Origin: Echinostoma caproni
Lineage: Eukaryota; Platyhelminthes; Trematoda; Plagiorchiida; Echinostomatidae
NCBI GenBank assembly: GCA_900618425.1
Contig: UZAN01040585.1
Span: forward strand, 1-64,000
Length of the DNA stretch: 64,000 nt
Direction: 5' to 3'
Position 1 is the stretch's first letter; every line of letters begins with the position of its first letter. The notes beneath the pieces are model-generated. The model was not told where the DNA came from and did not search any database. It worked only from the letters and a program-made list of their open reading frames with translations. The position numbers and the translations under genes are program-made. This document shows, in pieces, positions 1 to 64,000 of the stretch.

Positions 1-1229
1 GGTCTGAGCGGAGTCCCAGTTTGGTGCACTTTGGAAGAAGCCTTCATTTTTGGTGTCTCCGTGCCTATTGGCTTCAGTTGTTTGTACTGGGCTTCGGAAA
101 TGTAACCATAAAGCAACAAAATATGTAATTTTCATGCAATAATGCCTTCGGTTAGATGATTGTTTGCAGTTGTATGGTCGATTTGGAATTTTTCCATTTG
201 GCATTAACCGAGGGAGACATTCAACGAGAAGAGCAAAAGGAATCACGCAGTAGATGAACAAATGTGTGGCCAATAGATTTTTGTTTGTATGGCTTCTAAA
301 ACCAGCATTTTATTCATTTATTTAACAATCGTTGATAGGACTTTAACTTCGTTATTCTGATCGTTCATATCAGATTATAACCGCCAATTTTTGAACACTT
401 TTTATCACAGTACATTGTCCTGTGTCGTTTCCCTGAAACTTTACTCAGAATTGTTTACCTGAGTGTCACAAATAACATGAGTGTTGTCGTTTAATTTCGT
501 TTCATAACATTTGCCTTTTTCCACCTGCATAATCATTCATTTTTCGATCCAATAATCGCGAAATAATCCATCATCGTGAAAACCATTGATTTCTCTATCC
601 TTAGATTAAACTAGCTCCCTTTTTAGCGGTTGACGTACCTATCGTATGTTTGTTTCTTCCATTGCAGTCATTTCAGTTGGTTAGTCCGTGCCGTTTTGAT
701 TCCAGTTAACTGTATGGCTTAGTTCATGAACTCTGTCCATAACGCATGGTTTGTTGTATTCGTTATACTTTACCTCGTATAAAATGTATGGGTATTCATC
801 AAGTTTCACTATCAGTCTGATTTGTTTTCATTTAAATCTTGGCACAGTGAAATTGCTCGTGCGTCAGTATATTTCAGTTTAATTCATTTATGTGGTGCTC
901 ATCGGTCATGTTTCTTTGTAATAATAAAGCTTCATTAATTTTAAAATAAAACCTTATTTTGTTTTCAAATGCCAGTACAGATCGATTGATTAATTAATCG
1001 CACCAACCATCTGTAAACCTATCAATTTGCTTTTTATCACTGTTGCTACCTTTCCACAAGAATGATGCTGGCGAGGTCATAGACATTACCGACTTTAGTC
1101 TGTTATTTTCCTTCTCATTAGATTTTTCACAATTTTATCACTGCATATGAATATTGCACCTGAATCTATTTGTATTGGTTCTAGTAGACACGTGTCTCGC
1201 GTTAGCATTGGTTAATCGCGGTGAATCGT

Positions 1230-1241
1230 TTACATATAAAT
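1230..1241 (+). promoter_or_regulatory. TATA-like box of gene A
   Basis: A TATA-like stretch (acatataaatat) lies 43-54 bases upstream of the gene A start codon. With the usual 25-30 base spacing, transcription would start near 1262-1270 and the 5' leader would be only about 15-20 bases. A pyrimidine-rich run ending in ttttcag lies about 22 bases before the ATG, so a 5' UTR intron or a spliced-leader acceptor is the alternative. The paralog B has a similar box at a similar distance, which supports the promoter reading. Confidence 0.5.
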
Positions 1242-1283
1242 ATCGTTTCTTACGCTTTTCAGATTTATTTCAATAGAATCATC

Positions 1284-4200
1284 ATGGGTCCGGTACTCTG
1301 GTTCACCCTACTTCTGCTGTTTGATGGTACGTTACATATCAATTGATAAATATCCTATTTCAAACACACATTCAGTTGTAATTGTTGTTTGTTTCATTGG
1401 GTTTACATTTCATTTCAGATGTCTTCTCACAAGACGAAGAATGTTTAAAAAAAAGTTTCACTGCAACCGATGACTTTGAAACATACCAACTTAGTAAGGA
1501 AGGATCAAATATTCCATGCTTGTTGCAATTTGAATCAAACACAGCAATAAATCTCGAATTCACCAAATTCAAGGTGAGTGTATTTAAGCACTACTGATTT
1601 CGTCACCCAGTTCCCAAATACACCTTTACTCATATAAGCCACAACATAGTAATACGGCTCCATCACTTTTAATAATATTAAATGTTTAAGGAAAATAGAA
1701 TGTGGCACTTGTTTCGTGATCGATTGAATGCACAGGGAGAAGAATTTAGTTAAATTCCTAAACTTTAATGCTTTATATCCCATCAACAGTTCGGTGAGTC
1801 AGGTTCATGTGAAGAGAAACGCGTCGAAATCGGACTGGGCGAAGGAACTAATTCATTATCCGGGTTGAGGTTTTGCGGCGAACAGTTGCCGGTTGTGCCG
1901 CACTCTATCAATCAAAAGATGTATATCAAAATTCATGGTAAATTTGATACTGAAAAGGAAGAGTTGGAAGTGAAATACAAAACAGGTGAGAATTGGTGGC
2001 ATTTTCGAAAGTTGATGACCTCAGTTCTCATTCCAACTTTATACTTTGAACTGCACGATTTTATCTCAAATTAATTATTACTGAACGACGATTTATTTTA
2101 TCTCTCAAGCTACTCAATCACAGGAAACGCGCCATTGTGGTACAACTGTTCAACTTTTAAAGGACACTATGACAACATTTCCACCCCGCCATGAAAGGCT
2201 TCCAGCAAAATGTCAAGTAAAATACACTTTGACAGGTACAGGGGGAAACAGACCTTACTTGAAATTTAAATTCTTTAAAGTGAGTAAAAGCCCTTCGAAA
2301 AATGAATCATCCAATATGATTACAAGAACAATGTTCACTTTACTTCATAAATCGGAATTTGCCAAAATACTTTTCAGTTTCCATTTGAAAACGAGTGTTC
2401 CCAGAACTACATTGAAATAGAAAGCGAAAACAATCCAGCGAAAACCCAGGAAAAACTCTGTGGAAGTAAAACACCTTTTGACACGAAAACGACGGGATCA
2501 GAAATAAAGTTTACCATTACAACAAATGACCTACCATGGGGAAATATCATACAATTCGAAGCAAAAGAAGGTATGATGACCACAATTTTTCTGAAGGCGT
2601 AAACATACTGAACTCTGACTTGGGAAACAAACTAATGATTAGGCAATCGGAAATTCAGCAAACATGTACAAATAAGTTGCTATCCATGAAATGCAGTCCG
2701 CGTAGTTCAAAAATAATTTCTGATCCTTAAACGTATATCTTAGGGCAAAAATGAATAAATTCTCTATCTGAAGGTGTCCCGAAAGTCGAGTTATTCAGTC
2801 ACTGAGAAATAGGTTTGAACGTTTACAAATATTTTGCTAGACCGACTGAGAAAAACTCATTAGTAATTTTGAAAACAATCCAGAAACAAGAATCCATGCA
2901 AATAAAACGAAACAATGCTGAATCAGAAAACGAGCACTGGAACAAACGCTAGGATATCGAAACATTATTCTGCCTATAACCAAAAATGCAGCCACCACAG
3001 AAAATGATGTGCCCTGCTGTTGAGGTTTGAACAGATCCGGATATATATTTCATAGTATAGAGCATTTGTGTTCTATACAGTTTCATTTTAAATGTTGATC
3101 AGTAACAGTCGATTGATCGATCCTGTTCCCGTCGAAAACAACTTTCGCATTTCTCCCTAGACCCAGTCGAATATGTTCACAACTTAATCACAAGTAACAA
3201 TACCGCTTTTTTCAGTTATTCCTTTTACATGCGATAATAAACAGGATATCAGCAGCACGGAAAAAACAATCACAATACCAACAGAAGGCACATTCATTCC
3301 CAAGAATTTCAATTGTAATTACGAGATCATGGCCGGTGTGGGGACAAAGGTTTCCTTAAAATTCACTGAGTTCCAGGTAGACATATCTTTTGGTATTTTC
3401 ACTACCACGTTTGTTGAATGAAATGAGAACTCCAGATTATCAATTGAATTTTCTCTCGATTCCATTTACAGCTTTCGAAAACGGATGAATGTACGACAGA
3501 TTTCGTGAAAATCAGCCATACGGATCCAAAAACTGATGGGAACATTCGAGGCCAATGTGGTAGCGATGTGATCAATCCAAGAGTGGTGAATGCAAACAAA
3601 GCGTACCTGTACGTTATGATCCAGAATCCAACAGGTTCCGAGAAACTTTCTTTTCGGGCGAAACAGCGTGAGCTTCTTCATGTGTCATTGTCTTTATCAC
3701 CATTGTGATCACCGAAGTATGTACTGCTGGTGATGATGAGACTGGTTAAACTGAGTATCATAAAACATTAAGTAGTTTTCTTTATATGCACGAGAATCGC
3801 AAATTTGGTGATTTTTCAAACGAGAAATGGAAAAGACTATTCATTCGAAGGTCTACAGTATGAATGATAGAAGTGTCATGATGCTATCCATCGTTAACCG
3901 TCCTTATTATGCGATGTACTTCGACTTTTCCAGTTGCATTATTTCCATAATCGCCTGATATATGAAACCCAACGGTATCAACTTTTATTTTCAGTTTCAC
4001 CTCTGCAATGTACTGATGACATTTCACTGGAAGCAAAGGATAATCCAATCACAATTACCATACCATCAGAGGGGACATTCATTCCTGCGAATTTCAAGTG
4101 CTTGTATCTTTTCTCAACTAAGGCAGAATCGAAAGTTTCCTTGACATTTACTGAGTTCCAGGTATATACACAACATTTTTCAATATGATATATGTTAACC

Positions 4201-5399
4201 GAAGTAAGGCAGCAGTTTATTATTTAGATTGTAACCTGATTCCACCTTTCAGATTCCACAGAGTGAAAAGTGCACCGATGGTTACGTTAAAATTGGTGTA
4301 TCGCAGGCTGCGTTGGACACAGAAGAATCTCAAAGCTATTGTGAAAGCAATGCAATAGGTTCAAAAATCGTGGATGCCCCCGTAGCCTACGTTAGGGTTG
4401 TCATAAAGAATCCCGATGGTTTAGAAAAAATTACCATTTTGGCAGAAGAAAGTAAGGATGAATGTGATGCAGTGCTATTGAATACCCCAGTGAAATATTT
4501 TATCATACATGTGTGTTTCTGCATTTCTATAAACTCCTTATTTTTCTGCAAAATGTGTAGATATTATACAGCTTCTGAGAAGGTTTATTGCTCAAAAGAG
4601 AATGAGTTGCATAGAAGGATTTTAGTGTTTAGTTATTAATGCCTTACTATTATTCAACCTTTTCAATGTTATCCAAGCCTAATGACAGTTGAATGTTAAT
4701 CATTTTCCTCAGAACCTCCTCCTACATTATTTGTTTGCCCTGAAAAAATTTTGAACTCCACGGATAAATGGCAAACGGTCGAAGTGCCAGCTTCGGGTAC
4801 AATATTACCAAAATCCTTTTCCTGTGTATACATTTTTGATTCAAAAAAACATCATAATTTGGACATGAACTTCGTTTCCTTTCAGGTAATCCCTAATGGT
4901 CTAGACTATTCTAAGGTTGCTTTGTAATTATCATAGTTGTATCTGTTACGCCTCCAGTTAACATTCGCTTTTGATAATGCATGGATATTCTCTGTCGGTA
5001 AATTAGCTTGGAGAAGAAAATAACTGTTTGGATAAAGCTGTTTACGTTGGAGTGGACCCGATTCCCCTATATATGGAGAAGTATTGTGGGTCAAAGTTAC
5101 CGATGAATCGTTCTCGAAATTCCCGCGAATTATACCTAATAATGTCCGGAACGAATTTTGCACCTGAAGATAAATTTGTTTTGAAATACAAAGAAGGCGA
5201 GTTCCATTAGTGCAGTGTACTAGGAAGATGGCAAGATGTTAATAGTTATCTGCCTGTGTCTAATGAATCTCCCTAATACTACCTGTTAAAATGTCGTTGT
5301 TGAGTTGCAGATGGAAACCAAAGGCGGACCTGGAACCCCGTATTTTGCGTTTTGATTTATTTGGGATGGAAATCGTTCGCTGGAATAATCGGAAACTAA
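1284..5399 (+). CDS. Gene A: secreted/surface protein with five tandem CUB domains (12 exons)
   Basis: Exons: 1284-1326, 1419-1573, 1790-1985, 2110-2279, 2378-2570, 3216-3376, 3472-3667, 3995-4161, 4253-4451, 4713-4885, 5007-5196, 5311-5399; about 643 residues. Introns are GT-AG except the last, which looks GC-AG. Residues 1-14 are a signal peptide (MGPVLWFTLLLLFDG start). Five CUB domains follow at about 15-131, 132-252, 253-371, 372-493 and 494-614, each with four cysteines in CUB spacing and the conserved F-x-x-F strand just before the internal splice. Exon 12 gives a 29-residue, partly hydrophobic tail. CUB domains are extracellular beta-sandwich modules that bind proteins or glycans; no enzyme domain is present, so this is a binding or structural protein. 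The convergent paralog at 15827-20873 shares exon order and phases. I do not recognise a named ortholog. If the GC donor is not used, the protein ends at 5210 after four extra residues. Confidence 0.86.
1419..1985 (+). CDS. Gene A exons 2-3: CUB domain 1
   Basis: Exon 2 (1419-1573) carries cysteines 1 and 2 (EEC and IPC) and ends in LEFTKFK. Exon 3 (1790-1985) carries cysteines 3 and 4 (SGSC and RFCG) and ends in LEVKYKT. The motif FCGxxLPVVP and the strand MYIKI are shared with CUB 1 of gene B, about 24 of 48 residues being identical over the start of exon 3. This is one of the better conserved domain pairs of the two paralogs. Confidence 0.88.
2110..2570 (+). CDS. Gene A exons 4-5: CUB domain 2
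   Basis: Exon 4 (2110-2279) starts after ctctcaag and reads ATQSQETRHCG, with cysteines 1 and 2 and the strand LKFKFFK before the donor. Exon 5 (2378-2570) has cysteines 3 and 4 (NECS and KLCG) and the ending PWGNIIQFEAKE, matching PWGHMIQFVAEE at the same place in gene B. A second ag at 2122-2123 would break the frame and was not chosen. Confidence 0.87.
3216..3667 (+). CDS. Gene A exons 6-7: CUB domain 3
   Basis: It follows the longest intron of the gene (2571-3215). Exon 6 (3216-3376) reads VIPFTCDN and contains TEGTFIP and KVSLKFTEFQ. Exon 7 (3472-3667) holds cysteines 3 and 4 (DECT and GQCG) and ends in LSFRAKQ. The first half is closely similar to the first half of CUB 4 in the same gene, which suggests a recent internal duplication or gene conversion. 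Confidence 0.86.
3995..4451 (+). CDS. Gene A exons 8-9: CUB domain 4
   Basis: Exon 8 (3995-4161) reads LSPLQCTDD, then SEGTFIPANFKC and KVSLTFTEFQ. Exon 9 (4253-4451) has cysteines 3 and 4 (EKCT and SYCE) and ends in ITILAEE. The usual CG after the fourth cysteine is CE here. The domain resembles CUB 3 of this gene more than CUB 4 of gene B. Confidence 0.86.
4713..5196 (+). CDS. Gene A exons 10-11: CUB domain 5
   Basis: Exon 10 (4713-4885) opens with a proline run (KPPPTLFVC) and ends in MNFVSFQ. Exon 11 (5007-5196) has cysteines 3 and 4 (NNCL and KYCG) and ends in FVLKYKEG. With the GC donor at 5197-5198 it is 190 bases long, exactly the length of exon 11 in gene B, and it ends in the phase-1 position used by every other domain boundary of the gene. 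Confidence 0.84.
5311..5399 (+). CDS. Gene A exon 12: C-terminal hydrophobic tail
   Basis: After the acceptor gagttgcag, 89 bases encode 29 residues (start DGNQRRTWNP, hydrophobic centre VFCVLIYLGW, end AGIIGN) and a TAA stop. Gene B ends with an exon of nearly the same size (86 bases) in the same phase. It could be a GPI-anchor signal or a weak membrane segment. The exon is only reached if the GC donor at 5197 is used, so confidence is lower than for the rest of the gene. Confidence 0.62.
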
Positions 5400-5489
5400 G
5401 CAGAAGATGATACTATTTTCCCGGTATCTATAAGAAATGTGTTTCTATTTCAACCGTATTGCTTTCTTGAACATTTAAATTGATCTGGA

Positions 5490-5495
5490 AATAAA
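5490..5495 (+). terminator. Poly(A) signal of gene A
   Basis: AATAAA lies about 91 bases after the TAA stop of exon 12. It is the first canonical hexamer downstream and fits a short 3' UTR. Confidence 0.55.
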
Positions 5496-5859
5496 TGCAT
5501 GCGTCAGCAGAATTCATCAGTTTATGATATTGCAGGTGTAAGAGACTTAAAATGATGGAAAATATATAGTCCGGTGAAGAAGTACAAATTCATTCCAAGA
5601 CCAAACGAACAAAATATGCATAAGAATATTAAACTCTATATTTGTTCGAAAAGTTGCAACGCTTACACCACATAGCTTATAAAAGCATGTCATACTGAAT
5701 GTTGAAAACACATTTCGAAGAAGTACAAACGATCTAATTGGAGAACATGCCTAATTTATCAAATGTGTAGAACAAAAGCCAGAACGACCGAAACAGGTAA
5801 TAAGAGACAAAGTGAGAAATAACCACTGAAGGATACATAGATGAACAGTTAAGTAAATA

Positions 5860-6020
5860 TATTTATGGGTAGATGGATGTATACATAGATAGTTGGATAG
5901 AAAGAGGAATGTAAAAATGAATGGATAGATAGATAGACCGATCGTTCGATATATAGACCGATAGGTAGATACATGGATGTATATATATATATATATACAT
6001 ATATAAATATATATGAATAA
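5860..6020. repeat. (GATA)n / (TA)n microsatellite
   Basis: Imperfect GATA/TAGA units run into a TA tract at about 5980-5998. It is simple sequence; reading frames through it give only Ile/Tyr-rich junk. Confidence 0.85.
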
Positions 6021-9000
6021 ATCAGACAAATATATAAATTAAGGAAATTATTTCATCACTGGATAAGGCATTATGAAGGAGGAAGAACAGTTTGCGGAAA
6101 CTATTATATCAGGATATAAAAAGTCGGTTCTAGTCTGGGAGACGGGGAAAATCGTAACATTTAAGCAAAGATGAAGTCCATTTGAGTGAGAACGACAAAA
6201 CAAATTATTGACTGTAGCCAAAATCATTCAGCTACTTGAATAGGTACTAGTACGTGTTGTCATTGAATAATATTGTGCATACATTTTCTCTAAATAATTT
6301 CAATAGTTCAAGTGTAATGATCATTGCAGAAAAAGGATGTTTCCCGTTTTCTTCTCAGTTGCGTACATGCGGTCATATAAAACTTTTATCAAAGCAATGA
6401 TTAGCCTTTTTATACCACAGCATTCACCTAGACAAACTTAAGGAGAACGTCAAATGTAAACAGCCACAGTTGGGTTATGTCCGGAAAATGTTTGGGGAAA
6501 ACTTATGAGTGGGATCTTAGTGACAGCATCTAAATTGGCAAGGTAAAACTAATCAAGATGTCAAAACCACCTGAAACACCCATTCTTCTATCGGCATTCG
6601 ATGGAGACTGCTGTTATGTTTTGATAATAAATGTTCAAAAAAGTAGTTTTAAACAGATTTCTCGAACACGACTTTTTTAAAGAGGTATTTGTGGATATAA
6701 TTTGAGTGATATTTCAAACAATCAATTAATCAACCAAGCGTAGGAATCATAAGTTTCAATCGAGTTTGAGTTAACTTCTTGGGTCAACCAATCACAAGCA
6801 TTGGACATAATAATTGAAATAAAGTTTACGTCAATGTTTTGGTGCCTATGGAACGGTTTATTCCAGGTTTGTTTTAATTTTCTTACATTTTGCATTTCTA
6901 TTCATGTAATTTGTGTAAGCTTACATGCTTACATCTCAGTTAAAAATGTACACTGTTCGTCACGTGGAATGAAATATGCATATACAAATATCATGCGAGG
7001 TAAAGAATGGCATGCAGTTTGGTTCATTTACAACACTTTTGAAGTAATTTATTTGCTACCTGTTCCTTTGCGGTTAGGAGTCGGGCCAGATAGGGTACGG
7101 GGGAATTTTTGTAAATGTTAATGCGTGAGGGTAGATTCCGGAAATGATGAGCTGGTGGACAGGTGGGAAACGATAAACAGACTAATCGAGATGCAATGGA
7201 TAGAGAGAGTCATCCAGAATCTTCTTCGCAAATGTAACACAAGAGTTGATGCGACCAAAAATGAGTTCTGTGATTAGTGACACGATCAGGATTAATGATG
7301 CACGACTGGATTGCCTTGTATGATGGCCGGTCTAAAGATTTGGGCTTCTACTTCATATGTATTTTCATATTAGCATGCAAATTATGGGTCATTGTTAACT
7401 GAAAATAGCACATTTTGAGCCACATCGCAGCCTTAATCACCACAGCCGGTAGTTTTGTAAATTAATTTACAGCTGTTGCCTACAAAAAAATAATTTCAAG
7501 TGTTTATGAGGTAAATGTTTCCCTTCTTTAACAAAAAGTCCAAACTCATGCATAATTTTAGGCAATCATGGTCACTGAATGGAAAAAAAACACTGTTCTG
7601 TCCACAATTATAGGGAGATATAATTGAAAATGAGACTAAAAGAAGTGAAAATTCCTTTTGCGCAATGCATCTATTCTTATTTGTATGCTTAGGATTCATC
7701 TACTAGTAACTGTGACCTAATCCTGGAATTGCAATTCCACGGAAAAATCTGTCGTGAAATATTTTTGTAGTTGTTTACTCACGGCGACCCATTCAGCAGT
7801 AAACATTTACCGGTATATGATATAAATTTGTCCTGTGGATATAAGCATGCATACATGTGTTTGCTATTGTGCTAAGACGTAATTCTGAACAGTGGTCACT
7901 TTGATGAAAGAAACTATTGCTTCAGCTCCGTCATTCTTCACTGGAGGAAGCCTTGAAGTAAACACTGAGAAAAGCGTGAATTGTTAAATCATGTTCTTCT
8001 GAACGAATTTTACCGCTACACTTAGGTAAGCATATGATTGCGCTGTACAACCAGGGAGTTTTTCGCAGACCAGTGGAATGCTTGGCAAAAGTGACAGTAT
8101 TGGAGGATTTCATTCGAAGTCCGTGCTGTATACAGAACTCGAGCGTGAGCTGAAAGGACAAAACCACGGAACAGCAGTTTGGACTACTTTGGATCTAAGC
8201 TGGAATGTAAATCCTTCGATCGAACCCAGGTTGAATGCTACCGTATTACCCACTTTCCCACCGTCTTATCAGACCGCTTTTGTTTTACATAAACGCCATA
8301 TAACACAATCTTTTGTCAACCTAATGGGGGCATTATACCTAGCCTACCTCCACAGTGAGCTGCAAGGTTATAGATCGATGCGATTTGAATAACATTTAGT
8401 GTTCGTCCTCATCGAATTGTAGAGATTCAATCAATTAACAAAATTAAATTTTATTAATTAAATTTTCGTAACCGTTCTTCAGGACTTCCAGTAAGGATAT
8501 AATTCGGTTGATAATATATAAAACGAATGGGGATCAGTAAGTAGATCGAAAGTTTTATATAAAAGAAGGTGAAATGTGAGTCACGATTAGTACTTGTACG
8601 TTCAAGGAACTAACTCCTGTATGACTGCAAATCAGATACGGAACCGCCTAATTCCTGTGAAAGCTGTTGAGCCAGTGTAAATCCATTTCGATGCATGCTA
8701 CAGTGATCTTATACCTAAATTTTTCATATAAAACCGGATCGCGGAGATTTGAGTAATTAGTCGGTTGACGCAGAGCCCCCAATTCAAACGAGGTGTTTGG
8801 GTAACACTGGTTCGATAAATTAGTCAACAATATACTAAGTTCAAATCTGAATCACTGCAGAAGATGAACATACTATACATGTTGATGCAGCATAGTTAAG
8901 TCAGTTAAAGGAATTGCTTAGCACATCTAAAAGGGTGAATAGTCAGCAACCGTCTAGTCACAAGTAATGTGATACTGTCAGTACTTCCATGTTATGCACT

Positions 9001-10810
9001 CGGAGTGACTATATTTTGCATGTGCACGGGTGAGGGGGGGGGAGAGTTAACTAGGAAAACGGCCGCGCTATAGACTCAATATTATTCTCAGATCTACTTT
9101 GCAACGATTTCACAGCAATTATGGTGTTGCATAAAAAGCTGTTCTTTGCTTTCTTGATGTAATTAGATGTCAAATGTCATTGATCTGTGATCATTGATCG
9201 GTGAATCCATTGTGTTTAGATTTAGTCCGCCGGGTATGTTATGCCGTCAGGGTTCAAAGATCCCCGGAATTATTCCTTGCTATCATAAATGGGTTCCATT
9301 TCCCACCCAGAATATGACAGTGATGTTTTCCAGTTTTCTAAAACTCTAAAGTTACCACGGAGTCGGACAGACTTTTGAATTCTGTAAGGGGAGTATCAGG
9401 GGTTGACCAACGTATAACGCCCGTTGTTTGATTTTTCATCAGCCAGGTAGTCTTCCAACTTGCGTAGTAGAATTTCCGACGGCTCACTTCGTAGGTCGGA
9501 GGAGCTACTTAAAATCAGCAGTGGTAGCGGTGATAGTTTTCAATTCGCTGGTCATATCTACCCATTATAATTTATTATCGGTCGTGGAACAGTGAGTCGT
9601 GTCTCCTCAGGATATAAGAATATTGCACCCTTGGCTCTGTAATGAAGTGACATTGATTTCCGATTATCAATTCCTGACTTGTAGGAGTGTTTGCTTCAGT
9701 TTCTCCATTAAAGCCGCTTCTATGGAATTTTCAATCTTGTACTTTGTCTATCTTCATACTATTCCACTGGAGCATTCGGATTTGAATATACAGAAGTAGT
9801 AGTTGAGAGCACTCCTACTTGCTATGGGGCGTATAAGTTTTATTACAGATCTTTCCCGAGTGTGACGCATTTTATGTTAGGCTACCTAGTGAGCTAACAC
9901 GTACGGTTTACGGTATTAGTCGCTGTGTCACACTATTCATGATAGTACTTGTCCATGATGTCCACAATGATCGTGTGAGCTTGCTGTTGATGTTGCTCAC
10001 CTGTTTGCTGATAATAAGATATCATACCTGGGTACGTTTATGTTTGCAAATATGATCAAAGGTTTCCCGTTGAGCCATCGGTAATCAACGTCGAATTTCC
10101 TCAGTTGATCTTTCGTAATTGCTTGTTTTACGGTCTAATGTGTATATTGAAATGGTGAAACAGGAGAAAGATATCACCTGTTGGTGTTGGTGAGTTCTCC
10201 AAGCACGAAGTGTTGTTCGCAGACGTTTCGTAGCCAAGCTAGGCAAAATCATCCGTGTAACTGCGAGGAAGTGCCAATTCCCAGTGGGATATGGTTTATA
10301 TAGTTCTCTTTGAGGGTTACGATTGACTGCTTGCGTCCCTTTAATCTTATTGGTCAATAGCAAACGACTGCTGTGATTTGATTGGCTGTTCCGCTGTCAT
10401 GGCAACTATCTTTTTTCTTGCCAATTGTACTTTTGCATCGGTTGGTTTCGATTCCATATATCTCTTAATTTGGTGAGAGAAGAATACTTCCTACAAGAGA
10501 ACGCAGTGAGTAGGGCTTCCTTAGAAAAGGCTATTTGAAGCGTTTGCAAGATGCATTTGACAGAACAAAAAGGTGATATCTTTGAAATGATGTGAAATGA
10601 TTGTAGCTCGGGAAACGGAAACGGGAAACCAAAAGTAGGCTAGCCGAATGGTGTGCTTGTGAACTTTTCAGTAAAATTCACCTGCTCTACTCTGGGTAAC
10701 CGGACAGTATTCGGACTACATGTAAATCATGGAGCGTTTTTCTTTGTTATGAAGATTATTGTGAAAGGATTCTTTTGGCAGACAATCTAGCCTCAGAGTT
10801 ACGTGAAGTG
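6021..10810. other. Unassigned intergenic stretch
   Basis: No gene is supported. Several open frames of 60-106 codons occur (for example 6801-7121 and 8078-8392 on +), but they show no recognisable family motif, splice-flanked pattern or signal peptide context. A run of nine or ten G bases is at about 9036-9046. Confidence 0.5.
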
Positions 10811-10814
10811 TGAA

Positions 10815-10887
10815 TATGTATATACGTATATGTACATGCATATATATGTATATATTTATAAATAAACATATATACATATGCAAATAT

Positions 10888-10930
<43 letters not shown>
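10815..10930. repeat. AT-rich microsatellite
   Basis: TATATG/TACATA units grade into a pure AT tract at about 10893-10928. Confidence 0.88.
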
Positions 10931-10931
<1 letters not shown>

Positions 10932-12995
10932 CTTATAGCTACCGAAAACGATAGCGTTTCCTACCAGCAAGATTTTTTCTATCGAGTGGGATGAGTTGAG
11001 TTCTTAAGATAACATCGTTTGAAACGTGCCACAGGGATTATCGGGCTACAATGGTTTAGACGCAGTCCGAGACTTCTCACCCATTTTCATGGCAGAACGA
11101 TACCCCAAGTAGATCGAAATAGTTTATGGGCTCCCACTGGTTTAGATGATTGACCACATTGGTGAGGATCACTCAAATTTGCTGTGCTATATGATTGAAT
11201 AAATTCGTAGGCAATATCAATGCTGTAAGTGTGTAGCCTGTTCGTGCCGATGACTTGTTTCTGACCANCATTAAGAGTTTCTGACATTTCAAATAGTGAC
11301 GTCAGTACGTCATCCTGGATTCATTCGAATCGCTTCTTTTTGTCGCCCCGGCGACTGGAAGAGCTTACGGCTTGCCACCTCTCGGGAGTATCGCGTAATG
11401 GCTGAGAAATCTATTCGTGTGAAGGTGCATCTCTGGCCTTCAACAGGTGGGCGCTGTCTCTCAAGCAAGATGATGAAAGTTATGGTCTTATTTTGTAGCG
11501 GAATGCATTCACTGACTTCGGGACGCTGCCACAGTACGTTATGGTGTTTATGAATCTCTTGCAAGAGTAGTACTCACAAAATCCTCATGTACTGCAGCTG
11601 ATCATATGCAACTGTCCATATGATGGAACAATTTCATCATATTCACTGGTGACCTTCTAAATGGTCATTTTTACATTCCTAACACGGAAAGTCTTCCAGT
11701 ATCTTACAGCTCCCTTGGCAGTGGTAGTATATTGGCCTAAACCCTTTGGGATATTATGTTCAATTCTACAGTTTTTTAACACGAATTCACCAATATTCTC
11801 CTAAACGGTTTGGTCAATAATGATAAATGAATCAAACCCAGGGACAGAATAGTGGGTTGCATCATACTTTGCAGATTATGTTCGTCCGAAAGTACACAAA
11901 AGTACTGTTTACTACGGTAGAAGGAAGATCATTGGTTAACCATTGAAGTATAATATTAGGTTTTGAAAATATGACTGTTTCACAAAAGGTATTTTGACCT
12001 GACTGCTATGGCATATCACCAAGAAACTGTATCAGCAGTTAGGCACAAACCCTCTTACATTTTTATTTAAGTTTTACACCTGAGTCTGAAAGAAAATGCC
12101 CCTATATCTGCTACCTCTTGGTAAATTTCTTTTGTGCTTGCACTGATATATCGAGCTTTAATACACAAATCTTGGAACAAAATACAATTATATTGTTTGT
12201 AAGCATGCATGAGTTCTTATTAGTTGCCGTCACTAGGTACATTTTATTCATTTGATTAGGTGGGTTCTTCATAACATGTGGTATCCCACTGGAAAATCAT
12301 CAGGGAGAAGTGGGCGTTGGCAATTCAAGTTATGAATCTATACCGAAATTTAGCCACAAACGATTCGTGAGGGAGACTATTTCCAGCTAAGTTACCTAGA
12401 TTACCTGAATATTCTTATCAGGGTTCAAATTTATTAGTTACAGAATGCTTTGAAATTGTGGCTGTTCCATCGTTAAGCTAGCCTTAATGCTTATTGATGC
12501 AGGAGGAATCACTAATATATGATTGATTCGCTTAATGCTTTTCCTTTAATAACATCGTCTCACAACTCACTGGTTAGGCTTTATTGGCAAGAGGTGTGTC
12601 CAGTGATGAGATATAAGGCCAAATAAAAGACAATTCTTGTAAGTTGCCGAAGGTGGGCTTCATCTGATCTAACTGCAGACAATCTTTGATATAACAATTT
12701 GTGTAAGATGGGTGTTGAAAGTTGGAAAGTAGTAACAAATGTCCGTACCACTTTCTGTTACAGCAGAGTGTATAGCTCGATGCACAAAAAACAGATAAAG
12801 AATTAGAAATAAGACTTGCATACAGTTGTACTGTATACAGTTATTGTTTTATCAAAAAGCCAGCCCCTTGGAGAGATTTTGTTCTTAATTGATTATCTAT
12901 TCTTTTCTTTTGGATGGTTAAAGCCTGCAGCGATTGCAATTCATTATCGCATTGAACTAACGGTGCCCGACGTGTTAGTTATTCTTTTTTCTTTT
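10931..12995. other. Unassigned intergenic stretch
   Basis: A slightly GC-richer segment at 11290-11565 is open on both strands (about 85 codons each) but shows no family motif I can name. It may be a repeat remnant. There is a single N at 11268. Otherwise nothing is seen. Confidence 0.4.
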
Positions 12996-12999
12996 TGTT

Positions 13000-13178
13000 T
13001 TTTACCTCCTTTTATTGAATACACTGTGACACAACTTTCAGGAAGATAGAAGCGACCAATCAAAGGGTTGCCATACAACACACAATTGGGGAAAGTCAGA
13101 CAGTGGTCTTGGGATTCGAACACACGTCCACCGGGGTGGTAATTTGGCGACGTTACCACCAGACCACCACTAAATTGT
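13000..13178 (-). mobile_element. tRNA-derived SINE family 2, copy 1
   Basis: On the - strand the head reads like a tRNA: an A-box-like segment (tggtctggtggtaacg) from about 13170, then a B-box-like TTCGAATCCC near 13111-13120. The body runs through a segment containing gaccaatcaaag (written on +) to a 3' end with ttcaataaaagg. A similar unit is at 33419-33598, which proves dispersal. No terminal duplication was identified by eye. Confidence 0.7.
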
Positions 13179-14450
13179 GTTTCAGAAACGATCATTCTAT
13201 GATCTTGAGAAAAAAAACAGTGAATGGACTGATGGGCGACCATAACACTAAGATGAACAAACGCGGTCGTCACAATCACAATTTTGGTGCGCTCATTTCG
13301 ATCATGAGGATAAAAGCGATTACCTAACGTCCACCTCAAAATCATCAGTTATGATTGGTGCACTCCATATGTGACATCACCCTCAGTCACTAAATCAAGC
13401 TAGGACAACCAAATATTGAATGCAGGCCGATATCATACTGCCTGAATTTAGGCAAAATAAGGAACCTCAGTACCTCCTGTTTTCAGCAGCAACCATTCAG
13501 TCAGACTGGGGTCGTTCAAAGGCATGTCCCCAACGCAAATCATTTGATGGACTGTTGGTTTGGGGGAAAGGAGAAATAATCAACACTTGCTAAACACAGA
13601 TACCCTTGATTGATGTCTTCCAGTCATATCAAATACTACTATTGTTCACTTTCAAAGAGGAATAATAAATAAATTTAAGACAACCTGACAGGCTTACAAG
13701 TAAAGAAAATAAAAGTGAGTTTTCAAAATTTGTATTCACTTTGAGTTGCATCATTTTACCTACTTAGCAACCCACCATGTTTGACTATATTCTTACTACC
13801 AGTAAAGTACACCAAATGAAGTTATTCAGCAAGAACATTGAACCTAACCGTTGCAGAATGGTATGAACTCTATCCAATAAAAATGATAAAATTTACAGTT
13901 GCATTCACAGTTGTCCTTAACATTACCGGATTAACACCGCCATGTCTTACCTCACGCATTTTACTAACCCGTACAAAACAGCGGCGAGCCATGAAGAGTA
14001 TCGCGGTGAATTCACATCAATTCGGCTGTATGTGGTTTGTTGTTTCATACTTCTAAAACAGTTAAACAGTGCGTTAACTTATTTCATTACTGATCCGTAG
14101 CATATTTTTCTAGATTGACTGACCGTTTGTCTTTCATAGTCTTGCTACGACGATTTGGTGATATTTCCTATCCATCTCCAAAACCTAAATCTCAGGTATA
14201 ATATCAACTGGATTCCCGAGTGTGTGAAGTTCAAAATGGATCTACACATGAGGATTTTATTGTTTTATTGGACTGGAGTGTGGAACACATTGTCCCAGGC
14301 ATACGGTAACCTCACTAACAGACCTCATACTGTTAGTCAAGGTTACCGAGCACTTTTAATTACTGACTGGTCTTTTAGCTGATGCATTGAACGTCGTACA
14401 CCTCAACATTTCTGAGGTGCGTGATCGTGGGAAAAAAATACTGTTGAGAA
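13179..14450. other. Unassigned intergenic stretch
   Basis: Nothing is recognised. Short open frames at 13838-14056 and 14155-14382 on + lack family motifs. The second runs up to the LINE fragment that follows and could be part of it. Confidence 0.4.
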
Positions 14451-14830
14451 CCCTAAAACCATGGAACTCATGGATTTGTGCAGGTTTGAATAGAAGACTA
14501 ACTACCACGGGAGTTCCAGTTTCTGAGTGACTAACTGGTCCTATCTACGCGGAATGAGTAACCAGCGGTACGTGTGTAGTCCTCATCTTTTCCAATTTCT
14601 GTACACGACCTAGGCAATGTTCTGAAGCCATTAAATTTCATGTTCACAGATGATACAAATATATAAAACACATTGAAGTAATTCAACGATTTACTGACAC
14701 TTCAGATAACTCCCATTTTCACATTGATGTCAAATTTTCTACATCAAAATGTGCAGCGGTATACTTTTGCCCCAAACATTCTGGAAGGTAACAGCTTCCA
14801 TATGCCTCGACTGAGAAGGACCATGATTTC
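14451..14830 (+). mobile_element. Decayed non-LTR retrotransposon reverse transcriptase fragment
   Basis: Shifted frames spell parts of a LINE reverse transcriptase: VTSG (start of the usual VTSGVPQGS block) at about 14559, then a block like HDLGNVLKPLNFMFTDDTNI, where FTDD is the degenerate catalytic FADD, and then TSKCAAVYFCP of the next conserved block. Frameshifts and stops show that it is dead. It seems different in sequence from the LINE copies at 34, 49 and 59 kb. Confidence 0.6.
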
Positions 14831-15700
14831 ATCATTTAAGAAAACCCAAGTTTGTTTTAAACCAGGGCATCAGCTAAAGCTCTAAGATATTTCGATTATT
14901 TGAAGCGACTTTTGGAGAATTTAAACCACTACTACTATCGGCCAACATTCGACTCTACATGGAGTGTGTAAGATAACTATGGAATCCATAGGTGCGATCT
15001 GATCACAAGAGCTTGTATGTATTTGTATGCATATATTTGCATAATGAAACTTTGTATTTTGCACCTGTAAGCGGGAAAACGTTATTTTCTGTCACCCATA
15101 TATCTCGCAGCACAAAATTACTTTTCCGTATCGCCCTGTCCACTTGTAAAACCTTTTCACCCAGATTATTCTTGCCTGCTAAATTAAGCAAATAGCAGCA
15201 AAGATCCGTATATAGGCATACGTATGATTAATTTACGGGATTATGACTTTTTACATTAAATAACACAATATAGATTTGCTTTATTAACTCCTTTGAACGT
15301 ATATTTACGGTCTAAACGATTTGTTTTATGTAGTCCATTCACTGACATTTGAATTCTCAGAAACATGTAACTCAAACCCTTTTGCTTAACGTTCAGCATT
15401 CAGTTGAGTCCTCCTTCACGTACACATATTCTATGCTACTGAACGTTTGTTAAATGTTTTTATCAAGTTGTTCCGCATACTTCTACCCCTAATTGTGTTT
15501 GTTTTTTCCGTTTTTTATACATCGTCATCCTATGTTTCCCTCTTATAGTTTCTCTGGTTCGAAACATTCTGGCTATCATGAGGCGTTTCTTATTCAATGA
15601 TTTGTTACATTCCGCTTGTTTCGTTGTGCAATTCTTGTTCAGTATGTTTCGTCATTTAAGTTGCTTTGCCGGAATTCATAGTAAAAATGGTTTTGGCTCA
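14831..15700. other. Unassigned stretch before the gene B 3' end
   Basis: Nothing is recognised. It is T-rich and could include minor extensions of the LINE fossil. Confidence 0.4.
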
Positions 15701-15707
15701 TTCTAAT

Positions 15708-15713
15708 TTTATT
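15708..15713 (-). terminator. Poly(A) signal of gene B
   Basis: AATAAA on the - strand, about 114 bases after the TAA stop of gene B. Confidence 0.55.
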
Positions 15714-15826
15714 AAATAGAGAAAATATTGTCAATTATTCGCACAGTTACAGCAATACAAATGTGCATGTTTGGAATACTGCCATCGTCCGTTTTCTAAG
15801 TCATACATTTTATCCACCAGTTTGTA

Positions 15827-15912
15827 TTAACAAATCAGTCGTATTCCTAGCAGTGTAATTATGGACACTACCGTGGTAATCGTTGGTAGTTTTGCAGCAC
15901 CTACGTCTGGGT
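15827..15912 (-). CDS. Gene B exon 12: hydrophobic C-terminal tail
   Basis: 86 bases after the acceptor ctctttctcaag encode DPDVGAAKLPTITTVV and then SIITLLGIRLIC, followed by TAA. A short polar linker followed by a hydrophobic end is the layout of GPI-anchor signals. The run is short for a transmembrane helix. Confidence 0.75.
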
Positions 15913-18900
15913 CTTGAGAAAGAGTGGAATAATATTTATGATCACCACTAAAACAGTTCATATAAATGAAGAAAGTCATGCCGAAAAAGATGTTGAATCA
16001 CTGTAAACCTACCGGACAAATAGGTTATTGTAAATCCATCTTTCGGGGAAAATCGTGTTCCTATAATCTTAATGTAGATCTCCGTTCTGTTTTTCAGGTA
16101 CCTCCTGTGAATGGGCATCCCGCATAGCTTCATAGATTTTTCTTCAACGGGTTCTTCACCGGCGTACACTTGGTTAACAGCACATTGCTCCCTTGTGCCA
16201 AGCTTGAAGAGATAAATGTGTCACATTGCAGAATGGTTTGATTTGTCATTTCTTATCAATAAGCCTATATTAAAAGTCTTATGTATATTATCCATTTTAT
16301 AATTATAGGCAGAATAAACACCTTACAATTAGATGACATGGGTTCATAAGATTTTGGTCAATGTGTAATTCTCATCTAACACCTGAATTCTATATTCTAT
16401 TGGATTACTCTAATTATTCTCCACTGGTGAACGTTGAATAACATTAGCTATTTTTCTGGCCATCGAAAGGTTATATGATATATCTTCATCACTAAAACCC
16501 GCAAAAATCTTACCTCTAAACTGGTTAGTTCCCAAGACAACTTTCTATTGGCTGGGCTTCTCAACAAGTAATAACAGTTAAACCGTTCAGGTAAAATTGT
16601 TTCCGAGCTCGGAATTTGCAGTATTTGTTTTACATCCGATGAGACATATGAACGAAAGTCGCATACTGTAAAGGGCTTCGGCGCTTCAACTTTTTCAGGA
16701 AAAATGGGAAAATAAAATTTATTTAATTTGAAACACTGAGAATCACGTTATACTTTTTGGGCCGATTACCTAGTGAATAACTTTGTAGCGACTAAGCAGA
16801 GATAGCAAACCATTTATGAGTTAAAGAGTACCAAACTTGAAAATACAAGGCATTAATCATCACAAGTAACTTCATTTCGGATACATCATTTAATAGAAAA
16901 TTTTCGAAAATCACACTCAGGGAGCGAATTGCTGACAACATTCAACCGATAATAAACGAATGTGGAATTAACTTGGTTACTCATTCTTACCTTCTGTTGC
17001 CACAAATTCAATTATATTTCCTTCCATGGAATTGTCAAAATAAATCTTTATTTTAATTGTGTGCGTAATATATAGTTTGGTACTCGGTTTCTGTGTACCA
17101 CAATACCTTTTGGTCATAGCACCTCCTCCGACAACTTGTAAATAACTGTCATTACAGTTATTAATCGACCCTATCTACAAGTAAGAACGAATAAGATTTG
17201 TTTTAGATTTCGTGCCATTACATGGCCATGAACGCTTATATTTACTAAGATTCTCACCTTGAATTCGGTAAATGCCAAATGGAGAGTTTTCTCTTTGGAT
17301 GCTTTTAGAGTAAATTCACAGAACGTTTTGTCTGGGATAAATTTATAAAGCCCCGGTAGTGTGACCGTTTTTCCCGTAGAAGGAATGTCTATATCCTCCG
17401 AACATTTTATCGGTACCACTTAAAAGTGTTGCAGAAATTGAACGAAATATACGTAAATTAACAGATCAATCTTTGCAGTGACGGTAAAATACAAATTGAT
17501 GATAAGAATTTCGACATTAACTTTGAGAGGAGGAGGAATGGACTTTGTGTATAACACAGGTTTGATCTATGGAATACTAATACTAGATAACCCAATCTTA
17601 AATGGAAATCAAAGAACAACAACGAACGATTCACATTTTTGAATTCCACATCCAAAAAGCGTACCTTCTTTAACTGTAAATGAAACTTCATCGGAGTTTA
17701 GCGGGTTGGGTATGAACACGTTAACAAAAATCGTTGATTGTGAATATATGCTGATTCTAGGCTTTCTTCCACTGCAGTACTTCTTTCCAGAATTCATGGA
17801 AAAGTCTTCACCAAGTCCAATTTCGACGAAACTTTCTTGGCATTGTGCGCTGGCTCGTAGCTGTACCGTGGGAATTCAATTCAAATCAACAATAAAATTG
17901 TTTATTTTATTGATTTTGAGATTTTAAGGACTCGTACATAGTGTTTTATGTAAATGTATATATATATATATGCATATATTTTCTTACCGAAAAACGCTGA
18001 AACTTGAGAGCGATGCCCGCACCCTCAGAAGCTTTGATGACGTAAACGCACGCGTAATTTGTAGGGATGATATGATCCTCTCCCGGCAGATCAACTAACG
18101 TTTCAGCCGGGCTTGCCTGTAGATTTTTCTGACAGGTCACTGGTGTCAGTGGTTCAACTTAAATGGAGTGAATAGGCAAAACTTAAGGCACTCAGGTGTT
18201 CGCTCTTATTTTCATGGATTTGACCTATTGATTCTTTTTGTCATTAGCATTTGTGATTCAACGAACATTACACGACAGTCTACGGTGCACATCACAATTT
18301 TCATACAATCAATAACCGCTAGTTCGACGTGTATCATCTTTATTTAATCTTCGTCTGAAGTTGGTGATATTTATTTATAATGTCTCATCAATGTTTTCAC
18401 TGAGTATCATGTATTCACATTTTAACAAGTGATCAGTGAATCCACTCGGCGAGCAAGACCCACAGTGAGAAGATCTATGCGGCCAGAGGTGCATTTATGT
18501 GGTGTACTGCCTCTTTAAATAATTCCTCGAACCTTGACAATGACTGAGTACTTGGTTGGAGAAGACCATTTCCGTGAATTGCGTTGTCACAATGATGGGT
18601 AAGCCAACAAATCACCAGTGTTGTTCAGTTACCGTCTGACCATACTCACACCTTGGGAAATTTCAATGAGTAACTGTGTAACGAGCTGGATGCATATCCT
18701 GATAGTTGCTATGTGCCTTAGTGTTACTCAGTAAAACAATTATAAATGAAAGAATAGAATAAGTTGATGTTCAGTTGTTCGACGTGGTTGGCAAACAACT
18801 GAATATCAAGTTACACTACCCGAGCTACAAAAAAAATCAACACCGTCGTTTGCAAACTAACACAATAGAATAGGTTTTAAAACAATTGAGTTGAGCATAA

Positions 18901-20873
18901 AACAGCATGAAAGAAAAGTAAAAAGCTACGGGACATGCAGAACTGATATGAAATTCTCACGGAATATCTTTATTATTGATCAACTGTCTAGGTGAGTCCG
19001 AAATCTTTCCGGTCATCCACATCTAACCTGAGAACTTGAAGTTGTGACTCATGTACAGGAAAATAGCAGGATAATTTGCAAAACCTTTATACATCTATTT
19101 CACTGCATCCGTGCTCATACAAACCACACACGAATGAAACATACTTTCTTCTGCCACAAACTGAATCATGTGGCCCCAGGGAAAATTCATAAGTTTTGTT
19201 TTTAAGAACAGTTCTTTTCCAGAAGATTTCTTTTGCTTCGGCATACTTGAACCACAAATTTTTTCTTGATCCGAAAGCGAAGCGCTCAAACTACCTAATT
19301 GTACGTAGGTTTCAGTACACGCAGTTGATGTGGGAAGCTAAAATTCGGAAGAATCGGTAAAATTAGTCAAACGTTATCCGTTTCAGTTTTAATCAGTGAA
19401 TCATATTTCGTTAATTATTATTTAGAAAGTGTATTGCTTACACGAAAAGTAATGAATCTCAATTTGACCCGTTTTTCATTCCCGGCAGTCATTGAAAATG
19501 TTGTTTCGCATGGAGTGGTTAGCTTCTTTTCAAGCGGAGGCCATGTTGTGATTTGACCCAGCACGACAGTTTTTGTAGAAAGACAAGATTGTTCATTTGG
19601 TTTTGAAACTAAATGTTAGAAAACGAAAAAGATATCAAGTGTTAGGAGGTCAAATATAATCAGGCAACTTGGTTTTTGAATATTCGGTTTTAACGGATGA
19701 TTAAAGCTTTTACAGAATATTCTTTTCAAGGGGTTTACCTTGAACATACTCCAGCTGAAAGCTTTCGTTCGTGATCTCCGACGTTTTGCGGATTTTTATG
19801 TACATCTCTGCTCCTGTTGATGGCGGTACCACCGGCAAGCCCTGACCACAAAACTTTATCTCGGGTGCTGGTGTGACTCCATCACCGATTCCGATTTCAA
19901 TGTAATTTCCAGTGCATTCGCTTGATTCACCAAACTGTACAGTAAAACATTAGAATATTGTAACAGAGACAGCAATTTTAGCTTGACAGGCCAGTTTTCA
20001 TTTACCGTGATTCACCATCTTCGAAAGTGATTTACTACGGTGTGCAACGTCTGCCTTGATATTAAAATTATTCGCATAGAAGGCAAAATGCGAACGTAGT
20101 CCTGACAAAAGTAATCCACCTTCTGGTTTCATTTATAAGTCGAATTTAGAAAAAATGTAATTTAGTACTCAATTCAATAGTATGAAAAAGCATTCTCTGA
20201 GTCACAAGGTAATTAATCTAATCATTCAAAAATAAAGGTTAATGACCTGTTCGACTTAACTTCCAATGAAACGGATTTTGTATAATTTGACACAATAAGA
20301 TAACTTTCAAGATAAGTAGATGTGTTTTCTTCTGGAACACTGCGAGTGCACTTATTTGATAGAGATAAAATAAAATCTAGTCAAATTAGCCAATCCACGT
20401 TCTGGTAAATTGTGCACGTTAAATATTATAAATGATCTGACTGCAAAATACTTTTAGAAATCATTGCTTTTAATTATCAATTCCATATTGGAGATTCTTT
20501 GGGTTGTACTACACACTTAATTAAATATCAATCAGACAAACCTGGAACTTCGTAAACGTCAGTTGTACCGCTGATGTCGCAGTAAACTTCAAGGTACAAG
20601 GGACTGGTCCGTTTTCCGGAGGGAACTTGAACGTAGCCGTTGTATCATTTACCTCGAGATTTAAAGTGCATTTGATTCCATCACTAGAGGCTCCTGAAGT
20701 AAAAAATAATCAAATGGAAATTTTGCACGATGTTAGTTGAATCAGCTAATTAGTATGAATGATGATAAACGATCACATATTTAATCCGTTGTCTTATCAA
20801 ACCATTTTTAGGTCGGAGGCCACTTACGTTGATGACAAGTAACAACAATGAGAACGAAGCTTAGCAGCCTCAT
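15827..20873 (-). CDS. Gene B: secreted/GPI-anchored-like protein with five tandem CUB domains (12 exons)
   Basis: Exons in transcript order: 20873-20828, 20693-20542, 19934-19739, 19608-19442, 19337-19145, 18157-17988, 17860-17665, 17418-17258, 17174-16991, 16689-16514, 16202-16013, 15912-15827; about 638 residues, all introns GT-AG. Residues 1-15 start a signal peptide (MRLLSFVLIVVTCHQ). CUB domains lie at about 16-131, 132-251, 252-373, 374-488 and 489-610, each with four cysteines. The last exon encodes a 28-residue tail with a hydrophobic run (TTVVSIITLLGI) that looks like a GPI-attachment signal or short membrane segment. Collinear in exon order and phase with gene A, which faces it from 1284-5399. 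The protein presumably sits on or leaves the cell surface and binds a protein or glycan. No catalytic domain and no named ortholog are recognised. Confidence 0.88.
16013..16689 (-). CDS. Gene B exons 10-11: CUB domain 5
   Basis: Exon 10 (16689-16514) reads VEAPKPFTVCD, with its second cysteine in RFNCYY and the ending WELTSLE. Exon 11 (16202-16013, 190 bases) has EQCA and KLCG and ends in FTITYLSG. The donor is GTAGGT. Confidence 0.85.
16991..17418 (-). CDS. Gene B exons 8-9: CUB domain 4
   Basis: Exon 8 (17418-17258) reads VVPIKCSED, with the second cysteine in KTFCEF and the ending LAFTEFK. Exon 9 (17174-16991) has NNCN and RYCG and ends in IIEFVATEG. The second half is about 5 residues shorter than in CUB 4 of gene A and little conserved with it. 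Confidence 0.86.
17665..18157 (-). CDS. Gene B exons 6-7: CUB domain 3
   Basis: Exon 6 (18157-17988) reads IEPLTPVTCQ, then NYACVYVI and LKFQRFS. Exon 7 (17860-17665) has AQCQ and KYCS, then IPNPLNSDEVSFTVKEG, which parallels IQNPTGSEKLSF in CUB 3 of gene A. Confidence 0.87.
19145..19608 (-). CDS. Gene B exons 4-5: CUB domain 2
   Basis: Exon 4 (19608-19442) reads VSKPNEQSCLS, with the second cysteine in TTPCETTF and the ending LRFITFR. Exon 5 (19337-19145) has TACT and KICG and ends in PWGHMIQFVAEE, shared with CUB 2 of gene A. Confidence 0.88.
19739..20693 (-). CDS. Gene B exons 2-3: CUB domain 1
   Basis: Exon 2 (20693-20542) reads ASSDGIKCT, with the second cysteine in PVPCTLKF and the ending LTFTKFQ. 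Exon 3 (19934-19739) has SSECT and KFCG, then LPVVPP and MYIKI. It is the domain most similar to its counterpart in gene A. Confidence 0.88.
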
Positions 20874-20902
20874 TGTTTTTTTTCGATAATCATCACCATT
20901 GG

Positions 20903-20910
20903 TTTATATA
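20903..20910 (-). promoter_or_regulatory. TATA box of gene B
   Basis: TATATAAA on the - strand, about 30 bases upstream of the gene B start codon. The implied 5' leader is very short. Gene A has a similar arrangement. Confidence 0.55.
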
Positions 20911-23248
20911 TAAGTCATTTGTATATGATGAGCTGAACAAGGTTAAACCAACAACGGTAGGATTAGGCACCGTAGCTTTAGACCAACCATAGCGGGGGTG
21001 TGAATAATTACCATTGGTGCTTTAGTAATCACTTGTGTTTGTTTAACATACTGCAACATTAGAACATTCTTTTTGCAAAACTCACAAAACTTGCTGAAAA
21101 TGCCTAGTTATGAGTTTATGTACACGAGGTGATTGATAACTGTTGAACATGTGATGAAACAGGAATCTCTTATAAAAACAACAAGATTGATTTGTATTTG
21201 TGCATGCTGCGAATGCTCAACTGCGTTACTGCTCTCACGTTTTCGATAAAGTTTTAAAACCACTGATTGCTACAATCATTTCCGAATGTGAGCAGATCAG
21301 TGTGATGACGTTTTATCGTAGTCGGACATACCAACCATTGCAAGCCAAATTACTAGGATCTCTTTGAAATGCTCGAATTAGGATTATTTTGAAAATAACA
21401 TTGCAAATGACTTAAACTTCGATCAAAATACCCATAGAATAGTTCCTAAACTTATTCAATCGAGAAATAGATTTATACCGATGGAAGATTATAAAAATTT
21501 AGCGAGCATATTTTGTACAGTCTCCTTACAAGGCTTAAAATATCAGGTAAGAAATTGAATGTTTCCGGTCACTGGTCACCAATGTGGAAGTGGGCTAAGC
21601 TGCTTGATAACTAGATGTAGGGTTGCCTCAGTTAGAACTAGTTGACACATTGGTGACGCGCACGACATTCTTACGATAGTTTCGGTGTTCAAAAGCAAAC
21701 ATGATGGAGAATATCCAATACCGGTTTGCTATAATGAAACTGAAAATCACATGACGTTACAAGTTTTCTAGTGGTAATTATTGATTTGGTTGTTGTAGCT
21801 TCTTCGCTCCCACAGGAATTACCGACATGTGGAGTAAAGTCGAACGATGCATTTTGCCAACGGGAATAAATCACAGGTGGTTGTCACCAGAGATACCCTT
21901 GAGATTTCTTTATAGATTCAGAGCCCATGATAATTGCTCGTGTTTTGCTCTGCATATAAGTTTCCACAGAGTAGACTTATTTTGTCATAGGCAGTCTAGT
22001 TTACTTAGAAATACAAATTTTTCAGTAGAACTCTGGAGCACTGAAAACGTTTGTTAGGTTTCTGCAATCAATCTGTACGTGATTGATTATTTAATCTTCA
22101 TCGAGGTAAGTCATATTCGTTTATGTCTCACGCATTCCTTCTTCCAATTANTTCCAATTACACTTCTTTCTTGCCATCACGATTACAAGTTCATTTCAGT
22201 GCAGACAACGCTTTTTTACCAACTTGGATGCGCTAATTTGCAGTCAATATTTGTCCAAAAGTAAATAAAAAGAAACTCAGATTCATCATAATAGGTACAT
22301 TCCGTAAGGTATCAACATCTCTTTCCGGCCCCTTACTGCACATTACTTGATCTTGACGGGCTTATCCCGGGGGCTTTATTCNATCCGTAGATTTTCAGCA
22401 TGGAATCCATTACACCAACGTCAAAATAGTAGTTTCCGTGGATAGAAACGATAGACCTTTTATCAGTTGATATTAAACTGAATAGGGCTCTGTGAAGTCT
22501 GGAAAGTAAGAAGATTCCTTTTACATTTTTCGTTAGGTCACCAATGTCTCAGAGGCCACTGTAGATGTCCACCACCTGCAGCAATTCAACGTTGTGGTAG
22601 ATATAAGAAAACAAGAACTATGAAGTTAGTTATTAAATAAAAAATAGGAATCAACTAACAGATGTCTATCTTATTAATTTTATAGCAATATGCAAAGATT
22701 AGTTAAAAATTTGAATCAAACTTATATGAATACCTTTTACTTATCTTTTTCCCTAAGGATCTGCCGGCCATCACGAAAGGTCCTCCGGTTAACAACCGAC
22801 GTCATAGTTTGGACTTCGATAAAAATCAAATAACGAAGTTGGAATTCGAACATGAAGTGCAGTGAGGTATAATTCGTCCCTCTGAAACTCACTGAACCTT
22901 CCTTGCTGTATCCACTGCAAAACGTTCTGGTAATTTATCCTTTTGAACGCTCAAAGTGCACAGCCAGAAACATGTATCGGATCCCACACGTGCAGAACCG
23001 AACCGTGATTGTTATTTGTCCCTCCACAAGATTGACGTGGACCCAGCTGGTGATGAGATTCTTTTCTATAACACGCAGTTTGTCAAGAGTGGTCTCTGTA
23101 ATATTTCTGGGTTCAGAAATCACAACAGAAAAACAACTAAACTCGGAGGCTATTTTCTTTCTTAAAGTCAACTTGACCGCAAGTAGAAAAAATCGCAAAC
23201 CAAGAATAAGTCAACCAAAAGTCTAAATCTATATATATATATGTATAT
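20911..23248. other. Unassigned intergenic stretch
   Basis: No gene is supported. Overlapping open frames on both strands at 22900-23230 (up to 107 codons) have no recognisable motif. Single Ns lie at 22151 (between two copies of ttccaatta) and 22382. A short TA tract is at about 23229-23247. Confidence 0.4.
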
Positions 23249-23402
23249 GTAAGGCCAGCAGGTTTATTGTTGTAACACTCTACCGTAAGCAGCAAAGGCG
23301 CATGGGNGGTTGTGTACACAACTAAATAGAGGGAAGTCGTTTGACTGTACACGGCATATTCAATCCTTTGGAGTGTTACAACAATACACCTGCTGGCCTT
23401 AC
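23249..23402. mobile_element. Short MITE-like element with 32-base terminal inverted repeats
   Basis: The left end 23249-23280 (gtaaggccagcaggtttatt...) is nearly the exact reverse complement of the right end 23371-23402 (...cacctgctggccttac). The whole unit is about 154 bases, non-coding, with one N at 23307. This is the form of a miniature inverted-repeat DNA transposon. A target-site duplication is not clear. Confidence 0.65.
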
Positions 23403-24061
23403 TAGTGGAGAAGTGATGTATTTAAAAAGGAACGTAAGCACTAATAAGAGGACTGTGTAGAGGTACTACCGCTGAATTAAATCACGGCTCATTGCAACCG
23501 GCCAGAATGAAAACTTTAAAAAACTACGGCTGAGACCATCGCTATACAGGCCGTGAGTAACTGCGTCTAGATGATGTCGACTTAGATGATTAAGAAGAAT
23601 TATTATTAACACAGAAATTCTTGAACTAATGGTTAAAAACAGGGAGTAGAGAGGTGAACAGATAAACTTGAAAACAGAAGAGGGAAGGACAAGTGAGCCA
23701 GTGGGAACGTTCAACTGGGGAAACTTGCGGAGCATAGCACACACCTTAACAGTTACATTATATGTTCAAACATTTCTTTCACGGGAACGTTGCGCTGCTC
23801 GTTGTATCATTTCCACTGAAAAGTGTAAACGAAGCACCGTTTTCATCTACAATGCTTCACTCACAGAGCTTAAGCTAATGTATAGCAGTCTGAGCTTATC
23901 TTTTCCCGAGGACTTCCTCTGACCGGTTTTGACTGTCCCCACTTCAAGCATCGTGTCACAAGTAATCCGGACCCAGTACATTATCCGACTATCTCCAGTG
24001 TGCTAACAGTGATCTCGCAAAAGGCAATAATTCTGGATTTCTCGGTGTCATTACACCATGG
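23403..24061. other. Unassigned stretch
   Basis: Open frames of 84-92 codons exist on both strands (23466-23744 on -, 23668-23922 on +) with no motif I can name. It flanks the inverted duplication and may belong to the same unknown repeat. Confidence 0.35.
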
Positions 24062-24341
24062 TTGACAATGGATGGTTACGAGGGAATTAAATATCTTCGT
24101 TCGTTCAACTTCAATGTGAGCTACGCGGACATTTGGCCGTTATCCTTAGGATGTCACATGATCGAAGATCAGATAAGTCTGACGACCATCAAGCCACTCC
24201 ACGGGGGTGCAATGCTTTTTCCGGAGTGAAAATAGATTTTTTGATGCAGTTGCTTAAGAATACACCACAATTTGATAACAATTCCTACTTTTGCTACGTT
24301 TTCCACCTGGATCATCAAAGAAATTTCAATCTTGCTTGTAT
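24062..24341 (+). repeat. Inverted duplication, left copy
   Basis: About 280 bases match the reverse complement of 26550-26828 with few differences. On + it has an open frame starting MDGYEGIKYLRSFNF that a small indel near 24210 cuts to about 54 residues. The second frame (24133-24417) stays open for 94 codons here but is broken in the other copy. The shared sequence may be a fragment of an unknown gene or mobile element. Confidence 0.7.
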
Positions 24342-26549
24342 GAGCGGAGAAAAGTCAAATAATTCAAATTGTCCTGGTGTGTTTATCCACAAACTTGCGT
24401 CATTGGAACGTATTTAAATGTCATGTAGGCTTGATATGAAAAACGCTTTCCACCCGAGTACACTATCCCGGAATTGCAGGTGTTTTAATGGACAGTGCTT
24501 GATAAATCAATCCTGTTCTGTTTACCTGTAATTAGTTTATCCATCGCTAAATTTACTTTCATCAATTGCTTGATGAAAATCTCATTTGAAAGACTCCAAC
24601 ATATCTGGAGATTTAAATGAACGATTGATGAGCAAATTTACTGGGTACTTTTCTCTAGCGATTTATCCAAAACAAGAACGATATACGTTCGTTATTCCAA
24701 ATACTGAAAATGCCAAACAATCAAAATCAATCAAGTTCCATAAAGAACTTCGAAACTCTCAATTCACTGTCCCATTGTCGTCTATTATCCGAGACAATAA
24801 ACATACATATCAAGGCATACAAATTTATAGCGTCAGATCACCTTTTGGGAAACATGTCGCAGATGTTTTGGGGGATTTTTCCATTTTATGAACGGTGTAT
24901 GTTAAACAAGCACACATATCATTTGGATTGTGTTTTACGTTGCGATTGGCAAATGTGCTCAGCTTTACTACTCCGTGAAAATAAATTCTGTATAGACTTA
25001 TCCTAAGGGTGAATAATTCGCAACACTATTCTTTTGGTCATAGGCGCAGGACGTGAGGTACCACTTAGAAAGTGGTCTTGTCATACATATATTTCGATGA
25101 CTTACATGCGGTAGGCGGTAGGCTTCCTCGGTAGAAGATGCTTGCCAAGATTGTTAATAAATAAGAAAGAGCTGTCTGCAGTCAAAACAAAACATGGGGT
25201 GTTTGTGAAAAAACCTGATTAGTTACTAGCTTGCACAATTAGATTGGATTAGTCAATCTTATTGGGGTCCTTATAATTAACAATCGTTAGGGATACCGAG
25301 AGATATGACGAAATAAAATAAACATTGATGCTAATAAATCTACCTCCCACGCATACGCGGCTGGTTTATTCCGTATAGCTTTCTCTTCATGGTCAAGGTT
25401 ACTTACAATTTTGCTGATTCATCGTTCTACTCATGTCTCTTCAGTGCTGTATTCTTAAGTAGCTCAGCGGAACATTGCGTTCCGCAAGCAATCTGCAAGT
25501 ACCGTTGATTAACACCCATTGTTTGTCTGTGACCAGCAGTATCCCTGACCATCAACTAGTCAGGGCGGATGCAAACGTTCTGTTCACATCAAATGTGCTT
25601 TGCCACAACAAACGATCATACCCGGCGCAAGTGAAGTAGAAAAGACAATGAATTATGGTTTCAGTGGCCATTAGTGAATGTTTTTCTTTCACTAGAGACC
25701 CTATTACTCCTCAGCTAGAATGTTCTTCTTACTCATTTGCAGCAAATTGCTCGAGGAGCATTTGAAAGTTTGCTGTCGTTTACACCTGCACAAACTAAAG
25801 AAAACAGCACGTGATACATTAGGCCTATTGAGTTTGTGCTGAAGTGAAACAAAAGCGTTGCCGTGTAATCATCATAACTGATAGTTCAGTTCGGTTAATC
25901 TCAGCAAACTCCTCCAGATACTAATGGCCCTAAAATGCAGACGAATGTACAATCATTAAACAACTTCACTGCTGCACGTTTATGCATTTATTCATCCGTC
26001 ATCACTAATAATCATTGACTTCAATTTCATTCTCCATGGTACATTTAGCAAAACGCTATCATTAGCTAATTTGACGCGCAACTTGTTTCACGAACATCGG
26101 TGAACTATTGAACCAGTCCTGTAACCAGAAATCCTGTCTGGAATCGGCTTTGATGTGGAATTTTGCCATAATTTGTTAGTTTTTCTCAGCAATTGGCATT
26201 TTGTTTCGAATATGTTCTTCGTTTGGCTTGGATTGGGTTTGTTTCAGATTGTAAACCCACACAACTCAAAACGGGAGCTGAAATTACACCGGTAGTTGTT
26301 CTTGACCAACTTAGAACAGTCTTAAATCGACAAGTCCGCCTCTGTTTAATAAATTATAGAAAGAAATGAGCCATAAACTGAATAACTGTCATCAGAAGTG
26401 CGAATTCGTCGACTGAACCTTAAACCTCACAGACAGTGCAAATTCACTTAGCTTTCGGCCAACGGGCAGCTGATCAATCATTTTTCTTATGCTTGAAATA
26501 GCATAACTCATCTTTGTGAGCATGTTTACGGCATTGCTTCTCTCAACAA
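24342..26549. other. Spacer between the inverted copies
   Basis: Nothing is recognised. An open frame of about 101 codons at 24586-24891 has no family motif. Confidence 0.4.
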
Positions 26550-26828
26550 ATACAAGCAAGATTGAAATTTCTTTGATGATCCAGGTGGAAAACGTAGCAA
26601 AAGTAGGAATTGTTATCAAATTGTGGTGTATTCTTAAGCAACTGTATCAAAAAATCTATTTTCACTCCGGAAAAAGCAAACACCCCCATGGAGTGGCTTG
26701 ATGATCGTCAGACTTATCTGATCTTCGATCATGTGACATCCTAAGGATAACGGCCAAATGTCCGCGTAGCTCACATTGAAGTTGAACGAACGAAGATATT
26801 TAATTCCCTCGTAACCATCCATTGTCCA
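26550..26828 (-). repeat. Inverted duplication, right copy
   Basis: Reverse-complement partner of 24062-24341. Read on - it encodes MDGYEGIKYLRSFNF and continues to FFRSENRFFDTVA (62 residues) before a stop. Both copies keep this start and the first 45 or so codons nearly unchanged. No product is recognised. Confidence 0.7.
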
Positions 26829-28470
26829 TCATGATGTCTACATATATACATATACATATATACATAGACATCGCTGCAACTGCTGCAACTTTCAAAATGA
26901 TGGATGATACCTCCGTTATTTTTTCTTTTCACTCAGTCGTTTTTATTTTGGAAATCTATCTGTGAACTGATGATCAAAAAAATTTGATATGAAAGTAGTT
27001 GTATGATGGTCAAAGGCAACAACAAATAGGTGTTTCGTTTTGTTGAAACCAGATAGTGGCGAGTATAAATTTTGCAAATTTGGGTTTGTAAAGAAACTGC
27101 CAAGCTTCATGTCAACGTTCAGAACATAAGGATGCGGATTGAATATTTTGATTCTAAGCCACATACCAATTCAAAGTTACCCGATTTTGTGTTTTCGTTC
27201 CAGCGCTAGTCTCTTCTCTCATTTAGCATTCGCAATCCTAATAGTGAAACATACGAACAACCTGGTGCTGATTAATCCCCGACATAATGATTCAGTGACC
27301 AATAAGGCTTTCTATAACACAATGAATAAAAATAACTGCACGGAAAAAACGAAGAACAAATAGACTACAAATGAGTGAGATCCAACATAAATGTAATCCG
27401 AAGGTGGCTGCAAGTTGGAGGAGACTTGGAAGACAAAGATTTTTATTTGCAAAATCTACCCATAGTAGGACAAACTGTTACTTTGGTAGAAAGATTAGTG
27501 TAAATTGGATCTTATTAAAATTATATTTTTATCGTCGATTTTAACCTGCACTTTGTCATCTTGTTGACAAAACGCTCTGGATACTCGTTATTTACAAAGA
27601 TGTCGTACGGAGCTCTTCTTCTAGCTTGTCCTCACTGCAGACCTTTCTTACCCTATCCGCTTAGAAACGAACCAGGTTCCTTTACAAAAGTCAGTGTACC
27701 TTCCTTTGTCATTCAAAGGGAACACATCGGTTGAGGTCATGCATTCGTCTGCACAACCCCTCTCTGTTCGCCCAAAAACAATTTGTGCAAGCGTCAAAAC
27801 TTCCTTGGCCTACTCCCCACAAACCCCCGCATCACGAGTACTCTCGAGGGTCGGATGAGTGAACAAGCAAATGTGTGATTGCGAAGAACCTGATTTACGC
27901 TCTCACGATGAAACTGTTTCCAGTAATCTGTGATTTTATTTCATTTTGTTTTCCCAGTTCAATTTTATTCGCAAGTAGTGATATATATTGAGTTATACTG
28001 ACATGAATAGGAATCTCTGAAAACGAGCTTGTTCGCCAATCTGTTGTTTTGTTTGCAATATATTTATCATTTGTAGTAAAATCCACCTAATTCCTCATTA
28101 GTTATTTAGTGTTCCAGCCCATTTAGTTCATTTTCTAAGAGTAAGATTGACTACACCACGATGATGCTGCTTCCTCCAGACCAGATAGACAACAACTGTC
28201 TGATTAATTATAAGGTATTCGGTTGAATTGAATCCTAAGTTCGAAAATGAAATAGTGTGTATGCTCAGTGTAATCTGTGTTCACCATAGGCGTTGATTTT
28301 GTTTCCCCCTCCCTCAAACAAGCTCAATACCTATTATCCTTACACACTCACACTAAACTTATATGCATTACGCGTTTGACAGAGATCAGTTCATTTCGCT
28401 TGACTGCATTTTGCTGTTGTATGATGATTATAATGATGAAGGGGAGTTATACATGTGCTATGTGTGTTAC
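26829..28470. other. Unassigned stretch
   Basis: A short ATACAT-type repeat is at 26839-26866. No gene is seen. Confidence 0.4.
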
Positions 28471-28472
28471 AT

Positions 28473-28541
28473 CTGTTTATGTGTCTGTGTGTGTATGTAT
28501 GTGTATGTGTATGTGTGCGTATATATATATATATATATATG
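28473..28541. repeat. (TG)n-(TATG)n-(TA)n compound microsatellite
   Basis: TG units pass into TATG and end in a TA tract. Open frames across it are repeat artefacts. Confidence 0.85.
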
Positions 28542-31500
28542 CTAATGATCGGTTTGAGAGTCATTCCATTTAAATGTACCTTTGTTAAGCTACAAAGTTT
28601 CAAGCTCATCGGCCCGGTCGGTCAGATTCATTCAAATGCGCCAGTGTATACTGAATTCATTTGAATTAATCACCGGAGTGTTATCGGCTGTGAATATGCT
28701 CCCCGGGCAGCACTTCGTTACATTTATTGTACTTTAGTGAAAGATTTTACAGGTTTATGAAGATAGGGGAATTCTTCAGACACCTATTTGTTCCCTCAAT
28801 CGGTGAGCCTTTCTTTCCAGATTGTGTCGTTGTTTTAAGCTTAAGTAAAGCAGTAATTGGAGATTTCAGCATATATTTACGAATAAACGATGGTGATATA
28901 AGTTAAAACAAATAGAGAGGTTATTACCCCATCCAAGTTAGCTGGAATGTTTAAGAAAACCATGCTAATCGAGCTGCCTAGTTGTTCCGTTATTCTCTAG
29001 AGTATGCGCTTTGCAATGCTCCTCCAGACAACCATATATGTTTTGAAATCTTTGTGGTTATTTCATCGGGTGTAGTAGACCATTGGCCTGATCGAATACT
29101 GCTAGTGGTATAAGATAGCTTGAATATTAGATCTCAATATTTTTCATCAAAGAGTTTGAAACAGTCCCAGAATGAAATGAATGAAATATGTATCATGTGC
29201 TGTTTTCGGTTTGTTGTTTTCTGTCTGTTGGTTGCCAATTTTTATATGAAGATAGATGTAAGAAACAAAAAGGTGAACATTGCAGAAAGGGTAGACATTT
29301 ATAATATAGTTAGATTCCATTCGGCAATAAATTGTATAGATTCACAACACTTAAGCTGTTGATTCGTTTTGCCACGAGGTCCAAAACCAAGAAGTTAGGT
29401 TTGACTCAAAAATCAAAGTTACTTATCATCGGTTTTCATATTTTACATTGTGGTCTTCTTCGGAGCCTCTTCAGCATTTTTATACTGTCTAACACCCTTG
29501 GTAGGTATGGGGTGCTGTGGTAGTCTATCTGAAGTTCTTTTTTACGGCATGACACATCAATGGGTTTTGAAAAGGCCAAATATTGTAATCCTGACTACAC
29601 CAGCGTATCTTCGTAACTTCGGTGTTCTTGGTACGGTGATCTCACCGATTTTGATGGATGAAACAGAGGAGAGGATCTCTTACGAGCGCCAATAATATGT
29701 CCTATCATCCTCTAATAATACCCAATTTCTCGCACTATAGGAAAGGGTTGCAGCACAATCTTGAAGTTTCAAATTCCCATATACGGGACGGTGAGAAAGC
29801 GATGTAGGTCATCAATCTATTACCCAGAATGACGTATGTTCAAATCCTATCATCACTATCGCCAACACCACCAAACATGGTGTGCACTTTATGAGAGCTC
29901 TTAGATTTTTCACATCCCTCCTCTTAAGAACTGTGTTTAAAGCTATATTTATACGTATTCTCTGTGTCAAGAATAAACCAAAAACAGACCACACAGAAGA
30001 GGGAGAATAATCCCGAGAATACAGGAACATCCTAAATGGGTGAACATTAACTGTCTTTTGTTAAATACCAAAATTCTATCCAAGTTTCATTCGCTGGGCA
30101 AAATTAGGCTGCTCATGTGACTAACTGTTAATAAGATATCTATTGCTTCCCCAGCTTGAGTGAGATCGGGTGGTGATTGTGGATGATTTTCTAACCAAAA
30201 CGTTAGTTCCACGGATAACATAAATTCTCGAAACACAGGCTAACGTTCGACCATTTTAAAAACGAAAAGCATCTCAACTGGAACGTCATTATCTCATTGT
30301 ACTCAGCACACTCCAGAACAAACAAAAAGGGTGTATATAGACATCGCAAGCTTTCTCTATAATGGAGCCACTTCCAGAATCATACCGGTTGCAAAGTTGA
30401 AGAATACCGGAAAAAGAGAGAGCAATCCCACGAACACTGTTTCTGGTGGTGAACAGGAATTCAACCTCCACAATCTTAAACTTAGTCTTGACACAATATA
30501 TACATCGGATTTACTTCCGTGTTAAGCCGTTACAACACATCCTGCGCCCTAGGGTATGGTACGCTGAGTCAAGGACATTTGAGAAACGCTGTGGTTCTAT
30601 TTTCATTCAAAATCTATCAAAGCAACAATAAGATCGATGAAGCCTCAAGCAGGTAAAAACATCAACTTGATTCGCACAAAAGCACCGTTGAAACGAGTCA
30701 ATCAATAGACTGATGATACCACTTTCGTGAATTTAACTTACTTCTTTGATGCTTTTGTTTTCTGCTATGTCTTCAAATTCGTCTGGCCGTCTGGTTTGCA
30801 TCTATCCTCTTAAAATTCATGAATCTCCCATAATGAACCAAGGAAATTTTTCAGCTCTAAAATAAAGGTTCATATTTCATTTCTAAAGCCGATGCAAAAG
30901 CCCGCAGGTGCAGAAGCATCGTTTAGGTCTTTCAAGGTGCTTTCTAGCCCCGATAATCTCTGTTTCAGTAGAAAGACTGGTATCAAGTAGCGGAGTTTGC
31001 ACAGTTGAGGTACACATTGGTAAACCTAATGCCAATAGAAGTCAACTGAAATGTGATTTATAATAGTTTGCGTTTAGCTTAGGATGACATTGCAGCTAAG
31101 GAATTGACAAAATTTCAAATGCTTTAATTGCAACAGTTTATCCTCACTTCATCACAGTTAAACGACAATCTTTGTCAATGTCACCAAGAAAAGAAAACAA
31201 CAACAACCTTCTATGTTTTACCATCTATTTCTCTTGAACATACGTCGTCATTTCGATAAGCTGTCGTTCCAAGAATCTGCGCATAGCAACATGCCTTTGA
31301 CCGAGAGACATGGTTCTGAGGGTGTCCACCGAAATGCATTAGTCATATATGTAAATGTGGGTATTCCACCGAAACAACTGAAGTGCACTGAATAAAATGG
31401 AGGCCGGAGGGGATTCTTCAAATTGCGAAATTTTGGAAATGATCGAATCGTAAACATCCGTATTCAGTCCGTCTGTTGCCAAAATGAATACAATTTGGAT

Positions 31501-33418
31501 ATCTATATCCGGCTAAGCGTTGCTATGTTCAGTTTTTGACAGAATCCAGCAAAAGAACACATAGACCAGCAGTTTCATAGGCTTTCGTGTTTCACATTCC
31601 ACATACGTTCCCTAAGTAGCCTCTTCCTAAATTCTCTCGGAGAATTGAGCGACTGTGCCTCTCCTCCCTGATCGGAAACTATAGTCAATATCACCAGCTC
31701 CCACTCTTGATAGTCGTGGTGCTAAATTGTATCCAGTTTTTGTAACATCTATGGGGTGTTGAACTGCTGATAAAGGAATCGATGCTTAATTATTTACCGA
31801 TCGATTTCGAGATTTCATGCCTCACTTCACCGGAAATCACATCCGTAAGCATAAATCAGTTGAATGAAATTTGTTTGTGTGACTTCGAGGAATCATTATA
31901 TTGGTCAGGTCAGTGACCCGTAGTATAAACTTTCTAATTCGCCGCTTGACTATTTCATGGACTAGTCGGCGGTGATGTACCTTGGAATGGAACATCACTT
32001 TAATCAAAAAGCACAGTAACCACCGTAGTTTGAACAATATGTCGAGGTTCTTTTCGACGAAAGATCAGTATACCTTTCTGTACTGGGCCTGATCAAAGTA
32101 TCTCAACTCTATCTTATACAGATAACTTGGCTCTTTTCACCGTACTCACCAAATGTTCCGTTGCATCGTTTGAGTATAGATGATGAGATGGTGTTCACAG
32201 ATGTTTCCAGATAATATTATTCAACTAAGCACAGAACTTCAAATCACCATCTGCCATCAAAAGTTGTAGAACGTTCTCTTTACCAAACTGTTTTATAAAG
32301 CTCCCATCAAAACGATGCACTTGTTGTGTTCATGATACTTCAAATAGTAATCATTAAGAGCCAGCTCATGAGAGCAGACAAAATACAGACCAAAAGGGGT
32401 CAGAATATATAAATTTTCACGGTTTGCAACCCTCTCATCGTGGAGTGCAATTCCTCAGGTTTCAGTTCCTTTTATAGGTGCCCACTCTACAACACATATC
32501 AAGACAACTGATATTCCCCTCTGCACGGGTTCCCAGAGAAATCTGCTGTGCTAGAAACTTCATCATCCGCAACCTCGAATGGATCCCTGGCAATGATAAA
32601 CCCTATTTTGTGCAGGTCTTTCGTTGACTGGGCACAACTAAAGTGAGAAAAATCTCAGACCTCGATGGGTGATCTTTTCGTCAACCTTAAAGGCTAGAAC
32701 GTTCAATACTGACAAACGCAAAGGTCACTGGGACACCCCGATTGATACTGTTTCAATAAATGCCTCTGCAGTTCATCACATTTTTTTATTTTTTGCGCCA
32801 GACAATGGCATCGTCCTAGTACGTCAACACGCCATCAAGAAACAAAGTTGCATTGTTTAGGTCCTCTCGGTATTTTAATGCTAGTGAGCTGCAGTCATTT
32901 GGAAACCAAATGGTCTGCGGGTAAATATTCATCAACTCAATCTTAGAGGAACAAAAGTTAGCATTCAATAAACTCATACAAGCCTAGGTTTATGAGTGCT
33001 AGGGGCGTGTGTTTTTAACTAAGTATTGAGCTTCAACCGATAACCCGTACACAATTTGTCAATTTTTCCCATAGCTATTCTTTGATACCAGAATTCACGT
33101 TGCCGACTAACCTGCCATAACTGGAGGATGACAAATTCTTCCATACTCTGAATTACATTTAGCATACCTTGTTACAGAGCGGTTTCACAAGGATTGCCAC
33201 GACGAAAAATGCTAACCTATCATCTGGGATATGCACACCTCGAGCAATTTACCGATCAATCCTTGTGGGTGAGTTTAGTTAGTTGGTGGTGTTCATGCAT
33301 GCAGTAACAACAACTCACCCTAAGCAAACTTGCTGTTAAATCAAGGATGGATGAACTGCTTCTGGCAAGCAGGAGCGGACCATGGATGAAGTGAAATGTG
33401 GAACATTTTTTTTCATTT
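28542..33418. other. Unassigned intergenic stretch
   Basis: No gene is supported. A tRNA-like B box (gttcaaatcc) near 29840 could mark another old SINE head, but the body is not recognised. Scattered frames of 60-80 codons have no motif. Confidence 0.4.
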
Positions 33419-33598
33419 TCACTTCTTTTATTCAATATATAAAGAAACAATTTTCAGGAAGGCGTTAGCGGCCAATCAAAAGGCTGTAATTCAACACACA
33501 TAAAGGAGAAAGACGGAAAGGCGGTGGTGGTGGGATTCGAACACACTTTTTCCGAGATGATAGCTGGTTACGTTAACACCGGGCCACTACCACCTCCA
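33419..33598 (-). mobile_element. tRNA-derived SINE family 2, copy 2
   Basis: Same layout as 13000-13178: B-box complement gggattcgaacacac at 33532, body with gccaatcaaaag, and a 3' end with attcaatatataaag on +. It begins the transposon cluster at 33.4-36.2 kb. Confidence 0.7.
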
Positions 33599-33635
33599 TA
33601 AGGGAAACACAACTTATCCATTTCTAGAGTAACAA

Positions 33636-33830
33636 GGCAGGAAATGTTTGTGGTAACCAACAAAGAGCACTGGACAGCTGCTTCGTCCTGTTTGGGACTC
33701 GTCATCGGTGCGTACATTTTGTGTCCCTGTCAGGACTCGAACGGCGATTCTTCGGGTGGGACTTCGAACCCTTACCTTTGAGCAACATGGTCGACGGTTA
33801 TCATCTTGTGTAAATGGCTTAATCAATTAT
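33636..33830 (-). mobile_element. tRNA-derived SINE family 1, copy 1
   Basis: About 195 bases shared with 59150-59340. Reading on -, the head is at about 33830, with a tRNA-like A-box region, B-box-like GTTCGAGTCC and then cctgacagggacacaaaatg. The tail ends near cacaaacatttcc. Head-to-head with the next copy. Confidence 0.72.
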
Positions 33831-33889
33831 ACAGTATATGGGTGGATTAATCCATTCGAATTTCCAGAGGAACCAGGATTTCTTGATGG

Positions 33890-34070
33890 ATTGCGATGTG
33901 GGTTTCATTCCAAACGTTCGCGGTTCGAGTCCTGACAGGGACACAAAATGTACGCGCTGCTGACGAGTCCCAAACAGGATGAAGCAGCTGTCCAGTGCTC
34001 TTTGTTGGTTTTCACAAACATTTCCATCGCATTTGAATGCATTACCTCGTGAGGAGCAAAACCCACACCC
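33890..34070 (+). mobile_element. tRNA-derived SINE family 1, copy 2
   Basis: A perfect B box (ggttcgagtcc) is at 33922-33932, followed by the family body (tgacagggacacaaaatgta, then caaacaggatgaagcagctg) and tail. The A-box half is diverged or truncated. Confidence 0.72.
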
Positions 34071-34108
34071 AAGACCATCAAGAGTGCCGGGCGAATGAGC
34101 TGATCCAA

Positions 34109-34117
34109 NNNNNNNNN
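34109..34117. other. Assembly gap (9 N)
   Basis: Nine Ns lie between two copies of atccaa. This looks like an unresolved contig join, not real sequence. Confidence 0.9.
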
Positions 34118-34149
34118 ATCCAAACTTGATAGTCTAAAATAGCAAGCTT

Positions 34150-36016
34150 GGATTCGCACGAGCACCCTTCGACTGGCTGCGCTACACTTACATACGCTCC
34201 GTCACATTGTGGCAATTTTTACTCACTATCATGCGTCTTCGTTACTCACGGGATAATATTATTTGTTTCAAACGTGCCAGGACATGCTTCGACGGTTCCG
34301 CGGTTTGTGCGACTCCAATGTCTCAATGTCAAGGCTCGACCAAAACACGCAAGCGTGCAGGATGGCAAGTTGCCCTCGATTGCACCCCTCTTTCAAAGAT
34401 GAATGTCCCGTCATTGGTCAGCATTAACACTCGGTCCCTGTCTCCCAAAATGTTGGATTTCACTAGTGTCCTCCGATCAAGAATTCATACGAACGCGTGT
34501 GCTGTCTGTGTTCAAGAATTCTAGTTGAATAAGGATGTAGATGCCTTTCTTGTGTGAAAAAACGGTTTTCACGTTTATCAACAGGATCGTGGAACCAGAT
34601 GAAAAAAGACCGGGAGGGGGTGTTGCCACATATGTCAACGTTTTCTTGGTGTGGCAAGTTCTATTTTATTTTTCGATACTACTAAAAGTTATTGAGTGTC
34701 TAACAATACAGTGTCTCCCTAGATTTTCCCGTTTAACTCACAATTTTAACTGACTTCTATATAGCTCCTTACTGTACACAGTCCGATCGTATGTCATTCT
34801 ACGACTCATTCATACCTTTTATTGCCCCACTTTTAGATGGAAACCTGAATATAATCTTTGGCGAATTCAACCATACTGGTACTTATCCACTTGTACCATT
34901 AATTATGACAGATCTTTGTCACTCTCCCACAAGAGATTATTGGACGGAGTAATTTCCAAAGACCCAACTCTTTTCCTTTAGAACTGAAAGCACCTATTCC
35001 CTCCAGAGATCATCGCTTGCTGTTAGTTCGCTATAAAGTTTATTCACACATTGCATACAAATCTTGCTGTCGATCTGATCATATCACATTTCGTTTTCGT
35101 AACCTATCACCTACAAGTGTTTCTCTCCTGAATGAATTTCTCAGCCAAGCCTATTTATGGTTTTCATCATCTCCTTCTTATTTATTCACACGTGTTCCCC
35201 TATTCACCCTAACAATCAACGCCATTTATAATTACTGCTGCCCTGTTCAAAGCCTATATTTGTCCAATGGAAGGATAACCTCTCCCATACTAAAGTCGCT
35301 GCGACGAGAAAAGGAACATGCGGACAAGTCTCACAATGCTCGACAATAACAATGCTTATCCAGGGTGAAATCCGTCAAATATCTCGGTGTGACCATAGAA
35401 AGCAATCTTCATTGGTCTACCCACATCTAAAACTGCATTAGTAAACTGCGGTGCCTATCACTTCAAAGGCAGTTTTGTGCATCTCAGTCTATTATTTCTA
35501 TCTTTGTTTATCAGTGTGTCCCCCCCCCTTATTCCACTTTTCCCCAGTTATTTTTCCTGGCTTACTCAAACAGGATTTGGAAGTCTCACGCCGCGGTCTA
35601 ACCAGTGTTAGTACTGTCTCTTCCATTCCTGTAAATGAGATGTAACTTCCTGTTTTAAATTTGCTGAGAGGATTGTCACAGATCCTGATCACCCATTGCT
35701 CGCAGGACTGACATGATGACGTTTCCATCCTTGAACACGCTCCCAATTCCGCCAAATGTCATCTCGAATTAACGCATACCGCAATTCACCTATAACGTAT
35801 CTTGCTTGTATACTCATAAACAAGGAGCGGACAATCAGTGGACTTTATCTTAACCTTGGGTTATGAAATATCGTCATGTCTGTAAAAAACAATTTTTTTA
35901 TAGTTTATTATGTACATTATAACGGTTAGTGTGTATGATTTTCAACTGAAATGTGAGCTCCAGTTCTTGCAAAAGTTATACATAATACAATACAATACAA
36001 TACAATACGATACAAG
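34150..36016 (+). mobile_element. CR1/jockey-like LINE, internally deleted
   Basis: From 34402 a broken frame gives the start of an APE-type endonuclease (LVSINTRSLSPKM), then GGGVATYVN near 34615 and GEFN (the usual GDFN) at 34860-34871. The linker to reverse transcriptase follows (ITSPILKSLRREKE, about 35265-35310). The reverse transcriptase core is missing: the sequence jumps to the C-terminal block KYLGVTIESNLHW at about 35373. Stops are in every frame. The element ends in an ACAAT repeat (35983-36016), a typical LINE 3' tail. The 5' limit is uncertain. Confidence 0.72.
35983..36016 (+). repeat. (ACAAT)n tract, probable LINE 3' tail
   Basis: About six pentamer units directly after the LINE 3' region and directly before a SINE copy. 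Confidence 0.75.
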
Positions 36017-36165
36017 GTGATGACCATCGATCGTGTATCTCAGGAGTCAGGATTTTAACATCCTAACCCGAACGTGCGCGGTACGAGTCCTGACAAGGAA
36101 AGAAAATGTACGCAATTCTGACAAGTCCCAAACAGGATGAAACAGCTATCCAGTGTCCATCGCAT
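36016..36165 (+). mobile_element. tRNA-derived SINE family 1, copy 3
   Basis: Begins ggtgatgaccatcgatcg, with the A-box-like gtatctcaggagtcagg and the degraded B box ggtacgagtcc near 36079. The family body follows. It starts exactly where the ACAAT tract ends. Confidence 0.7.
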
Positions 36166-39100
36166 GTATAACTTATGTTGGTATGCATCCAGCTACCAAA
36201 AAACGCTTCACACAGATTAGACGGATTACAGGCTCGTGAATCACAAATTACCCTAATCCTGCATGACTGATAAATTCGGCACTGTTAGCATCCATTATGG
36301 CTGCCAAATTGGAATATTGTAACCAAGTGAATGAGTTACTCGTATCGACTCAAGGATTGCAATGTATGTACACGTCTACTGTCGTCTATCAGAGTCAGAG
36401 GTTTATGAGGAGTACAGAGTGATCTTTTGGCATACCGTTTTTGTTAGCCCCGTCCTTCTACGCCACGGTCATTAACATTCAGAAATCGACAGTTGCGATG
36501 CATATGGTAGGCACCACATGTCATAACTTTTGCAGGGGAATGATTGTCCTAGGATAGTCTGATTACAGATTTGGCTCACGATTGGTTACGTCTTTGAACT
36601 AATCGCTGACCTGATAGACAAAACAGCGTTAGCGGAAACAAACCATCGTGTTGAACACAGGTTTTGGGCATTTCATTCCAGGTCTTGTTATTTAAGCATT
36701 TCAATCTGCATGTTGTTGTTGGCGACCAAAATGTCAAGTAGTTTGTCCAGCAAACAATCACTACTACTGCACCTCGCTGCCTGTTTATTGAACAGGAACA
36801 CGAAATCACAGCACAAACATCCTGTTTGTCTGGTAGAAATAAAAATGCGCTCCATCGTTCTCCGGGAGACCACATGAATCAACAGCAGTCGTTTCATTCA
36901 ATCTCAAAGCAGGTCAAAATAATATCTAGGACATGTAGGACACTTCATCAAGGCAGACAGTAACGACCAACAACACTGACGAATAATATCGACTAGATCT
37001 GTTTAGTGCCTCCACGGAGAGATTTTGCGTATCAATGAAGTATGTGCCGTCTATCCGTGGGTCAGAATACTGCCAATACTATTAACCATTCGTGTTTACA
37101 TGAGCACTTTCGTTTTTTGTTCTGCCCATACTGATACCCTTGCTTGATAGCATTTTGCATAAAATTTCATGAGATGTCACCAATGTTCTCACTTCTTATC
37201 TCCACTTTGATCTCCTTGCATGGTACCTTCTAGATTTGGGATGAGTATACCTTGACAAAGTAATCAAAATTGTTTCTCTTAGCTCCGAGTGCTTGAATCC
37301 CAATTTGCTTGGTCGCCGAGCTTTCAATTCGGTTGCAAACGTTTCATCAGCAGCCTAAGTGATTTCTTCACTTCATTTGAAGTTGTAGCGTTCTGCTCAT
37401 ACTCGTTCGTTTATTTTTTTCTTCTTCACCGAAATATTTTTTCGCATTCAAAGGTTTAGAACCAACATTTGACTTACCAGTCAGTGTCCAGGCAGGATAG
37501 AATACCAAAAAATTTCTAACATGCTACGTGGAATAAAACTGTATTTAGAATGGAGGGATGGATGGGATTCGATTATACACGGGTTCATTTAAAAGGATGG
37601 CAGTTTTTAGATAGAATTGTAACAGCAAACTTCAAGCACGCGTAAACATGACCGTTACAGATGTTTATCGGGACAGATAATGAAATTAGGGGACAGTTGA
37701 TGCGTACAAGGCCACACCTAAGCAGCATGAAGTCAGCCAATAGTAAACCGGAGCAAATCAGAGCGGTGTAGTTTACGAGTATATTGATAACATATTGTTA
37801 GACTGAGGCTACTATCTCATACAGATCAGTAAAAAGTTAGGCAATCTTCTCATCAGAAAGGTGAAACCGATCAGCTTTAATGCAAGCAATTCCGTATGTA
37901 AAGGCCGATGAAGGTTACTCTCAAGATTGACAATTACTTTACATGCCTGACCCCATATATCGGTTTCATTTAATCTTTATACTGTCGGAGTGTAATGAGG
38001 AACGTTTCGAAGTAAAAACACATTCAAACGTTTTTACGATTGAGACCGGATAAAGTAAAGTATTGTAAAGCACGTGATGATGTTTTGCATGCCGCTGGTT
38101 CCGTCTGATTAGATGTGGAATCAAACTCATCCACAAACTCAAAATAACTTTGGACCCCATGGTCGGAGGTCGAAGCCCAGCCACCGTCACCCAACCTTGG
38201 TGGCAGGCAGCTCTGTTGTCGTCGGGTTTAATATCACGCCGAAGCTGTCGGGACCTTGTGGGGTTCGCCACTCCAAGTTCAAGGGCTTTGGTTGCCGGTT
38301 TCCACCACTGAACAGCAGTTCCTCTTGACTATGGAGTTTACCCCGTCTGCTGTTCATCACACTTGGACGTATAATAAAAAAAATGTTGTGAAAAGTAACT
38401 CACTAATTTCATTCATAAAAACTACAGTGATAAAATAAATTCCAGAAAAAACAGGGGCAACCAAACAACTGCCGCTTGTTGAGTAAAAGAGAACAGATTA
38501 TCGCGTCAAAAGCTGAAGCATAGTCATTAAATGCATAGTATATACATCTGGCTTCATTGTTTCTAGATATGCTGAAGCAAAAGAAATCAAATCTATGTCC
38601 CTCTGAAACAGACCAAAGAAAGTCTACTGTGATGACACGGTTTAAGATGAATTAAAATTTTTCTGTTATAGATTTGAAAAGATATGGATCTCGAACAGAA
38701 GAACAGAAAGAAAGTCAAAACCGAAAGAAAAGCCGTTGGAATGAAGCAACCGATGTACATAGAGGTAAAACATACACGTGATATATTAACTAAATTAGCT
38801 ATCGGAGTAGTGAAAACCGTGAAACAGTCCTCGAAATTGATATCCTTCTCAATTTCTGGTACACAACCTTGCTACTGCATCATTTGGACCAATAAGAAAT
38901 GTATGAATGAGTAGAGAAACTAGAGCACACTGTTCCTGTAACGTTGATGAAGATAGTTCTTAAAGTCCTTGGATTTCTCGACTCTACTACCTCCTGCAAC
39001 ACCCAGGACCAAAAATGGAGATATTACGTTTATAGCGCAACGGGCAAGGTAAAACTTATTATCAGTGATTTGTCCAGTAAACGCAACATATACAGGGTGT

Positions 39101-41480
39101 AAAAGGCATGTACAAACAATGAATGAAACTTGAAAGGATGAAAGACATTCACAACAAACGATAAGACAATTCAGCTGAAACCCAATTAAGTCAGGAAATC
39201 GGCTAGAACAGTAAAATGGAACAATTGATAAGATGACAAATACAAGTATTCAGACTGTGCAAACTGCAAAAGGTAGAAAAGGAGGAGGAGGTTGGGGAAC
39301 CGATTCCGATTGTTTGAAATTCTCAATTGACACATTGTCCGAAAGAAAAATCCTTTTCATAAACAGTCCAGAAATAATAATTAATTCGAATTACCAAAAC
39401 GATAAGGCACCTAAGGTGATCGATGTGTTAGTGGTATCCGTTTAAATGTTGAAAAACTATAGGCGGATGATGTGTACGTTTGAACTGCCAACAACAAGAA
39501 CCTATAATGGTGCTTCCCCCCAAATTACTACACGACATGAAACTAATGCTTAATTATTCCAATCTATAAAACCCCGAATTTTTAATTAATTTCTCTTGTG
39601 TTAACCTTTTTGAATGTGTTTGTGGTCGCATCTATGTCGTATTAACTGACAGTAGGCTGTCTAGCAAGATATCGGATTATAAACCTAAAAGTTTGATATC
39701 TCATTGTCCCAAGTAGCCTTCCAGTACAATCAACCGTCGTATACCTGATAGTTTAGAATGTGAAACACCTAGGAAGGTCTTTTTGTCTTGATCCGCCCAA
39801 AAGGGTAGCTGTTTACTACGGAACGCTGAGGCAGCCCACAATTGGACGTTACAAACCTGACCAATGTAAACAACCTGATTTCATGGCCCCGCTTGCGTTC
39901 ACCTGATACGTGTAACTGATCTCCCTTGAAGTGATCAAAACCCATTGTCCCTATAGCAAATCCCGTTTGACCTAGTGACCTTTGGCCTCGGCGTTGATTG
40001 ATTTTCCACCATATGTGTTTGCCTGACCCCAGATCTGACAACCTGCCCTCATGAAAATAATAAAGGGAACATGTTGCTTGATTATTATCTCAAAGACCGT
40101 GGTCACTGTACCCACTGCAGCTGCGGATGATCCTTGACGCCCTTGGAATGTTTGCACACAAATTAGCTCACGAAGGGTTCTTTGAGGGTGCACACAAATT
40201 ATTGGTGAGGAGGAAGGCTTAAAGAAAATCGGTGAACACAAAGAGACATGAGTGTGTTCATTCTCCACCAAAGGTGATAATGGAGCGAGATTGTTTACTA
40301 GTGCTTTGCCGGTAACCATATAGACTTCACATTTAAGAAGGAACAACAAGTGGCATATTTAGCACCCTGTCCATCATGGGCATGCTTAATCAACCGTTGC
40401 AATGGCAATAATTTCATGTGTGACATCACAATCTGATAACCCAGTCCAAAAACAACAAGGTTACAGTGACTATTACCGCTCATCATTTGATTTTGATTAT
40501 TTGAACTACAGGCTTTTTCGAAGGAAATTTATAAACAGTTATGAAATATAGGTTAATATCAAACCCTTTATTTGTCAATTTGGAGTTGTTAATTTTTTAC
40601 CATCACGCGGCTGTTTCGATGTGAGGTACACGTATTATAAATATTGAAGCACCCACTGTATCGCTAGAACTCTAATCTGTGAACTAAATGGTTATTCTGG
40701 GTCATGCATGTCATCATATACCACAAACTCAGCCTACCGGGTCCCTAGAAAAACATTCACACATTTTTATTGTATCTTGTGATGCTTTGCTTTGTAAATC
40801 ACATGATTTTTCACGTATAACTACCGGATACTAAAGGCATAAGATTCTTTCATACGTGTCCAGTTCACTCAAGTAAACCCAATATGACCTCATTTCCAAG
40901 CATGACAGGGTTTTGTTTTTTTAATTTTCCTCTTTTGCATCTGGAATATTTTCATCTTTTTCACTCAAAAGTAGGTAAAAACGTTCCGTTGAGTTTAATC
41001 TCTTTACGCATTTATTCAGCAAACTTGCACTTTCACATTCCGCGCAAAACAATAAGTCAACATTCTTTCTGACCAATATGGGTCACACGTAGTGCAAACG
41101 CTTTAAACATTAGTACCTTCTGTGATGTCAAACAAAGTATATGCCAGCCAAATAAGGCAAAGCGATAGCCCCCTCAATTAAATAAGCTGGTTCAAATAAT
41201 TACATCCGTATTATACAGAAAAGTTATTGGTATTGCCGTTAATAAACTTAAATGATTCGTTGACCGACTTTCGTCTCGAATCAAGACTTTATTGAACTCC
41301 GTGTCACTGGCCACTTCGTTACAAAGGGAAAAGGGTTTTTTCCACTAAAACGACAAAAAATGTGAACTGATATTCTATACTTTTATCGTTTTCAGCCTAG
41401 TACTAAGCCTTAGGTTAACCGAAGTTCTCCATTAATAGTATTCACTTTATTGACTTTGGAATCGCATATTCTTTTTGGCG
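36166..41480. other. Unassigned intergenic stretch
   Basis: No gene is supported. A locally GC-richer block at 38150-38340 and long - strand frames at 39769-40349 (90 and 125 codons in two frames) stand out slightly but carry no motif I recognise. They may be old repeats. Confidence 0.4.
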
Positions 41481-41483
41481 ATC

Positions 41484-41552
41484 ATTTATTTATCTATCTA
41501 TCCACCTATCCTTCTATTTTTCTATCCGTCGGGCTATCTACCTATCTATCTG
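41484..41552. repeat. (ATCT)n microsatellite, imperfect
   Basis: Repeated tatctatc units interrupted by substitutions. Confidence 0.8.
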
Positions 41553-42492
41553 TAAACTTCGTTATGCTCACGGATACTAAAACATGATGAAGAATCTTTC
41601 GTTTTTGTCAGTGCATCAACGGTTTCAGCGATACACTTCCAATCGTGATGAAACCAGCGTGGTAATCAGCATTTGTTTCCACAAATAAAACCCTTTTTTT
41701 CATGAATCTTCTTTCGGTTTTACATGTTCACTTTTTGTTTTCTTTCATATCTAGGATATTTTCTCGAAAACTGGTAGTAGTCCAAATTTATTTGGAAGTT
41801 TAAAAGACGATACTTTGCGTAATAAAATAATCGCTCAAAACTATTTATGCAAGTGATTCTCCTAATGTTTCATATCCATTTTTTAATCCAGTATTGCATA
41901 CGTAAGCCTCTACATTTTTAAATTTATTGAACATAATTTAATCTAGTAAGCTATTTTTTCTTCTGGTAGTCTTCTGGCAGTTTACATTGAGTGCTTATAT
42001 CTCAAAACAATATGGTACGTTCATCATTATTTCAGTTCCTTTTTCGATGTTTGTAAACTCGCTAACGTCATTCATCTAAAACAAGATTTTTGAATGTCCA
42101 CAGTACTAAAACTGCCTTAGTTATGAAATGTTCTCACTCATATCTACCCAAACGTTTTTAATTTGCTTAACATTTGGCTCAATATATCGCACCAATTTTT
42201 CTTCAAGCTGTTGTGAAGGACATGTGATGTGAATCTTTCAACGTTGATGATCCGGCTAAGATTGCTGAATTTCTTACCTCAATCGTACCTGTCCTTTATG
42301 TGTGATTTCGATCTCTTGTGTACACCCGTTTTCGTGTATGAAGTCACTGTCACGATTTGATTACTAGTTTAAACTATTCTAGTGATGGGAGCATGTTTAG
42401 CGATCAGAATCGTGAGTCGTTAGCTTCAACTTGGCAAACCACTCAACGTCATATAGATGAATTGAACAACTGAACTTCTGGTTCTGGTGTAC

Positions 42493-42828
42493 CTAGATCG
42501 ACTGTCCTCCTGTTGTTATATTTTCCATCAGTTCATTGTTGACGTGATCTGTTTCCGCAAGAAAGCTTTCATATCCACATGAAGTGTATTGTTTTGTCTC
42601 CTCGAATGACATGATCAGAATAACTGCTGAAAATTCTTTTTTAGACGATAAAACTTGGTCAGGATTATTGTCATTGGCCTTAAGGCAAAAGCCAACTGTT
42701 GTCTGAAGCCTCATTTGCAACGAAAATATGCTTCTGCAATTACGGCCTCCGAGAATACCTTCTAGGTAATCCTTACCATTGAAGTCCCAATGGAGGTGTT
42801 TTGATCTCATGCCAAAATAAACGTGCAA
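42493..42828 (-). other. Unidentified open frame of 111 codons
   Basis: One of the longest open frames outside transposon copies, starting MHVYFGMRSKHLHW. It has five cysteines and no signal peptide, membrane segment or family motif that I recognise. It has no obvious splice-flanked neighbours. In AT-rich DNA this length can arise by chance; it could also be one exon of an unknown gene. Confidence 0.2.
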
Positions 42829-42929
42829 ACATCGGTTAGATGATACAACGAGCAGTGTATTTCATTAGAAAAACCATTACCAGGTTCCACAAATTCACTT
42901 TAGCTTCTTTTTGTGATATCCGATTTGGA

Positions 42930-43100
42930 CGGTTGTGGTAAGGTCACCAAATGTTGACCCGAAAGTCCCGGGTTAGAATCACTCCAACGCCGCCCGTCTT
43001 ACATAATTCTGTGTTTCCCCAGGCAGCCTTTGTATGGCCGCACCCCCCTTCTTGAAAATGGACTGTACATTTGTGTATTCAATAACTAAAAAAGGAAGTC
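42930..43100 (+). mobile_element. Diverged tRNA-derived SINE family 2 copy
   Basis: A head like ggttgtggtaaggtcacc at 42930, a degraded B box (gggttagaatcac) near 42970 and a 3' end containing gtgtattcaataac match the layout of the copies at 13.0 and 33.4 kb, in the opposite orientation. The body is less similar. Confidence 0.55.
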
Positions 43101-46100
43101 AAAAGACATTTGTTTTTTGCAATGACCACTGATTTGTTTAGACGGTAAAGCGTATAAATAATGCTGGATGCGGACATCATAGATTAGGAATGTAGAAAGC
43201 TACCGACAGAAATGCAACGCCTAATCAACGGTGGTGTTCAGTTACTATCGGAATCATGTTTGGGCCGGTTGAAAATTCCAGTTCTGAATCTGTGAGAAAC
43301 TCATTTTCTTTGTCTTCCTCACCGGACAGTTCGAACCATTTTTTGTGACACAAATTACCGTTTATTAACATGTCGTGAAACGTGACATGTCCTCACAAGG
43401 ATGTGGAATAATGCTTTCTATAATACACTGCCGTAGTTGATCAAGCACCATCTCGTTTATCTACCAGTTTTTGACTGCACCAATCGGTGACGTATTCCTA
43501 ATAGGCTGTATTTCGATAATTCGAAATTTGCAGATATTCCCTATTCTTTGATTGCCTATATAGGTATGTCCTGCGCGTATTATTGCCGAAACCCCTAACC
43601 ACAAGTTTATTCGTGAATATCTTTAACTTTCAAATGCATTGGTGTGACGATAAAAAAAACAGATGTTGTCTCATTTCACCAACTAAAATATCGTAAGAGC
43701 ACAGACTAAATCATTAATTTTCCTTCACTTATATGAACATTTTCATAAATGTGCCCAGTAATTTGTCCTTTTGGCTACAATGCATTAGTTTTTAATTTAT
43801 TCATGATGATTTACTCAAAGTGAATTCATCTTCTTTCAGAGATTCATCACATGCAATTAGATCTACTAAACAACATATTTGGTGTCACAAAATTCTTGAA
43901 GTAATCACTTCACCTGTATTAAAGAATTATCTTATTATATTTCTACTGTAGGATTTGCGTTTCCTATACTACTAAACTCAATTTTTATAATTATTGATTA
44001 ATCCGACCCAACTAGGTTCTTCGGAGTCAACTAATGCCCATTTATTGGTGGAAGCATAAAGCATATCAAGCACACTCATATGAGAGCAACAATATGGGTA
44101 CTAAAAATCTGTTCTTTTTTCGCCGCAAATATTTAAATAGTGGCTCGGGTCGTAGTTCCCTGAACCCGTTGCTCTTAAGCAGTACACTCGTGAATCGAAG
44201 CCATCATTCCTAGGAATGCTTTGTGGCTTAGATGCTGCTCTTTTATATAAACACACTAAAGAAAGCTCAGTGCGATTGTTCTTTGCTTCCAATCATTGCT
44301 TGGGAACTGCTCTTTACAGACAGCGAGGAGCAACCCGATAATCAAGCAGAAACTCAACAAGTTTTATAATACACACAAGGCTCCACGTTCAAATTTCAAC
44401 AATGCCGATTGACCCGCATCAATGAATTTATCCATGCGGCTTAGTTTACCAATAACATGTTTTCGTTCTGTCTCGGGAAAAGGTTCACAGCAAACCTGCT
44501 TCCAAAGGTCTTATTATTGAATTCACTATAGATACAATATACGTAATCCACAGTACAATGCAAGCCATCTGTAAATTTTAACACTGGAAAATTCTAAAAA
44601 CGTGGAAATGGTAAAACGTTCCGATTTCCGACCAAGATTCGGGAGTGGGATAATACCTAAGATGTTTTTAGAATTTAAGATGATTTGACAGGATTATTCT
44701 GAAGTAGTGATTCTTTCTTTATCCAAGTAAACAACTCGGTTTTCTTGGAGACATCTTTATACGTCTTACTGCTGAGAGATTAGGTATAACTATTTATTTA
44801 CTGTGTAATACAAAACTGCAATTGTGCACCGTTAATAAACACTGGTATGTTTCCAGTCGCATTCCATAAATTACTTTTATTATTCTTTTGGGACTTTTTT
44901 ATCTTAGACAACGAGCAGTGATACGAGTATTTACAGTTAATTATGTTAACTGAACGAGACTGAATGTGTTTTTCCGGCTTTTTTCTGAATTAAAGCTCTC
45001 TTAATTTTTAACACAGAATGAGAACATTGGTCTTCGAAAGAATAAAGCCGAAACATGTTCATTGTTTTAAGAATACGAAATTTGCCCTCTTTATTTGATT
45101 CGCGTAATCTCTCTAAAACAAAGGTATATAACTAATATTGCGTTATACCGGAAATTGTTTTCTGGATTCTAGTTAAAACGGAATATTTCTGACATCCGAA
45201 TAGTAAATGTTTGAGTATTTAGGGGTTGATATTTTGTATGGTGTTTGGATAAAGATGACTATGTGGTATAGGTTGCGTACATTATGGCAAGATATTGCCG
45301 TCACGCTATATCATTCAATCTCAGCAAGCACCAAAACCCTGCCAATTTCAACAGTTTGCCCGTAAAATTATACAGTGCAAGGTATTCTAACTGTTCACGG
45401 GCATTAAATTTTATCTCTTATTTGGGCTTAGTTGACTTCGTATATTCAGGCAAGATTGATGACATTCCATTTTGAAATGGTCACACTGCACAGGAATAAA
45501 TGTTTAAAGCATTCTTGGCAAACGAGATGAATGGCGAATAGTTACAAGCAATATTGATGATGCGCAGGCTCTTGCATAACAGATGTGGACAAAAGCGGCA
45601 GCCGACGATCGAAGAACTGATGAAACAGAGAGCACATGAACGTATACAAATAAAACAGCCATTGGTTCTCTGAATACTTAGGATTTCACAAATTTCCAAA
45701 TCGAAATATTGCTTACAGTAAAATATTTCACCAGCTGGTACTTCATGTAGGATTGCATGAAATGATAGTGATTGCCATTTAATCCTTTTTCAACGAATGC
45801 AAAAGGTTCATCCGTAAAATCAACCGGTTATGCGTTTATGAACCCGTTGCCACTCAAAAATTCAAAAATGTCCCCTACGGAAATAGTTTGAGAATAATGC
45901 TCTGGAAGATATAACCTGCATGAACTTCGCCACAAAACAGTCGGAAGCGTAAACGTGTAAACATTACATTGGGTAAAACAGCCCTATTGGAGTTCACTGC
46001 CACAACTAACCTTAAATAGGTTAATCCGATTCTTTGGCAATTAGTTTACTCTGCGGTGGATATGCAAAAACAGTTCACTGCTTTCATTACTTTTATAAAA

Positions 46101-48515
46101 GTGCACGAGGTTGGTTTTCTGTCAGTAAACAATTAGCGGATCTGAATACTCTTAGGACTAATATTCTCCGTAGCTTAATGGCCCATTATTTAATGTAAGA
46201 AGGAATGATCATAGGGTAATCTGGGTGTATTTATCGAGACAGTTTGACTAAATACCAAAAACCTCTCCGACAGAACATCAGTTGTTGAAAACGAAGTTGT
46301 TCCGTCTTTATAAAAGCTGTGATTTTCTGTCAGTTGGTTAAAGGATAAAAAGGAGACGAAAAGAAAAATTAATGGTATACCCTTCGTTGTGATACACCTT
46401 CAGTGTGTATTCTATGCCCTTGGATATCGAAGGTAACCCTGACTAGATTAGGACCACCGTTTAAACGATTGAAAGTCTCACTAGACGTATTTCACTGGAA
46501 GTGCATTGCGTTTGGTATTTGTTGGATAGTCTGTCAATGAATTCAAATTATGAGTTACTAATCGAAAACTAAATCTTTGGAATTCATTACTGACAGAAAT
46601 TAATATCGTTAATCTTTGTTCATCGAGTTGTACGTACGCAATTTGGTCAAATTTTCGTTACAATCTTCCGTACACCACGTCTGTGTATTCCGGTCACCAG
46701 GGTAGGGCTGTTGGTTTATTGCACACAATTATAGAGGTTTGATGGTAACTTTTAGTGAGCTTATAAGAGATGACGTACAGCATATGTCCTGACCATGTAT
46801 CTCTCAGTTGTGTAAGTGCTATTTAAACAACAGACTAATTTCAGCCTTCGATGTAAACATTTAAGGAGCTTTTTAATCCATTTCAAAGAAAATGTCTCTT
46901 GTTAACTATCTTTGGTTATGCCAAGCGATGTATCTTTCAATTGGGTGAATCCGCTTTGGTTGCATCACGATAGGATGAGTCAACGACAACCTATGATTTC
47001 GATTATTTTCAAATCTTTATCCCGTTGTTAAACCAAGNCCAAGGTGAATCGGCATTATCTTAATTACACACTGTGTGGTGTTAACAAAGAAGGAGCGTAT
47101 GGGAAAAATTGTAAATTAAAAATGCTATCATTGTGCACATTTTTGAATTTGTATCTTAACCGATTTTGTTAAACATCCATGTGAATTTAATAGATAAACC
47201 TCTAAAGTTAAGCTCCCATCTACATTGTTATGCGAATATTAGAACGTTTTTTGGGTCTTGTATTGAAAACTGAATTAGATTCCCTATCCAAAAGGGAATT
47301 ATTGATGATAAAATAATCCTAAGGGTGATGCATACTCTGGTTTGCAGAGGAGATAAAGGAGTAATACATAAATGAAAAGATCACAGTTGTTTTGTAGTTT
47401 ACGTACATATAACACCCACGACCTACAGTTTCCTGAAATGCCTCGCACTCTCCCATATGGGCTGTACTTGTGAAAAAAATATTCAGTTTTGAAATTACTC
47501 ACAAGAACGGTATATACATTCCTTAAATGCGTTCATTGCAGAAAGAGTGATGGTGACGCTTATCACAACAGGTCAGACTTTAGATTTGCATTTTCATGAC
47601 GAATCTCGTGATTTTCTTTTCTAAAAATGTAACACCGTTCCTCACCGGTGATCAGCATATATTGTACGCATTCCGTTCTGTACAATTATTTTTTCCCTTT
47701 CACCCGCTCCACCCATCATCAATGTCATATGATACCGTTTTCCTAGGAGTTCTTTCATTTACGATCATCATCTTTGCACTTTTCAATCACGCTAAATTCT
47801 AGTCACCATTCTCTCTGCATACAATGCGGGTTTAACACATATACTTTTGGTTCATTAAAATAAATTTTCATTTTATACTTAGAGACCAAAATGCGGATAT
47901 TTCGTTTCACTCAGAACGATGATGCTCATCTCAGGCATGTGGGTGATGAACGCATTGGAGTTCGTCCTATTCTTAGCGGGATGTATGTTTTTATACAGAA
48001 CAAAACAATTTTCACATCTAACCAAAGAAAAAACATATCTTAGTTAATTTATTATTTTTCATTAGTATATTTCACGCCGTTTGCGACAACATACAAAATC
48101 AATAAATATCTAAATGACCGACAGAAACATTCATATAAATAATTCATAAATAGTTGGAGGAGTGAAGTGTTCATCTGCATGGCCTTAGTTGTATTTGGAG
48201 GTGGTATTTTGGAACTATTTTTTTTTATTCAAAGCCTGGCAGAACTAGCATGGTGACAAAATCTCATATCAACGCTGGTGTGGGAAAGGATTACGAACTG
48301 ACCTTATTTTCAAAGTAAGCTTTATGCATCCGTAGGATAAATTTTAATGATTTTCCACGATAATATAATTAAATCGAGTCAGTTGGCCTCCGGGTGTCAA
48401 TAGGTGAATTACAAAACGACAGAAAAATGCATAGTACAAGAGGATAGTCACGAATAAAAATGAATAAATAAACTAACTCACGGGGAGCTTAACCAAACCT
48501 GTAATAATTTGTGCC
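43101..48515. other. Unassigned intergenic stretch
   Basis: Very AT-rich and no gene is supported. A single N lies at 47038 between two copies of ccaag. Confidence 0.45.
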
Positions 48516-49930
48516 CGTTTTACCACGAGGCGAGCAAGAAAAGAGAGGGTACTGTTTCTCTGTGCGACGGTGCGTGCGGAAAGGACCCTATAATGGAGCG
48601 GGTAAGGGGTTTTGATATGGATTTAAAAAGTTCGTTGTACAAGCAGTGATCTTCGTTGTTCAAGATTCTGTCGTGTATTCGTTCATATGAGTCGATATGT
48701 TTGCACACAATAAAATCAACCTGAACTAATCTGGCTATGCCACTACATCGGGATAGTAGTTTTATAAACCTGGAAATTAAAACGGAATCTTTTTCTTTTA
48801 AGCCGGAAAAAAATAGGGGGTGACAGAACAGCCAGTGAGGTAGGATGCTACCTAGAATTTTTAAATGACGTTTGGCGAAACAGCAAGCTTCCGAAGCCTG
48901 AAAGCATAACAAGAGAGTTTATGAACCTTGTTGTAAATCTTATCCACATGTAAGGTCCAACAGAGCTTGTGGAATAGAACGAATCCGAGGTATTTACATA
49001 GTCAGCTTTGTGAATGCTGTGACTGTTAACTACTAGATCCGGGAAATCATTTAGTTTAAAAGCGGGAGCCAGATTTAAGGCTGAAGGGAACGTCGACACA
49101 TTTTGGAAAATTAAGCAAGAGTGATCAGGATGGAGACCAACTAAAAACGTCATTCAGACTGCTTTGGAGTTGGTGGAAATAAGCATCAGTATTGGAGGGG
49201 CACTCGAGCACCACATCGTCCGCATACTTACAGGCAATAAAGCTGGTTTATTTACAGGGAACAAAAAGGGAAACAAAATTGCGCTATGGAAGACGACAAT
49301 GTTTTTACCATTGCATGAGGTGAATTGTGTCCTAAAATGAAGTGGGGACAAGAATGTTTATCAAGTCGGATCTTAAGCCGCAGTCAGCAAGACGTTCAAT
49401 GAGAATGCGACGCTTAAGCGAACCAAAGGCGTTGGCGTAATCAAGACAAATAAAACGAACAGTTCCAGCACTTATCATGAACTGCGGCCACAGAATGGAC
49501 AACATACGCCACAGCGTCAACAGTCGAGAGGTATTTCTTATAAACAAACTGGAGAGGATCAGAAACATCAGAGAGGGTAGTCAAACGGTTCAACAGCACT
49601 CATTCGAAGACCTTCAACAGGGATAAGGTACATGCTGCAATCGGTCGATATTTTAAAGAACCCTCTTTGGGAATGGGTCATATCCGTGCAGCCTTCCAGC
49701 AATCCCCGATTCTTCCGGAGGACACACAAATTAAACAACTTTGCAACGGGTTTTGCAAGATGCTTCGCACAGGTTTTCAATAAAATAGGGGCTAATGAGT
49801 CCGGTCCGGGGTCTTGTTTACCTTAATATGCTTCAAAACGTTGAAGGCCTCGGTCGGAGAAAGAAGGTTGCTGTTTTATGAAAAACTGAAAACTGATGGT
49901 AGAGAATTAGACCCCGAGGAGCCAGAAAAT
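48516..49930 (-). mobile_element. CR1/jockey-like LINE reverse transcriptase, decayed
   Basis: Frames on - join into a LINE reverse transcriptase: KTCAKHLAKPVAKLFN at about 49780-49730, FICLDYANAFGS at about 49452-49417, the catalytic YADD at 49226-49215 (in KYADDVVLECPSNTD), KYLGF near 49000-48957, and the C-terminal block with LPHWLF and SGLKEK down to 48520. Several frameshifts and stops make it non-functional. It is closely related to the fragment at 59350-59920 and shares the KYLG block with the 34-36 kb copy. Confidence 0.8.
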
Positions 49931-51019
49931 AGTCGGTTTAATCATTTTACATCAGAACAGGACACTTGGTCATAAATCCAAAGTAATAAGATTACGAAGG
50001 AAAAACTATAGTCATCTTATGAACCAAGAGCCGGTGGTTCAAATGTTCCGGGATATATCCACCAATTATCAGCGAGATAGACAAGTAAAGCCGTACGATC
50101 AATTACGCCAAGTGCGTCAAGTGTGAGTCAAAAACTGTCAAAGTTTTGAAAATAGTTGTCTGTATATTCGCTCACATATTTCAAGATATTTCGAACTACT
50201 CATGGAAGAGCTCACCGTTAAATGACATGCGAAGTGTAGATACTTTGATTAAGCAAATATCCTTGATCACGCATCAATACGATGCAGGAGTAGTTAGAAG
50301 AAACCTTTTGTGTAACTCGAAAACACAGTTGTACCATTGCTGAACCGTTTCACGGAACTCATTTGGAACAAAATGGAGGCAACTGAATTGGTTTCCAAAG
50401 AAAAATTGTTTTACTTTCATATAACAATATATTTGTTTTTCCCACTGGCTAACGATAAAGTTATTTCTTAGTGATGAGAAAATGTCTCACAAAAACCATA
50501 CTGGTTAGTTTCAGTCGAAAGCCTAATACGAAATTCAGAAGCCTCATATTGTTGTTTGCTCCTCTATTCCGTGTTCAAACCTTCTCTCTATTTAATGAAA
50601 ACAGTTAAATGTTTACAAATAAAAGATACACATCTGACCCTGGCGTCTCTTACCAAGCATATGTGCGGGGTGAATGAATAGCCGAACGCCTTCTGTTTAC
50701 TGATTACCGAAAAACGCCTGTCCTTAGCCGGTGTGATTGGTGAATACAACTTATAGTATCAGGAAAACCACATTTTGGAGAGGAACCCGATGGCAAGAGG
50801 CGAACAGACGACTTCATCGTGATATAGCAATGAACAACCCTGAACAATTTTCAAAGACCATTCGGCATTAGGGACATTATAGTGTTTTTAACCAGTCGAA
50901 AAGAATGTGAGTCTCCCGGAGAAATTGCGATACAACTGGAACAATCGTTCACAGGGATGTCAACCTCGCGCATGTAAACCTAAAGACTGACTTAGTTTAA
51001 TCACCAGCCTCCACCAAAG
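49931..51019. other. Unassigned stretch
   Basis: Nothing is recognised. The first part may be the 5' portion of the LINE copy. Confidence 0.4.
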
Positions 51020-51370
51020 TTCACTGCTTCCGAATGAACCAACTAGTGTAAATAAAAAAAACACAAACGCCAGGTTGTTTTTTCACTGGGTTCTGGCAGA
51101 GTCGGTGCATCAAAAAAATCCTTCTTTAAGCTAACACTAATGCGGATTCCCTACACCGGTTTGTTCAGGAATTTCATTTTTGTCTTTCCCTTCGTTTACC
51201 TGCGCCGAACGTAACATTTTCTCAAACCAGTTTTCCATTACCAAGCGTAAATTCTGATGCAGTTGTTAGTTGATCACCTATCGGGTCACCATTTTACCTC
51301 CCATGGTCAAAACCGGTAAAGTGTTTGTATTATCGTGTGCAACTGTTCCACTAGATGGTCTTTCTCAGTA
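51020..51370 (+). repeat. Large inverted repeat, left arm (351 bases)
   Basis: Near-perfect reverse complement of 51660-52010, with only scattered substitutions and the same overall length. It includes ccggtttgttcagg and gcgccgaacgtaacattttc. The arms flank a 289-base unrelated spacer. Confidence 0.9.
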
Positions 51371-51659
51371 TTATCTCACTTACACTGTTTCGTTTCTACT
51401 AGCATACGCAGTTAGCTTGTGGTGTCTTTTTTCTCATGACTACTCACAAGTGAGTTCAGTGTGACCAAAGTTGCTACATCCTGTCCAACAGTGATACAAT
51501 ACGTAACTAGGTCATTTTTCGGGGTTTTTATTTCACCCACGCACTGAATATACAAAAGTTTTGTAGGTAAGGTTATTTCCAAATACACATCAAAACTGTA
51601 AACAATTTCGCTTCTCCAATGCAGCTCAGAAATAAAGTGGATTACTAAGTAGAGAAACT
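51371..51659. other. Spacer of the large inverted repeat
   Basis: 289 bases, AT-rich, with no coding signal. The first 16 or so bases keep weak similarity to the reverse complement of the last ones. Confidence 0.6.
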
Positions 51660-52010
51660 ACTGAGAAAGACTATCTAGTGGAACAGTTGCACACGATAAT
51701 ACAAACACTTTACCGGTTTTGACCATGGGAAGTAAAATGGTGACCCGATAGGTGATCAACTAACAACTGCATCAGAATTTACGCTTGGTATTGGAAGACT
51801 GGTTTGAGAAAATGTTACGTTCGGCGCAGGTAAACGAAGGGAAAGACAAAAATGAAATTCCTGAACAAACCGGTGTAGGGAATCCGCATTAGTGTTAGCT
51901 TAAAGAAGGATTTTTTTTGATGCACCGACTCTGCCAGAACCCAGTGAAAAAACAACCTGGCGTTTGTGTTTTTTTTATTTACACTAGTTGGTTCATTCGG
52001 AAGCAGTGAA
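51660..52010 (-). repeat. Large inverted repeat, right arm (351 bases)
   Basis: Reverse-complement partner of 51020-51370. Outside 52010 the similarity stops abruptly. Confidence 0.9.
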
Positions 52011-53790
52011 ATTTTGAAGAGGCTGCTTGGTAAACTCGGTCGCTGTTTAGGTTAATAGACACATGAACGATACATTATGGAACGGCTGCTTCCAGCCTTT
52101 TTCCTCAATCATTGTTTCATATAAATTCTGTCAGCTTACAATCTACTCCTCTGAGTATTTCCACTCTTTTTCCTTTTCTCTGGATCTCCTCAAATTATCT
52201 CCAGTCTTTCCTTTTTTTTTCCGCCAATAGTCTACAGAATGTCGAATATTTTTTTGTGTTTCATTAGCAAGATACACATATCTCAGTTGCTTCTTTGCTG
52301 ACCAGGAGTTACTTAGCGCTTTTTCTATTTCCTTTTGCATTTTGCCCTCCTAATGTCTTTTGCCAGATACCTGAATTTGTTTCGCAATTTATTTCGATAA
52401 TTATATTTGTAGCAGAATTGGAAGGATCGCTGTACAAAATTCAGTTCGTTTTCTTGTAACGTTTATCCGGGATCATGAAGGCCTTCGGCAGGGAAAGACC
52501 ACTGTTACTGCCCAAGCGTTCGTGTAGGTCGTAATCATTTGGAGATGAATATGTTTTCACATCATTGGATAAAGGTTTAAATTAGCAGAAAATCACTATT
52601 ACAAGAGAAAAATGGATTATGCGAAACATTTCGGTTTTTATTCTCTAGAGGTGAATCAGAATAAGCTGGAACACTTGTAGAGAAAAGTAGCTAAATTACT
52701 CAATAAGTGGTTATCACTCTCAAAGCACCGTGAAATTTCGAAATGGTTCTTTTAAAACCTGAAAACGTATCTAAATCCCAACTTAATTTCACTATCGGCA
52801 TTTAGACAAACTGCACAATATCGGCAAATTAACTGACCAGTGCAAATCTAAATGTTTGTGCTCCCACATCAGTACTGCTGCAATGGTGTGAGAACTGCAA
52901 CATAGTGACAAACGTTTGGGTAACGCGCAACAGTGTTGACTTAAGTAAGTCATGACGTTATTGACAGGGGATCAAAACTAAATGGAAAATTGCGGATTTT
53001 AGCTTTATCTCCGAGCGAAGCCAAATGCAGAGTAGCAAATGCAGATCAATTTGCATGTCTTCCCAGCAAAACAACAGTTCAGGTTTATCACCTTTACTTT
53101 ACTGGACTGATTTAAAGTGGACAACAATATTATAGAAAAGAAGTTTTTCCTTGATGTTACTCTTCACTCACATTTGTGCTCTTCGATAATGCGATGTCTC
53201 TAGCTTTTTAATTTCATCAGATGAGCCATCTATGCAGACCTTGGTCAACATGAACGGCACCTCAAATTTATGGGATCCTCTTCCGAATATTTGCTATGTT
53301 GTTATTCTTAAAGTCATAAAACTGAGATAGTATAAACAACTTTGTCTTGTCGTTGCTTTGTTTTCGAAATTCCTTTTTAAAAACCTCGAGCAACATCAGA
53401 GATACCTGTTGGAATAAAATGAAGCCCCCAAAGATATAAATATTTCACTTTTGGAATTATCCTGAGCGATTCCAACAAAGACAGATGAATGCGGCGATTG
53501 TGTCGGCATTTAGACGAACAAAACATACACAAAGTTTGACCACAGTATCACTTATCTCGATTAACCGATGTTCAATTTATTCATGTAACTTTGAATGCAA
53601 GAGGACGAGCAAATGTCTGCGGTGAATCCCAATTCTCTGCAACAAATGATGATTCATTATATCACGGAAATCAAGTTTTCGCACAGCATTCCAATTGAAT
53701 GAATTCAGACTTTATTCTTTCACAAAATATATTCATTGTTCTATCAGGGAAGTCTGAAAGTGGCAAAATTATATCTGATTTTTAGCAATC
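52011..53790. other. Unassigned stretch
   Basis: A lysine/glutamate-rich frame on - at 52143-52340 comes from a T/C-rich tract. No gene is supported. Confidence 0.4.
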
Positions 53791-53799
53791 CGCTAGCCG

Positions 53800-54265
53800 T
53801 TTGGTCCACCATTCTCAGATGTCTTCATGGTCAAGACTGAGATTAGCACCCTAAGATACATAATTACACGGAAGAACATTCCCTAGAGCTCTGTCAATGA
53901 TAAACTCTGCTTGGCACATTCAAGTATAGATGTGGACGAGATCCTGCGAACATTTAATCAATCTCATTCGAATCTCCACTTCGTGCAGAAGTTAGGTAAT
54001 ACTGACCCACTACCGTTTCTGAACGTGCTTTTAAAAGAAACTTAGATGGGGCCTTCGAGAGATGTGCATATAACAAGCCTGCATGAAACCGGCAATACAC
54101 TCATTTTCAGAGCTTCGTACCAATGTAACAGAAAGGAAATTCGTTGCGTTGTCTGGTACATAGAGCCAAACGCATATGCTTCACCAAAAAAGTCTTTCTC
54201 ATGGATTGCGTCTAACAAACAGCACGTTCAGGAAAAACGCCTACTCAGAAACCTTCAACCGCGGT
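53800..54265 (+). mobile_element. Penelope-like element reverse transcriptase fossil
   Basis: In one frame VNDKL (a decayed catalytic VDD block) at about 53893 is followed by DEILRTFNQSHSNLHF and LPFLNVLLKE, the order known from Penelope-like elements. A frameshift then gives GAFERCAYNKPA and YTHFQSF, matching the conserved Y-R-K-P-T and L-H-F-x-S blocks. In-frame stops show that it is dead. The ends are not defined. Confidence 0.62.
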
Positions 54266-55530
54266 GGGTACACTAATCCACCTCCTAGGAACGGCTTGGA
54301 TTGGGGCGTTTAAAATGTACCAGGAAATGGAAACGCCATAAAATGGGGCTAGTGGATACATGATCCATATTGCATGTCACTTGCAACCGCAATGCAGCTA
54401 GTCCTGACATGCGAGTTAAATGGATGGTGAATCCATGCGGTTAGCGCTGTGCCCTCAAGGAAGTAGTTGGATGGTGCATATTTTGGTATTTGGGTTTCAC
54501 TACTGTATTTGATTGAGTAGTATACTTATAACCGACAATATTAAATGCATAAGCTACATTCAAAACGAATGCCGTTTACGATTTCATTGTTGAACGGTGG
54601 CTTTTTAAATAAATCCTCACTGTTATACTATAATTCGAGATTCATAGCCGTAAATTTCCGTTTCATCTCTACGGCATTGTAACGTTGCACGGCGTTGTGT
54701 CTCGCGACAATTCAATTAAACTGTGTAGTGAAGATACGGCCACAACCGTTTGGAATTGAGTGTGAGTCGTGGGCATGTTTCACTGAGCCATTTTGTTCAT
54801 GGTTGCTTTTTGTATTTTCACTTTCTTGCAGGTTGCCTGGAAGCCCTCTCCAGTGAGAACCTACTATGAGAAGAGTGTTCTACCTGGAAATTTATGGCGT
54901 CGGTGAGTGACAAGTGATTGTGCGACCTTTTGGCGATGGCGTCAGTTATATATGAACTGGGACTGCGTTACCGAAGCCAATCTACCAATGTGTCCAGTGG
55001 AGTCACAGCTGGGTCGTCTCATATACTACCACTTTGGCTGGAATAAGCTGACCTAGTCAAATCGTTTCGATTTCTACGCATGAGAACCTGCTGTATAACT
55101 ACGGATGTTAAAATGCACCGTGGAAGTGGAGAACCTCACAGTACTCGCCAAATTACTATAGGAATTCAACAAAGGCGTCTGGTATGCTGTTTCTAAGATA
55201 AGTTCCGTCAGGTTCTTTAAGTTCTATTAGGTTTTCAATAGGATAAAACCCACAATGAAGGACCGTATACAGAGAGAATTTAAAAGCCCATTCTGGAGGA
55301 CAGAGACATTTCTGTGCTGAAGGATGAAGTAATAAGCCGAACAAGGCTGGTAAAACACCGAATCCCCATTCGGTGACACAGGATTCGGTGACACATTCGT
55401 TGACAGAAGTTTCAAACAATATCAAAATGTTACGTGATGCAGTGTGATGAGAGCAGAATACATAGAACAGAAACCGGCAAACAACGCTAGTTATTAGTAA
55501 TTTTATGAGTCACACTTTCTGTGTTTACAG
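54266..55530. other. Unassigned stretch upstream of the Ty3/Gypsy fossil
   Basis: It may include the 5' part of the Gypsy element, but no protease or gag motif is readable. A tRNA A-box-like ggttagcgctgtg near 54439 may be an old SINE head. Confidence 0.3.
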
Positions 55531-55532
55531 AA

Positions 55533-56440
55533 AAGAAAGACGGTAACCTCAAGCAGTGTGTAGACTACTGAAAGTTAAATGAACTAACGAAGGATAACAA
55601 CACGAGCAACAAACATGCATGGTTTTAAACACCTCATCCTCTGGCTAATACAATTGTTATATATATATATCTGTGTGTATATAAATATATATAGCATTAT
55701 TAGCCAGATATAGAAGTTATCGAAATCAAGCTTGTTAGCTACCCGTGTTGTTAACTTCCAAGATGGAAAATATCACGATGAAATAGCATTGCTTTTTATA
55801 TCTCTAACGAAGAAGATTTTATAATTTATTCCCAGATCAAACCATTTTTGAAGTGTGGACATGTAATCGAACTACTTGAAATTGGAGATAGAAAGGAAAC
55901 ATAGAAATGAAACGACGACCTTTTTTCCAAAGAAGCTCTAAGAATTCCAAACAATGTCACTCGCACCGACGACTGAACCAGTCAAATTCCGAAGGCTAAT
56001 ATCGTCAATCCTGCAAGGGCTCACCTCCCAGAAATGCCTTCTGTATTTTTACCATTTAACGATGCAGGAGAGGACCGTAGAGGAGTATTCAAGGAATCCA
56101 TGAGCCATGTTTTACTGCGCTAATAACTTGAAAACACCAGATGTAAATTTAATGTAAGCTATCTTGTTTATGGATCTGGTCATCTTGCCTAATAGCATCG
56201 GGATCGATAGAGAAAAGTTAACACTGCGAAACATTCCGCAGTTCTTCAACGAGTAAGGTCTCCGCGGATTTGTGTTTTACAGATTGATTGGTTTGATGAT
56301 TGGTTTCCCACATCTCAGATATTTATGCCCTAACTCCGCAACTGTAACACAATTTAATCACTGGAAGCGGTCAACTATTTTTTGACAGATGCATGTTTCA
56401 GAAAAATCCGTGCGATTACCTCCTTGTTACGTGGCCAAGA
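55533..56440 (+). mobile_element. Ty3/Gypsy retrotransposon polymerase fossil
   Basis: KKDGNLKQCVDY-stop-KLNELTKDN at 55533-55600 is the hallmark start of Gypsy reverse transcriptase. Later comes SSILQGLTSQKCLLYF near 56000-56045, with the catalytic YLDD replaced by YFYH. Then TVEEYSRN follows, and IDREKLTLRNIPQFFNE with the GLRGF block (usual LRSFLG) near 56200-56270. A TA-rich hairpin is inserted at 55640-55710. Multiple stops show that it is inactive. No LTRs were found by eye. Confidence 0.72.
55641..55708. repeat. TA-rich hairpin within the Gypsy fossil
   Basis: Arms ctggctaata (55641-55650) and tattagccag (about 55699-55708) flank a TA microsatellite. It is probably a short palindromic insertion or an expanded repeat. 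Confidence 0.55.
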
Positions 56441-59140
56441 TAAGGATAGGATGATTGGTGATGACAGACACTAAGCCAGCAGAAATGAAATGTTGGCCTT
56501 GTTAGATTTCTGAAAAAATAACACCATTAAACATTGGGTAGACAGTTCTTATTTCGCAGAAACCACCAAATCTTAACCCGATCGGAAATTTTAATGACAC
56601 GAGAGTAAAGTTGTTTGATGACAAAAGAAAGAGCGGGAGTAGGAGTTCTCCTTCCAACATTGAGGGTGAGAAACACTTAGAAGCAGACATTCTCTTCTGA
56701 CTGCCCTATCAGAAACACGGATGTTGTCCATCGTGTATACTTAATTACACAAGTTTGCCTGGAAAAAAATACCGGTGAAGCGTGGACAACTGCTCAGGCA
56801 GATGACTCTGAAAACTCAGTGCTATATGATCGGCTGCACTTGAGCAAGGCCAATCAGACGACCAAGAGCTGCACGGTTTGCAACTAAGAGACAGATTTAT
56901 GATGGTCGCTGTGAAACTATCTTGGATTGGATAAAGCGAGTGATATAATTAGAGTAGCATGCTTCCAACAATAAACACGTAATGTGTATCATGACGGGAA
57001 AATCCGGTGTTGGTTTTTATTTGCTTGCTGAACTGGGCTATGCCGAGGTGAACAAAATGAACGAAGCCTGCGCAAGTAGATCCCAATGAACAAGCACGAA
57101 GAATACTAACTTTGTTCAGTTTATGCTGACTGTGGTCTGTTTAAGGCTCCTTTCCAACACCTATAGAGCCGTTTATCTCTTCCAAAATCAGGCTTTCAAA
57201 ACGAAATTACCCGTGTGGACTCCGTCGGACGAAAACGGAGACTGCCTGCGGAAATCGATTATAACTGACCGTTGTAGACTGATTCAGAAAATGATGCTAG
57301 GTCATTCCACTTAACTGATGGACACCCAAAGATAAGCCGTTACTTCCACCGAGTGAAAGCTGAATTGCTGGATTGGATGTTCATATTGGCTCAATGTTGA
57401 TGAAGATGCTAATTCTGACAGAGGAAAGGCGTGAGGATTATTATGACAGGAAGAACACACCGATCGTTTTGCGGCAGATGACGAAGTGTGCCTGAAGAAT
57501 ATCGAACAATTAATCAGTAGGGCAAAATTTAGCAGTCCCTAGGAAGAGCCATACAATAGTGAGAGTCGAAACAGTGAAAACAATTTTGCTATTAGAGGAT
57601 TGTTACTCGGACGTGAACGGTTAATCATTTTATACGTTCGCTTGAAATTCTGTAACTCTGAAGTAGACCAACTGACACAGACAGGCAGTACCTATGAGAT
57701 CCGTTGCCGAGGGCTACGTTTGTGGATTCCTCAAGAACGTTCACTTGTCTTGGCCGGGGAAACGAAGCAGTATTCGGCCCACATGCAAATCATGCAATGT
57801 TTCCTTTTTATAAAGACTATCGTACCATGGTTTGTTGGACTCACAGTCTGACCTCGGAAGTGTGCGATATATATATATATATGTATATAGATATATATGT
57901 AGTTTATATATAATATTAATTTTGAAGATATATTATAAGCAGGTTACCAGATACGCATACCTGAAGAGCTGTGAAGACCACGAAACTTTTGAACTTTTGT
58001 CCAGTCAATAATATAGTACTCATTATATTACCAAATAAACTAAGTTGTGCTAATCCGCCTTTCGTATCTGCGTTTCAAGTGGTCATCTAGATCTATCGAA
58101 GAATCCACTGCATATTTTGTGTATCTGTATTACCGTTATTTTTCACAATTTAATAATTTCCATTTTCGATGTTCGTTGTTCAATGGAGTGGGCTGTTGAT
58201 TGAAATGTGTTCTGAAACAATTTTTATTTTCATGTGCTTAAAATACTGCAACATATGGGTTTATAACATGGATTAATGACAAAGTAAATTATCTTTCAAC
58301 TTCCGTGTATAGTTCTTTCATGGAGGTAATGGGTCAGTGTGCATTGAGTTATCCACTTGTATACTAAGTTCAAGGAGGCTGAAACCAGTAAGGGATTTTG
58401 CAACAAAAACAAAGTGGAAGCAGTACTGACTTACGTGGCAATTTACCTTGATCGGAACGTGGGACAACGAATATATTGGTCGGTTTCTCAGACAACAGAC
58501 TGACGCTGGTATAAGCAACTGGTCTTCACACATCGTTAGAAGTGTTTTATTCCATATTATCGGGAGTGATGACGCTTTACGGGACCACAATAATACAGCA
58601 TATTTACCGCTGGATTCTAGTGATCAACAATTGACATTACAACTAGAATGTTCTCATTTTCTCCGTCTGTAAACAACTGTCTTGTTCTGTTCCCCCTTGA
58701 GTAATCAATGCAAGTTTGATTGAACCTATGATCCTCACTCATATTAACTCCTTCAATAATGTACGGTTCACTAGCTCCCTTAGAAATATGCATCAAAATG
58801 TCTGCTTCATTTATCTGTTCTGTCTTGTTCTGCAAATTGTCAAGGTTTGTTTAATTATCCACCTCGTCCCAGGTAACATTCCTGGTCGAACAACAATCAG
58901 CCTGTTCCCACTTTTCATAAGGTACGTCGTTATGTATCCCAATAAAACAGTCAAGTCAAGTTACTTAGAGCTTTATGCACCCAAAAGAATGAATTTCCAT
59001 GGTAAATGGTACAGGGAAGAAAAGAAGAAATTTATAGCACTAAATGAAAAAGAAACGGATGTGACAAAATCCCAATGTGACAGATGATTATTCAAGTCAG
59101 AGATAATATTTGCTCGGTTGATCAAGATACGAGCAAAATA
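56441..59140. other. Unassigned stretch, possibly the rest of the Gypsy element
   Basis: The RNase H and integrase region would be expected here, and frames such as 57123-57314 and 57600-57851 on + are open, but no clear integrase motif is readable. A TA microsatellite is at 57868-57912. Confidence 0.35.
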
Positions 59141-59149
59141 CGGGATCAT

Positions 59150-59340
59150 GATGAGATGGAAATGTTTGTGATAACCAACAAAGAGCACTGGACAGCTCCT
59201 TCTTCCTGTTTGGGACACGTCAGCAGTGCGTACATTTTGTGTCCCTGTCAGGACTCGTGTCGCAAACAGTCGGATCGAGACTTCAAACCCTTACCCATGA
59301 GCTACACGGCCGACGGTCATCACCTCGTGTGAATGGCCCA
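59150..59340 (-). mobile_element. tRNA-derived SINE family 1, copy 4
   Basis: The clearest copy. Reading on -, the head has the A-box-like gtgtagctcatgggtaagg, then the B-box-like acacgagtcctg, then the family body and a tail ending cacaaacatttcc. It abuts the 3' side of the LINE fragment above it. Confidence 0.78.
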
Positions 59341-59349
59341 ATCAATTTT

Positions 59350-59920
59350 CTTTTAGATTATGAAGCTTGCGTTAGCCCATTCTATTGTTAAGAGGCACCA
59401 GGCACTCTTGATCATAATGTTTTTACCTGTGATGGAGCGTGCACAAAGAATCCTAAATTTGGAACGCGTACTCGGATGAGACACCGATTTATTGAAATGG
59501 GCAGTGTTCTTCATTTGACAGTATATGGCTGATAAATCTCTCACATGACTCAAGATGCTTGCTCAAAATAAAGTCAACTAAAGCGGTCTCTGATATGCCG
59601 CTGCGACGGGGAAGAAGTGTAACAGATCTGGAGAAGAGACTAAAGTATTTTTCTTTTAGACCAGGGAAGTATACTGGGAAACAGTACAACCAATGTGGAA
59701 GAATGCAAGCAGTCACGAATTTGAAGAATTACATTTAGGGGAACGCCGAGCTTTTCAAACATAGACGCATAGAAGGATAACCTACGAACACTAATATAAA
59801 TGTTTTTAACGTCTTTGAACCAGAAAAGATTATTTGAAAAAGTAACTCCAAGATATTTCACAGACTTGGCCTTGGGGATGGTATTAACATAACAGAAAGG
59901 TCAGGCTGATTACTCATAAA
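59350..59920 (-). mobile_element. LINE reverse transcriptase, 5'-truncated C-terminal fragment
   Basis: KYLGVTFSNNLFW at about 59860-59820, then LPHWLYCFPVYF and SGISETALVDFILSKHLES, match the C-terminal third of the copy at 48516-49930. A further frame to 59353 (HPSTRSKFRILCARSITG) is the usual LINE C-terminal end. Severe 5' truncation is typical of LINE insertion. Confidence 0.75.
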
Positions 59921-62900
59921 AGTGTTTATTAATGTATGCCTGTTTTAAAGCTAAACGAAACATCTAAACATTTATCCACATTAAGGATTGAAGATCAAGG
60001 AGTCGAGAAAATAAACAGTTTAGTGATGTCCGATGTTCATCAACAAAGCCTCCAACTGAACCGGAACTTCTCTGTTCATTGGACGCAACTTTTTGAACAG
60101 TTCCAAGATCAGAACATTTAGTTTTCATATAACGGTTATACTGGACCCCAGAGAAAACCACCAATTTGAAATGAAACAATAACCTAAGTTCAGTTATTTA
60201 AGGATAACCAACAAGATGTAAACTGGAATTGGTTTTTGATTCCGTAGGTTTTGCTGCAGAAACTTTCTTACTGCTAAATGCGGATATCAATATATAACTT
60301 CTTAAGATGAGCAATACATCTGAACATAGAACTTGTGCATGCATATCGGTGGATGAAAAATTCTGATAGGGTAACAGAAAACTCAAAACGAGCTGTGAAT
60401 GAACATGTTCCAAACTTCTTATCTAGATTTAAACAACAAAAATAATCCAGAAAAGGATTCCAGGTGTATTTTTTTATTAAAAGGCAAAAATTCCTATTAA
60501 ATGCCATTTCGCTGACTGAAATCTGGTGACAGTCATCCTTGCTCATATCTTCGAAGTAGCATGTTTATTAGGTTTGCCCAGTGATGAATCTCTTTGGAGC
60601 ACCTCTTAAGAGAAAGTAAGTAGTACATGTGAATGTGAAATTAGCACTCTTTTTAGGCTTCAGTATTCGGATGGAAACATTATGTTGTGCGGGAAATTGT
60701 AAAAAAAAAGGACTCATCTAGTTGCAGGCAACTGATTCAATTCTATTTATATTGTAGTATTTCCCCGAGAAAAAAAGTTATTGCTAAACTATAGACATAA
60801 ACCTAGCCGAATACAAAACACCGCAGATATTTCCTGAGGAATCACCTTGGGTACATATTTTACCCTGCAAAGGGTTGTTTCACTCGGACCTATTTAAAAT
60901 TATGCGATATATAAATAAGAGAATGGTTTTCAACTTACGTTTTCATACCGATGAACTACATTTAGCCACTCGGGACAGTAATTTCTGTTATATTAATTAT
61001 TTATGCCAAGAGAGACTTATTTGATTGTTGACAATCGGTGGTTCACAGTATCAATAATCAGCTTGCATTGAAACATGATGATCCAAGCTGTCATATATTT
61101 CCACCATAGCTTGAACTTGATTTTACTGCAAAACTGAAAAGATTCCGTCTGACCTAAATTACATACTCTAAGTTTAAAGTCAACAACATCTGATCAGAAA
61201 TTGAAAACGACAAATAAGTAACGGTAGCATCTCCAACGTGCCTTAACTTCTATTGCGACCAATTTTGGTAAATATCAATGAAAATGAAAAAAAATGATAA
61301 CCTTTTAAAAATAGGTCCTAATTTCTGTAGTTATGCTACTGGTTGCACGTGTTGTGGGTCTTGTGATGGATACTATAGGAAAGCCTCTCAAAATAGAATT
61401 TGAGATCACAAGACTAATCTGAAGAGCAGTATATAAAAAATAAATCTATTTTGCACAATACAGATACAAAGGACAACTAGATCAAAAGTTCACATTTTTG
61501 TTTTAGAGTTACTTTACAGAAAAAAATTCACAGGGAACGGAATCCTGTGCAGCTGATCTCCATTATATCGGATGTAATTGTTTTGAACTATTCAGCTTTT
61601 AAATTGTTTAAGAGAGAGGAATATGAATGTAGAAAACTAACCAAATCCAGAATGATAGAAATCTGGTTACAGCATAAAGGGTGACGTTGGCGGTGCAACA
61701 AGAGGTCAAATTATCACCTTCTATAAACACTACGGAAAGTACTTGAGCTGCCTCAGATCTCGTGATATTTATATGGGAATACCAAGTCGTTTTCACCCAA
61801 AGTGAATGTATTTTGTTTGGTATATCTCCGTCACATGACGGGTATTCTAGGTCATCTGCCCTTAGTTAACAATCTGTTGTCAATGGATGGATAATTCTTT
61901 TTAATGAGATATAAGAGTCGTTNGAGTCGTTACTCAACGCTGTAACCAAAACTTCCCTCTGGTACACAAAGAAAATTTTACTTGACCTATTTCGGTAGTA
62001 TACAATGTTCAGAGAATTTAAATTTTAAACTAGAAATTAAACATGAGAAATACTTGATTCTAAGTAAGCTTCAATTCAAAAGACGTATGCGCTTTTTCAG
62101 TATATCTCTCTCGATGACTACAATGTTGAACTAAAAGAGCATCTGTTTAGAACCGCATACAAATGATAATTTAGTTATTATTTCTATAAAGTTCATTATC
62201 TTCAAGTAGCACAATGCATTTGTAATATTCTGTTATGGACCCTTTCTGAATAAATACATTAAATTTATCATTTACACCAAACCCAAAGTCGACCATAATC
62301 ATGATTGTGTGCTAATGACATCCGTGCATTCACAGACCGAGGCTGTGCAAGCTGAATCTCGGGTAAATTTGATCATTTATGCAGTCACCCACAAGTATTT
62401 TGGGTTCCAAACAAATATTTCAATTAGTTCGGCGTTTGACAATAAACGAAATGACTTTTTCCACTCCACATAAGGCACTAGGATTTTTCCTGTTGAGTTC
62501 GACTGAACGCGGGAAAAATTCGATAAGAAATTGTAACTTTTCATCACTGAACTTGAACATTTGGGCAGATTAATTGCAGACAATAAATCAACACGATGAA
62601 TATACATAGCGTTCTTTCATCAGATTATAAATAAACATAATTTGTCCATTATTACCCCACCAAAGTGATTTTGGTTAAACATAAATTATAAATGGATTCT
62701 CGCGCCAAAAAGTTAAACAAAGTTTCGGCTGCTCAGGTTTCCGCATGTTAATACATTCTCATCACATTCAACGACCAAATTTACGTATAACTCTCTACAA
62801 AATCATGTGGATAGCTTTTCCTGATTTTTTCTTCACCATCAACAAGTAACAATAGGTTCATCTTACTTGTCCATATAACAATCCACTGATAGTCATATGG

Positions 62901-64000
62901 TGCTAATGATACCGTTTTTACCTAATACATGGTTAGTGATTTTTACAAAATGAATCACATTACATTCCTTTTAGTTAGCGCATTTGAGTAAAAATTAAAA
63001 CTTTGTGTATGCTCAATGTTTAATATCTTACTTGAAAGTCGGAAATTAAAAAAATAAAACAATCAACATTCTTGCCCAATGTTTGACGTATCATCTAAGG
63101 GGTTTCTAAGTAAGGTGAACTAAATTCATCTGCGCCAACAAGATACTTAGCAACACCGAAAAAAATCGTTCTGATGGTGAAATTCTTCAATCAAAATGGG
63201 TATTCACAGACGCAAACGAAAAAGCTAAACTCACTGGGCTAGTTGGTGCTTGATCACTCAAAGTGCTTCTGGGACACCACAGATCGCACATGATCGAAGC
63301 GGCAGGTGTAGGTTAGTCAGTCAATTTGTAAGGGGAACACCGCATAAAGGCCTAATCGTTCAAAACGCTAGAATTTGGGCTAAACATAATATCATGAATA
63401 TTTCAAATTATTGTTAGGCCAAAAACATCTCCAATAGTGCAACGAACGTAGTATGAGCAATAATAACATGTAGAAATGCATAGAAAGGTGAATATTAGTA
63501 ACCGCGCATTGTTTTAAATAGTTCCACAGTTATAAATCAACCCTGAACTATCAAATAGTAGTAGTCCTGGGGTTTATATAGAACAATAAAAATCTATATT
63601 TATAATCCAATTTACGTTATCCTTTTTAGTCAAAAGCATTAATAATCCTGCCCCTGGTTTTGACGTCAAGATGCACGTGGTTTTGTCCAAGCTATTGTAA
63701 TGGTATCGAGCAAAGTTAGAATTCGCATGAAAAATTTCTCATCAGAGGTAAAAGACAGAAATAATAAATGATGATTCAAAAGAACAAAAACGCGTCGAAA
63801 TTACATCGATATTTACGCTGCAGTGAAATGTGCGGCGCTAATAGCCACTCTTACAATATGGCCTAGACTGAATATAGTGTGAGACGGCAACAGTGCTATT
63901 GAAGACAACCCGTCACGGTGTTGATTGAGATATATCGGTTGGACTTTATCTCAAAAACTTAGGAAAAGAAACAGTTTGCTAAGTTTTGTGAGGACAAAAT
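59921..64000. other. Unassigned intergenic stretch to the window end
   Basis: AT-rich. Only short frames without motifs occur. A single N at 61923 lies between two copies of gagtcgtt. No gene is supported. Confidence 0.45.

Follow-up and report, generated by a model that had tools for sequence, protein, structure and literature searches.

Genes A and B probably form an old paralogue pair within a trematode multigene family of CUB-only extracellular, ligand-binding surface proteins, which are predicted from their sequences to be secreted or GPI-anchored and not to depend on calcium. Both genes lie in the window, which is the whole 64,000-nucleotide stretch of Echinostoma caproni DNA that was analysed, and they converge tail-to-tail across a gap of 10.4 kb. 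Each encodes a signal-peptide-like start and five CUB domains, and the same exon plan recurs in further genes of this genome.

Gene models and CUB domains

In the predicted exon models, gene A occupies positions 1284-5399 of the plus strand and gives a spliced product of 643 aa, and gene B runs from 20873 to 15827 on the minus strand and gives 638 aa. Each gene begins at an ATG (1284 and 20873, respectively) and has 12 exons, with the same series of intron phases (1-0-1-0-...-1) in both, such that every CUB domain contains a phase-0 intron and is separated from the next CUB by a phase-1 intron. The exon lengths, equal or nearly so when taken exon by exon, are 43, 155, 196, 170, 193, 161, 196, 167, 199, 173, 190 and 89 for gene A and 46, 152, 196, 167, 193, 170, 196, 161, 184, 176, 190 and 86 for gene B. 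The 11 introns of gene B are all GT-AG; in gene A ten are of this type and the remaining one is GC-AG. A first-pass annotation of this DNA had described convergent genes with matching plans, and the strands, start codons, phase series and exon lengths all agree with that description.

Exon 1 of gene A (1284..1326) carries the start codon and a signal-peptide-like start (MGPVLWFTLLLLF...), with a peak hydrophobicity of 2.7 over 10 residues. It is followed by CUB1 (1419..1985; exons 1419-1573 and 1790-1985), CUB2 (2110..2570; exons 2110-2279 and 2378-2570), CUB3 (3216..3667; exons 3216-3376 and 3472-3667), CUB4 (3995..4451; exons 3995-4161 and 4253-4451) and CUB5 (4713..5196; exons 4713-4885 and 5007-5196). 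The corresponding first exon of gene B (20828..20873, minus strand) has a start codon and a signal-peptide-like start (MRLLSFVLIVVT...) peaking at 3.0 over 10 residues, and the domains on that strand are CUB1 (19739..20693; exons 20542-20693 and 19739-19934), CUB2 (19145..19608; exons 19442-19608 and 19145-19337), CUB3 (17665..18157; exons 17988-18157 and 17665-17860), CUB4 (16991..17418; exons 17258-17418 and 16991-17174) and CUB5 (16013..16689; exons 16514-16689 and 16013-16202).

The Pfam CUB model (PF00431, cut-off 21.4 bits) matches protein A with 135.2 bits (E 1.5e-39) and protein B with 151.6 bits (E 1.2e-44), in five stretches each. Scanned singly, all ten units match at E <= 1 (best 7.4e-12), unit A1 alone reaching 29.1 bits against the cut-off, and each of the ten holds four cysteines. 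The CUB assignment of the first-pass annotation, for which this same Pfam scan had been proposed as the check, is thus upheld, as is its description of the genes as CUB-only, since no domain other than CUB scored above the Pfam cut-off in either protein. A profile built from the ten units recovered, among the open stretches of the window, the same 20 exons from which it had been made (E <= 2e-11) and no further ones, the next best match having an E of 0.7. Right of position 20,900 the window has 34 listed stop-to-stop frames of at least 90 aa; Pfam, run on 20 of them, gave no match above cut-off. Three hammerheads are the only Rfam matches in the window at gathering scores.

The C-terminal tails differ in how well they are supported. 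The last exon of gene B (15827..15912, minus strand; DPDVGAAKLPTITTVVSIITLLGIRLIC plus stop) has a hydrophobicity of 2.42, and values of at least 2.3 were reached by 4.1% of 703 control points; going by this hydrophobicity, the C-terminus would fit a GPI-anchor signal without a cytoplasmic tail. Hydrophobic terminal-exon candidates at the 2.3 threshold follow five of ten last-CUB exons (those of B, C5495, C7026, C7755 and C1104) and none of 23 internal exons, and no candidate of this strength follows the other five last-CUB exons. For gene A the candidate tail exon (5311..5399, 29 aa) is no better than chance by hydrophobicity, at 1.64 where 25% of the same 703 control points reach at least 1.6, and it depends on exon 11 closing with a GC donor (GAAG|gcgagt); left unspliced, exon 11 would run for four extra residues to an in-frame stop at 5208-5210. 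The earlier claim of a small hydrophobic tail exon in each gene is thus better supported for B and not confirmed for A. The GC start of A's last intron and the weakness of its tail might mean that one of the two copies, A being the likelier, is decaying or yields a shortened secreted form, a reading also favoured by the early stop. We regard this as unlikely, given that a minority of normal introns are GC-AG and that A's remaining exons are all open, their splice sites good and their CUB cysteines intact.

Relationship of the pair and the wider family

The identity between A and B is only 29%. Set against eight relatives from this genome, the two fall into a single clade (support 100/100), and in a genome search the best matches of A outside itself are exons of B, and vice versa. 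The first-pass annotation had held the CUBs to be collinear between the two genes, which suits CUB1, CUB2 and CUB5 but not CUB3 and CUB4, where A3 and A4 are closest to one another (44% identity, score 221, as against 150 for A3-B3 and 114 for A4-B4). A tree of C-half exons pairs A1 with B1 (0.93) and A2 with B2 (0.48) and joins A5 to B5 plus an exon of contig C1104 (0.94), and the exons of the remaining family genes cluster by CUB position; in the N-half tree A2a and B2a are unpaired. The C1104 exon, a last-CUB half exon found alone in 20 kb there, lies nearer to B5 than to A5 (0.87). On the strength of this grouping, a third gene of the A/B type at C1104 may be closer kin of B than A is.

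That the pair arose by inverted duplication, as had been proposed, is plausible. The paralogy itself is well borne out by the clade and the mutual top matches, but the inverted origin is less so, and the tail-to-tail order could be later, since the identity is low and the orientations of family genes vary: they lie on the same strand on C1065, divergently on C5495 and on both strands on C1522. These two features, together with the closeness of the C1104 exon to B5, would also suit an origin in which two members of the family were separately inserted or rearranged, with the tail-to-tail order accidental or later. Such an origin seems to us the less probable course, in that A and B cluster together against the eight other genes, are each other's top matches and are spaced 10.4 kb apart, as expected of a local duplication.

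The first-pass annotation regarded the pair as uncommon CUB-only genes, a view that lacks support within this genome, where they are not isolated. The same split-exon CUB plan turns up, in varied orientations, in genes or gene fragments on at least 11 other contigs; the relatives are on C3072, C1522, C5495, C1065, C6825, C8598, C7026, C3096, C7755 and C1148, and C1104 contributes its one C-half exon. The five-CUB gene on C3072 has the exon plan of A and B, with phase-0 introns within and phase-1 introns between CUBs. Judged by these shared features of sequence, A and B belong to a larger multigene family, so far unnamed. An exon-by-exon Pfam CUB search of the genome mostly misses this family because half-domain exons score too low, and none of the 21 matches listed falls within the window; classical CUB exons occur elsewhere in the genome, on C441 and C4234. 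A separate observation, in line with a trematode source, is that the trematode eggshell protein family has one Pfam match in the same genome (30.4 bits, cut-off 24). Among 6763 candidates from a large protein collection, taken as mainly prokaryotic and metagenomic, there were no homologues of B at E <= 0.001.

Calcium-site residues and proposed function

In calcium-type CUBs, Glu45, Asp53 and Asp98 all ligate calcium. The C1s CUB has been described with Glu45 and Asp98 as ligand contacts and Asp53 as a calcium residue (PMC4222235). Across the ten units of A and B, Glu45 is found in none, Asp53 in one and Asp98 in one, and no unit has all three. Counted by exon register in 41 C-half exons, three of which have no early cysteine, Glu45 occurs in none, Asp53 in six and both together in none, whereas a classical CUB exon from elsewhere in this genome carries both Glu45 and Asp53. 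Since the Glu45 position is replaced in all family exons examined, the best reading is that CUBs of this family are not of the C1s-like calcium-dependent type.

We propose that each protein would enter the secretory pathway and take the shape of a rod whose five CUB modules carry disulphide bonds. B would be tethered to the outer membrane via a GPI anchor, its hydrophobic last exon serving as the signal, and A would either be tethered likewise through its GC-AG intron or be secreted free if exon 11 runs to its own stop. The rods may then bind protein ligands at a surface of the parasite, be it tegument, gut or larva, in a mode other than the C1s-type calcium mode. The copies differ widely in sequence, which suggests that their ligands differ as well. 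A more tentative extension is that the family expanded and evolved in trematodes, lost the calcium switch and supplied a diversified host-interface repertoire of GPI-anchored or secreted five-CUB rods, with A and B, perhaps together with a gene on C1104, as one early, separately evolving branch.

Comparison with known CUB proteins

By sequence, the nearest solved structures are cubilin CUBs, followed by PCPE-1, NETO2, MASPs and neuropilins. Cubilin (PDB 3kq4) is the best match, with an E of 3.5e-39 across four CUBs, and it shares with A and B an arrangement of CUBs in tandem. Cubilin has EGF repeats followed by 27 CUBs, which are of the calcium type, and its partners are amnionless and megalin. 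A and B could on this basis be taken for cubilin fragments or close relatives serving as nutrient-uptake receptors, and the name is in use in fluke papers. This we consider improbable: both gene models are complete, from start codon and signal-like start to stop codon; in each protein Pfam detects five CUBs but no EGF repeat; the Glu45/Asp53/Asp98 set is absent, with no glutamate at the Glu45 position; and the genome has separate CUB exons of the classical type, on C441 and C4234. Procollagen C-proteinase enhancer, NETO, neuropilin and C1r/C1s/MASP also have CUBs that match A and B by sequence, but these proteins have additional netrin, LDLa, coagulation-factor, EGF or protease domains, unlike the CUB-only plan of A and B.

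The closest likeness by description is to the Fasciola cubilin-like and CUB proteins, which are trematode, extracellular and CUB-bearing and are reported from surface, secretions and vesicles (PMC5013449, PMC9143473, PMC6790025, PMC9203882). Juvenile secretions contain the cubilin family (PMC5013449), a cubilin-like tegument protein is present in all secretome fractions (PMC9143473) and cubilin-related genes are the most represented among unigenes upregulated in miracidia (PMC6790025). The relevant passages of these reports give neither domain plan, exon plan nor family name, and a five-CUB trematode family is named in no title or abstract opening among the matches listed. These Fasciola proteins of larvae, tegument and secretions, which so far appear in those passages without a gene family of their own, are possibly members of the A/B five-CUB family. 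Defined at the level of exons, by five CUBs, split exons, a replaced Glu45 and a hydrophobic tail, the family could be annotated in flukes generally, and there would be reason not to give it cubilin's nutrient-uptake role by name.

Two genes on a shared five-CUB plan

The models of genes A and B were rebuilt from the window sequence using open frames and splice sites, and each encodes five CUB domains behind a hydrophobic start. On the forward strand, exon 1 of gene A (1284-1326) is followed by pairs of exons for CUB1 (1419-1573, 1790-1985), CUB2 (2110-2279, 2378-2570), CUB3 (3216-3376, 3472-3667), CUB4 (3995-4161, 4253-4451) and CUB5 (4713-4885, 5007-5196), and then by a candidate tail exon (5311-5399) defined by proposed splicing only. 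Gene B, on the reverse strand, comprises exon 1 (20873-20828), CUB1 (20693-20542, 19934-19739), CUB2 (19608-19442, 19337-19145), CUB3 (18157-17988, 17860-17665), CUB4 (17418-17258, 17174-16991), CUB5 (16689-16514, 16202-16013) and a tail exon (15912-15827). The predicted proteins have 638 aa (B) and, if its tail exon is spliced in, 643 aa (A). The first-pass annotation had proposed a common intron-phase series, which was recovered in each gene as 1-0-1-0-...-1, and the introns are GT-AG throughout, save the last of gene A, which has a GC donor.

The five CUB domains previously assigned to each protein were also found with Pfam (A, 135.2 bits; B, 151.6 bits), whole-protein scores that place the assignment far beyond chance, and when scanned singly all ten units matched within a limit of E <= 1. 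Every unit contains four cysteines. A ten-unit profile, which matches the A and B units by construction, recovered their 20 exons at E <= 2e-11 and had no further match among window open stretches of at least 25 aa (next best, 0.7). This is a real gene pair, mostly well described at first pass, although the tail of A and strict collinearity had been overstated.

Elsewhere in the window, three type I hammerhead ribozymes score above the Rfam cut-off (33667-33711, -; 33954-33998, +; 59185-59229, -), the first two of which sit in 108-base inverted arms (33640-33747, 33918-34025) that are 94% complementary. Schistosomes are known for hammerhead-bearing elements. In the genome, PF08034, a family of trematode eggshell synthesis proteins, has a single match (30.4 bits against a cut-off of 24), and the source is probably a trematode.

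An unnamed multigene family

Far from standing alone, A and B make up a single branch of a multigene family that as yet has no name. The assembly amounts to 426.5 Mb in 12,689 contigs, with the window on C1640 (75,029 bases). A genome search led to 16 stretches of up to 10 kb, picked around matches, in which profiles were used to look for the N-half and C-half exons that make up each CUB domain, splice sites being obligatory. Contig C3072 has five CUBs on the split-exon plan, and family genes or pieces with this plan lie on C6825, C8598, C7026, C3096, C7755 and, added by later searches, C1148; C5495 carries two divergent genes or pieces, C1065 two that share one orientation, C1522 pieces in both orientations and C1104 a single C-half exon. 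The profile scan found no family exons in two of the 16 stretches (L043 and L044), and C3493 and C11396 gave weak matches only (E 0.2 to 0.9); member counts are lower bounds, the genome search scoring best candidates only. In a tree of C-half exons, which has weak support on several inner branches, exons of the other genes cluster by position (CUB1 0.95, CUB2 0.98), suggesting that the five-CUB plan is ancestral to their branch.

Two stretches have unusual arrangements. Three consecutive CUBs at 4923-9061 of L041 (C7755:10001-20000) include two, the first and second, with identical C-half exons, reflecting either recent duplication or an assembly artefact, and at C1522 40755-65216 family exons of both strands interleave across ~25 kb, as rearranged genes, pseudogene pieces or a misassembly.

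In a CUB1+CUB2 tree with eight other family genes or gene pieces, A and B group together with support of 100/100 (12 rows named; C1065x and C5495m, without CUB1 or CUB2 exons, dropped; C1522z and C1065y occupying less than half of the columns). In whole-genome searches the three best outside matches of A are B exons and the two best of B are A exons, exons of other contigs intermingling lower in both match lists. Several results speak against so straightforward a pairing: in the C-half tree the lone last-CUB exon of C1104 (5125-5329, -, of L042, C1104:40001-50000) groups with A5 and B5 (0.94) and is closer to B5 than A5 is (0.87), A2-B2 support is only 0.48, and A2 and B2 are separated in the N-half tree. 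The remainder of the C1104 gene was not found in 20 kb. The C1104 exon slightly lowers our confidence in the overall reading, which we still consider fairly probable.

The collinearity first proposed stands for A1-B1 (score 206), A2-B2 (190) and A5-B5 (190), which pair by unit score, but not for A3 and A4 (3216-4451), which are closest to each other (44% identity, versus 28% for A3-B3 and 26% for A4-B4). Since their mutual likeness exceeds that to B3 and B4, the middle of A was homogenised or re-duplicated after the split, the mark either of gene conversion or of a duplication within the gene. Overall identity of 29% and third-position agreement of only 24-37% indicate that the A/B duplication is old; an inverted duplication is a plausible origin.

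Tails, binding sites and comparison with known CUB proteins

Both genes had been credited with a hydrophobic tail exon. Against 703 donor-like points elsewhere in the window, a control designed post hoc once the pattern was seen, this is better supported for B (hydrophobicity 2.42), values of at least 2.3 being reached by only 4.1% of points (29/703), but is weak for A, which needs the GC donor and whose 1.64 is common, a terminal exon of at least 1.6 being obtainable after 25% of points. Unspliced, exon 11 of A would reach a stop at 5208-5210. Taking as last-CUB exon the last one found for each gene, a strong candidate (at least 2.3, within 260 bases) follows five of ten (B, C5495, C7026, C7755, C1104) and no such candidate follows the other five (A, C3072, C1065, the other C7026 exon, C3096); among internal exons, 0 of 23 have a candidate of at least 2.3.

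In C1s, Glu45 is a calcium ligand. In its CUB1 this residue and Asp98 are also described as contacting the ligand lysine, with Asp53 essential to the calcium site (PMC4222235). Located via profile alignments to cubilin and PCPE-1, the Glu45 position holds Glu in none of the ten A/B units, and the Asp53 and Asp98 positions hold Asp in one unit each. Across 41 distinct family C-half exons (A and B included), counted by exon register, from which misplaced ends or inserts may displace some exons and with three lacking the early cysteine, the Glu45 position is never Glu and mostly Gly (19) or Pro (10), Asp53 is matched in six, and both residues co-occur in none. A classical CUB exon elsewhere in this genome (L002, on contig C441) keeps E and D at the Glu45 and Asp53 positions. 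With Glu45 replaced in all family exons examined, the family's modules are predicted not to engage ligands as C1s does. Classical CUB exon clusters lie at C441 16357-38682 (-) and on C4234, separate from the five-CUB family.

Proteins A and B are most likely secreted, each as a rod of five disulphide-bonded CUB modules that would bind protein ligands at the parasite surface, presumably independently of calcium; B is probably GPI-anchored, and A may be anchored or free. In Fasciola, the cubilin family is represented in juvenile secretions (PMC5013449), a cubilin-like protein is one of four tegument proteins present in all secretome fractions (PMC9143473), cubilin-related genes are the largest group among unigenes upregulated in miracidia (PMC6790025), and egg and juvenile vesicles contain CUB-domain proteins (PMC9203882). 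PMC7653818 and PMC10114103 also refer to cubilin or a cubilin-like protein. As the descriptions considered here carry no exon or domain plan, the identity of the fluke cubilin-like proteins with the A/B family is offered as a lead.
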